Shown piece after piece: positions 1-64,000 of a stretch of DNA of 64,000 nt (position 1 is its first letter; every line of letters begins with the position of its first letter). The stretch covers positions 1-64,000 of the forward strand of contig JAAWJI010000012.1 of the NCBI GenBank assembly GCA_022796795.1. Direction: 5' to 3'. Under the pieces are notes generated by a model. That model had not been told where the DNA came from and did no database searches. It worked only from the letters and a program-made list of their open reading frames with translations. The stretch comes from Lachnospiraceae bacterium (lineage in GTDB: Bacteria; Bacillota; Clostridia; Lachnospirales; Lachnospiraceae). The position numbers and the translations under genes were made by a program.

Positions 1-234
1 TAAAAGAGAAGGACCTGTTGGTTGCCAGAAAAAAGCCAGAAAAAACGACGAGAAACTTATGAGAAATGCTTGCAAAACCAAAGTGGCTATGCTATAATCT
101 GAGTGCTGTCTATAGGACAGGGAACTGCAGGGACTTGCAGGGATAGCCCGGGATAGCTTGCTGTGGAAGTATGGGAGCAGCATTGGCCGGGAATTGCGGC
201 AGAAGTTCACAAATAATCAGAAGAGGTGAAAATC

Positions 235-438
235 ATGAAGGAAGGAATCCATCCGTCTTATTATCAGGCGACTGTAACTTGCAACTGCGGAAATACATTT
301 ACCACAGGATCTACGAAAAAGGATATTCACGTAGAAATCTGTTCCAAATGCCATTCGTTCTATACTGGTCAGCAGAAAGCGGCTGCGGCTCGGGGACGTA
401 TTGACAAGTTCAACCGGAAATACGGAATCAACAAATAG
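235..438 (+). CDS. rpmE: 50S ribosomal protein L31
   Basis: [45 protein letters not shown] with CxC/CxxC motif; SD agaggtg upstream of ATG 235. Confidence 0.97.
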
Positions 439-529
439 GAATGTAAGAGTAAGTTTAGGGGTGAGGTTTGTGGAAATCTCACCCTGTTTTGCATCATAGA
501 TACATCATTGATTTAGAAAGGTACAAGCT

Positions 530-2236
530 ATGAAATCATCGGGAATTGGCGGCCAGGCCGTGATAGAAGGAATCATGATGAAAAACAAGGATGTGTACTC
601 CATTGCTGTGCGCAGGCCGGATGGCGAGATCGACGTGCATCTGAGCACCTATGACAGCGTTGCGGGTAAGGGGAAGCTGAGAAAAATTCCCATTCTCCGC
701 GGAGTCATTAACTTTGTGGATTCCCTGGTCCTGGGCATGCGCTGTCTGACCCATTCGGCCAAATTTTATGATGACGAGGATATGGAGTCTTCCCGGGCGG
801 ATGATCTGATCCAGAAGATCTTTAAGGATAAAGCGGAAAGCGTGGTAATGGGACTCACCGTCACCTTTTCCATTGTCATGGCAGTGGCCATTTTTATGAT
901 CCTGCCCTATTTTGTGGCGGACTATCTGAAGGCCTACATTGTGTCGGATACGGTTCTGGCTGTAGTGGAGGGAGCGATCCGTCTATTTTTGTTTGTTATA
1001 TACGTGCTGCTGATTTCCCGTATGAAGGATATTCAGCGGGTGTTTCAGTATCACGGGGCAGAGCATAAATGCATCAACTGCATTGAAAACGGCTGGGAGC
1101 TGAACACGAAAAATGTGCGCAAGGCTTCCAAACATCATAAGCGTTGCGGCACCAGTTTCATGCTGGTGGTCATGGTCATCAGTATTATTTTCTTTATTTT
1201 TATTCGGGTGGATTCCCCTATTCTCCGTGTACTGCTGCGCATTGCATTGGTTCCGGTTATCGCAGGGGTTTCCTATGAGTTTATCCGGTTTGCCGGAAAT
1301 ACGGATAATTTCCTTATCTGTATTTTGAGCCGTCCCGGCATGTGGCTTCAGGCCCTGACTACCCGGGAGCCGGACCGGAAGATGATGGAAGTAGGCATCG
1401 CAGCCGTGGAAGCGGTGTTTGACTGGCGGGCTTATCAGGCGGAGCAGGGGATTGTCCATGAGTCTCTGGACGACGAGCTGGAGCTTTATGGGGAAAATTT
1501 CACTCCGGAAAGCCTGGAAGGGGAAGGGACAGAGACAGAGTCAGAGGGAAAAAGGGTTTCGGCAGTCCGGGAGACTTCCGGCGTCTCCGGCCGCAATCTG
1601 AATTATGGAAGATCCGGCGCATATAAGGATATTATAACGGAAGTGGATCTGGAGAGCTTTGAGGATACCGCGGAGAGAGCAGACTGGACGAATCAGGAGG
1701 CGTCTGCAAAAGCAGATAAGGAGCCCTGGAAGGAAGCGTCTGTAGAGGCGGAGGAAGAGCCCTGGAAGGAAGCGTCTGTAGAAGCGGAAGAAGAGCCCTG
1801 GAGGGAAGCGTCTGTGGAAGTGGAGGAAGAAACCTGGGAGGAAACGCCTGTGGAGGCAAAGGAAGAATCCTGGGAGGAATCACAGATCCCGCAGGAGGAG
1901 TTCCGGGATACGAAGACAGAATGGAACGCAGATTCCGAAACCAGGGATGAAGCGGAAACAGACGTTGAAACCAAAGGAAAGGCGTCTGAGGAGGGCAAGA
2001 CGAAAGATAAACCTGGAAAACAGAGCCGGAAAGCGCCAGAGGAGGAAGGAGATCAGGAAATTCCTGTGGTGCAGGAGTGGAAAACCGAGAAGGTGCGGGA
2101 TTTCCCCAGGAGAGGATCTGGGGGGACAAAAGTGCCTGGAACAGGGAAGAAGGGGACTAAGCCTGCCCGTAAGAGAAAAACAGAGGAAATTCCCTCGGAT
2201 ATTGTAGATATTCTGGAGGAGTCCAAAAAGCCATGA
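530..2236 (+). CDS. DUF1385 family membrane protein with long acidic repetitive C-terminal extension
   Basis: GIGGQAVIEGIMMK... and YHGAEHKCINCIE...RCGTSFMLVV motifs; located between rpmE and prmC as is common in Clostridia. Confidence 0.88.
   Translation: MKSSGIGGQAVIEGIMMKNKDVYSIAVRRPDGEIDVHLSTYDSVAGKGKLRKIPILRGVINFVDSLVLGMRCLTHSAKFYDDEDMESSRADDLIQKIFKDKAESVVMGLTVTFSIVMAVAIFMILPYFVADYLKAYIVSDTVLAVVEGAIRLFLFVIYVLLISRMKDIQRVFQYHGAEHKCINCIENGWELNTKNVRKASKHHKRCGTSFMLVVMVISIIFFIFIRVDSPILRVLLRIALVPVIAGVSYEFIRFAGNTDNFLICILSRPGMWLQALTTREPDRKMMEVGIAAVEAVFDWRAYQAEQGIVHESLDDELELYGENFTPESLEGEGTETESEGKRVSAVRETSGVSGRNLNYGRSGAYKDIITEVDLESFEDTAERADWTNQEASAKADKEPWKEASVEAEEEPWKEASVEAEEEPWREASVEVEEETWEETPVEAKEESWEESQIPQEEFRDTKTEWNADSETRDEAETDVETKGKASEEGKTKDKPGKQSRKAPEEEGDQEIPVVQEWKTEKVRDFPRRGSGGTKVPGTGKKGTKPARKRKTEEIPSDIVDILEESKKP
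1721..1900 (+). repeat. five tandem 36-bp (12-aa) coding repeats, EPWKEASVEAEE-like
   Basis: EPWKEASVEAEE / EPWKEASVEAEE / EPWREASVEVEE / ETWEETPVEAKE / ESWEESQIPQEE read directly. Confidence 0.95.
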
Positions 2237-3093
2237 CACTGCGGGAAGCTTATGGATATGGAAGCTCCTATCTGGAGAGCCAGGATATTTTGGAGGCAGA
2301 TCTGGACGCCTGGTATCTGCTGGAGCACGTGACAAAGAGGAGCAGAAGCGATTATTACGCCCATGGAGAGGAACAGCTTGCCCCGGTTCAGATTATTTCT
2401 TATAAGAAGCTTTTGGAGAAACGGGGAGGCAGGATTCCTCTGCAATATATCACGGAACAGCAGGAATTTATGGGATTGTCCTTCCATGTAAATGGGGAGG
2501 TATTGATTCCCCGCCAGGACACGGAAACCCTGGTGGAGGAGGTGCTGAAAGACCTTCGCCCCGGCATGCGGGTGCTGGATCTGTGCACAGGCAGTGGCTG
2601 TATTCTCATTAGTCTTTTGACCATGTGCCCGGGCGCTTTGGGAATGGGAACGGATATTTCCCCTACTGCGCTGGCAGTGGCCAGGGAGAATGCAAAGCGT
2701 TTGGGCGTACAGGCGGATTTTCGCAAGAGCGATATGTTTGCCCGGATTTCCGGGGAGCCCTTTGACTGTATTGTATCTAATCCCCCTTACATTGCCAGTG
2801 GGGAAATCGAGAGCCTTATGACAGAGGTGCGGGAGTATGAGCCCCGAGAGGCCCTGGACGGAGGCGCGGACGGCCTGGACTTTTACCGAATCCTGGCACA
2901 GGAGGCAGGAAGCTTTCTCAAAGAACAGGGAGGGCTGTATGTGGAAATCGGCTGTGATCAGGGGCGTCAGGTGTCGGCGCTTTTGCGGGAGGCCGGATTT
3001 TCCCAGGTGGCTGTGATTCGGGATCTGTGCGGAAAGGACCGGGTGGTTCGGGGAACCTGGGAGAGACAGGCGGGCAGGCGTGACTTTGGTTAG
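2233..3093 (+). CDS. prmC: peptide chain release factor N5-glutamine methyltransferase
   Basis: VLDLCTGSGCI and SNPPYI motifs; directly upstream of prfA. Confidence 0.95.
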   Translation: MTLREAYGYGSSYLESQDILEADLDAWYLLEHVTKRSRSDYYAHGEEQLAPVQIISYKKLLEKRGGRIPLQYITEQQEFMGLSFHVNGEVLIPRQDTETLVEEVLKDLRPGMRVLDLCTGSGCILISLLTMCPGALGMGTDISPTALAVARENAKRLGVQADFRKSDMFARISGEPFDCIVSNPPYIASGEIESLMTEVREYEPREALDGGADGLDFYRILAQEAGSFLKEQGGLYVEIGCDQGRQVSALLREAGFSQVAVIRDLCGKDRVVRGTWERQAGRRDFG

Positions 3094-3127
3094 CTGCCTG
3101 CGGGAATAAATAGAGGAGATTAGAAAA

Positions 3128-4198
3128 ATGTTTGATAAATTGGAAGACCTGCTTTTGCGGTTCGAGGATATTATGAATGAGCTGAACGAGCCTTCCGTGG
3201 TCAATGACCAGAACCGGTTTCGCCGGCTTATGAAGGAGCAGAATGATCTGCAGCCCCTGGTGGAAGCCTACCGGGAGTATAAGAAGTGCCAGGAGACCGT
3301 GGAAGAGAGCCTCATGATGCTGGATGAGGAAAGCGATGAGGAAATGCGGGATATGCTCAAGGAGGAATTGACCGCGGCCCGTGCACGCATCGAGGAGCTT
3401 ACGCATACCTTAAAGATATTACTGCTGCCCAAGGATCCCAACGATGATAAAAACGTAATCGTAGAAATACGGGCAGGCGCCGGCGGGGACGAGGCCGCCC
3501 TGTTTGCGGCGGAGATTTATCGCATGTATGTCCACTATGCGGAGAGTAGGCGCTGGAAGATCGAGGTCATGGAGGCGGACGAGATCGGCATTGGCGGCAT
3601 GAAGAGCATTAGCTTTATGATTAACGGCCAGGGGGCCTATTCTGTTATGAAATATGAGTCCGGAGTGCACCGGGTACAGCGGGTGCCGGAGACGGAGTCC
3701 GGAGGACGGATTCACACCTCCACCATTACGGTGGCTGTTATGGCGGAGGCCGAGGAAGTGGATGTGCAGATTGACGAGAAGGATATTCGCATTGACGTTA
3801 TGCGTGCTTCTGGAAACGGCGGTCAGTGCGTAAACACCACGGATTCTGCCGTGCGTCTGACCCATTATCCTACAGGAATTGTGGTGTACAGTCAGACAGA
3901 GAAATCACAGCTGCAGAATAAGGCCAAGGCGTTTGCCCTGCTGCGCACCAAGCTTTACGACATGGAGTGTCAGAAGGCTCACGACGCGGAGGCGGAGGCC
4001 AGGAGAAGCCAGATTGGCACGGGAGACCGCTCCGAGAAGATTCGTACTTACAATTTCCCCCAGGGGCGTGTGACGGATCACCGGATCGGGCTTACCCTGT
4101 ATAAGCTTGACAAGATTATGAACGGAGACATCCAGGAAATCATAGACGCCTGCATTGCGGCGGATCAGGCAGCCAAGCTGACCAAGATGAACGAGTAA
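3128..4198 (+). CDS. prfA: peptide chain release factor 1
   Basis: [21 protein letters not shown] (GGQ motif), [14 protein letters not shown]. Confidence 0.98.
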
Positions 4199-4283
4199 AA
4201 CAGACCGTATCTGAGGAGATATGAAAGAGAAAGCTGCCCCCTGGTCAGGGTGAGAAGCTTGAAACAAGAGGAGGAATGAAAAA

Positions 4284-5618
4284 ATGGGAAAGTATTTTGG
4301 AACAGACGGTTTTCGGGGAGAAGCCAATGTAAAGCTGACCGTGGAACACGCCTTTAAGGTGGGACGGTATCTTGGCTGGTATTACGGCAGAGAGCACAAG
4401 GCCAAGATCGTTATCGGAAAGGATACCCGCAGGAGCAGCTACATGTTTGAGTATGCTCTGGCAGCAGGTATCACGGCTTCCGGGGGAGACGCCTATCTTC
4501 TCCATGTGACCACCACCCCCAGCGTATCCTATGTGGTGCGCACCGAGGGCTTTGACTGCGGTATTATGATTTCCGCCAGCCACAATCCCTTCTATGACAA
4601 CGGCATTAAGGTCATTAACGGCAACGGCTATAAGCTGGAGGCTGAGGTGGAGGCCAAGATCGAGCGGTATCTGGATGGGGAGAGCGCGGAGCGGCCCCTG
4701 GCCACGGGAGCGGACATTGGACGCACGGTGGACTTTGCCGCAGGCCGGAACCGCTATATCGGCTATCTGATTTCCCTGCCCACCCGGTCCTTTAAGCATA
4801 TGCGGGTAGGTCTTGACTGCGCCAACGGCAGTTCTTCCGCCATTGCCAAGAGCGTTTTTGATGCCCTGGGAGCCAAGACCTATGTGATTCACAATGAGCC
4901 GGACGGCACAAACATCAATACGGACTGCGGATCCACCCATATTGAGGTGCTGCAGCAGTTTGTGCGGGAGAAGCATCTGGATGTAGGATTTGCCTACGAC
5001 GGTGATGCAGACCGGTGTATTGCAGTGGATGAAAATGGAAATGTGGTGGACGGAGATTTAATTCTCTATATTTGCGGAAAATATATGAAGGAGCAGAATG
5101 CACTGCGGGGAGATACCATTGTCACCACCATTATGTCAAACCTGGGACTCTACAAGGCCTGCGATAAGATCGGCCTGAAATATGAGAAGACAGCAGTAGG
5201 CGATAAATATGTCTATGAGAATATGACCCAGAACGGATTTCAGCTGGGCGGCGAGCAGTCGGGACATATTATCTTCAGCAAGCATGCCACCACAGGAGAC
5301 GGGATCCTTACCTCCCTGAAGATCATGGAGGTGATTCTGGAGAAAAAGGCGTCTTTGGCTACCCTGGCTTCCGAGGTGAAGATTTATCCCCAGCTTCTGC
5401 AGAATCTGCGGGTAACGGATATGGATGCCACTTTGAATCATCAAAAGGTGCAGCAGGCCATAGAGACCGTGGAGAAGCGTCTGGGCGAGGAAGGCCGGGT
5501 GTTGGTGAGAAAGAGCGGCACAGAGCCTTTGCTTCGCGTTATGGTGGAGGCTCAAAGCGACGAGCTTTGCGAGGAATGCGTGCTCTCCATTATCAATGCC
5601 ATGAAGGGCGTGCAGTAG
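4284..5618 (+). CDS. glmM: phosphoglucosamine mutase
   Basis: MGKYFGTDGFRGEAN, MISASHNPFYDNGIK, DGDADRCI, RKSGTEPLLRVM. Confidence 0.97.
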   Translation: MGKYFGTDGFRGEANVKLTVEHAFKVGRYLGWYYGREHKAKIVIGKDTRRSSYMFEYALAAGITASGGDAYLLHVTTTPSVSYVVRTEGFDCGIMISASHNPFYDNGIKVINGNGYKLEAEVEAKIERYLDGESAERPLATGADIGRTVDFAAGRNRYIGYLISLPTRSFKHMRVGLDCANGSSSAIAKSVFDALGAKTYVIHNEPDGTNINTDCGSTHIEVLQQFVREKHLDVGFAYDGDADRCIAVDENGNVVDGDLILYICGKYMKEQNALRGDTIVTTIMSNLGLYKACDKIGLKYEKTAVGDKYVYENMTQNGFQLGGEQSGHIIFSKHATTGDGILTSLKIMEVILEKKASLATLASEVKIYPQLLQNLRVTDMDATLNHQKVQQAIETVEKRLGEEGRVLVRKSGTEPLLRVMVEAQSDELCEECVLSIINAMKGVQ

Positions 5619-5782
5619 CTGTTTCCCCCTCTGGCTGCGGGGGAAGCAGATTCGGGAAAGAAGGAGAAGTAGATTTCATCCATGGAGAGAACTGCTCCGG
5701 TTATGAGGGAAGCAAATCCCCGAAGAGAAGGATGGCCTGGGGATAGGGAGAAAAAGAAAAGAGAGAAACAAGAGGGAAAGCA

Positions 5783-6697
5783 ATGAAAAAAACGGCGTTG
5801 GTAGTAATGGCAGCCGGTATCGGCAGCCGCTTTGGCGGGGGGATTAAGCAGCTGGAGCCCGTGGGTCCCGGCGGAGAGATTATTATGGATTATTCCATCC
5901 ATGATGCCCTGGAGGCAGGCTTTGACAAGGTGGTATTCATTATCCGGAAGGATCTGGAAAAGGATTTTAAGGAAGTGATCGGAAACCGCATGGAGAAGCT
6001 GACAGAGGTTTCCTATGCTTTTCAGGAGCTGGATGATCTGCCAGAGGGCTTTGAGAAGCCTAAGGATCGCACTAAGCCCTGGGGAACCGGCCAGGCGGTT
6101 CTGTGCTGCAAGGAGCTTTTGCAGGAGCCCTTTGTGGTCATTAATGCAGATGACTACTACGGGAAGGAAGCCTTTGTGAAGGTCCACGAGTACCTGGTAC
6201 AGGAGCATCCGGATCAGGGGAAACTTGACTGTTGTATGGCTGGTTTTATTTTGGGAAATACCCTAAGCGATAACGGAGCTGTGACCCGGGGAATCTGCCA
6301 GGTGGAACATGGATCGCTGAAGAAAGTGGTGGAAACCCGGGGCATTGTCAAAACCCCTCAGGGAGCGGCGGCGCCGGGACCAGATGGTGAGTTGGTTCCG
6401 GTGGATGCAGGAAGCCATGTGTCCATGAACATGTGGGGCCTTATGCCGGAATTTCTGCAGGAGCTGGAGCAGGGCTTTGGAGAGTTCCTGAGTCAGGTGG
6501 AGCCGGGAGATCTGAAGGCAGAGTATCTGCTTCCCACGATCATAGACGGGCTTATTCAGTCCGGAAAGGCTTCTGTGGAGGTGCTGGAAACCCAGGATAA
6601 ATGGTTCGGAGTCACCTACCGGGAGGATAAAGAGACCGTGGTGGAGGCCTTTCGGGAGCTGATCGCAAAGGGCGTATACAAAGAAAAGCTGTTTTAA
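5783..6697 (+). CDS. sugar-phosphate nucleotidyltransferase family protein
   Basis: MAAGIGSRFGGGIKQLEPVGPGGEIIMDYSI nucleotidyltransferase N-terminus. Confidence 0.85.
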   Translation: MKKTALVVMAAGIGSRFGGGIKQLEPVGPGGEIIMDYSIHDALEAGFDKVVFIIRKDLEKDFKEVIGNRMEKLTEVSYAFQELDDLPEGFEKPKDRTKPWGTGQAVLCCKELLQEPFVVINADDYYGKEAFVKVHEYLVQEHPDQGKLDCCMAGFILGNTLSDNGAVTRGICQVEHGSLKKVVETRGIVKTPQGAAAPGPDGELVPVDAGSHVSMNMWGLMPEFLQELEQGFGEFLSQVEPGDLKAEYLLPTIIDGLIQSGKASVEVLETQDKWFGVTYREDKETVVEAFRELIAKGVYKEKLF

Positions 6698-6703
6698 TTG
6701 TAC

Positions 6704-6734
6704 AAAAGAGCATTGCTGGGGCGGTGCTCTTTTT
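6704..6734 (+). terminator. intrinsic terminator
   Basis: AAAAGAGCA...TGCTCTTTTT hairpin with T-tract. Confidence 0.75.
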
Positions 6735-6741
6735 AGTAAAA

Positions 6742-6899
6742 CAGTTCAGCCAGAGCCAGACGGCTGGCAAATCGAGCTTGCTCGAATTTGACAGTTGTTC
6801 TGCGCTCTGAGGGAGCGCCCGCTTATGAGCAAGGTTAGCTGCGAAAGCAGCGGGAAAGCGCCGCAGGCGCCCTTGCGAATGGGCGCGGGCTGAACGGAC
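6742..6899. repeat. dispersed intergenic repeat element, copy 1
   Basis: Shares blocks with 29322-29558: CTGGCAAA-CGRGCTTGCTC-AATTTG hairpin, CAGTTGTTCTG, GAGGGAGCGCC, GGGAAAGCGCCG, GGGCGYGGGMTGAACGGAC. Confidence 0.8.
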
Positions 6900-6931
6900 T
6901 GCAGCCAAAGGCGCGAAGGGGGAGAAAAATA

Positions 6932-8716
6932 GTGAAAACAGGAACTCTGTTGAGGCGATTTCTGCCTTACTACAGAAAATATGTGGGGATCATGGCGATG
7001 GATCTGTTTTGCGCGGCGCTGACCACGGTCTGTGAGCTGGTGTTACCCCTGATCCTGCGTTATATTACGGATATGGGGATGAATGATCTTTCCTCCCTTA
7101 CCTTACGCACGATTCTTACCATAGGCGCCGTGTATTTTGCGCTGCGGATCATTGACGGAATGGCAAGCTTCTATATGGCCTACACAGGTCATGTCATGGG
7201 AGCCTCCATTGAAACGGATATGCGGGAGGATGCCTTTGCCCACCTGCAGAAATTGTCCGACAATTATTTTAACAATACCAAGGTGGGACAAATCATGTCC
7301 CGGATCACCAGCGATCTCTTTGACGTGACAGAGTTTGCCCACCATTGCCCGGAGGAATTTTTTATCGCCTTTTTGAAGGCTTCCGTGTCCTTTGTAATTC
7401 TGGCCCGGGTGAATCTGCTGCTGACCGTGATTATTTTTCTGCTGATCCCGGTTATGGCAATTTCCTGCACCTATTTTAATCTGCAGGTGCGCAAAGCCTT
7501 TAAGCTTCAGAGAAATCACATCGGAGAGCTGAATGCCCGGATTGAGGACAGCCTTCTGGGAAATAAGGTGGTGCGGGCTTTTGGCAATGAGGCTGTGGAG
7601 CTGGGCAAGTTTAACCGGGATAACCAGGAATTCCTGAAAATTAAGAGGCAGACCTATAAATATATGGCGGCCTTTCAGAATACGATCCGGATTTTTGACG
7701 GTCTCATGTACGTGGTGGTTATTGTAGCCGGAGGCATTTTCATGATCCGCGGCTTAATCGCTCCGGCAGATCTGGTGGCATATACCCTGTATGTGACCAC
7801 TCTGTTGGCCACCATTCGCCGGATTATTGAATTTGCGGAGCAGTTTCAGAGAGGCATGACCGGCATTGAACGCTTCACGGAGCTTATGGATGCCAGTGTG
7901 GACATTTTTGACGAGGAGGGCGCAGTTCCGCTGGAAGAGGCGGCAGGGGAGATTACCTTCCGGCACGTATCCTTTTCCTATCCGGACGATGACGTGCCGG
8001 TGCTGGAGGATATTGACCTGACTATTAAACCCGGAGAGAAGGTGGCGCTGGTGGGCCCCTCCGGCGGAGGCAAGACCACGCTCTGCAACCTGATTCCCCG
8101 GTTTTATGATGCTACTCAGGGAGAGATTTTGCTGGATGGAAAAAATGTGCGGGAGATTACGCTGAAAAGTCTGCGGAACAATGTGGGCGTGGTGCAGCAA
8201 GACGTGTATCTTTTTTCCGGAAGCGTCTATGAGAACATTGCCTACGGACGTCCGGGAGCGTCCCGGCAAGAGGTGGTGGAGGCGGCCAAGCTTGCCGGAG
8301 CCCACGAGTTCATTGAGGAGCTAAAAGACGGCTATGACACCTATGTGGGGGAGCGTGGTGTGAAGCTCTCAGGAGGCCAGAAGCAGCGCATCAGCATTGC
8401 CCGGGTGTTCCTAAAGGCTCCCCGGGTGCTTCTGCTTGACGAGGCTACGGCGGCTCTGGACAATGAGAGTGAGCATCTGGTGTCCGAATCCCTGGACCGG
8501 CTGGCGGCTGGCCGGACTACTCTCACCATTGCCCACAGGCTCACTACCATTCATGGAGCGGACCGGATTTTGGTGCTCTCAGGGAACCGCATTGTGGAGG
8601 AGGGGAATCACCAGACGCTCCTGGAGCGGAAGGGCATTTACTATCAGCTCTATACCTCCGCGGACGTTACGGGAAAGAAAGCGGATATTACAGGAAAGAA
8701 ATCAGAGGAGCCTTGA
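6932..8716 (+). CDS. ABC transporter, fused permease/ATP-binding protein
   Basis: Six-TM type domain followed by GPSGGGKTT Walker A, LSGGQKQR signature, LLLDEATAALD Walker B. Confidence 0.94.
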   Translation: MKTGTLLRRFLPYYRKYVGIMAMDLFCAALTTVCELVLPLILRYITDMGMNDLSSLTLRTILTIGAVYFALRIIDGMASFYMAYTGHVMGASIETDMREDAFAHLQKLSDNYFNNTKVGQIMSRITSDLFDVTEFAHHCPEEFFIAFLKASVSFVILARVNLLLTVIIFLLIPVMAISCTYFNLQVRKAFKLQRNHIGELNARIEDSLLGNKVVRAFGNEAVELGKFNRDNQEFLKIKRQTYKYMAAFQNTIRIFDGLMYVVVIVAGGIFMIRGLIAPADLVAYTLYVTTLLATIRRIIEFAEQFQRGMTGIERFTELMDASVDIFDEEGAVPLEEAAGEITFRHVSFSYPDDDVPVLEDIDLTIKPGEKVALVGPSGGGKTTLCNLIPRFYDATQGEILLDGKNVREITLKSLRNNVGVVQQDVYLFSGSVYENIAYGRPGASRQEVVEAAKLAGAHEFIEELKDGYDTYVGERGVKLSGGQKQRISIARVFLKAPRVLLLDEATAALDNESEHLVSESLDRLAAGRTTLTIAHRLTTIHGADRILVLSGNRIVEEGNHQTLLERKGIYYQLYTSADVTGKKADITGKKSEEP

Positions 8717-8746
8717 GAAAAAGGGCCCCGAGAACAGGAGATTTTT

Positions 8747-9646
8747 ATGGACATACAATTTAAACGGCCGGAGCTTTCAGACCGGGATTTGATTCAGAAA
8801 TATCTCTCTCAGCGAAAGACCAGGAGCTGCGAGATGACATTTGCCAATGTGTATCTGTGGAGCCGCCACTATCCCACTGGCTTTGGGGTGGTGGAGGACA
8901 TGCTGGTGTTTGCAAATCTGGAGGGGGAGACTTCTTTTACTTTTCCCTGGGGGGACAAGGATCCCAGGCCAGCCCTGGAAACTCTCATGGCCTATTGCCG
9001 GGAGAAGGGAGTGCCCTTCCAGCTGCACAATGTGACGCAGGAAAGCTTCGCCATGCTGGAGAAGCTGTATCCGGGCCGTTTTTGGATCGAATATGACCGG
9101 ACCTATGCGGATTATGTTTATGAGACAGAAAAGCTTGCAAATTTGTCCGGGAAAAAGTATCATGGAAAAAAGAATCATGTGAATAAATTTATGAAAACCT
9201 ATACCAACTGGAGCTATGAGCCAATGGGCCCGGAAAATGTGGAAGAATGTTTTCAGATGGCTCTTCGCTGGCGGGAGCTGAACGGCTGTGAGGCGGACGA
9301 AGAAAAGCTGGCGGAGATCTGCGTTACCTTAAATTTCCTGCGCCTGTTTCGGGAGCTGGAGATGCGGGGCGGCCTTTTGCGGGTAAACGGGGACGTGGTG
9401 GCCTTTACCATGGGGGAGCCGGTGTGCGACGACACTTTAGTGGTGCATATTGAAAAGGCATTTCCGGACATCTCTGGCGCATATGCTGTCATAAACCAGC
9501 AATTTGCCATACATGAGGGAGCGGGGTTCCTCTACCTGAACCGGGAGGACGACGTAGGCGAGGAGGGCCTGCGGAAGGCAAAGCTGTCCTATCATCCTGC
9601 GTTTCTGGTGGAAAAAGGCGTGGTGCGGGAGAAGAACATTTCCTGA
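8747..9646 (+). CDS. DUF2156 (phosphatidylglycerol lysyltransferase C-terminal-like) protein
   Basis: YAVINQQFAIHEGAGFLYLNREDDVGEEGLRKAKLSYHPAFL motif. Confidence 0.8.
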   Translation: MDIQFKRPELSDRDLIQKYLSQRKTRSCEMTFANVYLWSRHYPTGFGVVEDMLVFANLEGETSFTFPWGDKDPRPALETLMAYCREKGVPFQLHNVTQESFAMLEKLYPGRFWIEYDRTYADYVYETEKLANLSGKKYHGKKNHVNKFMKTYTNWSYEPMGPENVEECFQMALRWRELNGCEADEEKLAEICVTLNFLRLFRELEMRGGLLRVNGDVVAFTMGEPVCDDTLVVHIEKAFPDISGAYAVINQQFAIHEGAGFLYLNREDDVGEEGLRKAKLSYHPAFLVEKGVVREKNIS

Positions 9647-9809
9647 ATATTCCCTTGCGTTGAAGGAGAGGCGGAAAAACCGCGTTACCTGAGCTATGTG
9701 AGAAAGAGGAAGGAAAAGTGCGTCTTTGGCCCCGAAGGAGAAGCGCAGATAAACTGCATACAAAGGGAATGGAAAAGAACGGGAATTGGTGAAAGAGGAG
9801 AACAGACAG

Positions 9810-10892
9810 ATGAAAAACTGGGAGAAGAATATTCGTAGGGTAATTCCCTACACGCCGGGAGAACAGCCAAACTGTCCGGATATGATTAAGCTTAACACAA
9901 ACGAGAATCCTTATCCGCCTGCCCCCGGGGTGGAGAAGGCGTGGGGAGAACTGGATGTACCAAGCCTTCGGCTGTATCCGGATCCGGCCTGCAGCCTGCT
10001 GGTAAATGCCCTGGCAAAGCGCTGCGGCGTGGGAGAGGATCAGGTTTTTGTGGGCGTGGGCTCAGATGATGTGCTGGCCATGTGCTTCCAGACTTTTTTT
10101 AATTCCAAAAAGCCTGTTTTATTTCCGGATATTTCCTATTCCTTTTACCCGGTTTGGGCGGAGCTTTTCGGGATTCCCTATGAGACCACGGCCCTGGACG
10201 AGGAGTTTCGCATTGTGAAGGAGGAGTTTTACCGGGAGAACGGGGGCATTATTTTCCCTAATCCCAATGCGCCCACCTCCCTTTTGTTGGAGCAGAGGGA
10301 TGTGGAGGAGATCATAGCACATAATCCGGACAGTATTGTGATTGTGGATGAGGCCTATATAGATTTTGCAGGGGCGCCCTCTGCAATGAAGCTATTGGAA
10401 AAATATGACAACCTGTTGGTGGTGCAGACCTTTTCCAAGTCCCGGTCTCTCTGTGGTATGCGGGTCGGATTTGCCGTGGGATCGCCCAGGCTTATCCGAT
10501 ATCTGAATGATGTGAAGTATTCCTTTAATTCCTATACCATGAGCCTGCCTGCCCTTACGCTTGGAGCTGCGGCTGTGGCGGATGAAGCTTATTTTCAGGA
10601 AACGACCAGGAAGATCTGCGCCACCCGGGAGAGGAGCAAGGAGGCTTTGAGAAAGCTGGGGTTTGTTTTTCCGGAGCCGGCGGCCAACTTTATTTTTGCA
10701 TCCCATCCCAAGTGTGATGCCAAAGCCCTGTTTGAGGCCCTGAAGGAGAGGCGGATTTTTGTCCGCTATTTTGACAAACCCCGGATCAACCAGTATCTGC
10801 GGATTACCATTGGTACAGACGCGCAGATGGAGGCGCTGTTTGGGGCGCTGGAGGAACTGGTTTCCAAGCCTGTTTTTGAAAACGGATATTGA
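9810..10892 (+). CDS. hisC: histidinol-phosphate aminotransferase
   Basis: IKLNTNENPYPPAP, VDEAYIDFAG, TFSKSRSLCGMRVGFA; SD gaaagaggag upstream of ATG 9810. Confidence 0.9.
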   Translation: MKNWEKNIRRVIPYTPGEQPNCPDMIKLNTNENPYPPAPGVEKAWGELDVPSLRLYPDPACSLLVNALAKRCGVGEDQVFVGVGSDDVLAMCFQTFFNSKKPVLFPDISYSFYPVWAELFGIPYETTALDEEFRIVKEEFYRENGGIIFPNPNAPTSLLLEQRDVEEIIAHNPDSIVIVDEAYIDFAGAPSAMKLLEKYDNLLVVQTFSKSRSLCGMRVGFAVGSPRLIRYLNDVKYSFNSYTMSLPALTLGAAAVADEAYFQETTRKICATRERSKEALRKLGFVFPEPAANFIFASHPKCDAKALFEALKERRIFVRYFDKPRINQYLRITIGTDAQMEALFGALEELVSKPVFENGY

Positions 10893-10911
10893 AAGATGAG
10901 AGGAGAACAGT

Positions 10912-11421
10912 ATGACAGAGACATTGGTACAGTGGTTTGTGACCCACCTGGGAGGGAGCGCGGCCAAGGAGCTCATTGTGTTTCTTATTTCCATGGTTCC
11001 GATTTTGGAGCTGCGCGGAGGACTGCTGGCTGCAGGGCCGGCCTTTCTTGACATTCCCATTCTGCGGGCCGTTCCCATTTGTATTGTGGGAAATGTGATC
11101 CCGGTGCCTTTTATTCTGCTTTTGATTCGGTGGATTTTCAAGATCATGAAAAAGACCAGGATTTTCCGCCCTCTGGTGGAATGGCTGGAGAATAAGGCTA
11201 TGTCCAAGAAGGAGCAAATCGAAACCTATGGATTCTGGGGGCTTGTGCTCTTTGTGGGTATTCCCCTGCCCGGCACAGGGGCCTGGACCGGATCTTTGAT
11301 CGCCGCTTTGCTGGGAATGAAGTTTAAGAAAGCCTTCCCGGCTGTGCTTCTTGGCATTGCCATTGCCACGGTGATTATGTCTGCCCTTTCCTACGGACTT
11401 TTGGGAGCTGTGTTTGGGTAA
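10912..11421 (+). CDS. small multidrug-export / COG2426-type membrane protein
   Basis: ISMVPILELRGGLLAA... and GIPLPGTGAWTGSLIAALLGM. Confidence 0.82.
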   Translation: MTETLVQWFVTHLGGSAAKELIVFLISMVPILELRGGLLAAGPAFLDIPILRAVPICIVGNVIPVPFILLLIRWIFKIMKKTRIFRPLVEWLENKAMSKKEQIETYGFWGLVLFVGIPLPGTGAWTGSLIAALLGMKFKKAFPAVLLGIAIATVIMSALSYGLLGAVFG

Positions 11422-11443
11422 TTTTGGGTAAGAGGTGAGGAGT

Positions 11444-12472
11444 ATGAGGAAACGCTTGTTTTTTATCTACAATCCCCATGCGGGAAAGGAGCATATTCGG
11501 GGGAAACTGTATGGGATCATTCAGGCCATGGCCGACGCGGACTATGAGATTACCATTTATCCCACCAAATGCTATCTGGACGCCATGGAACAGATCATAG
11601 CTTTGCCGGATTGCTATGACCTGGTGGTCTGCAGCGGCGGGGACGGAACCCTGGACGAGGTGGTCAGCGGCATGATGCAGCGGCGGCAGCGGCTCCCCAT
11701 CGGCTATATTCCGGCGGGAACCTGCAATGACTTTGCCCGCAGCATGAAGATACCAGGCGATATGACAAAGGCGGCCCAGATTGCCGTGACCGGAGAGCGG
11801 TTTGCCTGTGATGTGGGCTCCTTTAATGAAAACAGCTTTGTGTACATTGCGGCGTTTGGAATTTTTACGGACGTGTCCTATTCCACCAAGCAGGAAATGA
11901 AGAATGTGCTGGGGCATATGGCCTATCTTATGGAGGGAATGAAGCGCCTGAAAAAAGTGCGCTCCTATGAGCTGAAGGTGACCAGTCAGGAAATGAGCTT
12001 TGAGGGAGACTTTCTGTTTGGAATGGTGACAAATTCCAAATCCGTCGGCGGCTTTAAGAGCATTATCGGAAAGAATGTGATCTTTGACGACGGCGTGTTT
12101 GAGGTGACTTTTATCCGCAGGCCCTCCAATGCCCTGGAGCTGCAGGAGATTTTGGCAGCCCTGGTGGTGGAGGAGATTGACAGCAAATACATGTATTCCT
12201 TCCGCAGCTCCCGCATTGTGGTGGAGTCGGAGGAAAAGATTCCCTGGACCCTGGATGGAGAGTTCGGCGGAGAACATAGCCATGTGGAGATCCGGAATAA
12301 CCGGCAGGCCGTGGATATTATCATTGCAAAGGAACGGCGGGCAGCCATTTCCCTGGAAGCGGCTCTGGAGGCGGAGGGACTCCTGGAAAGCCAGCGGCTG
12401 GAGCCGGCTGGGCCGGACACATGGGAAAGTCCCGGGGAAGAGAGGCTCTTGTTGCCAAAGTATCCGGGTTAA
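11444..12472 (+). CDS. diacylglycerol/YegS-type lipid kinase
   Basis: FFIYNPHAGKE, CSGGDGTLDEVVSG, PAGTCNDFAR. Confidence 0.92.
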   Translation: MRKRLFFIYNPHAGKEHIRGKLYGIIQAMADADYEITIYPTKCYLDAMEQIIALPDCYDLVVCSGGDGTLDEVVSGMMQRRQRLPIGYIPAGTCNDFARSMKIPGDMTKAAQIAVTGERFACDVGSFNENSFVYIAAFGIFTDVSYSTKQEMKNVLGHMAYLMEGMKRLKKVRSYELKVTSQEMSFEGDFLFGMVTNSKSVGGFKSIIGKNVIFDDGVFEVTFIRRPSNALELQEILAALVVEEIDSKYMYSFRSSRIVVESEEKIPWTLDGEFGGEHSHVEIRNNRQAVDIIIAKERRAAISLEAALEAEGLLESQRLEPAGPDTWESPGEERLLLPKYPG

Positions 12473-12522
12473 AGACAGAAAGAACGGGTTTTAAACCTGT
12501 GAAAAAGAGAAGGTGAGTGCAT

Positions 12523-14646
12523 ATGCAGGATATGAGAAGTATTTCGGAAATGTTTGGTGAGCAGGTGTTCAATGACACGGTCATGCAGGAGCGTCTGCCT
12601 AAAAAGATTTATAAGGAACTGAAAAAAACCATTGCCCAGGGCAAGGAGCTGGATCTGGCCGTGGCTGACGTGGTGGCTCATGAGATGAAGGAGTGGGCCC
12701 TGGAGCAGGGCGCTACCCATTATTCCCACTGGTTTCAGCCGTTGACCGGAGCCACAGCGGAAAAACACGATGCCTTTTTGTCCGCCCCTCAGCCCAGCGG
12801 CAAGGTGCTCATGGAGTTTTCCGGAAAAGAGCTGGTGAAGGGGGAGCCGGACGCCTCCTCCTTCCCCTCCGGAGGGCTGCGGGCCACCTTTGAGGCCCGG
12901 GGCTATACGGCCTGGGACTGCACCTCCCCGGCCTTTGTGCGCAAGCGGAATGGGGGAAATGGGGGAATTTTGTATATTCCCACCGCCTTTTGCTCCTATA
13001 AGGGAGAGGCCTTGGATCAGAAAACGCCCCTTCTGCGCTCCATGGAAGCCATTAATATTCAGGCCTTGCGCCTTCTGCGTCTCTTTGGAAATCAGACCTC
13101 TATGCGGGTAACCCCTTCGGTGGGCGCGGAGCAGGAGTATTTTCTGGTGGACCGGGACAAGTACCTGAAGCGAAAGGATCTGGTGTTTACCGGGAGAACC
13201 TTGTTCGGGGCCATGCCGCCTAAGGGGCAGGAGCTGGACGATCATTATTTTGGCGTGATCCGGGAGCGCATTGCGGATTTTATGCGGGATGTGAACACGG
13301 AGCTTTGGAAGCTTGGCGTGTCGGCCAAAACCCAGCACAATGAGGTGGCTCCGGGACAGCATGAGCTGGCGCCCATTTACGCCGAGTGTAATGTGGCGGT
13401 GGATCACAACCAGCTGGTCATGGAGACTCTGAAGCTGGTGGCCTATCGTCATGGCCTCCAGTGCGTGCTTCACGAGAAGCCCTTTGCGGGAGTCAACGGC
13501 TCTGGTAAGCACAACAACTGGTCTTTGACCACGGACGACGGCATCAATCTTTTGGAGCCTGGGAAGACCCCTCATGAAAACGTCCAGTTCCTGCTGGTGC
13601 TGATCTGCGTGCTGCGTGCCGTGGATAAGCATGGAGCGCTGCTGCGGGAATCTGCGGCTGATGTGGGAAATGATCACCGGCTGGGGGCCAATGAGGCTCC
13701 CCCTGCCATTATCTCCGTGTACCTGGGAGAGCAGCTGGAGGATGTGCTGGCTCAGCTTATCAGCACAGGAGCAGCCACTCACAGCCTGAAGGGCGGACAT
13801 TTACATACAGGAGTCCGGACCCTTCCGGATTTCGCCAAGGATGCCACAGACCGGAACCGGACCTCACCCTTTGCCTTTACGGGAAATAAGTTTGAGTTCC
13901 GCATGGTTGGCTCCAGGGATTCCATTGCCTCTGCCAATGTGGTGCTGAACACCATTGTGGCCGAGAGCTTTGCGGATGCCTGCGACCGTCTGGAAGGGGC
14001 GGAGGATTTTGAGCTGGCGGTCCATGATCTCATCAAGGAATACGCGTCTGCCCACCAGCGCATTGTCTTTAACGGCAATGGTTACTCTCAGGAGTGGGTG
14101 GAGGAGGCTCGGGAGCGGGGACTGCCCAACCTGACCTGTATGGTGGAGACTATTCCGGCCCTGGTGTCTGAGGAGACGGTGAAGCTGTTTGAACGGTTTG
14201 GGGTATTTACCCGGGCAGAGCTGGAATCACGGGCAGAGATTAAATATGAGACCTACACCAAGGCCATGAACATTGAGGCCAGGGCCATGATCGACATTGC
14301 CAGCAAGCAGATTATCCCGTCCGTAGTGCGCTATACCACAGCTCTGGCATCCTCTATCAACCAGATTAAGGAGGCCTGCGGGGAGGCCAATATCAGCGTG
14401 CAGATCGAGCTTTTGAAGGACTGCTCCACAGGTCTTTCGGCCACCAAGGCGGCTTTGAAGCAGCTGATCGCCCTGACGGACCGGGCGGAGGAATACCCGG
14501 AGGGGCGGGAGCGGGCCTGTTATTTCCGGGAAAAGGTGGTGCCGGCCATGGAAGAGCTGCGCTGTCCTGTGGACAAGCTGGAGATGCTGGTGGCCAAGGA
14601 CATGTGGCCCATGCCCTCCTACGGGGATTTGCTTTTTGAAGTGTAA
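12523..14646 (+). CDS. glnA: glutamine synthetase type III
   Basis: ~707 aa; [42 protein letters not shown] motifs of GSIII. Confidence 0.95.
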
Positions 14647-14671
14647 AGTTTCTGGAGACAGAATGCAAAAA

Positions 14672-15877
14672 CTATAGATCCGGCGAAGCGGATGCGGGAC
14701 CGGAGGATCCCTTCCGCAGCCAGGCGTTCCAGACAATGGAGAGAAATGCTGCGGCTACGGCGATGATAACAGTGCTCATGCCGCCCAAGATTCCTACGCG
14801 CTGGGAGATGAGGCCGATGACAGAGGGCATGAGGATGGCGCCCAGGCTTCCGAAGGTCATGAGGAAGCTTAAGGCCATAGGGTATTCCTCGGCCAAGAAG
14901 CCTACGTCTGCCACGGTGGTGGGATAGAGGCCGGCCATGAAAAGACCGATTCCCATAACTCCCACAGCAGAGGCCAGGGGGGAGCTGCCAAACAGCAGCA
15001 GGCAGAAGAAGATCAGGTAGCCTGCGGCGCTTCCCAGGAGAAAGATGGATTTTTTGATCCGGGTGGTCAGAACAGCGCTGAGGAGGCGTCCTGCCAGCAT
15101 GACGATCCACAGGACGCTGGCCATGATCTGGGAGAACTGGGGGCTCATGATTCCGGAGTCCTGGAGATAGATAATAAGCCAGCCGTTTACAGCCTGTTCG
15201 GCAGCCAGATAGGAAAAGAGAATACAGCAGGCAGCCAGAAAGCAGGGATGGCGCAGAAAGCCAAGACCTGAGCCGCTGTCTGCTTTTTTCTGGGGAAAAT
15301 TTCTGGGAATATTTAGTTTCCGCAGCATGGGAAGCTGGCTTACCAGCAAAATCAGCTCCAAAAGCACGGCCAGCGTCCACAGATTGGCGCCCCGGCTTGC
15401 GCAGAACAGCACCAGCAGCGGACCTAAAAAGGCTCCCAGGCAGTAGATTCCGTGGAGCAGGTTCAAAGCCCAGGCTTTCCCGGTGGCCACGTCCGTGATA
15501 ACAGCATTGTTGAAATTGCTGATGGCGCCCCGATTAATGCCGGTGAGGAAAAAAGCCAGCAACAGCAGCAGGGGATTTCCCGTAAGGAAAATCAGGAGAA
15601 ATGCCATGACCCCGGCGCTGCACAGAATCATCATGCTTTTGCGCCGGCCCAGATACAGGGGCAGAAGGCCGCTGATAAAGCTGGAGATCAGATTTCCGAT
15701 GGAATGGGAGGAGATGAGAAAACCGGACATCTCATAGCTGATATTGTAGGAAGCCCTTAAGTAAGGCTGCAGGGCTCCCACCATCAGGGCCATAATACCG
15801 TTGATGAGGTAGAGATAGCTGCAGCCGGTAAAAACGCGGGCGTCCTCTTTGGACAGCCCTTTTTGTTTCTCTGACAT
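14672..15877 (-). CDS. MFS transporter
   Basis: 12-TM hydrophobic pattern with MFS-type N-terminal half. Confidence 0.85.
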   Translation of the reverse strand: MSEKQKGLSKEDARVFTGCSYLYLINGIMALMVGALQPYLRASYNISYEMSGFLISSHSIGNLISSFISGLLPLYLGRRKSMMILCSAGVMAFLLIFLTGNPLLLLLAFFLTGINRGAISNFNNAVITDVATGKAWALNLLHGIYCLGAFLGPLLVLFCASRGANLWTLAVLLELILLVSQLPMLRKLNIPRNFPQKKADSGSGLGFLRHPCFLAACCILFSYLAAEQAVNGWLIIYLQDSGIMSPQFSQIMASVLWIVMLAGRLLSAVLTTRIKKSIFLLGSAAGYLIFFCLLLFGSSPLASAVGVMGIGLFMAGLYPTTVADVGFLAEEYPMALSFLMTFGSLGAILMPSVIGLISQRVGILGGMSTVIIAVAAAFLSIVWNAWLRKGSSGPASASPDL

Positions 15878-16047
15878 GATTAGATTCCTTTCCGGATTTT
15901 AGAGCTGGGGGCGTTGGCTTCCCACAAAGGAGAAGCAGTGGAATTTCAGCAGCGCTGTAAAGGAAAACCCCCAGAGCAGAGGAGGCGGGTGCGCCTCCGG
16001 CCCCAGGGGCTTTTGTAACGGCTATGTGGAAGAGCTGTCAAAGAAAA

Positions 16048-17457
16048 TCAGTTCAGCTTAAAGCCGAAATAGCGTACCGCATTGTTGTAGGAAATTCCCT
16101 GCACCATCTCTTTCAGCGCCCGGTAGTCTGCGGGATACTCCCCGTTTTCTACCCAGCCGCCCAGAAGCTCACAGAGGATCCGGCGGAAATACTCATGGCG
16201 CGTGTAGGACAGAAAGCTTCTGGAGTCGGTGAGCATGCCGATGAAATTGCCCAAAAGTCCCAGGTTTGCCAGGGTGGTCATCTGCTCGGTCATGCCGGCC
16301 TTGTGGTCATTGAACCACCAGGCGCTTCCCTGCTGAATCTTGCCGATGGTATCCGCATCCTGGAAGCAGCCCAGAATGGTGCCGATGGAGGCATTGTCGT
16401 TGGGATTCAGGGAATACAGAATCGTCTTGGGCAGCTGATCCGTGGTGATCAGGGCGTTGAGGAAATCTGCCATCTGGGCAGAGGGAGCGTAGTTGTTGAT
16501 GCAGTCATAGCCGGTATCCGGTCCCAGCTGCTGATAGCGCAGGGTGTTGTTATCCCGCTTGCAGCCATAGTGGAGCTGCATAACCCAGCCCCGGGCGTGA
16601 TATTCTCTTCCCACAAAGATCATATAAGCTGTCTTGAATTTCAGCTGCTCCTCCAGGGTGGGAAGCTGCCCTGCCAGACGGCGGGCAAAAATGGCCTCCA
16701 GCTCCTCCTCCGAGGCAGGTGCGTACATCACATAGTCCAGGGCGTGATCTGACACGCTGCATCCGTGATCTGCGAAATAATCCATGCGTGCCTTCAGGGC
16801 AGCCTTCAGATCCGAGAAGGTTTTCACCGGAACGCCGCTGACCTGGCCTAAGGTGTTCAGGTAATCCAGATACTCCGGCTTTTCCATGTTCATGGCCTTG
16901 TCCGGACGCCAGGCCGGCAGCACCTGCACCTCAAAGGTGGGATCCTTAGCTAGCTTTTCATGCCATTCCAGAGAATCCACCGGATCGTCTGTGGTGCAGA
17001 TAAGCTTTACGTTGGACTGGCGGATGATATTGCGCACGGACATGCCGTCTTCCTGCAGTTTGGCGTTGCACAGGTTCCAAACTTCCTCGGCAGTCTGGCC
17101 GTTCAGGCAGCCTGTGTATCCAAAGTAGCGCTGCAGCTCCAGATGGCTCCAGTGATAAAGGGGATTGCCAATGGCCTTCTCCAGAGTCTCCGCCCATTTC
17201 TGAAATTTCTCCCGATCTGAAGCGCCGCCTGTGATATAGTACTCGTCAATACCGTTGGAGCGCATCTGGCGCCATTTGTAGTGGTCGCCTCCCAGCCATA
17301 CCTGGGTGATATTCTCAAACTTCCGGTCCTCGGCAATCTCCCGGGGATTGATGTGGCAGTGATAGTCCAGGATAGGCATGACAGAAGCGTATTCGTGGTA
17401 CAGCTTCTGGGCCGTCTCGGTGGATAACAAAAAGTCTTTGTCCATAAATGGTTTCAT
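16048..17457 (-). CDS. uxaC: glucuronate isomerase
   Basis: MKPFMDKDFLLSTETAQKLYHEYASVMPILDYHCHINPREIAEDRKFENI; start refined to ATG 17457. Confidence 0.96.
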   Translation of the reverse strand: MKPFMDKDFLLSTETAQKLYHEYASVMPILDYHCHINPREIAEDRKFENITQVWLGGDHYKWRQMRSNGIDEYYITGGASDREKFQKWAETLEKAIGNPLYHWSHLELQRYFGYTGCLNGQTAEEVWNLCNAKLQEDGMSVRNIIRQSNVKLICTTDDPVDSLEWHEKLAKDPTFEVQVLPAWRPDKAMNMEKPEYLDYLNTLGQVSGVPVKTFSDLKAALKARMDYFADHGCSVSDHALDYVMYAPASEEELEAIFARRLAGQLPTLEEQLKFKTAYMIFVGREYHARGWVMQLHYGCKRDNNTLRYQQLGPDTGYDCINNYAPSAQMADFLNALITTDQLPKTILYSLNPNDNASIGTILGCFQDADTIGKIQQGSAWWFNDHKAGMTEQMTTLANLGLLGNFIGMLTDSRSFLSYTRHEYFRRILCELLGGWVENGEYPADYRALKEMVQGISYNNAVRYFGFKLN

Positions 17458-17537
17458 GATAGTCCTCCTTAATATAAAATGATAATTTACCCTCAGCGGA
17501 CAAGGGGCATGTATCCCTTTGCCCATTGAGAGTACTT

Positions 17538-18554
17538 TCAGATCAGAGAAAAAAACGGTTCGTCCGTGGTACCCCGGGCTATAAGCTTGGCAGACAGAAC
17601 CGTCCGGGCCGGTACGGGTTCTCCCTCCAGCGCCCGGATCAGCAGGGAAATGGCGTTGGTGCAGGAGAAGGAAAGCTGATTGTCAATGGTGCTCAGCTCC
17701 GGATCGCAGCACAGGGCCAGCTTGGAATTGTTGTATCCCAGGATCGATAGCTCATGTGGAACAGAGATTCCATGGGAACGGGCAAATTTCAAAGCGCCAA
17801 TGCCCATTTCATCATCGCAGGTCAGGATTACGTCAAAGGAATTCTTTTCCCACAGGGCTTCCAGGAAATCCCTGGTCTCGGCAATGGAACCATTGACGCA
17901 GGCGCTGTGAAAATCCTCCCGCTGTAGCCCCAGGTCCCGGCAGGCGTCCTCAAAGCCGGCCAGCTTTCTTTGGCCGCTGTAGGAGAGGGCGCGGTACAGG
18001 TACAAGGGCCGTTTGCGGCCGCTTTCCAGAAACCGCCTGGTGCTGGCGTGCAGGGCTTCGTAGTCGTCGCAGAGGGAGCAGTAGATCTGTTCCCCCTCCA
18101 GATATCCGTTTAAGATAATCACAGGAATCTCCTGAGCAGCCTCCAGAATATACTGGTTCTTTTCGGCTTCCGCCTCCACGAAGTTGGAACCCACCAGGAT
18201 CACCGCATCCACCCGTTTGGACAGCAGCAGATCCAGGTATTTCTTTTTGGCTGCATGGTCATAGCCCGTGCAGCACAGCAGGGAATCATAGCCGTGAGAG
18301 CGCAGTCCCTGCTCCAAAAGGTAGATAGCCGAGGCCAGATAAGGGTCCGAGGAGTCGGCGCAGAGGATGCCTATGGTGTTCATGGTATTGAGCCCCAGGC
18401 CTCTGGCAAAGGCGTTGGGAGTGTAGCCTGTTTCTTCTATAATAGAAAGAATCTTTTGGCGGGTGGCTTCGCTGACCTTGCCGCTCTCGTTTAAAACCCG
18501 GGAGACAGTGGCGATGGAAACACCGGCCTTTTTGGAAATATCGTAGATATTCAT
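17538..18554 (-). CDS. LacI family transcriptional regulator (probable hexuronate regulator)
   Basis: MNIYDISKKAGVSIATVSRVLNESGKVSEATRQKI; divergent from uxaA. Confidence 0.93.
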   Translation of the reverse strand: MNIYDISKKAGVSIATVSRVLNESGKVSEATRQKILSIIEETGYTPNAFARGLGLNTMNTIGILCADSSDPYLASAIYLLEQGLRSHGYDSLLCCTGYDHAAKKKYLDLLLSKRVDAVILVGSNFVEAEAEKNQYILEAAQEIPVIILNGYLEGEQIYCSLCDDYEALHASTRRFLESGRKRPLYLYRALSYSGQRKLAGFEDACRDLGLQREDFHSACVNGSIAETRDFLEALWEKNSFDVILTCDDEMGIGALKFARSHGISVPHELSILGYNNSKLALCCDPELSTIDNQLSFSCTNAISLLIRALEGEPVPARTVLSAKLIARGTTDEPFFSLI

Positions 18555-18575
18555 AGGGAGCAGTCACCTCGCTTG

Positions 18576-18589
18576 TGTAAGTGCTTACA
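18576..18589. promoter_or_regulatory. LacI-type operator TGTAA-GTGC-TTACA
   Basis: Palindrome in the leader of the divergent lacI; same half-sites as 18735-18750. Confidence 0.7.
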
Positions 18590-18703
18590 TAATACATACC
18601 TATTATACATGCTGAAACAGGAAAAATCAATCGGAATTTTACAAAAATGACTAAAATATAATGGTAAACCTAATAAAAATTGATAAAGTAACGAAAAAAC
18701 GCA

Positions 18704-18732
18704 TTGACAACCAAAGACAAGTGAGCTAATAT
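18704..18732 (+). promoter_or_regulatory. sigma-A promoter TTGACA-N17-TAATAT for uxaA
   Basis: Consensus -35 and near-consensus -10 with 17-bp spacing, immediately followed by an operator. Confidence 0.8.
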
Positions 18733-18734
18733 AA

Positions 18735-18750
18735 ATGTAAGCATTTACAT
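18735..18750. promoter_or_regulatory. LacI-type operator ATGTAA-GCAT-TTACAT
   Basis: Palindrome just downstream of the uxaA -10. Confidence 0.75.
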
Positions 18751-18788
18751 TGAGAGCGATAATAAGGAAGAATAGAGGAGAAAGGTAT

Positions 18789-20270
18789 ATGCAGGACTTT
18801 ATCAAGATTCATCCCGATGACATGGTAGCGGTGGCCTTGCGGCCGCTGGAAAAGGGACGGGTGCTGGAGGTGTCCGGCACACAGGTGACTCTGCTGGAGG
18901 ATATTCCCCAGGGACATAAGTTTGCGCTTCAGGATGTGGAGAGCGGAGCGCCGGTCATCAAGTATCAGGAACCCATCGGCGTGGCCAGGGAATCCATCCC
19001 CAGGGGAGCCTGGGTACATACCCATAACCTGAAGACAGGTTTGGGAGATCTTTTGACCTACACCTATACGCCTAAGGCCAAGGACCTGGAGCCAAAAGAG
19101 GCTGTATGCTTCCAGGGGTATCGCCGGGCTGACGGAAAGGTGGGGGTACGAAACGAAATCTGGATCATTCCCACTGTGGGCTGCGTGAATAATGTGGCCA
19201 CCTCCATTGAGCGCCAGGCCCAGAAATATGTGTCGGGGACCGTGGAGGAGATCGTGGCCTTCCCCCATCCCTACGGCTGTTCTCAGATGGGAGAGGACCA
19301 GGACAATACCAGACAGATTCTGGCGGATCTGGTCAATCATCCCAACGCAGGGGCAGTGTTGGTGCTGGGTTTGGGCTGTGAAAACAGCAATATTGAGGAA
19401 CTGAAAAAGTATATTGGCCCCTATGATTCGGAGCGGGTGAAATTTCTGGTTTCCCAGGAATGTGAAGACGAGATTGCCGAAGCTCTTCATATGATAGAAG
19501 GCCTGGCGGCGTATGCAGGGCAATTCCATCGGGAGCCGGTACCGGTAAGCGAGCTGATAATCGGCATGAAATGCGGCGGATCCGACGGCCTGTCTGGGAT
19601 CACAGCCAATCCGGCTGTGGGAGCATTTTCGGATCTGCTTATCGCCCAGGGGGGAACCACCATACTTACAGAGGTGCCGGAGATGTTTGGGGCGGAGACC
19701 CTCTTGATGAACCGTTGTGAGAACCAGGAGCTGTTTCAGAAGACCGTGGATCTTATCAATGATTTTAAGAATTATTTTACCAGCCATAACCAGACCATTT
19801 ATGAGAATCCCTCTCCAGGAAATAAAAAGGGAGGTATTTCCACCCTGGAGGACAAATCTCTGGGCTGCACCCAGAAATCCGGCAGCGCTCCGGTGCGGGG
19901 AGTGCTTCGGTATGGAGAGGCTGTAAAGACCAAGGGACTGAACCTTTTAAGCGCGCCGGGCAACGATCTGGTAGCCTCCACAGCCCTGGCGGCCTCGGGC
20001 GCCCAGATTGTGTTGTTTACTACGGGACGGGGAACGCCCTTTGCATCCCCGGTGCCCACGGTAAAGATTTCCTCCAATTCCGCTCTGTTCCAGAAAAAGG
20101 AAAACTGGATCGACTTCAACTGCGGCGTGCTGGTGGAGGATACGGATATGGAGGAACTGGCGGCTTCCCTGTTCCAGTATGTGGTGGCTGTGGCTTCCGG
20201 GGAAAAGGTGAAGGCGGAGAAGGCGGGCTTTCACGATATGGCTATTTTCAAGCAGGGCGTGACTCTGTAG
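18789..20270 (+). CDS. uxaA: altronate dehydratase
   Basis: N-terminal SAF-like domain plus GVRNEIWIIPTVGCVNN and MKCGGSDGLSGITANPAVGA. Confidence 0.95.
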   Translation: MQDFIKIHPDDMVAVALRPLEKGRVLEVSGTQVTLLEDIPQGHKFALQDVESGAPVIKYQEPIGVARESIPRGAWVHTHNLKTGLGDLLTYTYTPKAKDLEPKEAVCFQGYRRADGKVGVRNEIWIIPTVGCVNNVATSIERQAQKYVSGTVEEIVAFPHPYGCSQMGEDQDNTRQILADLVNHPNAGAVLVLGLGCENSNIEELKKYIGPYDSERVKFLVSQECEDEIAEALHMIEGLAAYAGQFHREPVPVSELIIGMKCGGSDGLSGITANPAVGAFSDLLIAQGGTTILTEVPEMFGAETLLMNRCENQELFQKTVDLINDFKNYFTSHNQTIYENPSPGNKKGGISTLEDKSLGCTQKSGSAPVRGVLRYGEAVKTKGLNLLSAPGNDLVASTALAASGAQIVLFTTGRGTPFASPVPTVKISSNSALFQKKENWIDFNCGVLVEDTDMEELAASLFQYVVAVASGEKVKAEKAGFHDMAIFKQGVTL

Positions 20271-20387
20271 GGGCTTGGGACGACCTGTGGAAAGAACCAA
20301 ATTTGCAAGGAGTTCCCCGTTATGGATCAGGGATACGCGGATCCATGGCGGGATGGAGATAAAAGTAAGAAAAAGGAGAGTGTAATC

Positions 20388-21872
20388 ATGAAAAAACTGT
20401 GCTATGCAACACTGGAAGAGCAGGGCTATGAAGGATATCTTTTGAAGGAGGCTCCGGAGCGGGTTCTGCAGTTTGGCGAGGGAAATTTCCTCCGGGCCTT
20501 TGTGGACTATTTCTTTGACATGATGAACGAGAAGGCTGGGTTTAACGGAAAGGTAGTGCTGTGCCAGCCCATTGCCCCGGGGCTTGCGGACATGATTAAC
20601 CAGCAGGAGGGACTGTACACCCTGTATCTGCGTGGATTTGAAAACGGCCAAAAGGTCAATGACAAGCGGATTATCAGCTGTGTGAGCAGATGCCTGAATC
20701 CCTATAAGGATTACCAGGCTTTGATGGATTGCGCCAAGAACCCGGACCTTCGTTATATCGCCTGCAATACCACAGAGGCAGGGATCGTCTATGATCCGGC
20801 CTGCCAGTTTGCGGATCAGCCTGCGTCCAGCTATCCGGGCAAGCTGACGCAGTTCCTCTATGAGCGGTTCCAGCAGTTTGGCTCCCAGCCGGGCAAGGGC
20901 TTTGTGGTGCTTTCCTGCGAGCTTATTGACAACAATGGAAAAGAGCTGGAGAAGTGCGTGCTCCAGTATGCACAGCAGTGGGCATTGGGCCAGGATTTTG
21001 AGAAGTGGATCCAGGAGGAGAATATTTTCTGCTCCACTCTGGTGGACCGGATCGTAACCGGCTATCCCAGAACTGAGGCCGCGGCGATCAATGAGGAGAA
21101 TGGATACGAGGATAACCTGATTGATACCGGAGAAGTTTTTGGATTCTGGGTGATCGAGGGACCGGAAAGCCTGAAAAAGGAGCTGCCCTTTGACAAGGCA
21201 GGCCTGCCTGTGCTGATTACCGATAACCATAAGCCCTACAAGCAGAGAAAGGTGCGCATCCTCAACGGCGCTCACACCAGCATGGTGCTGGGAGCTTACC
21301 TGGCCGGCCAGGACATTGTGCGGGACTGCATGGAGGATTCCGTGATCCAGGGCTTTATGAACAAGACTATTTATGAGGAGATTATTCCCACGCTGACATT
21401 GCCCAAGGAAGAGCTGGAGGGCTTTGCCGCTTCCGTAACCGAGCGGTTTAAGAATCCCTTTATTGATCACGCTCTGCTGGCTATCGCTCTCAACTCCACC
21501 TCCAAGTGGAAGGCCCGCGTCATGCCAAGCTTGAAGGGATATGTGGAGAAGTTTGGGGAGCTGCCCAAATGCATCACCGCATCCTTTGCCTTCTATATTG
21601 CGTTTTTCAGCGGTCATACCCTGACTGAGGAGGGACTGACGGGAACCAGAGGAGACCAGGAGTATACCATTAAGGACGACCGGTTTGTGCTGGAGTTCTT
21701 CGCAGAACACAAGAATGACGATCCGGCTGCCATGGCTTGCGCCGTATGCGCCAATGAAGCTTTCTGGGGTGAGGATTTAAGCAAGCTTCCCGGCTTTGAG
21801 GAGGCTGTGGCCGGTTATCTGGCCCAGATTCGTGACAAGGGAACCTATGAGGTAATGAAAGCGTGTCTGTAA
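20388..21872 (+). CDS. uxaB: tagaturonate reductase (altronate oxidoreductase)
   Basis: QFGEGNFLRAFVDYFFDMMNEKAGFNG; mannitol dehydrogenase superfamily. Confidence 0.94.
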   Translation: MKKLCYATLEEQGYEGYLLKEAPERVLQFGEGNFLRAFVDYFFDMMNEKAGFNGKVVLCQPIAPGLADMINQQEGLYTLYLRGFENGQKVNDKRIISCVSRCLNPYKDYQALMDCAKNPDLRYIACNTTEAGIVYDPACQFADQPASSYPGKLTQFLYERFQQFGSQPGKGFVVLSCELIDNNGKELEKCVLQYAQQWALGQDFEKWIQEENIFCSTLVDRIVTGYPRTEAAAINEENGYEDNLIDTGEVFGFWVIEGPESLKKELPFDKAGLPVLITDNHKPYKQRKVRILNGAHTSMVLGAYLAGQDIVRDCMEDSVIQGFMNKTIYEEIIPTLTLPKEELEGFAASVTERFKNPFIDHALLAIALNSTSKWKARVMPSLKGYVEKFGELPKCITASFAFYIAFFSGHTLTEEGLTGTRGDQEYTIKDDRFVLEFFAEHKNDDPAAMACAVCANEAFWGEDLSKLPGFEEAVAGYLAQIRDKGTYEVMKACL

Positions 21873-22414
21873 ATACAAAGGGAAGAATAGTCCCTGTGGA
21901 AACCTATGTGGATGATAAGGTATACCGGGATTTCAGCGATTTTGTCTCCTTTTCTGTGGGAAATCGCTGGATTTCCCTGGTAGCCATGCCGGTGCTCCTG
22001 CTTTTTCTGGGGGGCGTGAACTTCTATACCGGGAGCAATGCCCTGGGGTGGATCTGTGTGATCCTGGGGATTCTGGCGCCCCTGGGATACCTGTTTCGGT
22101 ATGTGGTTTCGGTAAAGAATCAGATTCAGAAGTTTGAGCTGACCACTCCTCGCCTGTTCTATACGGTGACCGTATCGGACGGCGGGATCCACGTGGAGAA
22201 CCAGACGGAAAAGGTAGATTTCAACTGGCAGCAGACCTACCGGGTCTATGAGCGGGACGAATACTTTTATATCTTCATTACCAAGGCTAGAGGATTTATT
22301 CTGCCTCTGCGGGACATGGAAACAGAAAAGGTTCGTCTGCTGAAATCGATTATTCAGGAAAATTTACCGCCCATCCGGTATATGGACCGGAGAAAGAGGC
22401 GGAGACAGGAGTAA
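21863..22414 (+). CDS. membrane protein, YcxB-like C-terminal domain
   Basis: Two TM segments then ...IHVENQTEKVDFNWQQTYRVYERDEYFYIFI; overlaps uxaB stop. Confidence 0.5.
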   Translation: MSVNTKGRIVPVETYVDDKVYRDFSDFVSFSVGNRWISLVAMPVLLLFLGGVNFYTGSNALGWICVILGILAPLGYLFRYVVSVKNQIQKFELTTPRLFYTVTVSDGGIHVENQTEKVDFNWQQTYRVYERDEYFYIFITKARGFILPLRDMETEKVRLLKSIIQENLPPIRYMDRRKRRRQE

Positions 22415-22419
22415 ATAAC

Positions 22420-23553
22420 ATGGCGGAAGTAAAATTTGACACCACACTGCGGGATTCTCAGGGAACCAGCGTGGAACCTATAAGCCCGGAAAATTTCGAT
22501 CTGGACGCCTATGCAGACTATGAGGCCAAGCTTCTGGAGAAAAATAAAGCTTTCACAGAGGCGGACAGAGGTCTTCTGGTTTATCGCAGAGTGCGGGCGG
22601 ACGGAGTGTTTTATGACAAGTGCCGGGATTTTAAGGAATCATTGGCTTTGCAGCTGGGAGCTTTGAAGACCAGCATGGCCTATAAAGCGGATATTGCCAA
22701 TTTCCTGGAGCCCTGGTATGGCATTGGTTACATTGCCTCCTGCTTCGGGGCTTCTTATGGATGGACAGAAGGGCAGGCGCCCCATGTGACTGCCCAGTTT
22801 AAGAGCGCTCAGGAAATCCTGGATGCGGATTTTGTGCCCATTGCCCAGACGGCAGAGGGAAAGCACATTCTGGAGATGGTGGAGTATTTCATGGACCAGA
22901 CCAAGGGGAAGGTTCCTGTGTCCTTCTGTGACCTTCAGTCTCCTTTAAATATGCTCACCTATCTCCTGCCTATGAACGATCTGTTTATGGAGGTGTATGA
23001 TTCGCCGGATGAGCTGAAAAAGGCGGCGGAGCTGGTCAGCGGCCTGCTCATTGACTTCCTGAAGCTTCAGGCGGATCTCATCGGGGATGCCCTGGCAAGA
23101 CCCGGACATGGCTTTGCCAGCAGCCGGGCTTTTCGCGGCGTGGGACTTTCCGACGACGCATCCATCATGCTCCAGGCCGAGGACTATGAAGACCTGTTTG
23201 TGGAAAGCGATGTGCGTATTGGACAATGCTACGGGGGTATGGTTTATCATTCCTGCGGCGTTTGGGAAAAGAAGATTGATATGGTGAAAAATATTTCTAA
23301 TATCTGGATGGCGGACGGAGCCTTTACCATTGAGACCGATCCCTCCCCCAACAATCCCCAGGTCTTTGGCGACGCTTTTGCAGGCTCCGGCATTATTCTC
23401 AATGCCCGGGCGGTGGGAAATCCGGAAAACAGCTTTGCAGCCTTAAAGCAGCTGTGGAGACCCGGCCAGAAGCTGATCGCCGTAACCTACTGTAAGACTC
23501 CGGAGGAGCAGGAGCAGCTCTACGAGATGCTGCATCAGCTGGCAGGGGGCTGA
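22420..23553 (+). CDS. uroporphyrinogen decarboxylase (URO-D) superfamily protein
   Basis: PVSFCDLQSPLNMLTYLL, YHSCG motif, URO-D barrel pattern. Confidence 0.8.
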   Translation: MAEVKFDTTLRDSQGTSVEPISPENFDLDAYADYEAKLLEKNKAFTEADRGLLVYRRVRADGVFYDKCRDFKESLALQLGALKTSMAYKADIANFLEPWYGIGYIASCFGASYGWTEGQAPHVTAQFKSAQEILDADFVPIAQTAEGKHILEMVEYFMDQTKGKVPVSFCDLQSPLNMLTYLLPMNDLFMEVYDSPDELKKAAELVSGLLIDFLKLQADLIGDALARPGHGFASSRAFRGVGLSDDASIMLQAEDYEDLFVESDVRIGQCYGGMVYHSCGVWEKKIDMVKNISNIWMADGAFTIETDPSPNNPQVFGDAFAGSGIILNARAVGNPENSFAALKQLWRPGQKLIAVTYCKTPEEQEQLYEMLHQLAGG

Positions 23554-23620
23554 AGGGATATGAAAGATCTGCCGGAGGGTCCGACTGATGCCCGGGAAGC
23601 ATTGTGAGATAAGGGATAGT

Positions 23621-23669
23621 CTGGCAGTCGCAGGAAGTGACTGGCAGTCGCAGGAAGAGACTGCCAGTC
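23621..23669. repeat. tandem direct repeat (2 x 20 bp) with overlapping 11-bp inverted repeat
   Basis: CTGGCAGTCGCAGGAAGTGA / CTGGCAGTCGCAGGAAGAGA then GACTGCCAGTC, the reverse complement of GACTGGCAGTC. Confidence 0.85.
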
Positions 23670-23728
23670 CGGGATTATGAGAAGCAGAGGAAGCATGCTA
23701 CAGGGGCTTCCGGAACAGGAGAACAAGT

Positions 23729-24775
23729 ATGAAATATGATGTGACCTTTCACCCAAGCTGGTGGCATAAATACGCCGGGGTGGATTTTACCCAGGAATTT
23801 TTTGATGAGCCCGAATACCGGATGGAATGTGATCTGAAGATGAAAAAGGCTCTCTATGAGCATTTTGGAGACTATGGACTGGGTGAGAAGGATCCCAGGA
23901 AGCGTCCCCTTCTGGGAACGGATTTTCTGGCCGCCGGCTATCTGTATTCAGAGATCCTGGGCTGTGAGATCCGCTATGAAAAGGATACTTCTCCCCAGGT
24001 TTTGAGCCGGAATCTGGATGAAGAAGAGATCGGGGAGATCAAAGCTCCGAACCTGGACGAAAATCCGGTGTGGCAGCGGACGCAGAAGCAAATCGACTAC
24101 CTGCTGGAAAACTATGGTCGGGTGGAGACCTATATCAACCTTATGGGCATCCAGAATATTGCCATGGATCTCATGGGTCAGGAGGTTATGGCCTCCTACT
24201 ATACGGCTCCGGAAGAGGTGGACGCGCTGTTGTCTGAGATCACCAAAATGAGTATTGACATCGGAAAGCGTTTCAAGGCTCTTTCTCATGATATTTCCGG
24301 CGGCGTCACGGCTATTGTTCGTCAGGTCATGCCGGAGAATTATCTTACTTCCAACTGCTCGGTGGAGATGGTGTCTGATGAGCTCTATGAGAAATTCCTG
24401 CTGAAATATGACCAGCAGCTGGCAGATGCCTTCGGAAACTTTGGAATTCATCACTGCGGCCGTAGTATGGAGCATGTGGTGGAGGGCTATGCCAAGGTAA
24501 AGGGATTAACCTTCGCTGAGGTGGGAGCATTTTCCGATATTAAGGCAGTGCGTCAGGCATTACCCGGCGTATTCTTAAACGCCCGCTACAGTCCTGTGCG
24601 CCTGATGAAGGCCCAGAGAGAGGAAGTGTTTGCCGAGGTTGCAGATCTGGTGAAGAATGGAACCAATGGGGCAGGGCAGATTTCCGTGTCCTGCGTGGGG
24701 CTGGACGACAAGATAACGGATGAGCAGGTAAAGAACTTCCTGGATGCCTGTAAAGAAGCGGAGAGTCTCTGCTGA
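23729..24775 (+). CDS. uroporphyrinogen decarboxylase (URO-D) superfamily protein, second paralog
   Basis: LMGIQNIAMDLMGQE, FGIHHCGRSMEHVV, FSDIKAVRQALPGVFLNAR. Confidence 0.78.
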   Translation: MKYDVTFHPSWWHKYAGVDFTQEFFDEPEYRMECDLKMKKALYEHFGDYGLGEKDPRKRPLLGTDFLAAGYLYSEILGCEIRYEKDTSPQVLSRNLDEEEIGEIKAPNLDENPVWQRTQKQIDYLLENYGRVETYINLMGIQNIAMDLMGQEVMASYYTAPEEVDALLSEITKMSIDIGKRFKALSHDISGGVTAIVRQVMPENYLTSNCSVEMVSDELYEKFLLKYDQQLADAFGNFGIHHCGRSMEHVVEGYAKVKGLTFAEVGAFSDIKAVRQALPGVFLNARYSPVRLMKAQREEVFAEVADLVKNGTNGAGQISVSCVGLDDKITDEQVKNFLDACKEAESLC

Positions 24776-24930
24776 GTTTTGGCTGAGAAAGAACTAAAAC
24801 GTTTGCGGAGAAAGCTGTTTGGTATAGAATATTCCTTTTTGCTATTAGGAAAATTGCATAAAATTTCAGAGAAAAAATCAGTAATAATGATTAAAATAGC
24901 GCTGAGAGGGTGTTCCTCATTGAGATACCA

Positions 24931-24959
24931 TTGACATTCCCACAAAAAAATGATAAAAT
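24931..24959 (+). promoter_or_regulatory. sigma-A promoter TTGACA-N17-TAAAAT upstream of lacI
   Basis: Direct read; followed by AAAACGTTTT palindrome at 24978-24987. Confidence 0.75.
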
Positions 24960-25018
24960 ATAAATTGAGAAGAAGCTAAAACGTTTTATCATTAGCGAAA
25001 GAGGGATGTGGATGGAGC

Positions 25019-26092
25019 ATGGGGACGAAACGGGTGTCGATCACGGATATTGCAAAGAAAACCGGAGTATCGGCCGGAAGTGTTCACCGTGCTTTAGCCG
25101 GAAAGCCGGGAGTCAGTGAAAAGACCCGGGCCTATATCCTGGAGGCGGCAAAGGAGATGGGCTATCAGCCCAATTACATCGCTTCCTCCCTGAAGCGCAG
25201 AACGCTTCGGATTCTGGCGGCTTTTCCTGCTTATACGTCCTACAATCGGTTCTTTTTTCCCTATGTATGGCAGGGATTTCGGGACTGTATTGCGGACATG
25301 GCGGATTACAACATTGAGGCTGTAGAGTTGCCCTACGCCATGGATCCCGGACCAGGTTCCCAGCGCCAGGAGCTTCTGGAGGCTTTTGATCGCTATGAAG
25401 GCGGCGTTGACGGTCTTTTAACCATCGGGCACATCAACAATCGGGATCTCTGTGCGGTGAAGCGCTATACAGATGCGGGAATTCCTGTGATTCTGGCCTG
25501 TGATGACAAGAAAAGCCTGGATCGCCTCTGCTGTGTGCAGGCAGATCATTTCTGCTGTGGCAGCCTGGCTGCGGAGCTTTTGTCCATGCAGATTCCAGCC
25601 GGCAGTCAGGTGCTGGTCTGTGCGGGAGACACTCTGGTGCCCTCCCACTATGAAACCCTGGAGGCTTTTGAGGGATATCTGAGGGAGCATGGCTGCAACA
25701 TGGAGCTTATCAAGGTTCACGGCAGGGATCTGGACACAGGAACCTATGACCGGGTCATGGAGAAGCTTAGGGAATATCCGGGTATCCGGGGCGCCTACTC
25801 GGTAAACGCCACCAACGGCATTGTGCTGTGCAATGCGGTGACCAGGATGAAACGGGAGAGAGAGATCAGTGTAATTCTCAGCGACGTTTATCCAGAAAAT
25901 ATTGAGAACTTTAAGAAGGGGATTGTAAACAGTATTGTCTACAAAAATCCCTATCAGCAGGGATATCTGGCCACCAAAGCCATGATTGATTACCTGGTGA
26001 AGAATGAGACTCCAATCTCAGATGTGATACATGTACGCAGCGAGGTGGTGCTGCGCAGCAATCTGCATCTCTATGAGGAGACAGGATTGTAA
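25019..26092 (+). CDS. LacI family transcriptional regulator
   Basis: KRVSITDIAKKTGVSAGSVHRALAGKPGVSEKTRAYIL. Confidence 0.92.
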   Translation: MGTKRVSITDIAKKTGVSAGSVHRALAGKPGVSEKTRAYILEAAKEMGYQPNYIASSLKRRTLRILAAFPAYTSYNRFFFPYVWQGFRDCIADMADYNIEAVELPYAMDPGPGSQRQELLEAFDRYEGGVDGLLTIGHINNRDLCAVKRYTDAGIPVILACDDKKSLDRLCCVQADHFCCGSLAAELLSMQIPAGSQVLVCAGDTLVPSHYETLEAFEGYLREHGCNMELIKVHGRDLDTGTYDRVMEKLREYPGIRGAYSVNATNGIVLCNAVTRMKREREISVILSDVYPENIENFKKGIVNSIVYKNPYQQGYLATKAMIDYLVKNETPISDVIHVRSEVVLRSNLHLYEETGL

Positions 26093-26161
26093 GAATGATA
26101 TTGGCAGGTCCAAAGACCTGAAATATAATGCTATATTTACATTTTACAGGAGGGTAATTTT

Positions 26162-27280
26162 ATGAAAAGAAAAGTAATTGCTACCGTATTGGCACTGGCA
26201 ATGACCATGTCCATGCTTGCAGGCTGCGGCTCCAAGAAAGAGGAAACACCTCAGGCGCCGGCTGCTGAGGCTCCCGCTGAGACACCGGCTGCTGAAGAAG
26301 AGGAAAAGGGGGAGACAGAAGCTGAGGCTCCCGCTGAGAGCACCGGCGAGGCTGAGATCGTTTTGAAGTATGCGGAGCTGAATCCGGACGGACATATCAT
26401 GGATGAGTGCGCAGACTATTTTGCAGAGCAGGTAAGCCAGATGTCCAATGGACGTATTGAAATCGACGTATTCCCGGCCGGACAGCTGGGCGATGAGAAG
26501 ACTGCTTATCAGACCATTCAGATGGGCGGCGGCGCAATTGACATCTGCCGCGGAAACACCAACTCTCTGGCAGACTTCGGCGCTGAGAAGCTGAACCTGT
26601 TCGGACTTCCCTTTATTTTCCAGGGACGCGAGCATCTGTGGAACGTGCTGGAGAGCGAGATCGGTGCAGATTTCCTGGCTGAGCCCCAGGAGAAGAGCAT
26701 GGGCATGGTTGGCCTGTTCTACCTGGATGAGGGTTCCCGGAACTTCTTTACCGTAGAGAGCAAGCCCATTAACACCGTAGAGGATTTCAAGGGCCTGAAG
26801 CTGCGCGTTCCCACTACCCTGATTATGGAGGGAACCACCACTGCACTGGGCGCAAGCGCAACTCCCATTTCTTTCTCTGAGCTGTATTCTTCTCTGCAGA
26901 CAGGCGTGGTTGACGGTGCTGAGCAGCCCCATTCCGGCTACTTCTCCAACAAGTTCTACGAGGTAGCTCCTAACTACACCCTGACCGGACATACCTACAG
27001 CCCCTCCATCATCCTCATGAGCGAGAGCGTATGGAACGGATTGAGCGCTGATGATCAGAAGATTCTTATGGACGCTGCAAAGGCAACCGAGCAGTACAAC
27101 AAAGAGACCATCACAGAGCTGGATGCACAGCTGCTGGAGGACATCAAGGCTGCTGGCGCAAACGTAATCGAGATCACAGACAACACTCCTTTCGTAGAGG
27201 CAACTGCTGAGGTTACCGCTGAGTACACCAATACCGAAGAGCTGAAGGCTCTGTATGATCAGATCTTAAGCATGAAATAA
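26162..27280 (+). CDS. dctP: TRAP transporter substrate-binding lipoprotein
   Basis: Lipobox LAGCG; KLRVPTTLIMEGTTTALGASATPISFSELYSSLQTGVVDGAE. Confidence 0.93.
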   Translation: MKRKVIATVLALAMTMSMLAGCGSKKEETPQAPAAEAPAETPAAEEEEKGETEAEAPAESTGEAEIVLKYAELNPDGHIMDECADYFAEQVSQMSNGRIEIDVFPAGQLGDEKTAYQTIQMGGGAIDICRGNTNSLADFGAEKLNLFGLPFIFQGREHLWNVLESEIGADFLAEPQEKSMGMVGLFYLDEGSRNFFTVESKPINTVEDFKGLKLRVPTTLIMEGTTTALGASATPISFSELYSSLQTGVVDGAEQPHSGYFSNKFYEVAPNYTLTGHTYSPSIILMSESVWNGLSADDQKILMDAAKATEQYNKETITELDAQLLEDIKAAGANVIEITDNTPFVEATAEVTAEYTNTEELKALYDQILSMK

Positions 27281-27306
27281 GTGAAAACGACAGTTTAGAA
27301 GCGCAT

Positions 27307-27340
27307 GAGGAGGAGAGGACAGCCTGTCTGTCTCCTCCTC
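27307..27340 (+). terminator. hairpin after dctP (possible attenuator, no T-tract)
   Basis: GAGGAGGAGA...TCTCCTCCTC 10-bp perfect stem. Confidence 0.6.
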
Positions 27341-27344
27341 TTGT

Positions 27345-27506
27345 GAGCAATCCCGAAAAGCCCCTTGCACCATCTTTCAGGCCGATTTTCCGCCAGTTGC
27401 ACGCAAATTTAATTAACGTACACACCGTGTACGCCTCATAAATTTGTGCGCATCTGACAAAAAATCTGCTCTGAAATCTGGATGCAAAGACTTTCCGGGA
27501 ATGCTC
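27345..27506. repeat. ~162-bp imperfect inverted repeat, MITE/REP-like palindrome
   Basis: Arms symmetrical about 27425; core CGTACAC-acc-GTGTACG; GCACGCAAATTTA / TAAATTTGTGCGC; outer GAGCAATCCCGAAAAG / CTTTCCGGGAATGCTC. Confidence 0.85.
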
Positions 27507-27527
27507 TTATCACGAAAGGAGGACTCC

Positions 27528-28022
27528 ATGGAGAAGGTCACAAAGATTTTTGATTATGTGTATCTTTTTTTCATGACCATCTGTAAATTGTTTTTTATCG
27601 GCATGGTTGTGGTTACCGCATATGTGGTATTTGGCCGGTTTGTGCTGAATAACAGCCCGTCCTGGGGAGAAGAGCTGGCTCTGCTGTGCATGGTATATAT
27701 GTCCATGATCAGTGCGGCTTTGGCTATCCGCAAGGACACGCATATCCGCATGACCATCATTGACCTGTTTTTGCCGGAAAAGGTGGTGGGATTTTTTAAG
27801 GGCCTGGCCCAGGTGGCAATCTTCGGCTTTTCCTGGTTTATGATTATCTATGGCTGGCAGTTTGCCCAGCTTATGGGAAGAAGTATGATGACCGGACTCC
27901 GGATTAAGTCCATGTACCTGTATCTGGCAATCCCCATTGCGGGAGTGGCCTTGTGTCTCATGGAGATTGAGCGTCTGATCAATTTCTTCTACAGAAGGAA
28001 GGGAGGAACGGTCAATGAATAG
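27528..28022 (+). CDS. dctQ: TRAP transporter small permease
   Basis: 4-TM protein; NSPSWGEELALLCMVYMSMISAALAIRKDTHIRM. Confidence 0.92.
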   Translation: MEKVTKIFDYVYLFFMTICKLFFIGMVVVTAYVVFGRFVLNNSPSWGEELALLCMVYMSMISAALAIRKDTHIRMTIIDLFLPEKVVGFFKGLAQVAIFGFSWFMIIYGWQFAQLMGRSMMTGLRIKSMYLYLAIPIAGVALCLMEIERLINFFYRRKGGTVNE

Positions 28023-29316
28023 AGAAACCACCGCAATTCTGATTTTGATGGTTACCTTTGTGTTTTTTATCGTCTGCCGGTTTCCCATTGCCTTTGGAAT
28101 CGGTATTTCCACCCTGCTGACCTGTCTGTATTTGGAGCTGCCTCTGATGCAGGTGGCGCAGCTCATGGTAAAGGGTGTGAATGTATTCTCGCTCATGGCT
28201 GTTCCCTTCTTCATTTTGGCCGGTGAACTCATGGGAAGCGGAGGTATATCGAAACGTCTGATTGCCCTGTCCAATGCCCTGATCGGGTGGATGCGGGGCG
28301 GTCTGGCCATGGTGAATATCATTGCCTCTGTATTTTTCGGCGGTATTTCCGGTTCCTCTACAGCAGACACCGCGTCTCTGGGAACCATTTTGATCCCCAT
28401 GATGAAGGATGAGGGATATGATGAGGATTTCTCCACCTGTGTGACCATGGCTTCCTCTGTACAGGGACTTTTGATTCCGCCCAGCCATAATATGGTGCTG
28501 TACGCCACCGTAGCCGGTTCTGTATCCGTGGGACGTCTGTTCCTGGCAGGCTATGTGCCCGGCATTGTGCTGGCAATCGTGCTGATGATTTACAGCTATA
28601 TCATATCCGTAAAGCGGAAATATCCCAAGGGAGATCCCTTCAATATAAAGAACGTGTTGAAGACCTGCTGGGACTCTATCTGGGGACTGCTGACCGTTCT
28701 CATCGTGGTAATCGGTGTGGTATTCGGTATGTTTACAGCTACAGAGTCTGCGGCTATCGCTGTCGTATATGCTCTTATCGTATCTCTGTTTGTATACCGG
28801 GAGCTGGATCTAAAGGGAATCTGGCATGTGCTGGAGCGGGGGTTAAATACCCTGGCAATCGTGCTGATCCTGATTTCCACTTCCACGGCTTTCGGATGGA
28901 TGCTGACTTATCTGAAGATGCCGGAGCTGGTGGCAAACGCTATTTTAGGCGTTTCCGACAATAAATATGTAATTATGTTGATTATGAATGTGTTGCTGCT
29001 GGTTCTGGGCTGCGTTATGGATATGTCGGCTCTGATCCTGGTTTGTACGCCGATTCTTCTTCCCATCGCAACGGGAATCGGCGTGGATCCGGTGCACTTC
29101 GGCGCCATTATGATCCTGAACTTAGGTATTGGTTTGATTACGCCTCCCGTAGGCGGCACACTGTTTGTGGGAAGCGCAGTTTCAGGAATTAAGATTGAGA
29201 AGCTGTCCAAGGCCATGCTTCCCTTCTATGCCATGATGGTGATTGCACTGATGATCGTTACCTTCTGTCCCGGACTCGTTATGTTCCTGCCGAACCTGAT
29301 GATGCCGGTGATGTAG
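28015..29316 (+). CDS. dctM: TRAP transporter large permease
   Basis: FFGGISGSSTADTASLGTILIPMM, IPPSHNMVLYA, LGIGLITPPVGGTLFV. Confidence 0.95.
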   Translation: MNRETTAILILMVTFVFFIVCRFPIAFGIGISTLLTCLYLELPLMQVAQLMVKGVNVFSLMAVPFFILAGELMGSGGISKRLIALSNALIGWMRGGLAMVNIIASVFFGGISGSSTADTASLGTILIPMMKDEGYDEDFSTCVTMASSVQGLLIPPSHNMVLYATVAGSVSVGRLFLAGYVPGIVLAIVLMIYSYIISVKRKYPKGDPFNIKNVLKTCWDSIWGLLTVLIVVIGVVFGMFTATESAAIAVVYALIVSLFVYRELDLKGIWHVLERGLNTLAIVLILISTSTAFGWMLTYLKMPELVANAILGVSDNKYVIMLIMNVLLLVLGCVMDMSALILVCTPILLPIATGIGVDPVHFGAIMILNLGIGLITPPVGGTLFVGSAVSGIKIEKLSKAMLPFYAMMVIALMIVTFCPGLVMFLPNLMMPVM

Positions 29317-29321
29317 ATAAG

Positions 29322-29558
29322 CAGTTTAGCCATAACACAGACGACTGGCAAACCGGGCTTGCTCCAATTTGCCAGTTGTTCTGTATTATGAGGGAGCGCC
29401 TGTCTATGCCCAGGATTATCCGGGGCAGCAGTGGGAAAGCGCCGAAGGTGTCCCTGGGAGCGCCCGGCAATGAGCAAAAAGAGCTGCGATAGCAGAGGAG
29501 AGCGCTGGAAGCGCGATTTTGGGAATGGGCGTGGGATGAACGGACGGTGAGCCATAAC
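29322..29558. repeat. dispersed intergenic repeat element, copy 2
   Basis: Same blocks as 6742-6899; contains an internal duplication beginning GGGAGCGCC. Confidence 0.8.
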
Positions 29559-29590
29559 TATTTGTAGAAAAGCTGGCGTAGAAAAGGAGT

Positions 29591-30397
29591 ATGGAAATGC
29601 AGCAAGTGATTGAGCTGGAGCATGGGGCGGATATGAACGGGTATCTGGTCACAGATGAGGCCAAAGGAGCCGTGGTGATCTGCCCGGGAGGTGGATATGA
29701 ATTTCGGTCTGCCCGGGAGGCGGAGCCGGTGGCCCGGGCCTACAATCGGGCCGGTTATCACGCCTTTGTGGCAAATTATCAGCTGGGGGAGGAGATGGAG
29801 CCTCTGGGATACGGGCCCCTTGTGGATCTGAGCCAGGCAGTGGCCTGGGTGAACAGCCATAAGGGCAAGCTTGGCATAGAGGGCAAGGATGTCTATGTCT
29901 GCGGATTTTCCGCGGGAGCCCATTTGGCGGCCAGCCTGGGGGTTCTGTGGAAGGATGCCAGCCGGTTTCCGGCGGGTACAGATCTTGCCCTTCATCGGCC
30001 GGATGCCATGATTCTGTGTTACCCGGTTATAAGCGCAGGAGAATGGGGACATCGGGGCAGTTTTGTACGTCTGGCTGGGGAGCAGCAGGAAGATCAGCAG
30101 AGATACAGTCTGGAAAAACTGGTGACCCGGGACGCAGTGCCGGCCTTTCTGTGGCATACGGCAGCAGACGACGGCGTACCGGTGCAGAATACTCTTTTGA
30201 TGGCAGATGCTCTGGCGCGCTTTGGAGTGCCTGTGGAGGTGCATGTATTCCCCTATGGAGTCCACGGGCTTTCCCTGGCAACGGAAGAGGTAGATGAGCT
30301 GGTGAAGGGCCGTCTGGCAGACGCCCATGTGGCGCAGTGGATGGAGCTTTGCGTCCGCTGGATGGAAGTATGGAGGAATGGATATGAAACAGTATGA
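29591..30397 (+). CDS. alpha/beta hydrolase (acetylesterase-like)
   Basis: VVICPGGGYEFRSAREAEPVARAYNRAGYHAFVANYQLG, CGFSAGAHLAASLG. Confidence 0.88.
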   Translation: MEMQQVIELEHGADMNGYLVTDEAKGAVVICPGGGYEFRSAREAEPVARAYNRAGYHAFVANYQLGEEMEPLGYGPLVDLSQAVAWVNSHKGKLGIEGKDVYVCGFSAGAHLAASLGVLWKDASRFPAGTDLALHRPDAMILCYPVISAGEWGHRGSFVRLAGEQQEDQQRYSLEKLVTRDAVPAFLWHTAADDGVPVQNTLLMADALARFGVPVEVHVFPYGVHGLSLATEEVDELVKGRLADAHVAQWMELCVRWMEVWRNGYETV

Positions 30398-30767
30398 GAT
30401 TCAGGCTCAGGGATTTCAGGTGCTGCACAACAGCGGCGGCTGGCGGCTGGCAGTCCACGGCTATGAGGAACAGGTAAACGGCATGGCCTCCCTGGCAAAC
30501 TGGGGCAGGCATCTGGATTCCGAGGAAGCATTTGTACTTCTCCAGGGCAGGGCCTGGCTTTCAGAGCGGAGCGAAGCAGGAGAGCTTTTGGTTCAGCCTC
30601 TTCATCCGCTTCAGGTATATCTGGTGGAGACCGGAACCCGCCACGCCATTGTATTGGCACAGGACAGCCAGGTGCTGATTGCGGAAAACCGGGATATGGA
30701 CAACAGCGTTACAGAGCCCATAAGCAGTCAGGATTTAGAGCAGATACGCCTGGCTTGTGGCACATGA
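30384..30767 (+). CDS. small cupin-like protein
   Basis: Beta-rich ~127 aa; HPLQVYLVETGTRHAIVLAQDSQVLIAENRD. Confidence 0.5.
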   Translation: MKQYEIQAQGFQVLHNSGGWRLAVHGYEEQVNGMASLANWGRHLDSEEAFVLLQGRAWLSERSEAGELLVQPLHPLQVYLVETGTRHAIVLAQDSQVLIAENRDMDNSVTEPISSQDLEQIRLACGT

Positions 30768-30968
30768 CGGAAAAGTCGGAAAATCCAGGGATTCATGTGG
30801 ATGGACTTAGAAAGGTTCCACGTTTTCGGCGGCGTTTTGAAGGAGTAGGGTAGGGAAATCAGAATATATCAGAAGCTGGCTTGTATTTTGAAAGTCGTGG
30901 ATACCCATGGGATCTGCTGTTTGAAGTATAGAGGATGTGTTTTTAGAAAAAGTCCCGGAAATGGGAGG

Positions 30969-30995
30969 ATGCCAGGCAGCGGATCTGCCTGGCAT
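30969..30995 (+). terminator. hairpin terminator
   Basis: ATGCCAGGCAG-cggat-CTGCCTGGCAT. Confidence 0.6.
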
Positions 30996-31296
30996 TTATT
31001 ATGAAAAAGTTTATTCAAATGGTAAGTTATAATCGTTTTAAAAAGGTGTTGCAGGATTGCTTTGTTGCTATGTTAGTATTATAGGAAAGAGAAATGAATG
31101 GAGTATGTAAAGGAGTTTAACGTTTTTTGAAAGATATATGAATAAAATGTGAACAGACACCCTTTGGGGGCCGGGAAATACGCCTGTATGATCTGGGGAT
31201 CAAAGATAAAACCTTGTAGAAAACAGAGAAATTTGTAAAAATATTTCGAAGAAGAAAGTCAGGTTTCACAAAAATGAAAAAGCAGGAAAAAAGAGT

Positions 31297-31324
31297 TTGA
31301 CTTTTCCTGAGAGACGCATATAAT
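31297..31324 (+). promoter_or_regulatory. sigma-A promoter TTGACT-N16-TATAAT for amt
   Basis: Direct read upstream of a ~310-nt structured leader. Confidence 0.7.
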
Positions 31325-31338
31325 GGGGAGTAGCAAAA

Positions 31339-31512
31339 CAAAGGCGTTTCTTGCGAAGAGCAGGAGGCGCCTTTTGGATTGCAGGGAAGCTTGGGGAAGA
31401 AGCTATGGGATGATACATTCCTGAAAATGTTCCCACATGCAAAACAGAACATACGGATAAATCGAAGGAGATTTTCAGTGGTCTAGGACCTGGAAATCTC
31501 CTTCTTTTTATG
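31339..31512 (+). promoter_or_regulatory. structured leader with alternative antiterminator hairpin and intrinsic terminator upstream of amt
   Basis: Hairpin 31339-31375; P1 31407-31434 (GGGA-ACATT-CCTGAA-AATGT-TCCC); P2 31459-31474 (AAATC-GAAGGA-GATTT) overlapping terminator arm AAGGAGATTT (31465-31474) / AAATCTCCTT (31494-31503) + T-tract. Confidence 0.7.
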
Positions 31513-31639
31513 CACAGGCCCATGCAGAGAAAGTTTGCCGTTCATGGGGCGCACGGGCCGCGGGAGTAGGGAGAAAATCTTCCCTACTCGATGAAATGAA
31601 AAGGCCTGTGATTTGTGCAGGCAATTAGGAGGAATGATT

Positions 31640-33385
31640 ATGAGTGAAGAGATTTTAAGTGCTGTAAACGGGCAAGTATTCGGCGTCTGGTTTCTGATCG
31701 GCGCAGCCCTGGTGTTTTGGATGCAGGCAGGCTTTGCCATGGTGGAGGCGGGATTCACCAGGGCAAAGAACACGGGTAATATTCTGATGAAGAACCTGAT
31801 GGATTTCTGCATCGGCACCGTGGTATTTATTCTGATCGGCTTTAGCCTGCTGCTGGGGGAGGACCTGGCAGGACTGATCGGAAAGCCCGGGTTTGATATT
31901 TTTACCAGCTATGGGGAGTTTGACTGGTCCAATTTTGTATTTAATCTAGTGTTCTGCGCTACCACGGCCACTATTGTGTCAGGAGCTATGGCAGAGCGGA
32001 CCAAGTTTTTATCCTACTGCAGCTACTCGGCAGTGATTTCCGCTCTGATTTATCCTATTGAGGCGCACTGGATCTGGGGCGGCGGATGGCTCTCCCAGCT
32101 GGGCTTCCACGATTTTGCAGGCTCTTGCGCCATTCACATGGTGGGAGGCATTTCCGCTCTCATCGGCGCTAAGATTCTGGGACCCCGGATCGGCAAGTTT
32201 CAGAAGGATCAGACAGGAAAGATTGTGAAGGTCAATGCATTTCCGGGACACAACCTTCCTCTGGGCTGTCTAGGCGTGTTTATCCTCTGGCTGGGCTGGT
32301 ATGGATTTAACGGTGCGGCAGCCACATCTGTGGAGCAGCTGGGTTCTGTGTTTGTAACCACTACGGTGGCTCCGGCCATTGCCACGGTGGTGTGCATGGT
32401 ATTTACCTGGGTGCGTTACGGTAAGCCGGATATCTCCATGTGTCTGAACGCTTCCCTGGCAGGCCTTGTGGCTATCACAGCTCCCTGTGATGTGACGGAT
32501 GTGACGGGAGCCATTGTCATCGGCGCTGTGGCAGGACTGCTGGTGGTATTCGGGGTCTGGTTCCTGGATCATGTGCTGCGGGTGGATGATCCGGTGGGAG
32601 CTGTGGCGGTCCACTGCCTCAACGGAATCTGGGGTACCATTGCAGTGGGTCTGTTTGCCACCACCTCAGCGCCGGGCAACGACAGTCTGACCGGGCTTTT
32701 CTATGGTGGCGGCTTCCGGCTTCTGGGAATCCAGCTGGCAGGCTTCGCAGCAGTGGCAGCCTGGACAGCCGCGACCATTACCATAGCTTTTCTGGTGATC
32801 CGGGCAGCCGTAGGCCTGCGGGTGACAGAGGAGGAGGAGATCGTGGGACTGGATTCCTGTGAGCACGGCCTGCCCTCCGCCTATGCAGGATTTAGCATTA
32901 TGGATATTGCCAACACCATGACCATGGAGGTGAACGAGAACACCAACCTGGGCGTGGAGGATTATCAGGCGGCTTCTCAGGCACAGAGGGCTGCAGCCGT
33001 AAAGGTGGCGGCTGGTCCCAAGTCCGAATCCGGGATCTACAAGGTTTCGATTATCGCCAAGCTGTCCCGGTATGATCAGCTGAAGAAGGCCATGAATGAT
33101 ATCGGCGTCACGGGCATGACCGTCACCCAGGTCATGGGCTGCGGGGTGCAGAAAGGAGCCGGAGAGCGGTACCGGGGTGTGGAAATGGACGCCACTCTGC
33201 TTCCTAAGGTAAAGGTGGAGGTGATCGTGGGGAATATTCCTGTAGATACGGTCATTGAGGCAGCTAAGAGGGCCCTCTACACTGGACATATCGGGGACGG
33301 CAAGATTTTCGTCTACCCGGTAGATAAGGTGGTAAAGGTCCGTACCGGGGAGGAAGACCTGGCAGCGCTGCAGGATGTGGAGTAA
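31640..33385 (+). CDS. amt: ammonium transporter fused to C-terminal P-II (GlnB/GlnK) domain
   Basis: Amt core (VMWLGWYGFNGAAATS-like region, EAHWIWGGGWL) followed by YKVSIIAKLSRYDQLKKAMNDIGVTGMTVTQVMGCGVQKGAGERYRGVEMDATLLPKVKVEVIV...GHIGDGKIFVYPV. Confidence 0.95.
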   Translation: MSEEILSAVNGQVFGVWFLIGAALVFWMQAGFAMVEAGFTRAKNTGNILMKNLMDFCIGTVVFILIGFSLLLGEDLAGLIGKPGFDIFTSYGEFDWSNFVFNLVFCATTATIVSGAMAERTKFLSYCSYSAVISALIYPIEAHWIWGGGWLSQLGFHDFAGSCAIHMVGGISALIGAKILGPRIGKFQKDQTGKIVKVNAFPGHNLPLGCLGVFILWLGWYGFNGAAATSVEQLGSVFVTTTVAPAIATVVCMVFTWVRYGKPDISMCLNASLAGLVAITAPCDVTDVTGAIVIGAVAGLLVVFGVWFLDHVLRVDDPVGAVAVHCLNGIWGTIAVGLFATTSAPGNDSLTGLFYGGGFRLLGIQLAGFAAVAAWTAATITIAFLVIRAAVGLRVTEEEEIVGLDSCEHGLPSAYAGFSIMDIANTMTMEVNENTNLGVEDYQAASQAQRAAAVKVAAGPKSESGIYKVSIIAKLSRYDQLKKAMNDIGVTGMTVTQVMGCGVQKGAGERYRGVEMDATLLPKVKVEVIVGNIPVDTVIEAAKRALYTGHIGDGKIFVYPVDKVVKVRTGEEDLAALQDVE

Positions 33386-33531
33386 TCATTCAAATGTTTA
33401 GACTTTTTTAACAAGTATTGGAAGAAAAAAGATAGTAATTTGAACGTTGCTGTGGTATACTGTGAATAACGAAAAAATGGAGAGAAGGTACCTCGACGCC
33501 TTCTGTTTCAGGAAAGGAACTGGGTGATACT

Positions 33532-33792
33532 ATGAATAAGCTTGACGATCTGCTGGCAGCCTCCAGGCTCAATGAGCTGCTGCACAAAAAGGAAGTAGAG
33601 GAGAAAAATAAAAACACGCTTCTCTGGGTGCTGGCCGTTATCGGCGCTGTAGCTGCAGTGGCGGCTATTGCTTACGCAGTATACCGCTATTTTACCCCCG
33701 ATTATCTGGAGGATTTTGAGGACGACTTTGACGATGACTTTGATGACGATTTCTTTGACGACGATGACGATGATGAGGACGACGACGAATAG
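33532..33792 (+). CDS. small single-TM protein with Asp-rich C-terminal tail
   Basis: TM LWVLAVIGAVAAVAAIAYAVYRYF then DFEDDFDDDFDDDFFDDDDDDEDDDE. Confidence 0.75.
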   Translation: MNKLDDLLAASRLNELLHKKEVEEKNKNTLLWVLAVIGAVAAVAAIAYAVYRYFTPDYLEDFEDDFDDDFDDDFFDDDDDDEDDDE

Positions 33793-33818
33793 TCAGAAAA
33801 GCAGGGAAATTGAAGGTA

Positions 33819-33850
33819 GGGCTGCCGCAGCAGTTTGCGGCAGCCTTTTC
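33819..33850 (+). terminator. intrinsic terminator
   Basis: GGCTGCCGC-agcagttt-GCGGCAGCC-TTTT. Confidence 0.85.
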
Positions 33851-33902
33851 GTCTGTCTGAGGGGAGAAAAGGAAAGGCAACAGTCCGCATTGTTTGGTGA
33901 AT

Positions 33903-34034
33903 GAAGACAGAAGATCTGGAAGGCAGAAGCGGAATATAGAACAAGAGCCTGTGAGCAGAAGAAAAATGGAGAACAAGAGCCTGGAAGGCAGAAGCGGAAT
34001 GGAGAATAAGAGCCTGGAAGGCAGAAGAGAAATG
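33903..34034 (+). repeat. ~4 tandem copies of a 32-33-bp unit upstream of rlmD
   Basis: AAGAGCCTGGAAGGCAGAAGCGGAATGGAGAAT and variants. Confidence 0.85.
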
Positions 34035-34087
34035 GAGAATAAAAGACTTTCAGATAATTGAGAAGAATGAAAAAAAAGGGGAGAGGG

Positions 34088-35497
34088 ATGGCTATGAAAA
34101 AGGGACAGATTTTCGAGGGGATCGTAGAGAAGGTGGAGTTTCCCAATAAAGGTATGGTGAGGGTGGAGGACCGACAGGTTGTGGTGAAAAACACGCTGCC
34201 AGGGCAAAAGGTACGCTTTGCCTTGCAGAAGCTGCGGAAGGGGAAGTGTGAAGGACGACTTCTGGAGATTTTGGAGCATGCAGAGCAGGAGGTGGAGGCG
34301 GCCTGTCCTCATTTTGGGGACTGCGGAGGCTGCACCTATCAGAATCTGTCCTATGAGGACCAGCTAAGGCTAAAGGAGCAGCAGGTTCGGGAGATTTTGG
34401 ATGAAGCCATTTGCGGGAGAGGACATTCCTACAAGTTTGAGGGGATCCTGCCAAGTCCGGTTGCTTTTGGCTATCGGAACAAAATGGAGTTTTCCTTTGG
34501 AGATGCGTATAAGGACGGGCCTCTGGCTCTGGGACTGCACAAAAGGGGAAGCTTTTACGATATTGTGACAGCCGGGGACTGCAGGATCGCGGATGAAGAT
34601 TTTGGACAAATTCTTCGGGAGACCCTTGCACTTTTTCAGGAGCTGGATCTTTCTTTTTATCACAAAATGCAACACACAGGATACCTGCGTCATCTTCTGG
34701 TGCGAAAGGGCGCAAAGACAGGGGAGATTCTGGCAGACTTAGTAACCACAGGTCAGCTGGATCAGGACAGAGAAAGGGAGATTCTGGAAATCTGGAAGGA
34801 GAGGCTTTTGGCTCTGCCATTGAAGGGAACCTTCAGGGGAATCCTTCACACCAGAAACGACAGTCTGGCAGATGTGGTGCAGAGCGATCATACGGAGGTT
34901 CTCTACGGACAAGAGCATTTTCAGGAGGAGCTTTTGGGGCTGTATTTTCAGATTTCTCCCTTCTCTTTCTTTCAGACTAATTCCCTGGGGGCCCAGGTGC
35001 TCTACGAGAAGGCCCGCTCCTATGTGGGGGAGACAGAGGATAAAGTAATCTTCGACCTTTACAGCGGCACAGGCACCATCGCTCAAATCCTGGCTCCAGT
35101 GGCAAGGAAGGTCATTGGCGTGGAGATTGTGGAGGAGGCGGTGGAGGCTGCCCGGATTAACGCGGCAAAAAACGGCCTGACCAACTGCAGTTTCCTGGCC
35201 GGGGATGTGCTGAAGGTGCTGGATACCATTGAGGAAAAACCTGATTTTATTGTGCTGGATCCGCCCCGGGACGGGATTCATCCCAAGGCACTGGAAAAGA
35301 TTATTGCCTATGGGGTAGAGCAGATGGTTTATATCTCCTGCAAACCCACCAGCCTGGCCAGGGATTTGGAGGTGCTTTTGGAGCGAGGATATGAGGTGGA
35401 GAAGGCTGGGTGCGTGGATATGTTTCCTTGGTCGGGGAATGTTGAGACAGTTGTAATGCTTTCCCGCAAAAGTTATGACGGTGATGAAGTAATATAA
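34088..35497 (+). CDS. rlmD: 23S rRNA (uracil-C5)-methyltransferase, RlmD/RumA family
   Basis: TRAM-like N-terminus, CPHFGDCGGCTYQNLSYEDQL, FDLYSGTGTIAQILA, VLDPPRDGIHPKALEKI. Confidence 0.92.
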   Translation: MAMKKGQIFEGIVEKVEFPNKGMVRVEDRQVVVKNTLPGQKVRFALQKLRKGKCEGRLLEILEHAEQEVEAACPHFGDCGGCTYQNLSYEDQLRLKEQQVREILDEAICGRGHSYKFEGILPSPVAFGYRNKMEFSFGDAYKDGPLALGLHKRGSFYDIVTAGDCRIADEDFGQILRETLALFQELDLSFYHKMQHTGYLRHLLVRKGAKTGEILADLVTTGQLDQDREREILEIWKERLLALPLKGTFRGILHTRNDSLADVVQSDHTEVLYGQEHFQEELLGLYFQISPFSFFQTNSLGAQVLYEKARSYVGETEDKVIFDLYSGTGTIAQILAPVARKVIGVEIVEEAVEAARINAAKNGLTNCSFLAGDVLKVLDTIEEKPDFIVLDPPRDGIHPKALEKIIAYGVEQMVYISCKPTSLARDLEVLLERGYEVEKAGCVDMFPWSGNVETVVMLSRKSYDGDEVI

Positions 35498-35653
35498 AAA
35501 TCCAAAGAAAACCAATACAAACAAGAATAGAACCCCTGGTTTCCCCCAGGCGGCACCTTCCCAATATTATTCAAAATATCCCATCCCTAACAGTAGGATT
35601 CTCCCCAAAAACCTCTATAATAATCTTAAGAATAAGCATGGGGAGGGAGAAGC

Positions 35654-35919
35654 ATGAGATACGGATATTTTGACAATGACAAGAGGGAGTATGTGATTGA
35701 CCGGGTTGACCTGCCTGTTTCCTGGACCAATTATCTGGGGGTTAAGGATCTGGCAATGGTGGTGAATCACACGGCGGGGGGATACGCTTTCTATAAGACT
35801 CCGGAATATCACCGGATCACCCGGTTTCGGGGAAATGCAGTTCCCATGGACTGGCCGGGCCACTATGTGTATCTGCGGGATGCGGAGGCGTGCATCAGGT
35901 TAAGGTGGTAATGGGATAG
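35654..35919 (+). pseudogene. GH94 glycoside phosphorylase remnant: N-terminal ~80 aa joined out of frame to the last ~11 codons
   Basis: MRYGYFDNDKREYVIDRVDLPVSWTNYLGVKDLAMVVNHTAGGYAFYKTPEYHRITRFRGNAVPMDWPGHYVYLRDAE then, in +1 frame from 35884, GGVHQVKVVMG*. Confidence 0.85.
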
Positions 35920-35942
35920 AAGAAAAAATAGGAGGGAACGGG

Positions 35943-37355
35943 ATGATTAGATTTGGTACAGGAGGCTGGAGAGCTATTATTGGGGATGAATTTACAAAAC
36001 GCAATATACAGACGCTGGCCTGTGCATTGGCGCGGAAAATGAAAGACGAAGGCGTGGCGGAGAAGGGAATCGTGCTGGGCTATGACAGGCGGTTTCTGGC
36101 CAAGGAGGCTATGCAGTGGGCGGCTGTGGTTTTTGCACAGGAAGAGATCAAGGCGTTTCTGATTAACAAATCTTCCCCCACTCCCCTGGTGATGTATTAT
36201 GTGAAAACCCATGAGCTTCCCTATGGAATGATGGTGACTGCCAGTCATAACCCGGCGATTTATAACGGAATCAAGGTGTTTACCGCCGGAGGCCGGGACG
36301 CAGATGAGATGCAGACCAGGGACATGGAAAATTATATTTCCGATATCGATCCGGAGGCTGTCCGGGGGATGGAATATGAAAAGGCTCTGGAACAGGGAAT
36401 GATTACGGAAATTTATCCTCTGAATGAATACCTGGACAGCATTATTTCGGCTGTGGACATGAAGGCTATCCGCCGGGCCAGGCTTAAGATTGCCTTAGAT
36501 CCCATGTACGGAGTCAGCGAAACCTCTCTGAAGACTATTTTGCTGACGGCCCGCTGTGAGGTGGACACCATTCATGAACGCCACGACACCTTGTTCGGAG
36601 GCAAGCTTCCTTCCCCTTCCGCCAGCACCTTACGAGCCCTGCAGACCTATGTGATGGACAACGGATGCCATATTGGCATTGCCACAGACGGGGACGCAGA
36701 CCGGATCGGCATCATTGACGATGCGGGAAATTTCCTGCATCCCAATGATATTCTGGTGCTGCTCTATTACTATCTGGTGAAGCACAAGGGCTGGCAGGGA
36801 CCGGTGGTCAGAAATATTGCAACCACTCATATGCTGGACTGGGTGGCCGCCTCTTTCGGGGAGCGCTGCTATGAGGTTCCCGTGGGCTTTAAGTACATAT
36901 CTGCCAAAATGCAGGAGACTGACGCGGTGATCGGCGGGGAATCCTCCGGCGGACTTACGGTCCGGGGGCATATCAGCGGCAAGGACGGAATCTACGCGGC
37001 ATCCCTTCTGGTGGAGATGCTTGCGGTCACCGGAAAGAAACTGTCGGAGCTGACCAGGGAGATTCGCCAGGAGTGCGGGGCGATTTTTATGGAAGAGCGG
37101 GATTACTCCTTCTCCCAGGAGAAAAAGGCGGAAATGAACCGGATTTTGTTGGAAGAAAAGCAGATTCCGGAACTGCCCTTTGAGATAGAGCGAATTTCCT
37201 ATCTGGACGGCTGCAAGGTGTATTTCAAAAACGGAGGCTGGGTGATTGCCCGGTTTTCCGGCACAGAGCCCCTTCTGCGGATTTTCTGCGAGATGCCGGA
37301 GCCGGAGGATGCCAAAAGGATCTGTAAAATTCTGGAAGAATTTCTGGGCCTATAG
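35943..37355 (+). CDS. phosphoglucomutase/phosphomannomutase family protein
   Basis: IRFGTGGWRAIIGDEF, MVTASHNPAIYNGIK, ATDGDADRIGI, ARFSGTEPLLRIF. Confidence 0.93.
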   Translation: MIRFGTGGWRAIIGDEFTKRNIQTLACALARKMKDEGVAEKGIVLGYDRRFLAKEAMQWAAVVFAQEEIKAFLINKSSPTPLVMYYVKTHELPYGMMVTASHNPAIYNGIKVFTAGGRDADEMQTRDMENYISDIDPEAVRGMEYEKALEQGMITEIYPLNEYLDSIISAVDMKAIRRARLKIALDPMYGVSETSLKTILLTARCEVDTIHERHDTLFGGKLPSPSASTLRALQTYVMDNGCHIGIATDGDADRIGIIDDAGNFLHPNDILVLLYYYLVKHKGWQGPVVRNIATTHMLDWVAASFGERCYEVPVGFKYISAKMQETDAVIGGESSGGLTVRGHISGKDGIYAASLLVEMLAVTGKKLSELTREIRQECGAIFMEERDYSFSQEKKAEMNRILLEEKQIPELPFEIERISYLDGCKVYFKNGGWVIARFSGTEPLLRIFCEMPEPEDAKRICKILEEFLGL

Positions 37356-37586
37356 AAATTGTGTCCGATGAATCCGGAAAGCTTCGGGCATGCATACACT
37401 TTTTCATGGGAAAAGGATACAATGCTATGGGAACGATCTTAAAAAATGCGCTTCGGCCAATGAGTACCGGAATCAGATTTTGGGGAAAGAATAAAAAAAC
37501 AGTTGACTTAAACTTGACTTTAAGTGCTAAAATAAAAATGATGCAGTACAGAAGGAAAATCCAAATGCTTACAAGAGGAAATTCGT

Positions 37587-38594
37587 ATGAGTCAAAAGAA
37601 GATGATTCTGTGTCCGGCCGGAGACCGCTATATCCCCTATAGCGAGAGAACAGGAAATGAGTCCATTGTATATTTTACCCGGGATCTGTCCCCCCAGGGA
37701 CTGAGAAAAATCTATGGGAGAGTCAGCGGAAATCTCACGGGAAAGGTGGGAATCAAGCTGCACACCGGGGAGAAAAATGGTCCCAACATTATTCCCAGGG
37801 ATTGGGTGGAGCATCTGGTTTTGGAGGAGCTTTTGGAGGCTTCCATTATTGAGACCAACACGTATTATGAGGGGGACCGTTATACCACAGAGGAGCATCG
37901 GAAAACCCTGGAGGTAAACGGATGGACCTTCTGTCCGGTGGATATTCTGGACGAGAGCGGGACCGCCATGCTTCCGGTTAAGGACGGAAACTGGTTTACG
38001 GAAATGTCCATGGGAAAGAATCTGCTGGAGTATGATTCTTTGCTGGCCCTGACTCATTTCAAGGGGCATACCATGGGAGGCTTCGGGGGCTCCAACAAGA
38101 ATATCGGGATCGGATGCGCCGACGGACGCGTGGGAAAGGGCATGATTCATACCACGCCCGGTTCTCAGGAAATGTGGAATATCAGCATGGAGGAATTCAT
38201 GGAGCGCATGACAGAGTCTACCAAGGCTGTGGTGGATCACTTCGGCAGGCAGATCGCCTACATTAACGTCATGCGCAATATGTCTGTGTCCTGCGATTGT
38301 GAGGGATGCCAGGCGCTTCCCGTAGTAACCCCGAATATTGGCATTACCGCATCTGTGGATCTTTTGGCTGTAGACCAGGCCTCCGTGGATCTGGTGTACG
38401 CCCTGGGTGAGAAGGATCATCACGACCTGGTGGAGCGCATGGAAACTCGTCACGGCCTGCGGCAGCTGACCTATATGAAAGAGCTGGGTATGGGTAATGA
38501 CAGGTATATCCTGGTGGATCTTGACCATGAAGACGCCAGGATCAGCCCGGCGGATGCGGTGAAGGATGTAAAGCCCTTTGTGGATGAAAAATAG
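37587..38594 (+). CDS. DUF362 domain-containing protein
   Basis: VGIKLHTGEKNGPNIIPRDWVEHLV, LTHFKGHTMGGFGGSNKNIGIGCADGRVGKGMIHT. Confidence 0.85.
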   Translation: MSQKKMILCPAGDRYIPYSERTGNESIVYFTRDLSPQGLRKIYGRVSGNLTGKVGIKLHTGEKNGPNIIPRDWVEHLVLEELLEASIIETNTYYEGDRYTTEEHRKTLEVNGWTFCPVDILDESGTAMLPVKDGNWFTEMSMGKNLLEYDSLLALTHFKGHTMGGFGGSNKNIGIGCADGRVGKGMIHTTPGSQEMWNISMEEFMERMTESTKAVVDHFGRQIAYINVMRNMSVSCDCEGCQALPVVTPNIGITASVDLLAVDQASVDLVYALGEKDHHDLVERMETRHGLRQLTYMKELGMGNDRYILVDLDHEDARISPADAVKDVKPFVDEK

Positions 38595-38603
38595 GGCGTA
38601 AAG

Positions 38604-38667
38604 TCACATAAGGAGATGTTGAAAAGCAAGGGTATTCCAAGAATCTATTTGGAGTATCCTTGTTTTT
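38604..38667 (+). terminator. terminator cassette, copy A
   Basis: AAGGGTATTCC...GGAGTATCCTTGTTTTT; near-identical to 46456-46519. Confidence 0.8.
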
Positions 38668-38830
38668 GTGCGCTCAGATTGAACGGACAAGGATTGATAG
38701 CTATTACAGGAAAGAGGTTGTTTTCTGATACAAAAAGAACACAGAGGATGGTTGCTGGAGAGATAAAGGAGAGGGTAAGATAAAAGTAAAATACTTCAAC
38801 TACATGGAAAATCTGTAGGACAGAAAAAGT

Positions 38831-38840
38831 AAAACGTTTA
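38831..38840. promoter_or_regulatory. AAAACGTTTA LacI-type operator
   Basis: Shares AAACGTTTAGATTT with 40342-40355. Confidence 0.55.
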
Positions 38841-38920
38841 GATTTTTATTTACTCAAAAGCCGTTTTTTCGTTTTTTTGTGTGCTATAATGGGGCCATCA
38901 AAAAGAAAGAGGTGCGAAAT

Positions 38921-40171
38921 ATGACTTCCAGAGAACGTGTATTAGCTGCTGTCAATCATAAAGAACCAGATTATCTGCCTATGGATTTGGGCAGCAATGT
39001 GAGTGCGGGAATATCCGGTCAGGCCTATGCCAATTTAAGAGAACACTTGGGAATCAAGGAGGGACATACCCGGATTTACGATGTGGTGCAGCAGGTGGCG
39101 CAGCCCGAGGAGTGCGTGCTGGATATTATCGGTGCGGATGCCCTGGACGTGGCCCGGGTTTACAATGAGAAGGACAGTGACTGGTACGATGTGACTCTGA
39201 GCAATGGAAAAACCGGCCAGTGGCCTTCCTGGTTTCGGCCGGAGAAAAATGCGGACGGCGGCTATGACGTGTTCCAGGACGGAGTGCTGATTGCACGGAT
39301 GCCTAAGGGAGGCATGTGTTTTGATCAGATGATCTTCCCCTACAAGGAGGATTACCCGGACAATTTTGACGATCTGGATCACGCCATGGGACAGGTGTTG
39401 TGGAGCGCCCTGGTTCACGGGCCCTGGGATCATATGAAGGATTTCCCCACAGAGGATGCCTTCTACGCGGACCTGAGAGAGCGCTGTCTGAAGCTTCGGG
39501 CCGGCACGGACCGGGCTTTAATGATTACCTGCGGGTGCAATCTTTTCGAGTGGGGAACCTTCCTGCGCCGGATGGAGAATTTCCTCATGGATATTTATGC
39601 AGAGCCGGAGAATGTGCAGGAGCTTGTAGAGCAGCTGATGGTGCGCCATCTTCATACCCTGGAAAAGACCTGCGCGGTTGTAGGCGATGTTGTGGATATT
39701 TTGCGGTTCGGCGATGACCTGGGCATGGATAAAAATATGTTTATGTCCCCGGAGAAATATCGGGAGCTGTTTAAGCCCTATCACACCAAGCTTAATGAAT
39801 ATGTACATACCCACAGCAATATGAAAACCTTCCTTCACTCCTGCGGATCCATCTACGGAGTGATGGGGGATTTGATCGACGCGGGATACGATATTATCAA
39901 TCCGGTGCAGACCACGGCCTATCAGATGGATCCTGCCCGTCTGAAGAAGGAATTTGGAAAGGATATTACCTTCTGGGGCGGCGGATGCAATACCCGTTCG
40001 GTTTTAAACCATTCCACTCCGGAAGAGGTATATGACTATACCTGCAGGATGATCGAGATCTTTCATCATGACGGCGGCTTTGTATTTAACACGGAGCACA
40101 ATATTCTTCCGGATGTTCCGCCGGAGAATATTATGGCTATGTACAAGGCTGTAGAAAATGCAAGAAAATAG
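38921..40171 (+). CDS. uroporphyrinogen decarboxylase (URO-D) superfamily protein
   Basis: MTSRERVLAAVNHKEPDYLPMDLGSN, FLHSCGSIYGVMGDLIDAGYDIINPVQ, FWGGGCNT. Confidence 0.88.
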   Translation: MTSRERVLAAVNHKEPDYLPMDLGSNVSAGISGQAYANLREHLGIKEGHTRIYDVVQQVAQPEECVLDIIGADALDVARVYNEKDSDWYDVTLSNGKTGQWPSWFRPEKNADGGYDVFQDGVLIARMPKGGMCFDQMIFPYKEDYPDNFDDLDHAMGQVLWSALVHGPWDHMKDFPTEDAFYADLRERCLKLRAGTDRALMITCGCNLFEWGTFLRRMENFLMDIYAEPENVQELVEQLMVRHLHTLEKTCAVVGDVVDILRFGDDLGMDKNMFMSPEKYRELFKPYHTKLNEYVHTHSNMKTFLHSCGSIYGVMGDLIDAGYDIINPVQTTAYQMDPARLKKEFGKDITFWGGGCNTRSVLNHSTPEEVYDYTCRMIEIFHHDGGFVFNTEHNILPDVPPENIMAMYKAVENARK

Positions 40172-40340
40172 AAAAAGCTGAAATAGAAAAAGCTGAAATG
40201 CGAAAAAGCCTCCTAAAAATCGGTGTGCGTGGGGACGTATATGTCCTCCGTACACCGGTGTTTATAAAATATATGCAACCTGTGAAAGCGTTATATGTGA
40301 AAGACAGAGGAATTGTCTGGTTAAGGGAAAACTAATTGGC

Positions 40341-40350
40341 GAAACGTTTA
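40341..40350. promoter_or_regulatory. GAAACGTTTA LacI-type operator
   Basis: Palindromic AAACGTTT upstream of the SGNH/ABC operon. Confidence 0.5.
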
Positions 40351-40480
40351 GATTTAGAAACAGACATGGGCCTGAATACAACGGCAGAGAAATCATAGGA
40401 ACAAGAAATCAAAGAAACATGAAATCAAAGATATAAGAAATCAAAGAAAATAAATATGAAAACAAAAACAGGAGGTTTGA

Positions 40481-41119
40481 ATGAAAAAGAGGGTATTGTG
40501 TTTTGGGGATTCTAATACCTGGGGCGCGGTGCCGGAGGACGGAAGTCGTTATCCGGAGGATGTCCGCTGGACAGGCGTGCTGCAGCGGGAGCTGGGTGAA
40601 GGATATCAGGTGATTGTGGAGGGCTACAACGGCCGGACCTCTGTATTTGACGACCCGGTGGAGGGACGCCTAAGCGGTATTCGGTATTTTGGTCCCTGCT
40701 GTGATTCCCAGTCTCCCCTGGATCTCATCATTCTCATGCTGGGAACGAATGATCTAAAGGAACGGTTTGGGGTAAGCGCCCGAACGATTGCCTTTGGCCT
40801 CCAGCGATATCTGGATGTGCTTCAGATCACTCCCATGGCGGGAGAGAAGCCGAAGGTGCTTTTGGTATCGCCCATTCATATCGATCCTGCCTATAAAAAC
40901 CATCCACTTTTTTACGATATGTTCGGTGAATGGGGAACAGAGCGGTCCCAGGAGCTGGCTCAGGCCTATGAGGAATTTGCCATGGGAGCAGGGATTTCCT
41001 TTTTAGATGGATCCTTGTACGGAAAGGCGTCCACGGTGGACGGCGTACATATGCATCCTGATTCCCATGATAGACTGGGCAGGGCTATGGCTGCCAAGGT
41101 TCGAAAAATTTTGGAGTGA
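40481..41119 (+). CDS. SGNH/GDSL hydrolase
   Basis: VLCFGDSNTWGAVPEDGSRYPEDVRW, MLGTNDLKERF, DGVHMHPDSHDRLG. Confidence 0.92.
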   Translation: MKKRVLCFGDSNTWGAVPEDGSRYPEDVRWTGVLQRELGEGYQVIVEGYNGRTSVFDDPVEGRLSGIRYFGPCCDSQSPLDLIILMLGTNDLKERFGVSARTIAFGLQRYLDVLQITPMAGEKPKVLLVSPIHIDPAYKNHPLFYDMFGEWGTERSQELAQAYEEFAMGAGISFLDGSLYGKASTVDGVHMHPDSHDRLGRAMAAKVRKILE

Positions 41120-41152
41120 AACAGCAGTAGAGAAAAGAGGAGGAAAGACAGT

Positions 41153-42697
41153 ATGAGTCAAGAACCAAAAGGAACGGGAGAGGCTCTGGCCCTGGAGATG
41201 CGCAGCGTAAGCAAGCGGTTCCCAGGTACCCTGGCCGTTGACCGTGTAGATTTCCGCGTGAAGAAGGGGGAAGTTCACGCTCTTATGGGGGAAAACGGCG
41301 CGGGAAAATCCACGCTGATGAAGGTGCTGGCCGGCCTGTTTAACGATTATACTGGAGAGATTTTTATTGATGGGGAGAAGAAAAAGCTTCACACTCCCAT
41401 TATGGCCAAGGAGGCCGGCATCGGAATGGTGTACCAGGAGCTGTCCCTGGCCCGCCGGATTTCCATTTATGAGAATCTTCTGGTGGGACGCCTTCCCAAG
41501 AAAAACGCGCTGTTCATCGATAAGAAGGCTGCCATTGCCAGAGCGAAGGAATGTCTGGAGCGGGTGGGTCTGGGAAACCTGGATCCTACCATTAATATAT
41601 CAGATATCAGTCAGTGCGACGCCCAGCTGGTGGAGATTGCCAAGGTGTTGGATTCCAAGCCCCGGATTCTGGTCATGGATGAGCCCACATCCTCTCTTTC
41701 CCGGGAAGAGGTACAGCGGATGTTTGACATTATCCGCAAACTTAAGGAAGAGGGGCTGGCTATTATTTATATTTCCCATCATATGTCGGAGATCTTCGAG
41801 ATTGCAGACCGGGTAACGGTAATGCGGGACGGACGAAAGGTGGGAGAATGCGACGTCAGCGAGATCAACACGGAGCAGCTGGTGGAGCAGATGGTAGGCG
41901 AGCCGGTGAAGAGCTTCTACGCAGAGAGCGAGAGCAAGATTTCTGACGAGGTGGTCCTGAAGGTAGAGGACTTTACCAGATGGGGATTCTTCCACCATGT
42001 AGACTTTGAGTTACATAAGGGAGAGATCCTGGCGATCAGCGGCCTGGCCGGTGCTGGGCGGACGGAGATTGCCAGAGCCCTCATTGGCGTGGACGCCTAT
42101 GATGGGGGCAAGGTTTACCTCCACGGTAAAGAGGTCAAATTTAAAAATTTTGGCGAGGCCATCAAAGCAGGCCTGGGCTATCTTACCGAGGACCGAAAGG
42201 TAGTGGGTTTGGCTCTGACTCAGAGCGTGGCCGACAATGTAATGTCCTGCGTCATTGATAAATATTCCAAGGGGATCCTGTACTCTAACAAGTGGAACGA
42301 TGACCTAGTGGACGAGAAGATCAATGAGATGAGCGTGTATCCTGCAGACAGGAACCGCCGCGTCAATAGCTTTTCCGGTGGAAACCAGCAGAAGGTATTG
42401 ATGGCTAAGTGGCTGGCGGCGGATGTAGACGTGCTGATTTTGGATGAGCCCACCCGAGGTGTGGATGTAAACGCAAAGCAGATTATTCATAATGTGGTGA
42501 AAAAATACGTGGAGCAGGGAAACGCGGTGATCTTGATTTCCAGCGACCTGCCGGAGGTGGTGGGTCTTAGCGACCGGGCTGTGATTTTAAGAGAGGGTCA
42601 TATCATCGGTGAAATACCGAAGGAAGGAATCACAGAGAATTCCCTGTTGATCGCCGCCAATGGGAAAGGAGAGTATGTAACATGTCAGAACAAGTAA
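41153..42697 (+). CDS. sugar ABC transporter ATP-binding protein (RbsA/MglA type, duplicated NBD)
   Basis: GENGAGKSTLMKVLAG, FSGGNQQKVLMAKWLAADVDVLILDEPTRGVDV. Confidence 0.95.
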   Translation: MSQEPKGTGEALALEMRSVSKRFPGTLAVDRVDFRVKKGEVHALMGENGAGKSTLMKVLAGLFNDYTGEIFIDGEKKKLHTPIMAKEAGIGMVYQELSLARRISIYENLLVGRLPKKNALFIDKKAAIARAKECLERVGLGNLDPTINISDISQCDAQLVEIAKVLDSKPRILVMDEPTSSLSREEVQRMFDIIRKLKEEGLAIIYISHHMSEIFEIADRVTVMRDGRKVGECDVSEINTEQLVEQMVGEPVKSFYAESESKISDEVVLKVEDFTRWGFFHHVDFELHKGEILAISGLAGAGRTEIARALIGVDAYDGGKVYLHGKEVKFKNFGEAIKAGLGYLTEDRKVVGLALTQSVADNVMSCVIDKYSKGILYSNKWNDDLVDEKINEMSVYPADRNRRVNSFSGGNQQKVLMAKWLAADVDVLILDEPTRGVDVNAKQIIHNVVKKYVEQGNAVILISSDLPEVVGLSDRAVILREGHIIGEIPKEGITENSLLIAANGKGEYVTCQNK

Positions 42698-43734
42698 ATA
42701 ACAATCCCAACCCGGCAAAGGTGGACACCAGAAAGACAGAGATTAACAAAGGAATTATTCTTTTCAATAAGCTGGGAATCTGGGTGATCGTCATAGCCTT
42801 GGTGGTATTGGGCATGATAATCGCTATGGCTAACAAAGGCAGTTTCTTTGGAGCCAGCAATGTGCAGTCTATTCTGGAAGCTGTGGCTCTGCAGGGTATG
42901 GTCTGCAGCGGCCTGATCTATGTGGTATACGCAGGAAACATGAATGACATGTCCATTCCCCTGACCATGGCTATGGCCGGCATGATGACTGTGCAGAGCA
43001 TTAATCTGGGATTTCCCATTGCTCTGGCCATTGGCCTTTTGTCCGGCGTGTGTATCGGATTAATCAATGGCTTCATGATCGGAAAGTTAAAGGCCAATCC
43101 TATTATCTGGACCTGGGGGTTTAACCTTCTGTTATCCGGAATTATCCGGGTGGTATGGGGCGGCAAGCAGCTGTACGCGGACAGTGTGGCGGCGGACACA
43201 GAATATGCCCAGAATGCGGCAAATACCTTTTACTCCATTTCCAGAACCTATATCGGAGGCGTTATTTCTCTCATGGCCATTGTCATGCTGGTGCTGTTTG
43301 TCATCTCCTGGTTTATCCATTCCAAGACATCTTTTGGCCAGAAGCTGAAAATGGTGGGTACCAGCTATGAGGCGGCCCGGTTTTCCGGAATCAACTGTAC
43401 CAGGATCATGACTTTGTCTTACGTGCTCTGCAGCACAGCGGCTGCTGTAGGCGGAATCTTCTATGCGGCCCTTCGAAAGACGGCTTCCTACGAGAACGGT
43501 ACCGGCTATGATTTCTCCTGCCTGACCTGTGTGCTTCTGGGCGGAACTCTTCTGGGCGGCGGCCAGGGCTCTGTGGTGGGAACCCTGGGCGGTGTGCTGG
43601 CCTACGGAATCCTGAATAATATCCTGTCCTGGGTGGGGCTTGGGACTTATACCAAATATGCCGTGCAGGGCGTTGTGTTCCTGGCGATTGTATGGATTAA
43701 CACGTATTCAGAAAGAAAGTTGGGGAAAGGCTGA
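42682..43734 (+). CDS. sugar ABC transporter permease (RbsC type)
   Basis: Multi-TM; GLINGFMIGKLKANPIIWTWG, ARFSGINCTR. Confidence 0.92.
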   Translation: MSEQVNNNPNPAKVDTRKTEINKGIILFNKLGIWVIVIALVVLGMIIAMANKGSFFGASNVQSILEAVALQGMVCSGLIYVVYAGNMNDMSIPLTMAMAGMMTVQSINLGFPIALAIGLLSGVCIGLINGFMIGKLKANPIIWTWGFNLLLSGIIRVVWGGKQLYADSVAADTEYAQNAANTFYSISRTYIGGVISLMAIVMLVLFVISWFIHSKTSFGQKLKMVGTSYEAARFSGINCTRIMTLSYVLCSTAAAVGGIFYAALRKTASYENGTGYDFSCLTCVLLGGTLLGGGQGSVVGTLGGVLAYGILNNILSWVGLGTYTKYAVQGVVFLAIVWINTYSERKLGKG

Positions 43735-44753
43735 TGGAGAGAAAAAAATTTAAGATTAACGGAAGCTTTCTGAACAATAACCGGGCATATCTTTTTCTGA
43801 TCATCGTATTATTTGCAGGCATTTTCAGAAACAACTTTTTTACAGGATTTAATATTAACTCCGTTACGGGAAACGGCAGCCTGGTTATGTGGCTGGGCCT
43901 GGGATTTACCATATGTCTGATTGCAGGCCATATGGATCTGACCGTGCAGTATGTGTCTACGCTGGCGGCTCTTCTGTGCCTGGGACTTCATTCCCGCCAG
44001 GGGCTTCCCTGGTTGGTCTGCATCCTGATCGCTACTGGCATGGGCGTGCTGGTAGGCCTGATCAATGGTTTTCTGGTGACTAAGCTTAAGATCCATTCCT
44101 TTATTGCAACCCTGGGTATGCAGTTTGTACTGCGGGGGGTGATGTACATGTATTCTCCCGAGGAGCAGAGTATTGGCCGGGATTATACAGCCAACGAGGC
44201 CCTGAACGGAGCCCTGATTCCGGGAGTACCCTTCTCCTTGTATTTCCTGATTACCACCCTGGTCATTGTGATCGTCATGGTCTTTATGAGAAATACCAGA
44301 ACAGGAAGAAATATCTATATGGTGGGAGGAAACCTGGAGACAGCCTGGCTGGCCGGCGTCAAGAGCAACCAGGTGACTACCATTGCCTTTGTGCTCTCCT
44401 CCACCTGTTGCGCACTGGGCGGAGCCCTGAATGGAATCTACTCCGGAGCCGCCAATATCAGTATGGGTGAGAAGGGAATCGCGCCGCTGATGATTGCGCT
44501 GACAGCTACCATCATTGGAGGAACAGATATTGCGGGAGGACACGGCAGCGTGTTCAACACCTACATATCTCTGGTAGCCGTGGCCTTCCTGAGAGCATTG
44601 TTTAAAAAGACGGAGATGCAGGTGCTGGTGATTGCCATCATTCTGATCGCCTGTATCTGCTACGAGACTATTGCCCAGTATAGAAAGAGCAAGGTGTTGG
44701 GAACCAGGCCCAATCTGCATCAGGAGTACCTGAAGGAGACGGGAAAGGGCTAA
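43734..44753 (+). CDS. sugar ABC transporter permease (RbsC type)
   Basis: GLINGFLVTKLKIHSFIATLGMQFVLRGV, IGGTDIAGGHGSV. Confidence 0.93.
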   Translation: MERKKFKINGSFLNNNRAYLFLIIVLFAGIFRNNFFTGFNINSVTGNGSLVMWLGLGFTICLIAGHMDLTVQYVSTLAALLCLGLHSRQGLPWLVCILIATGMGVLVGLINGFLVTKLKIHSFIATLGMQFVLRGVMYMYSPEEQSIGRDYTANEALNGALIPGVPFSLYFLITTLVIVIVMVFMRNTRTGRNIYMVGGNLETAWLAGVKSNQVTTIAFVLSSTCCALGGALNGIYSGAANISMGEKGIAPLMIALTATIIGGTDIAGGHGSVFNTYISLVAVAFLRALFKKTEMQVLVIAIILIACICYETIAQYRKSKVLGTRPNLHQEYLKETGKG

Positions 44754-44818
44754 AGAACATTTATCACAGATAATAAGAGCGTCAGCTTTTATTAATAATT
44801 CAATCAGGAGGAAAAAAC

Positions 44819-46099
44819 ATGAAAAGAAAAAGTTTGGCAATCTTACTGAGCGCAGTGATGGTTGTGGCAGGCTGTCTGGCAGGCTGCGGAAGTTCCGAGA
44901 AGGAACCCGCCCAGGCTCCGGCTGAGAGCCAGGAAAGCCAGCCGGCGGATTCTGGAGAGAAAGAGGCGGAAGCTCCCGCTGAGAGCAGCGGCGGAAGCAA
45001 CCTGGAGGAGTCTTTAGCTCTCTTTGACCAGGCGGTTGCAAGCGTTATGACCACAGACGGACATCCCATGCTGGCTCCCGGCGTGACCTTTGACGTACCG
45101 GAAGCAGAGGGCACTGCAGAGGAACTGGATAAGCTGGATGACAGCCAGTCTGCAAAATGGCATTTCTATGAGTATCTGGATTGGGATGAGAGCCAGGATG
45201 CCCAGTTCCCGGCTTCCCCGGCTGACGGCAGCAAGGGCAAGCATGTGATCATGATCGTACACGGCGCTCATGCATGGACTACCTGCTTCTCCGAGGCTTT
45301 TGAGCAGGCCTGCGAAGCAGTGGGAATGACCTGTGATATCTACGACCCCAACTGGGATCAGTCCACCCAGGACGGCTATATTGATCAGGCTATCAACGAG
45401 CAGCCCGATGCCATCGGCGTGATTCCGGTTAGTGCGGATCATGCGGCTCAGCAGTTTAAGAAGATCACGGATGCCGGTATCCCGGCCTTCTGTGTAAACA
45501 CTACGGTAAACGCGGACGCTATGAACTATGTAATGGCATTCACAGGCCCCAATGACTGGTATCAGATGAGAACGCTGGCAGATTCTCTGGGCGAGGCTAT
45601 GAACGGAGAAGGGGGAGTGGCTTATATTACCCATAACGTAGATGGTTCTCCCTACTATGCACGCTGCTACGGTCCTCTGACGGAGCTGGCAGACAAATAT
45701 CCCAACATCAAGACGCTGGATATCCAGTCTCCGGGATTTGAGGCGGCTGCTGTGAAGCAGGTAGTGGCTGACTGGATCACCAAGTTTGGCGATGATCTGA
45801 ACGCAATCGTACTGGCAGACGACTCTGACCAGGCCATCGGTACCGTAGAGGCTATCAAGGCGGCTGGCCGGGATGATATTCTGGTAGTGGCCGCAGGGAT
45901 CTCCAAGCAGGGTGCAGAGCTGGTAGAGAGCGGAGATCTGTACATGATGAGCTATCAGTCCTGCCAGGGTGATGCTGGTCTTGCCGTGAGAACCATGGCG
46001 GAATACTTCAACGGCGTGGATATCAGCCGTGTATCTTACATCGGAACCGACGTGGTTTCCAAGGACAATGTAGCAGATTTTACACCCTGTCAGTGGTAA
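44819..46099 (+). CDS. sugar ABC transporter substrate-binding lipoprotein
   Basis: Lipobox LAGCG, periplasmic-binding-protein-like domain. Confidence 0.92.
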   Translation: MKRKSLAILLSAVMVVAGCLAGCGSSEKEPAQAPAESQESQPADSGEKEAEAPAESSGGSNLEESLALFDQAVASVMTTDGHPMLAPGVTFDVPEAEGTAEELDKLDDSQSAKWHFYEYLDWDESQDAQFPASPADGSKGKHVIMIVHGAHAWTTCFSEAFEQACEAVGMTCDIYDPNWDQSTQDGYIDQAINEQPDAIGVIPVSADHAAQQFKKITDAGIPAFCVNTTVNADAMNYVMAFTGPNDWYQMRTLADSLGEAMNGEGGVAYITHNVDGSPYYARCYGPLTELADKYPNIKTLDIQSPGFEAAAVKQVVADWITKFGDDLNAIVLADDSDQAIGTVEAIKAAGRDDILVVAAGISKQGAELVESGDLYMMSYQSCQGDAGLAVRTMAEYFNGVDISRVSYIGTDVVSKDNVADFTPCQW

Positions 46100-46126
46100 A
46101 AGAACCGAGAAAGGGACGGAGGACAT

Positions 46127-46453
46127 ATGGTACGCAGATTTGGTCAGATGATCAAGGTAAAGCCAGAGGGAGTGGAGCAGTATAAGGCCTATCATGCAAA
46201 TCCCTTCCCTGGAGTCAATGAGATGATTAAAAAATGCCATCTGAAGAATTATTCCATCTATCAGAGGGGAGATTATATGTTTTCCTACTTTGAGTATGAT
46301 GGGGATGACTATGAGGCTGATATGGCTATGATGGCGGCAGATCCGGCCACCCAGAAATGGTGGGACGCGGTAAAGCCCCTGATGGAGCCCCTGGAGGACC
46401 GGGCGGAAGGCGAGTTCTGGTCTGATATGGAAGAGGTCTATCATCTGGATTAA
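46127..46453 (+). CDS. L-rhamnose mutarotase family protein
   Basis: RRFGQMIKVKPEGVEQYKAYHANPFPGVNEMIKKCHLKNYSIYQRGDYMFSYFEY...WWDAVKPLMEPL. Confidence 0.88.
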   Translation: MVRRFGQMIKVKPEGVEQYKAYHANPFPGVNEMIKKCHLKNYSIYQRGDYMFSYFEYDGDDYEADMAMMAADPATQKWWDAVKPLMEPLEDRAEGEFWSDMEEVYHLD

Positions 46454-46455
46454 AG

Positions 46456-46519
46456 ACACATAAGGAAACTAAAAAGGCAAGGGTATTCCAAGGATATATT
46501 TGGGGTATCCTTGTTTTTT
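46456..46519 (+). terminator. terminator cassette, copy B
   Basis: CACATAAGGA...AAGGGTATTCCAAGGATATATTTGGGGTATCCTTGTTTTTT. Confidence 0.8.
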
Positions 46520-46650
46520 AAAAGAATATACTGTGGGAGTGATTAAGAGAAAGTCATATTTTGCAACTAGAAGCACACGGAGACTGGTTGTATGGGAAGC
46601 AGAAGAGTAGTAAGATAAGGATAACAAATAGCTTTGAAAGGAGGGCAATT

Positions 46651-47987
46651 ATGAGCAGATATTTGAACTTGGCAGACCGGTTTGGAATTACAAGAGCGGA
46701 GGGGGAACCTATTGGACGGGTGAACCCGGATACCCTGAAGCTTCCCAGGGAGGATGTGGCTGTTTTACAGGAGCTTGGCAGAAAAAAGCAGAGTATGCGG
46801 CCAGGCCGGTGATGGAGGAGAACCGGAAGCTGTGGACGGCTGCCAATGATTTTAAGATGACAAAGCCGCCAGTGTATGTGGACGAGATTTGCTGGAATGA
46901 GCTGAACGGAACAGGAGAGCTGAACCTTCTGTGTATCCATCCCTTTGCCAGAGAGCTGGAGGATTTTCTGCGAAAGGAGCTGTATTGCTTTGAGCATGGG
47001 CTGGGAAACTGTGTCATAGAGCCCTATGTGGAGAGTCCTCTGGTAGTTTATGACAGCGGCTTTGGCATTGACGAGGTGGTGGACATCCGGAGAACCGACC
47101 GGAACAGCGAGGTGGTATCCAGGCATTTTCATATTCTGATTCAGAATATGGATGATATCCAGAAGATCAAGGAACCTGAGGTGATCCTGGATCTGGAGCG
47201 GACAAAACAGTATACGGAGCTGATGGAGGAGATCTTTGCGGGTATTCTTCCGGTGGTGGTTGTGGGGGCCAGAGGACTCTGGTTCACTCCCTGGGATTAT
47301 CTGATCCGGGTGCTGGGGATTCAGGAAACCATGCTCAATATGGTGGAGGAGCCAGAATTTGTCGAGGCTGTGGTGAAGCGGTATGTGGACTGTGCCATGG
47401 TGCGTATGGAGAAATACCAAAAGCTTGGCATCTGGTCCTCCAACAACAGCTCCTGCCGGGTAGGCTCCGGCGGATATGGGTTTACAGAGGACTTGGCGCC
47501 CCGGGAGGAAGGCGTTCGGGCCTGCGACACCAGACAGATGTGGGGCTGCGGAAACGCCCAGATCTTCTCAGAGGTGAGCCCGGCCATGCATATGCAGTTT
47601 TCCCTGCAGTATGAGATGGAATGGCTAAAGCAGTTTGGCATGAACTATTATGGCTGCTGTGAGCCCCTGCATTTTAAGATGGACTTGATGGATCAGATTC
47701 CCAATCTCCGGAAGGTGTCTATGAGTCCCTGGAACAACTGGAAGGTAGCGGCCGAGCGCTGCAAGGGAAAGTATGTCATGAGCTGCAAGCCCAATCCGGC
47801 CATGTTTGCCGTGGGCGAATTCCATGAGGATCTGGCAAGAAAAGAGATTGAGCAGATTATCAAGGAGACAGAAGGCTGTTCCATTGAGATTGTGCTAAAG
47901 GACATCAGTACCGTGGACTATAAACCTCAGAAGCTGTGGCGCTGGGCGGAGATTGCCAGAGAGACCATTGAGGCTTATTTTGGATAG
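46651..47987 (+). CDS. URO-D superfamily protein split by a -1 frameshift at A_AAA_AAG (46782-46788); zero frame ends at 46812
   Basis: Zero frame ...REDVAVLQELGRKK; -1 frame continues AEYAARPVMEENRKLWTAANDF...; SD GGAGGG at 46651 only, none before GTG 46809. Confidence 0.8.
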
Positions 47988-47995
47988 GGAGAGAA

Positions 47996-48754
47996 ATGGA
48001 AGCGTGGGATTTCTTTGATCTGTATCAAAATGACTATACAGTTTGTCCGCCTGGCTGGGGAATGACTCAGGAGTGCGCCACCTTTCACAGGATCTATTAC
48101 GTATGTGGAGGGGAGGCTTACCGCCGGGATCAGGGCAGGGACGAACGTCTGGAGAAGGGATACCTGTATGTGTTTCCCGTTATGGAGCCTTATACCCTGT
48201 GGCATAATCCCCAGGATCCTCTGGAGGTGCTATGGTTTCACGTGGAGTGCAGGGCGGATCATACCATGGGCTATGAGAAGGTGAGGATTCATGAGAATGG
48301 AGAGCTGTATTATCTCCTGAAGAGCATCCAGGCCCTGCAGGAAGAGAGAGACTGCTTCCAGGAGCTTCTCTGTCTCTTCGGAGTATTTTTAAAACGCCTC
48401 AGACAGCGGATCAAACCCCAGCCTTCCATGGACAGCCGGATGCAGGAGGTGCTCTCCTACCTGGAAGAGCGGGGAAATGACTGTCCCACCGTAGATGAAC
48501 TGGCATCCAATGTGGGGTTGGACCGGTCCTATTTTTGCAGGTGGTTTCAGAGAAGCTTCCATATGAGCCCTTCCAGGTATTTGCTGGCTATGCGGATGAA
48601 CCGGGCCAGCAAAGCGCTGATGGAGGGGAGAAGCATCTGGGAGGCTGCGGAGGCTGCCAGGTACCAGGATGAGAAAGCCTTTTCCCGGGCTTTCCGGGAT
48701 TATATGGAGATTTCTCCGGGGAACTACCGGAGAAAATACAAGGAATGGCTGTAA
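47996..48754 (+). CDS. AraC family transcriptional regulator
   Basis: C-terminal double HTH: VDELASNVGLDRSYFCRWFQRSFHMSPSRYLLAMRMNRAS...ISPGNYRRKY. Confidence 0.92.
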   Translation: MEAWDFFDLYQNDYTVCPPGWGMTQECATFHRIYYVCGGEAYRRDQGRDERLEKGYLYVFPVMEPYTLWHNPQDPLEVLWFHVECRADHTMGYEKVRIHENGELYYLLKSIQALQEERDCFQELLCLFGVFLKRLRQRIKPQPSMDSRMQEVLSYLEERGNDCPTVDELASNVGLDRSYFCRWFQRSFHMSPSRYLLAMRMNRASKALMEGRSIWEAAEAARYQDEKAFSRAFRDYMEISPGNYRRKYKEWL

Positions 48755-48837
48755 ACCTCTTCCGCTAAGAGCAGGGAATGACGCCAACCACATTCTTCGG
48801 GACGGCAGTGGGCAGGAAGATATAATCATAAATAAAA

Positions 48838-48891
48838 ATACCCTCTTTTAACAACAATTCATACACCTTGTATTTTGTCAAAAGAGGGTAT
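48838..48891. terminator. bidirectional hairpin
   Basis: ATACCCTCTTTT ... AAAAGAGGGTAT 12-bp perfect inverted repeat. Confidence 0.6.
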
Positions 48892-48900
48892 CCTATTTAT

Positions 48901-49131
48901 TTAGAGCCGATCAATGAATTCAGATGGAGTAAACACTGCTATGTTGTTTTTTACAAAATCTTTTACGTTTCTTGTGATAATATAATCCGCATGTACATGT
49001 TCAGCAGTTACATTCTGAACAGCATCCTCAAAATCATCCCAACCTAATTCCGAAGCTCTGTGTTTCCTTTTAATATAAACATTTTTGATCCCTATATTCC
49101 AAAATGGCAGTAGTTTGGAATTGGAATACAA
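48901..49131 (-). pseudogene. PIN-domain protein C-terminal fragment
   Basis: GWDDFEDAVQNVTAEHVHADYIITRNVKDFVKNNIAVFTPSEFI matches PIN C-terminal half; N-terminal half absent. Confidence 0.75.
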
Positions 49132-49236
49132 AAATCCGATTGCGCAAAATTACTCTGGTGGATATAATAAAGACATGCCAGTTTCATAGGAAGTGCTTGT
49201 ACTGGGATTACTGATTGTGAAGGAGGGGTGTAAATC

Positions 49237-50574
49237 GTGCAAAGGCTGGTGATTCATAAACTAGGTCCCATTGAACAGTGTGAGCTGGAATGTACACAGT
49301 TTATGACGTTTACAGGCTTTCAGGCATCGGGAAAGAGTACCATTGCGAAAGCGCTTTATTATTTTAGGACAATAAAAGAAGATATTGTGGAGCTTGCAAA
49401 GGCACAGGCTATGTATCTTACTTCATCCAACGAGTTGAGGGATGAGGCTGATGTATGTTACGGAAGTAATCTCAGAAAAGCATTAGAAAACGGTTTGCGT
49501 GAGAAATTTTTACGGACATTTGGTTCGTCATGGGGGATGTCGAATGAAATGTATATGGAATATCATTTTACTGAGACATGCTTTGTACAGATTTCCCTAA
49601 AAAGTGACAAAGAGTATGCGGCTCCTAATTATATATGGATAACACTGAGCGACGATATAAAAAAATTTTTGCGAAAAAAAAATAATGGTCTGTCTGCTAC
49701 GCTTCTGGGAATTGCCGAGGATGAGCTGAGAAGATTCCGAGAGGAATTGGACCGCCTATTTGAGGACTGCTGTTCCGTTGTATATATCCCGGCAGGGCGC
49801 AGTATGATAACCCTGCTGTCGCAGCAGCTCAGTTATATTTACGCTACCATGGATGATATGCAAAAGCGGTCTTTGGATACCTGTACCAAGGACTACCTGG
49901 AGCGAATCCTGCGTTTAAAGCCGGAGTTCTCAGAAGGGCTGCAGGGGCTGACAGCGTATTCTGCCGGAAAAGCTTATCTGCCGCAGAAGCTTATAAGGCA
50001 GGCTTTAGATTTGATCAAAAAAATATTGCGTGGAACATATCGATATCATAATGGCGAGGAGCAGATTATTCTGGGGGATGGAAAATATGTAAAGATAAAT
50101 TTTTCTTCCTCCGGACAACAGGAATGTGTGTGGATTCTGAATCTTTTATTTTACTATTTGCTACAGCAAAGGAAAATTTTATTTATTATCGAGGAGCCGG
50201 AGTCTCATTTATTTCCGGAATCACAAAAATATATTACAGAATTGATTGCGCTTGTGAGGAACTGCGGACACTCGATTGTGGTGACCACACATAGCCCCTA
50301 TGTGCTGGGAACGCTGAATAATTTATTGTATGCTCAGTCTGTCCAGGCACAAGACGAAAAAAGGGCAGATGAAATTATTTCGAAAGCTTTATGGCTGGAC
50401 GACGGAAGCTTTGACGCGTGGTTTGTGAAGGATGGGACGATTGAGAACTGTATGGATACGGAAGTTCATATGATTCAGAATGAACGGATTGATGAAATTT
50501 CAAAGGTTATTAATCAGGATTTTGATGAGCTTTTGGAATTGTGGAATACAGAAGAGGAAAGTGAGGCGCTCTGA
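49237..50574 (+). CDS. ABC/SMC-type AAA ATPase (defence-type)
   Basis: Walker A TGFQASGKSTIAKAL; signature SSSGQQE; Walker B ILFIIEEPESHLFPE; H-loop VTTHSPYVLGTL; SD AGGAGGGG before GTG start. Confidence 0.9.
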   Translation: MQRLVIHKLGPIEQCELECTQFMTFTGFQASGKSTIAKALYYFRTIKEDIVELAKAQAMYLTSSNELRDEADVCYGSNLRKALENGLREKFLRTFGSSWGMSNEMYMEYHFTETCFVQISLKSDKEYAAPNYIWITLSDDIKKFLRKKNNGLSATLLGIAEDELRRFREELDRLFEDCCSVVYIPAGRSMITLLSQQLSYIYATMDDMQKRSLDTCTKDYLERILRLKPEFSEGLQGLTAYSAGKAYLPQKLIRQALDLIKKILRGTYRYHNGEEQIILGDGKYVKINFSSSGQQECVWILNLLFYYLLQQRKILFIIEEPESHLFPESQKYITELIALVRNCGHSIVVTTHSPYVLGTLNNLLYAQSVQAQDEKRADEIISKALWLDDGSFDAWFVKDGTIENCMDTEVHMIQNERIDEISKVINQDFDELLELWNTEEESEAL

Positions 50575-50996
50575 TGCCCTTAAAAGGGTTTAAATCATTG
50601 TGTGATAGAAATGCTGCGCAGATTGTGTCCCGGGACAAGGGAAATCCACAATACCATAAGGGAATCAATCCTGCCAGGGCCTGTGTAACACACTATAAAA
50701 TTGATGGAACGGTAATGAAAGAAGGAGATAGATGTGATTATCTGTTGTTGAATGAGGAACGACAGATTGCATATTTGATTGAATTAAAGGGTTCAGATTT
50801 GGTCAAGGCTGCTCGGCAGCTAGAGGCTACGGAAAAGAAACTGCGGCAAGTTTTGTCAGGGTATAGCTTGCAATATCGCATTGTTGCCAACAAATGCAAA
50901 ACCCAGGAGATTCGTTCTGTTGAGTACAGAAAATATCAAATTCGCTGGAAAGGGAAACTGATACAGAGGACAGGGTTTATAGAAGAAAATATTTAA
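50574..50996 (+). CDS. small PD-(D/E)XK-like nuclease candidate, coupled to ATPase
   Basis: GDRCDYLLLNEERQIAYLIELKGSD: D-x15-E-L-K arrangement; TGATG stop/start overlap with ATPase. Confidence 0.65.
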   Translation: MPLKGFKSLCDRNAAQIVSRDKGNPQYHKGINPARACVTHYKIDGTVMKEGDRCDYLLLNEERQIAYLIELKGSDLVKAARQLEATEKKLRQVLSGYSLQYRIVANKCKTQEIRSVEYRKYQIRWKGKLIQRTGFIEENI

Positions 50997-51083
50997 GCAA
51001 ATCTGCATGCGCCAGACAGAGAACACATTACTGCGAAAGAAAATTATGACATCATTGCAAAAACAGAAAAGAGGCGATTTCCC

Positions 51084-52424
51084 ATGCTATTGGAAAAGAT
51101 AAACCGAAAGAATCAAAGTAGCTGTATGGCCCTATGTACGCTTTTAGCATTGACACTCTGCGGCTGCACAGTTTCCACCAAGACGGAGTCGGATCTGGCA
51201 GGACAGGCAGTAAAAGACATTGCCCAGAAGAGCTCCCAGGGCTATCAGGAGGAGGTCGGGGAAACCAGGGAAGCCGGAAGCCCGGAATCCCCCGAAGAAG
51301 TCAGAGGCCCAGAAGTCCCCGAAGAAGCCGCAAGCTCTGCCCGGCTCGAAGAATTCGAGGAAATCTGCCAGGATTTCTATGAAAAAGCTGCAAAAGAAGG
51401 AACCCTGGCGGAGCTTTCCGCCATCCAAGAGCTTGTGAACCGGTTTGGGGAAGCCGGGTATGCGGCGGTTGACAGCAAAAATCAGGTTGATATGACCCAG
51501 ACGGACCAGGCAGTTTCCTTCTGCCAGAATGCGGAAGCCGGGGAGAAGGGCAGGTTTACCATCCTCCAGGTGGATGATGCCGGCGGATTTGTCCAATACG
51601 TTCTGCAGGCAGAAGAGGGAGAACTGTATGTGGATCAGACCTATTTCCGGTATGAGGGCGAAAGCCTTCGGGAGAAGGCATCATACGGCTATCAGGCAGA
51701 GGAATGGCAGTACACGCCGGACGGATATCTCATGTTTTCCGGACAGGGCTTTTCCAGGGAGAAGTATGCGCTGATGCTGGGCGGGGAGGAGGAGCATGTG
51801 GCTCTTCGGATTGTGCCCCTGGATGAGAAGTGCAGGGAGTTGAACCGGGAGTATATTTTACCGGCAGGATATGGACGGAATAATCTGTTTCTCGTAGACT
51901 GGAGTGAGGAGGCTTTTGGGGACCTGAATTTTTATGACCTCTTTGATCTCTTTTATCCTATGGTGAAGGGGCAGCCTCTGCCCTATGAGATGGCAGAGAA
52001 TCTGGAGAAGGGCGCGGTATACCGGATTCCCCGGCAGGAGTTTGAGGAGGTAATCCAGACTTATATCTCTGTGGACAGCAGGACCCTTCAGTCCAAGACA
52101 GACTACAATCCCCAGGACGGCACTTACACCTACAGGCCCCGGGGCTTTTATGAGACGGAGTATCCGGAGTATCCCGAACCGGAGGTGATTGAGTACCGGG
52201 AAAATGAGGACGGAACGCTCACCCTTACGGTCCAGGCTGTATTTCCCTGTGAGGGAGATACCAGGGCTCTTGGTCATCAGGTGGTGATTCGCCTGTTGGA
52301 GCATGGAGGCGTGCAGTATGTATCCAATCAGGTACTGTTTCCGGAGGAACATGCCGGGGAAGCCTGGCATACGCCGCGGTTTACAGAGGAAGAGTGGAAA
52401 GAGGTTTACGGGGAAGAGGAATAG
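51084..52424 (+). CDS. lipoprotein of unknown function
   Basis: Signal peptide with lipobox LTLCGC; acidic linker. Confidence 0.65.
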   Translation: MLLEKINRKNQSSCMALCTLLALTLCGCTVSTKTESDLAGQAVKDIAQKSSQGYQEEVGETREAGSPESPEEVRGPEVPEEAASSARLEEFEEICQDFYEKAAKEGTLAELSAIQELVNRFGEAGYAAVDSKNQVDMTQTDQAVSFCQNAEAGEKGRFTILQVDDAGGFVQYVLQAEEGELYVDQTYFRYEGESLREKASYGYQAEEWQYTPDGYLMFSGQGFSREKYALMLGGEEEHVALRIVPLDEKCRELNREYILPAGYGRNNLFLVDWSEEAFGDLNFYDLFDLFYPMVKGQPLPYEMAENLEKGAVYRIPRQEFEEVIQTYISVDSRTLQSKTDYNPQDGTYTYRPRGFYETEYPEYPEPEVIEYRENEDGTLTLTVQAVFPCEGDTRALGHQVVIRLLEHGGVQYVSNQVLFPEEHAGEAWHTPRFTEEEWKEVYGEEE

Positions 52425-52473
52425 AAGGAGTGAATGTTCGAAAGAGAAATGGAGGCTGCGAAGAGTCATAAAA

Positions 52474-52515
52474 TGCTCCGCAGAGGCAGCAGGAAAACCA
52501 CTGTTCTGCGGAGCA
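52474..52515. terminator. bidirectional hairpin between convergent genes
   Basis: TGCTCCGCAGA ... TCTGCGGAGCA perfect 11-bp inverted repeat. Confidence 0.65.
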
Positions 52516-52539
52516 ATGGACTTTTTACAGTCTTGTTTT

Positions 52540-52896
52540 TTAGAGGAGCTCGTCCTTCTTCGTGAGAATCGCCTCACAGGCCGCGCATGCAGGGCAGTCG
52601 CAGTATTTTGCGCCTGCGGCCTTGATTTCTTCCCCGTGGGCGGCTACCTCCTTAGCCTTCTCTGCGCCAAAGACCTGAGCGCCTGCCTCGGAGCGGCAGA
52701 AGGCAATCAGGTTATCCACGGGCATAATGTCCTCTTCCAGCTCTGCGATAAGATTTTTCGTCGCTTCTGCCTCCTGGGGCGTTCCCAGGGCATCCAGCCA
52801 GCTTTGAGCCACAGCCTTGGCTTCCGGACAGCAGGAGTGTGCCTGCATCAGCTCCTGTACCTTTTGGGTTACAAAATCCTTTACTTCTTGAGTCAT
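52540..52896 (-). CDS. small Cys-rich conserved protein
   Basis: 118 aa ending GAKYCDCPACAACEAILTKKDELL. Confidence 0.6.
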   Translation of the reverse strand: MTQEVKDFVTQKVQELMQAHSCCPEAKAVAQSWLDALGTPQEAEATKNLIAELEEDIMPVDNLIAFCRSEAGAQVFGAEKAKEVAAHGEEIKAAGAKYCDCPACAACEAILTKKDELL

Positions 52897-52952
52897 GAGA
52901 TTTTCCTTCTTTCTTTTGTTAAAATTTTATAATAATATAATTTGTAACCTTA

Positions 52953-53287
52953 TTATAAAGTTTCTGGCTCTGGTACAGCTTCTTCAAATAGCCGCATCAA
53001 ATCATGATTTGCACCTATATTTGTGACTTCAAAATGGTTTAAGCAGGCAGAAAGCCATAACAGATCCCTGCTCATTTCACGGATTAAGTCAAAAATCTCC
53101 AAATCCGTCGTCTTATATTGGGAATGATAACCTGAATACTGCTCATGCGAAAAAAACTTCTAAGAAGGTAATCCCGTATCTTTCCATATGCGCCGTTGGG
53201 ATTGGTTTCTGAAAAATGCTCCTTTAAATCCTTTACCCGAAGGTCAAAATACAATGCTTTATAATGTCTTGCTTCTCTCTTTGCCAT
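52953..53287 (-). pseudogene. VapD family protein, frameshifted at a 7-nt homopolymer (53150-53156)
   Basis: MAKREARHYKALYFDLRVKDLKEHFSETNPNGAYGKIRDYLLRSFF then -1 frame SHEQYSGYHSQYKTTDLEIFDLIREMSRDLLWLSACLNHFEVTNIGANHDLMRLFEEAVPEPETL*. Confidence 0.75.
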
Positions 53288-53621
53288 TATGCCACACTTA
53301 ACCTTTTTGTATAATGGTATAGAACATCTTCTACAATATAATCATCTTCGCTTTCCCCATCATCACTATTGTACCACACCCATTTTGTCACATAATCCAT
53401 AAACCACGCCTTTTCCCGTAAGGATGTAATGATGCTGCCAAAGGCCCCATAATCTTTGGGGTTTCCATTACCGGTAAAGCACATCGTTCCATCAGCACTC
53501 TGCATCTGGTTCAGTTTATATCGGGAAAAAGCCTGTCCTAATGCCTGATAGATGCTCTCAACACGATATTTTTTTCTTCACGAATCTTAACTTCATCCAA
53601 TTTTATTTCTAACTTCAGCAT
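53287..53621 (-). pseudogene. VapD partner ORF (unknown, ~110 aa), frameshifted at a 7-nt homopolymer (53569-53575)
   Basis: MLKLEIKLDEVKIREEK(K)YRVESIYQALGQAFSRYKLNQMQSADGTMCFTGNGNPKDYGAFGSIITSLREKAWFMDYVTKWVWYNSDDGESEDDYIVEDVLYHYTKRLSVA*; TAATG overlap with vapD. Confidence 0.65.
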
Positions 53622-53776
53622 AAAAGCCTCCCAAAACTGTTCCGATTTCTTATATTTTTATTATATCTGACCTCACTGAAAAAATCTACTCTTATTTTTG
53701 TAAGCCTCACTTCTTCTGGCAGTTGACGTCAGGAAAATATTTAGACTCGTTAGGGACAGAGAGGAGACACGGCACT

Positions 53777-55334
53777 ATGCTGGAGATTAGAGACAGAAAA
53801 ATCATATACCGCTATGACGCGGAAGAAGTGTGGATCGAGGCCTGGGGACGGGATGCCCTTCGGGTCCGGGCCACAAAGGAACGGTAGATGCCGAAAGAGA
53901 ACTGGGCACTGCGCGAGCCGGAGGGACATCACGACACGGAGCAGGCAGACGAACCCCAGAGCTTGCGTGGAAACGGGGAGGCAGACGGCAGGGCGTCGGA
54001 AGTTCAGACTGTTTACACAGAGAAGGGGGCCCAGATCACAAATGGCAGGATTTGGGCAAAGATCACAAGACTGGGAAAGATTACCGTCTATCACAGAGAT
54101 GGCAGAATCCTTCTGGAGGAATACTGCAGAAACCGCAGGGATCTTTTGGACCCCAAATGCAGCGCTATCGAGGTGGAGGCCCGGGAGCTTAGGCCTACGC
54201 CAGGAGGAGATTATCACCTGACTATGCGGTTTGAGTCCCAGGACCCGGAAGAAAAGATCTATGGCATGGGGCAATATCAGCAGCCCTATCTGAACCTGAA
54301 GGGCTTGGACCTTGAGCTGGCCCACCGGAATTCCCAGGCCAGCGTGCCCTTTGCCATTTCCTCCCTGGGATATGGATTTTTGTGGAACAATCCGGCAGTG
54401 GGCCGGGCTGTATTGGGAAAAAATATCATGAGCTTTGAGGCCTATTCCACAAAGGCCCTGGATTATTGGGTGGTAGCCGGGGATTCGCCGGCTCAGATTG
54501 AGGAAGCCTACGCTGCGGTTACCGGTACGGTTCCCATGATGCCGGAATACGTTCTGGGCTTCTGGCAGTGCAAGCTTCGCTATCAAACTCAGGAGGAGCT
54601 TTTGGAGGTGGCTCGGGAGTATGTGTGGGGCAAGGCAAAGAAAAATTATTATGACAAGGGAATTCGGGTGTTCTGGCTGGATGAGGCGGAGCCGGAGTAC
54701 AGCGTCTACGATTTCGACATTTACCGGTATTACAGGGGCACCAATCTGCAGGTGGGAAATCTCTATCCTGTGGAGTATGCCCGGGCCTTCTATGAAGGTA
54801 TGGAGCAGGAGGGGCAGGGACAGATTGTGAATCTCCTGCGCTGCGCTTGGGCAGGCAGTCAGAAATATGGGGCCCTGGTGTGGTCCGGGGATATTGCCTC
54901 AAGCTTTGAGAGCATGCGGAACCAGCTGGCAGCAGGTCTGAATATGGGCCTTGCGGGTATTCCATGGTGGACTACGGATATCGGCGGCTTCCACGGCGGA
55001 AATCCGGAAGATCCCGCATTCCGGGAACTGTTTGCCCGCTGGTTTGCCTGGGGAGCCTTCTGCCCGGTCATGCGGCTTCACGGAGACCGGGAGCCCAGAC
55101 AGCCCCAGCAGGGTACCACAGGAGGCCCATGAAAAGGGCACCCCGGATGTGCTGGTGGCGCCTGTGCTCTATGCCGGACAAAGAAGCCGAAGTGTCTATC
55201 TGCCGAAGGGAGAAATCTGGGTGGAATTTGAGACCGGGAAGGAATATGAGGGTGGACAGAGAGTGGAGGTGGAAGCGCCCCTAGATCGTATTCCTGTGTT
55301 TTTGCGGAAGGGAGGCCGCACAGCCATACTGTAA
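53777..55334 (+). pseudogene. GH31 glycoside hydrolase pseudogene (nonsense codon plus several internal deletions)
   Basis: GH31 blocks KIYGMGQYQQPYLNLKG, PEYVLGFWQCKLRYQTQEELLEVAREY|VWGKAKKNYYDKGIRVFWLDEAEPEY, GIPWWTTDIGGFHGG, RLHGDREP; in-frame TAG at 53885; junctions near 54612, 55124 and 55144. Confidence 0.88.
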
Positions 55335-55389
55335 TTGATTTTTGCGTGTATTGCCTGTATAGTTAGTTAAAAAGCAAAGGAGTCCCAGG

Positions 55390-55626
55390 ATGAGGAGAAA
55401 GAACACACAGGTAGATACGAAACGTACAGGCGAAAACATCGAAAACTTTATGAGACAGGCAGAAATCACTGTTTCCGATTTTGCTCGGGAACTGGATGTG
55501 ACGGACAATGCGGTGCGGAATTATATCAAAGGCTTTAACCTGCCCGATACGGTCAAAATGTATCTGATCTGTAAGCTTCTGAATGTGGATATCCGGGATA
55601 TTATTGTGGAGTTCTGTGGAGAATAA
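55390..55626 (+). CDS. small HTH (XRE-like) protein
   Basis: ENFMRQAEITVSDFARELDVTDNAVRNYIKGFNLP. Confidence 0.55.
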   Translation: MRRKNTQVDTKRTGENIENFMRQAEITVSDFARELDVTDNAVRNYIKGFNLPDTVKMYLICKLLNVDIRDIIVEFCGE

Positions 55627-55668
55627 GCAGAGAGCTTTAGAGGGAATACATAAGAGGGAGAGGAGCAG

Positions 55669-56385
55669 ATGGAGAGATACCGATTGGTGAGGCAGATCAT
55701 AGAGCGGCTCTATGAGGACGGGGAAGCTCATACTCTGGAAGAGATCAGAACCAGATGCCAGGAGGAGGGCATAGACGTAAAAGCAGACCGAAATATTGTA
55801 AACAATGTGGTATACCGCATGAGAGAGCAGGGGTATTTGTACCGGGGAGAGGAGAAGGGAGCTTATCTGCCCGGGTTTTCCGTGGAGGAGTGGAAAAGAA
55901 GAGAGGAAGAGAGAGAGGGACAGGAAGATGCCGCGGGTCAGAGTGAGACCAGGCGGGGCGACGACACAGGAACAGGAAGAGCGGAGACAGGGGGTATAGG
56001 GGGCATGAGGTTTGGGACAGCCGGAAAGTCCAGAGGGATAGGAGATCCGGACCGGTATTTTGTCCTGAAGCCTCAGAAGACAGGGACTCAGGAGCCTAAG
56101 CTTAGCGTGCTGGAACGGGGAGAGCTGAAGCTGAACAAGGTGCTCCGCAGGGAGCTTCCGGATCAGAAAATCCGGATTCTCATGAGCAGGGATTATAGGA
56201 ATCTGGTGCTTGAGCCAGGGGGAAAGGACGCCCACCAGTTCACCAAAGCCGGCATTGCCAAAAATGTGCAGATCGTGGAGCTTTTGCGAAAGGCCAAGCT
56301 TACCTTTCCCGTGGTATACCGGATGTCCTGGAACGAGAATACTCAGGTGTGGGAGGGACGAATACAGGTGGACAGCAAGACATGA
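55669..56385 (+). CDS. hypothetical protein with winged-helix-like N-terminus
   Basis: RLVRQIIERLYEDGEAHTLEEIRTRCQEEGIDVKADRNIVNNVVYRMREQGYLYRGEEKGAY. Confidence 0.55.
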   Translation: MERYRLVRQIIERLYEDGEAHTLEEIRTRCQEEGIDVKADRNIVNNVVYRMREQGYLYRGEEKGAYLPGFSVEEWKRREEEREGQEDAAGQSETRRGDDTGTGRAETGGIGGMRFGTAGKSRGIGDPDRYFVLKPQKTGTQEPKLSVLERGELKLNKVLRRELPDQKIRILMSRDYRNLVLEPGGKDAHQFTKAGIAKNVQIVELLRKAKLTFPVVYRMSWNENTQVWEGRIQVDSKT

Positions 56386-56391
56386 AGAGCC

Positions 56392-56844
56392 TTGGGAGAG
56401 CGGCTGGCCCGTCCGCTGTACCGGAAGCGCTATTATGAAAAGAATCGGGTGCGCATTTCCAAATATCAGCTGGAGGTATACATACCTCGGGTAACCCGGG
56501 AGATTCAGAAACAGATTCCGGAAAAGGTGCAGGAGCTTTATCAAAAGTATCCCTTTGAAACATACGGGGATCCTTTGATCCGTAAATGCCTGTGCAAATG
56601 GGGAATCCAGGAGCATCATCTGGCCTTTCAGGACTGCTATGACGCGGCCATAGAGACCTATCTGTACAGTATTCACCGCTGCGCCCTCTGCGGGTATGAG
56701 TATGTGGAATACTATATCAAAAAGATGATTCCCTTTGCCGTGATCTGGGGCCTGAATATCCACAGTGAGGGGCGGAACATTTGCCGGGAGCACCATTTCC
56801 GGCAGGTAGAACTGGACGGGCTGGAGGGGACGGATCTTTGGTGA
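56392..56844 (+). CDS. hypothetical protein with CxxC...CxxxH(H) motif; in frame with the preceding ORF
   Basis: YSIHRCALCGYEYVEYYIKKM...GRNICREHHF; only a TTG start, weak SD; separated from 55669 ORF by one TGA. Confidence 0.5.
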   Translation: MGERLARPLYRKRYYEKNRVRISKYQLEVYIPRVTREIQKQIPEKVQELYQKYPFETYGDPLIRKCLCKWGIQEHHLAFQDCYDAAIETYLYSIHRCALCGYEYVEYYIKKMIPFAVIWGLNIHSEGRNICREHHFRQVELDGLEGTDLW

Positions 56845-56851
56845 CAGGGGT

Positions 56852-58183
56852 CTACAGGCTCCGCCGATATTCCGAGGGTGTAAGCTTTACCAGCTTTTTA
56901 AAGATAAAATTAAAATATTTGGGATTCCCATAGCCCACAGCGTAGCTGACCTCATAGATTTTCATGGATGGGTCTGCTAAAAGCTGGCGGGCTTTTTTTA
57001 TTCGTTCCTGGTTTAAATATTCGTTGAAGCTTATGCCCTCCTCCCGATGAAAGAGATTGCAGAAATAAATGGAGGACAGGCCAATGTGCTCGCTGACGCT
57101 TGTCAATCCAAGTCCTGGATCAGAAAGGTGTTCCTGCATATAGAGCTTGGCGGAGGCGATGAGGCGGTTTTGGCTGGTTGGCGGAGAGCTGGCAGAGCTT
57201 CGGGTAAAATCCTGGGTAAAGGGAGGACAAGGATTTTCCAAAGGATCCGGAAGCTGCTTTTTGTTCTTGTAGTTGAGAATGGGGGAGTCCTCAATCTGGT
57301 AGCTGTAATCACAGGAATTCCATGCCTGGGTCCACAGCTCATGGACGCCCGACAGCTGGGGGGAGGAGAGGCTGATCCCGCCGTGGATGGATGCGTGATA
57401 GTAAAGCCACACCCGGTCCCGGATATTGTTGGCCAGCTGCTCCAGATGATCGTTAGAGGGGGAGGCGCGGCTGATTAGATAATTGATGTGGAAATGGCTG
57501 TCAAATAATGCATAGTGCCGATAGCTTCCCTTGTCCAGAAATTCATCGCCAATATTTTGGAGGGAGGAGAGAACCAGATCCCGGTTGAAATCAGGGGGAA
57601 AAGTATCCCAGTCTGGGCTTAGAATCAGGATGAAATAATAGTTCCCCCGAATTTTTAATCCCAGTGCGGCCAGCTCATCCAGGATTATGGAATCCTGCTC
57701 CAGATTTTTGGTGTAGAACAGGCGGGAGACACAGCGGTCCAGAAGCAGGGAACGATTCTCCCTCAGAGCCCTGCGGAGAGCATGCAGCTTTTCCTGGGTC
57801 TGAACAAGAGAGCGGAAATATTTGATTGCCTTTTCCAGACTCTGGTTGATTTCCTCCCGAAGAATGGGCTTAGAGATAAGATCCACAGCGCCCAGGGACA
57901 CGGAAGCTCTCACATATTCAAAATCATTGTAGCCGGTGATAACGATGAAACGGGTATCCGGATAGGTCTGCGTAAACTCCTGGCACAGCTCCAGCCCGGA
58001 GATGACAGGAATGTTGATATCCGTGATCACAATGGAGGGCCTGTGGAGGAAAAAGAGTTCCCGGGCTGTGTTGCTGTCGCCTGCTTCACAGACCAGGGTC
58101 AGGGAGAGTCCTTCCCAGTCAATGATGCTTTTCAGCCGTTCCCGAATGATGGCTTCGTCGTCGATAATCATTACCTTGTACAT
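56852..58183 (-). CDS. response regulator with AraC-type output domain (YesN-like)
   Basis: MYKVMIIDDEAIIRERLKSIIDW; SSIYFCNLFHREEGISFNEYLNQERIKKARQLL. Confidence 0.93.
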   Translation of the reverse strand: MYKVMIIDDEAIIRERLKSIIDWEGLSLTLVCEAGDSNTARELFFLHRPSIVITDINIPVISGLELCQEFTQTYPDTRFIVITGYNDFEYVRASVSLGAVDLISKPILREEINQSLEKAIKYFRSLVQTQEKLHALRRALRENRSLLLDRCVSRLFYTKNLEQDSIILDELAALGLKIRGNYYFILILSPDWDTFPPDFNRDLVLSSLQNIGDEFLDKGSYRHYALFDSHFHINYLISRASPSNDHLEQLANNIRDRVWLYYHASIHGGISLSSPQLSGVHELWTQAWNSCDYSYQIEDSPILNYKNKKQLPDPLENPCPPFTQDFTRSSASSPPTSQNRLIASAKLYMQEHLSDPGLGLTSVSEHIGLSSIYFCNLFHREEGISFNEYLNQERIKKARQLLADPSMKIYEVSYAVGYGNPKYFNFIFKKLVKLTPSEYRRSL

Positions 58184-58219
58184 GCAGATATCCTTTCTTT
58201 TGTTGTCGTTGCCTTGTTT

Positions 58220-60076
58220 CTATGCGGGGAAGCAAAGTCTGTACCTTCGCTCTCCAGAAACTTTAGTATCCTGCTCTTGCGCCCATGGGGGAGCCTGGGG
58301 GTCTTTCCCTCGCCGGAAGCTTTCCGGTCCGGATGTGCACGGAAACCGCAAGGCGACCGTAGTATATTCGCCGAATTCGCTGTCCAGGGTAAGTCCGTAG
58401 GCTTCTCCGAAATAACTCTTGATCCTCCGGTTCACATTATAGAGTCCGAAATGCTGCAGATTTTCCGGAGGCGGATACATGGCCAGGGAATTTTTCATGG
58501 AGACCAGTTCCTCCGGGAGGATGCCGATGCCGTAATCTGTCACCTGGATGGTGACAATATCTTCCAAATCCTGGTCGATCTGCAGCTCGATTCTTGCCTG
58601 GTCGTAGCCGAAGAAGCCGTGGATAATGCTGTTTTCAATGATAGGCTGCAGAGTGAATTTTATCACCGGGATATTCTCCCAGTCTATAGAGGAGCGGATC
58701 TGGAACTGGATTTCTCTGCTGTGGGCCAGGCGCTGAATGGTCATATAGTGTTCCAGCAGCTTGCATTCGTTCTTCAAAGGAATGAGAAAGGAGCCCTTGG
58801 ACAGGGACAGCCTGAAAAACCCGCTGAGGGAGGTTAAAAGCTCCAGAGCCTGGGTCTTCTGGTCGCTTTCCATGAGCCAGAGAACGGATTCCAGGGTATT
58901 GTACAGGAGATGGGGATTGATCTGAGACTGCATCAGGCGCAGCTCCAGAAGCTCCCCGGCCTTTTCCAGCTCCTCCTCCCTGCGGATAGAGGCCTGGATC
59001 TGGTCCAGCATAGTGTTAATATGGTTTCCCAGAAAGGCGATCTCATCCCGTCCCCTGGAAGTATAGCGTGCGTCCATGTCGCCTCTGGTTACCTGAACAA
59101 TAAAATTTTTCAGGGAGAGTACTGAGTCTGACAGGGTCTTGGACAGCTTTCGGGAGAAGAAGACTGCCATGAGGATACCGCAGAAAATAATCAGGACCAT
59201 GGAGGCGACGAACATGAGAATATGATTTTTACCTACGGACCAGTAAAAGCTATTGGGGATCACCAGGGATAAATTGGTGTGGGTGATCTGGCGGAGGATA
59301 TAATCGCCGGAAGAAGCCGTCTGATCCCCAGGGTAGCTGGCGCCAATGTGATCCCGCCGCACATTGTGGGAGACAATGTATCGGTCGTTTTCCAGAATCA
59401 TTACGTCGGAGGCCAGGTTTTCATAGTAGGATAGAAAATCCGCCTCGTCAATGCCGCAGAGGAGAAAACCGGTCTGCTCATAGGTTCTGGGAGAATAGAT
59501 AGGGCGCAAATACAAAAGGACGTAGTATGTGTTTCGGCCGCTGTCCTTCTCCAGGATATCCACATACTGGGCGGAGGAATAGGATTCCCCCAGATAGCCG
59601 GAAGCTGTGTAGTAATCCTTGCAGCCCTGGTAATCCTTAAAGGGCAGAGAAACCGGGTAGTGAGTATAGGTGTAGCCGTTTTTTAAATAGATGTTTAGCA
59701 CAGAAAAATGAATGCCATGGCTGGCATTGGCAGTGAGAATTTTGGACTGAAGATCTGAGCGAAGCCTGGTGGTGAGCGCTGCTTCCTGCTCCCTGGTCAT
59801 GGGAGCGCCTGCGTTTCTCAGGGAGGACAGCTGAATAATGCCCGTGGTGGTCTGGGTAACAGCGGAAAAATGGTTTTCCAGCTGTTTGCAGATATTGGAA
59901 GCATAGGAATCGGCCAGCTCCCAGGAAAATTGCCGGATAGAGTGCAAGGCGGAGAAAAAGGCAAAAAAGGTCAGATAGACTGCCATAAGGCAGGTGATCA
60001 GGATCATGGAGCAGGACAGCTTTTTTGGAAAGGACAGACTAAGATAACCGGTTTTTATTTTTTGCAAAATTCCCAA
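58220..60076 (-). CDS. sensor histidine kinase (YesM-like)
   Basis: HAMP region, LMQSQINPHLLYNTLESVLWL His-kinase motif, LQPIIENSIIHGF. Confidence 0.92.
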   Translation of the reverse strand: MGILQKIKTGYLSLSFPKKLSCSMILITCLMAVYLTFFAFFSALHSIRQFSWELADSYASNICKQLENHFSAVTQTTTGIIQLSSLRNAGAPMTREQEAALTTRLRSDLQSKILTANASHGIHFSVLNIYLKNGYTYTHYPVSLPFKDYQGCKDYYTASGYLGESYSSAQYVDILEKDSGRNTYYVLLYLRPIYSPRTYEQTGFLLCGIDEADFLSYYENLASDVMILENDRYIVSHNVRRDHIGASYPGDQTASSGDYILRQITHTNLSLVIPNSFYWSVGKNHILMFVASMVLIIFCGILMAVFFSRKLSKTLSDSVLSLKNFIVQVTRGDMDARYTSRGRDEIAFLGNHINTMLDQIQASIRREEELEKAGELLELRLMQSQINPHLLYNTLESVLWLMESDQKTQALELLTSLSGFFRLSLSKGSFLIPLKNECKLLEHYMTIQRLAHSREIQFQIRSSIDWENIPVIKFTLQPIIENSIIHGFFGYDQARIELQIDQDLEDIVTIQVTDYGIGILPEELVSMKNSLAMYPPPENLQHFGLYNVNRRIKSYFGEAYGLTLDSEFGEYTTVALRFPCTSGPESFRRGKDPQAPPWAQEQDTKVSGERRYRLCFPA

Positions 60077-60325
60077 ATTTTGTCACCTCAAAGCATAATT
60101 GTTCTTAAATGTTTCTGTAAATATAATAACGAATAGATTTTTAAAATTCAATAAAACAAAGAGAGAAAAAAGTGCGATATATAACTATTTATTCAGAAAT
60201 ATTAACAGAGTATACGTAGATAATTGACTTTAAGAAAAATATTGTATAAGCTACGGTTACTTTAGTAGTGAGAGGGCGGCATCCGTTGCCCCGTATACAT
60301 TTCCAAAAATCGAAGGAGGAACGTT

Positions 60326-62059
60326 ATGGGTAAAAAGATGATTTCTGTTTTGATCGCCACAGTTATGGCAGTTTCTGTCATAGGCGGATGTGCAAAAAAG
60401 GAGCCGGCACAGTCCGGGACACAAGAGCAGGTTTCCCAGCCGGCCGGCGCAGAAGAGGCGGAGGAGGGAGCCGAGGCTCAGGCGGTAAATTACAATGAAA
60501 CGGGAACCTTAAAGCTGATCTGGTTTGCATCCAATGGCACGGATACCATGTTCCAGTGTCCCTGGGATGAGGACCAGTGTATGTTTTCCCAAATGATTTT
60601 TGATACTCTGGTGAAAATGGACACAAATCTGAACTATATTCCCAAGCTGGCGAAATACGAAATCAGCGACGACGGTTTGACCTACACCTTTACGTTGGCG
60701 GACAATGCCAAATGGCATGACGGTGAGGCTGTCACAGGAGAGGATGTGCTTTTCTCCATGAATGCTTACGTGGCGGATGCCAAGGCCATGTATCCCAACT
60801 ACTTCACCAGCGTTCAGGGTATGGCCCAGGTAAAGGAGGGAACCAGCGAGAGCATCAGCGGCGTTACTGTGGACGGCAATACGGTTACGGTTCAGATGAC
60901 TCAGCCGGATGTCACCTTCCTTCTGGGCCTTTGCTCTTTGCAGCTTCTGCCTGAACATTGCTTTGAGGGCGTGGCCTTAAACGAAGTGGCAAGCTATGAG
61001 GGTTACTGGAAAAAGCCGGTGGGATGCGGCCCTTATGAGATTTCCCAGGTTTCCTTCCCCAACTATTTCACGGCTGTGCGGAACGAGAATTATTATGGAC
61101 CCAAGGCTGCCATTAAAAATGCTCTGTTTACCAGCTATGCCACCGGAGGCAATGACGCGATCATAGCGGCCTGCGCGGCGGGAGAGCTGGACTATGCCTT
61201 TGGAAATGCGGTGAATGACAAGGCTGCAGGAGATAATATTGTGGCTCAGAATCCGGATATGGAGGCGATTGTGATTCCCTCCAGCTATGTTCGCCAGCTT
61301 CGCTTTAACACCAGCGGAGAGAGCCAGGACGGAAAATACAACGATGATATACTGAAAACAGAGGTGCGCCAGGCTATCAACCTGCTCATTGACAAAGAGA
61401 CCATTGCCGGCATGTACAACGGACAGGCTGTGGCCACGTCAAGCATTATCAATCCGGGCAGTCCTGCTTATAACACGGATATTCCCCTCTTTGAGCGCAA
61501 TGTGGAGGAGGCGAAGAAGATGCTGGATGAAGCAGGCTTTGATTATAGCCGTCCCATCAGACTGCTGTATTACTATGACGATCAGACCTCGATTGATATC
61601 ATGGAGATTATGAAGCAGAATCTGGCGGAGGCAGGCATTACCTGCGAACCCTTCCTGATTACCGGAGATACGGCCACACAGATCTTTGAGAATAAAAACT
61701 GGGATATGATGTACTGTGCCGGCGGCGACAAGTCAGATCCCATTCTGGGATATCAGTACATTGTTCCGGACGGAGCCAACATAGACAAGATCTATGGGGA
61801 TGTGGAGAAGAGAAATGAACTCTTCGGGGAACGCTATAAGAAATACATCGGAGCTTCTGACGAGACGGAAAAGAAAAAGCTGGGTGATGAGCTTCAGCTT
61901 GCTGATGTACAGAATTGCTATGACATTGACGTTTACTCCCTGAACAGAGTGATCCTGCTGAACACCAGCAAGGTGAAGCTGGATATGAGTATTTTTGACG
62001 TGGATCTGCAGCAGCAAAGAGAGTACCACTTTGAGAGCTGGGAGCTGCTCAGTGAGTAG
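60326..62059 (+). CDS. peptide/nickel-type ABC transporter substrate-binding lipoprotein
   Basis: Lipobox IGGCA; YTFTLADNAKWHDGEAVTGEDVLFSMNAY (SBP_bac_5). Confidence 0.93.
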   Translation: MGKKMISVLIATVMAVSVIGGCAKKEPAQSGTQEQVSQPAGAEEAEEGAEAQAVNYNETGTLKLIWFASNGTDTMFQCPWDEDQCMFSQMIFDTLVKMDTNLNYIPKLAKYEISDDGLTYTFTLADNAKWHDGEAVTGEDVLFSMNAYVADAKAMYPNYFTSVQGMAQVKEGTSESISGVTVDGNTVTVQMTQPDVTFLLGLCSLQLLPEHCFEGVALNEVASYEGYWKKPVGCGPYEISQVSFPNYFTAVRNENYYGPKAAIKNALFTSYATGGNDAIIAACAAGELDYAFGNAVNDKAAGDNIVAQNPDMEAIVIPSSYVRQLRFNTSGESQDGKYNDDILKTEVRQAINLLIDKETIAGMYNGQAVATSSIINPGSPAYNTDIPLFERNVEEAKKMLDEAGFDYSRPIRLLYYYDDQTSIDIMEIMKQNLAEAGITCEPFLITGDTATQIFENKNWDMMYCAGGDKSDPILGYQYIVPDGANIDKIYGDVEKRNELFGERYKKYIGASDETEKKKLGDELQLADVQNCYDIDVYSLNRVILLNTSKVKLDMSIFDVDLQQQREYHFESWELLSE

Positions 62060-62104
62060 AAGCCTTTTCCAGTCAGGCCTTTGGATGTGGCGGAAAGGAG
62101 TCCT

Positions 62105-63067
62105 ATGGCAAAGTATTTTTTTAAGAGGCTGATATCTCTGATCCCCAAGCTGTTGGTCATTTCCCTGATTATTTTTGTGGGGCTTAAGCTTCTGCCTGGA
62201 GATCCCATTACCAGGACGATTTCACCGGACGCCTATGCGAATATGAGTCCGGCTCAGCTGGAGGATTTGCGGGAGAGCCTGGGTTTAAATGACCCTATGC
62301 CAGTACAGTATCTGCGCTGGATGGGAAATATGCTGCAGGGGGATTTTGGATACAGCCAGGTAAACGGCAGCAGCATTGCCCAGATGCTGGCCCAGAGGCT
62401 TCCCGCAACCCTGGAGCTGGCGGGACTGGGGCTTATAGTGGCTACCATCTTTGGCCTGGCGCTGGGATTTCTGGCGGCTGTTAAGCAAAACTCACTCTTT
62501 GACTATGCCAGCAGCTTTGTGGGCATGATCGGCGTATCCGTGCCGGAATTCTTTCTGGGCATGGTGGCGATCCTGATTTTTGCCATTCAGCTGAAATGGC
62601 TTCCCCCCGGAGGCAGGATGGCTCCGGGGAAGGAGGCCTTCCTGGACCGGATCGAATATCTGGCGCTGCCGGTGATGAGTGTGGGAATCTCCTACACGGC
62701 TACCCTCATGCGCTTTACGCGAAGCTCCATGCTGGATGTGCTGAACAAGGATTACATAAAGACAGCCAGAAGCAAAGGGTTGTCAGAGTTTACTGTGAAT
62801 CTGAAACACGGCTTCCGCAATGCCCTGATTCCTATTATGGTGATCATTGTATTCCGGATCCCTCTCCTGGTCAGCGGCACAGTGGTGGTGGAAAGTATTT
62901 TTAACTATCCGGGAATGGGGGACATGCTTTTGAGCGCTATCTCCGGCGGGGACATGCCGGTGGTTATGATGTCCACCTTCATCATCTCTGCCGTAATCCT
63001 TCTGGTAAGCTTTCTTTCGGATATGGTTACGGCTCTGCTGGATCCAAGAGTGCATTTTGAGGGATAG
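62105..63067 (+). CDS. peptide-type ABC transporter permease (DppB-like)
   Basis: KYFFKRLISLIPKLLVISLIIF; ARSKGLSEFTVNLKHGFRNALIPI. Confidence 0.93.
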   Translation: MAKYFFKRLISLIPKLLVISLIIFVGLKLLPGDPITRTISPDAYANMSPAQLEDLRESLGLNDPMPVQYLRWMGNMLQGDFGYSQVNGSSIAQMLAQRLPATLELAGLGLIVATIFGLALGFLAAVKQNSLFDYASSFVGMIGVSVPEFFLGMVAILIFAIQLKWLPPGGRMAPGKEAFLDRIEYLALPVMSVGISYTATLMRFTRSSMLDVLNKDYIKTARSKGLSEFTVNLKHGFRNALIPIMVIIVFRIPLLVSGTVVVESIFNYPGMGDMLLSAISGGDMPVVMMSTFIISAVILLVSFLSDMVTALLDPRVHFEG

Positions 63068-63071
63068 GAGG

Positions 63072-63947
63072 ATGATGATGAGAGGGTCTAAGGCTGAGAG
63101 AGCCGCCAAATCAGATTTGGCAAAAAGAAATCTATACAAGTTTATGACAAACCGGCTGGCCATATTGGGCCTGGCGCTAGTGCTGCTGATCCTGTTTGTG
63201 TCCTTGCTGGCGCCAGTGCTCACCCCCTATGAGCCCAATGTACTGGACACGGCCAACCGGTATCAGGCTCCCTCCCGGGAGCATTTGCTGGGCACAGACC
63301 AGCTGGGGAGGGATCTTTTGACCAGGCTTTTTTATGGGGGCAGAGTGTCCATCTTCGTAGGCTTTGTAAGCGCTGTGGTCACGGCGGCTCTGGGGGTGGC
63401 TCTGGGCTGTATCTCCGGTTATCTGGGGAAAAGACTGGATAGCGTGATCGTGTATATTTCGGAAATATTTATGGCATTTCCCCAGATGCTTCTGATTTTT
63501 ATCCTGGTGGGTTTTGTGGGACAGGGCATAGGGAATCTGATTTTCATTTTTGCACTGACCGGCTGGACCAGTATTTACCGCCTGGTCAGGAGCCGGATAT
63601 TTTCTTTGAAGGAGGAACCCTTTATTGAGTCCTGCAGGGCAAACGGGATCAGCAATGCGTCCATCATGTTCCGGCATATGCTGCCTAATACCATTGGACC
63701 CGTGATTGTCAATGTGACGCTTCTGACCGCAGGCTATCTTTTGCAGGAGTCCGCGTTAAGTTTTCTGAATATCGGAGTGCCCACAGATATTCCCACCTGG
63801 GGAAACATCCTCAATGCGGCGAAAAACCTGAATGTGATACAGAATTATCCGGTTATGTGGATTGGCCCCGGAGTAGCCATATCCCTGTTTGTACTGGGTG
63901 TAAACTTTTTGGGCGACGGTCTTCGGGATGTGTTGGATCCCACATAA
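63072..63947 (+). CDS. peptide-type ABC transporter permease (DppC-like)
   Basis: HLLGTDQLGRDLLTRLFYGGRVSIFVGF; SCRANGISNASIMFRHMLPNTIGP. Confidence 0.93.
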   Translation: MMMRGSKAERAAKSDLAKRNLYKFMTNRLAILGLALVLLILFVSLLAPVLTPYEPNVLDTANRYQAPSREHLLGTDQLGRDLLTRLFYGGRVSIFVGFVSAVVTAALGVALGCISGYLGKRLDSVIVYISEIFMAFPQMLLIFILVGFVGQGIGNLIFIFALTGWTSIYRLVRSRIFSLKEEPFIESCRANGISNASIMFRHMLPNTIGPVIVNVTLLTAGYLLQESALSFLNIGVPTDIPTWGNILNAAKNLNVIQNYPVMWIGPGVAISLFVLGVNFLGDGLRDVLDPT

Positions 63948-63962
63948 AGGCAGGTGGAAAAC

Positions 63963-64000
63963 ATGAAGCAGGACATAACTTTACAGGCCAAGAGCATGGA
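63963..64000 (+). CDS. start of the next operon gene (likely peptide ABC ATP-binding protein), cut by window end
   Basis: ATGAAGCAGGACATAACTTTACAGGCC... after dppC-like gene. Confidence 0.4.
   Translation, partial: MKQDITLQAKSM

Follow-up and report, generated by a model that had tools for sequence, protein, structure and literature searches.

A probable Bacillota/Bacteroidota branch of WonAB-type ATPase–nuclease pairs, met in a Lachnospiraceae genome

The gene pair, its surroundings and its two proteins

The 64,000-nucleotide stretch of gut Lachnospiraceae DNA that we analysed (the window) carries two genes directly in succession on the forward strand (Table 1): gene A, which runs from a GTG start at 49237 to a stop codon at 50572–50574, and gene B, whose ATG start at 50574 shares one base with that stop (TGATG). 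An earlier, sequence-only reading of this DNA had given the coordinates, strand and one-base overlap of both ORFs correctly, and had also described the pair as AT-rich, which is borne out by a GC content of ~0.39–0.44 over the pair against ~0.50–0.56 on either side. In relatives at 55–80% identity A is likewise followed by B, in several cases again with the one-base overlap, and dN/dS for both genes is ~0.06–0.11 in comparisons with unsaturated dS, pointing to purifying selection; based on this shared gene order and these low ratios we regard the pair as real coding sequence. It also stands far above chance, profiles placing A next to B in dozens of further genomes. We found no promoter or terminator beyond shuffle expectation.

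Table 1. Features of the gene pair on the window (residue numbers refer to protein A or B; WonA counterparts are assigned by motif and position)
Feature	Position	Strand	Basis
Gene A, OLD/ABC-type ATPase (WonA-like), 445 aa	49237..50574	+	ORF, AAA_15, PADLOC, alignments, tree
Gene B, small PD-(D/E)XK-type nuclease (WonB-like; predicted), 140 aa	50574..50996	+	alignment, model, profiles
Likely ribosome-binding site of gene A, AAGGAGG	49220..49226	+	sequence; 10 bases 5' of GTG
Walker A of A, residues 27-35, GFQASGKST; K33 ~ WonA K34	49315..49341	+	alignment, geometry
YIPAGRSM of A, residues 183-190; R188 ~ WonA R182 by position	49783..49806	+	R188 invariant in 30 relatives
ABC signature of A, SSGQQE, residues 291-296	50107..50124	+	alignment
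Walker B of A, FIIEEPE, residues 316-322; E320 ~ WonA E300	50182..50202	+	alignment, geometry
H-loop of A, TTHSPY, residues 350-355; H352 ~ WonA H333	50284..50301	+	alignment, geometry
Conserved C-terminal extension of A, residues 405-435, CMDxEIHMIQNERIDEISKVIN..	50449..50541	+	conservation among relatives
C54-D55 of B, first catalytic acid (predicted)	50733..50738	+	invariant in 26 relatives
E70-L71-K72 of B, (D/E)xK motif; K72 ~ WonB K71	50781..50789	+	E70, K72 invariant in 26 relatives
Q82 of B, conserved helix glutamine after ExK	50817..50819	+	invariant in 26 relatives

The neighbours of the pair had been read as a PIN gene and a VapD module, and the first of these stood as a remnant: the 76-residue ORF at 48901–49131 (−) aligns with no more of PIN_3 than its C-terminal third (E-value 6.5e-5, below the Pfam cut-off). 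The second fared less well, since neither of the two short ORFs of the "VapD" stretch (53084–53505, −) had a Pfam match and the stretch looks frameshifted from its sequence; a VapD-like N-terminus (MAKREARHYKALYFDLR...) ends in frame after ~42 residues, and a plausible continuation follows in another frame. Further along, a glycosyl hydrolase family 31 gene (53888–55334, +) also looks broken, with a stop inside its barrel domain at 55132 and its C-terminal part (54951–55334) in another frame. The window contained no tRNA, and no phage integrase (PF00589) was found on its stretch.

The ABC motifs that the sequence-only reading had listed for A (Walker A, the signature SSGQQ, Walker B and H-loop) are all present as given, and in agreement with the same reading no long coiled coil is visible in an AlphaFold2 model of A (pLDDT 76, moderate), whose matches among solved structures were to PtuA, AriA and Rad50. 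A Pfam search identified AAA_15 (5.7e-21), and PADLOC models identified AriA (8.4e-26), PD-T4-4_A (3.5e-21, extending over residues 3–439 of 445) and PDC-M29A (3.6e-20, a partial match), these PADLOC matches all scoring much below true members. Residues G27, K33, R188, P321, E322, Q330, T351, H352 and S353 are invariant in 30 relatives of A, including PD-T4-4 and Menshen NsnB.

Searches with B alone gave no match above threshold in Pfam, PADLOC, NCBIfam, PHROGs or PDB sequences, with only a weak drift toward HSDR_N in Pfam, and a profile of 26 B relatives likewise found no match in PDB sequences. In the alignment of these 26 relatives, which descend to ~18–20% identity, C54, D55, E70, K72 and Q82 are invariant; the motif had been written as D-x15-ELK in the earlier reading, which had the D and the ELK right and the spacing wrong (D55-x14-E70-L-K72). 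An AlphaFold2 model of B made with 15 relatives (pLDDT 92.8, pTM 0.88) has D55 starting one strand, E70-x-K72 ending the next, and then the helix with Q82, matching the arrangement of the PD-(D/E)XK core. The top PDB fold matches to this model were mostly PD-(D/E)XK nucleases (N.BspD6I, Hjc, SdaI, EndoMS and T7 endonuclease I), the nickase N.BspD6I matching with a probability of 0.99–1.00 and a TM score of ~0.45; the best Foldseek E-value was 5e-3, with none below 1e-3. The restriction-nuclease fold suspected for this 140-residue protein was thus found in its predicted model, and a PD-(D/E)XK-type fold for B is well supported by that prediction.

Linkage, co-evolution and distribution of the pair

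Searches that used B only identified 20 loci on GTDB contigs, a further seven in the family, four in the phylum and 14 in Bacteroidota, and A lay directly upstream of B in ~42 of these 45 loci, a few of them with a broken or partial A, in Bacillota and Bacteroidota alike. The loci lacking an upstream A were L019, where the contig begins inside B, and the fragments L033 and L034; frameshifted or broken copies of the pair were seen at L016, L018, L045 and L061. The trees of A and B agree, with a mirror-tree distance correlation of r = 0.86 for the full set of 37 pairs, rising to 0.96 when the 22 closest are taken, and none of 2000 permutations gave a value as high.

The pair occurs in 8 of the 299 genomes from the family and in 1 of the 4 from the genus; the figures are 5 of 399 for the phylum and 15 of 396 for Bacteroidota (all subtypes). 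Its flanking genes differ in every relative and are mostly ordinary chromosomal genes, and in most relatives it stands solitary among unrelated chromosomal genes with no defence island or prophage setting. Based on this patchy occurrence and these differing flanks, the pair is an accessory unit that is often moved or lost, neither housekeeping nor bound to one island. The sequence-only reading had placed it in an accessory stretch, which agrees with the patchy spread, and the presence of A beside B in relatives shows it to be conserved as a pair; nor is the pair confined to housekeeping contexts, which counts in favour of that reading, as does the restriction-nuclease fold predicted for B. An empty-site comparison found the homologue of the downstream gene in unrelated surroundings in all three genus relatives (3/3). 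When IMG/VR viral contigs were scanned with B profiles there was no confirmed relative, and close relatives of the pair were not found among them. A copy of the pair at 74% identity does occur on an unannotated record labelled Bacteriophage sp. (L024; MT836320.1), where the adjoining ORFs look bacterial, suggesting a bacterial contig.

Relation to WonAB and to other ATPase–nuclease systems

WonAB is a phage-defence system of the V. cholerae prophage WASA-1 (Adams et al. 2025; PMC12137116), consisting of the OLD-type ABC ATPase WonA (AWB73975.1), in which K34, R182, E300 and H333 are needed, and the 16.1-kDa PD-(D/E)xK protein WonB (AWB73976.1), in which K71 is needed. That study reported that both genes and their active sites are required and that phage infection is aborted via a stop in translation; that overproduced WonB halted translation and left chromosomal DNA intact; that WonB was toxic only with WonA present and active; and that WonAB left phage DNA replication unblocked (PMC12137116). 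Homologues were described mainly from Gram-negative bacteria, and WonAB was considered similar to PD-T4-4 and closely related to a predicted class of OLD-ABC ATPase with a novel REase (PMC12137116). This operon class was recognised in silico by Krishnan et al. 2020, as cited in PMC12137116, with an example from Anaerovibrio lipolyticus, and the class is said to include all WonAB homologues; PMC12137116 gives an Anaerovibrio pair under the accessions SHI83489.1 and SHI83462.1. By its architecture and its relation to WonAB, we place the pair on the window in the same operon class. The suggestion of the sequence-only reading that such a pair was undescribed consequently does not stand, as the group of OLD-ABC ATPases with restriction-fold nucleases had been predicted in silico and has a tested member in WonAB, and PD-T4-4 (2022) has the same layout; its description of an ABC ATPase with a small PD-(D/E)XK partner, related to defence systems, is supported, the fold of B being a predicted one. 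For the anti-plasmid role that it had also entertained we found no evidence.

We link the pair to WonAB through published residue numbers, peptides encoded by published primers, and WonAB-like relatives. The counterparts of WonA K34, R182, E300 and H333 in A are K33, R188, E320 and H352, as assigned by motif and position and not by direct alignment with WonA. Translation of the published wonAB qPCR primers gave PQANGK, similar to FQASGK in the Walker A of A; TTVSKD, a peptide of WonB, similar to QIVSRD; and CDWILS, also of WonB, similar to CDYLLL at D55 of B, the last being the sole striking match by itself (4 of 500 shuffles). Exact scans of IMG/VR viral contigs with the wonA and wonB primers found no match. 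With the A profile, viral contigs did yield full-length pairs with a conserved geometry (K33; R175–183; E292–307; H327–342; K67–82 in B), in which B has CDW or CDY followed by ELKG and which bracket the geometry of WonAB within a residue. An hhalign comparison of the B profile of the window's clade with B of these WonAB-like viral pairs gave 98.9%, rising to 99.7% with distant relatives added, over ~117 columns. In the tree of A, the window's clade (support 99), the WonAB-like viral pairs together with one Bacteroidota relative (95), and PD-T4-4 (99) each form a single group, and PD-T4-4 lies farther from the first two than these lie from one another; several branches are long and leave the deeper order unsure.

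The pair thus shares with WonAB a two-gene operon, an ABC ATPase with K, R, E and H at matching places, and an effector of ~140 residues with PD-(D/E)xK motif, D, ExK and a lysine at residue 71 or 72; it differs in that this branch belongs to Bacillota and Bacteroidota, is chromosomal and solitary, and has an A only ~25–28% identical to that of the WonAB-like viral pairs. With the ABC motifs, the K/R/E/H equivalents, a small effector of predicted PD-(D/E)xK fold directly downstream, and homology of B to WonB-like proteins all found, we consider it highly likely that the pair is a WonAB-type defence module. PADLOC recognised nothing in B and, in A, no more than a distant relative, due to which the pair looks unnamed.

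Several other defence systems combine an ABC/OLD-type ATPase with a nuclease effector, including PARIS (AriAB), Septu (PtuAB), Gabija and RloAB, and A resembles AriA and PtuA; however, their effectors are of TOPRIM, HNH, TOPRIM-fused and RloB types and B matches none of these. The PARIS effector AriB is a TOPRIM/DUF4435 protein, whereas B has no AriB match and a predicted PD-(D/E)XK-type fold, and the Septu effector PtuB is an HNH protein, whereas B has no HNH match and a different predicted fold. Gabija carries TOPRIM in its ATPase and has a UvrD-like helicase partner, whereas A stops after the ABC domain and is partnered by B, and no RloB match for B was found in Pfam or PADLOC. The PADLOC candidate system PDC-M29 has the same two-gene layout, and several Bacteroidota relatives retrieved with the B profile are PDC-M29; the B on the window has no PDC-M29B match, although its distant relatives do, and the match of A to PDC-M29A is the partial one given above.

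Proposed mode of action and its alternatives

The roles of the two proteins are most likely those of a sensor and activator (A) and an effector (B) in abortive infection. A would most likely form a dimer of ABC type with two composite ATP sites and carry B on its C-terminal extension, a candidate docking surface in analogy to WonA (PMC12137116). A phage cue sensed by A would release or activate B, which would then most likely cut an RNA on which translation depends, either tRNA or rRNA, and growth would stop before phage particles are made. We lean towards RNA as the substrate of B, the more so as other ABC-ATPase/nuclease pairs, PARIS (AriB) and Septu, are reported to cut tRNA, making an RNA target likelier than DNA; that B finds its fold matches among DNA enzymes keeps this preference a slight one. 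Overall, we consider that the pair probably represents a Bacillota/Bacteroidota branch of the WonAB-type abortive-infection systems with A as sensor and B as nuclease effector, and very probably an anti-phage system whose kind is already known. Weighing against this are the modest Foldseek values for B, the solitary chromosomal setting of the pair, the failure of IMG/VR to yield close relatives and the mainly Gram-negative range described for WonAB homologues.

The closest competitor keeps the same sensor–effector pair and makes B a DNA nuclease, acting on phage or plasmid DNA or nicking host DNA in the manner of restriction or Gabija. The identity of its best fold matches (N.BspD6I, Hjc, EndoMS and T7 endonuclease I), together with the Pfam drift toward HSDR_N, speaks for this version, and a B gated by A would need no modification enzyme; against it stand the behaviour of WonB, whose overproduction spared chromosomal DNA and halted translation, the unhindered phage DNA replication under WonAB (PMC12137116), and the tRNA cleavage reported for the related pairs PARIS (AriB) and Septu. 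We regard a DNA target as rather unlikely. A toxin–antitoxin module, with A keeping a toxic B in check and the pair retained for addiction or stability, might be read from the overlapping genes, the small effector, the solitary chromosomal positions and the copies broken in some genomes, but A is a complete ABC ATPase encoded ahead of B, and the dependence of WonB toxicity on WonA being present and active (PMC12137116) rules out plain sequestration in WonAB, leaving this explanation improbable for our pair.

A DNA-repair or housekeeping pair of Rad50/RecF-like kind, with no role in defence, is less probable still: while the model of A resembles Rad50 too and the neighbours are mostly ordinary metabolic genes, the presence in 8 of 299 family and 1 of 4 genus genomes, the unlike flanks in every relative and the decayed copies argue against it, as do the nearest named relatives, which are all defence proteins. 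It is equally doubtful that the pair is PD-T4-4 itself, too diverged for the B models of PADLOC. PD-T4-4 of E. coli (PMC9519451) also joins an ATPase to a PD-(D/E)XK-type partner, PD-T4-4_B having the same order CD...(D/E)xK...Q (CD...DxK...Q in its case), and A is homologous to PD-T4-4_A over nearly its full length. However, its partner is ~210 residues long with DQK, B has no PD-T4-4_B match at an E-value of 1, and profile alignment of the two covers 47 columns only at 90.8%, compared with the ~117 columns at 98.9–99.7% for WonAB-like pairs; the true PD-T4-4 pairs in our set (L035, L036 and L069) form a separate clade with a support of 99.

Returning to the preferred reading of a WonAB-type abortive-infection pair, the architecture and family are already described, and the pair adds a member to them, from a Bacillota/Bacteroidota branch for which PADLOC-DB 2.0.0 makes no call. 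Tests of the WonAB-type design have so far been confined to a single cholera prophage; the design would now reach gut Clostridia and Bacteroidales as a coherent, long-lived branch, and the Gram-positive homologue set (~20 pairs at roughly 40–80% identity) allows the cue of WonA and the RNA or DNA target of WonB to be tested outside V. cholerae. Within the clade, B has two blocks that the WonAB-like proteins of viral contigs lack: RIVANKCKTQEI in its C-terminal part, which hardly varies, and S-x-D-x4-Q-x-H in its N-terminal part. Based on these blocks and on the solitary chromosomal, not prophage, setting, the branch may differ from WonAB in what it senses and cuts, and we tentatively raise the possibility that it forms a subtype of its own, with a separate trigger and a separate nuclease substrate.

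Our searches also encountered pairs of other composition. A further pair on IMG/VR contigs (L087–L111, e.g., L100:1981–3913) consists of an ATPase of ~442 residues with GENDTGKS, near HEC-02A and PD-T4-4_A in PADLOC, and a 205-residue partner with SPDALFL...YFIEFKEG, which reads as another PD-(D/E)XK motif and had no PADLOC or significant Pfam match. At L086:3001–4904 and L089:3001–4893 the ATPases group together on the tree (that of L086 being PDC-M29A-like), and their partner is a different protein of ~200 residues (CEYVVFPI...FIETKYA; ILIELKYS) that no PADLOC model recognised, an apparent swap of the nuclease partner. Finally, a Bacteroides finegoldii plasmid (L038:2212–3913) carries a PDC-M29-like pair within a polysaccharide locus, with glycosyltransferase genes on both sides.
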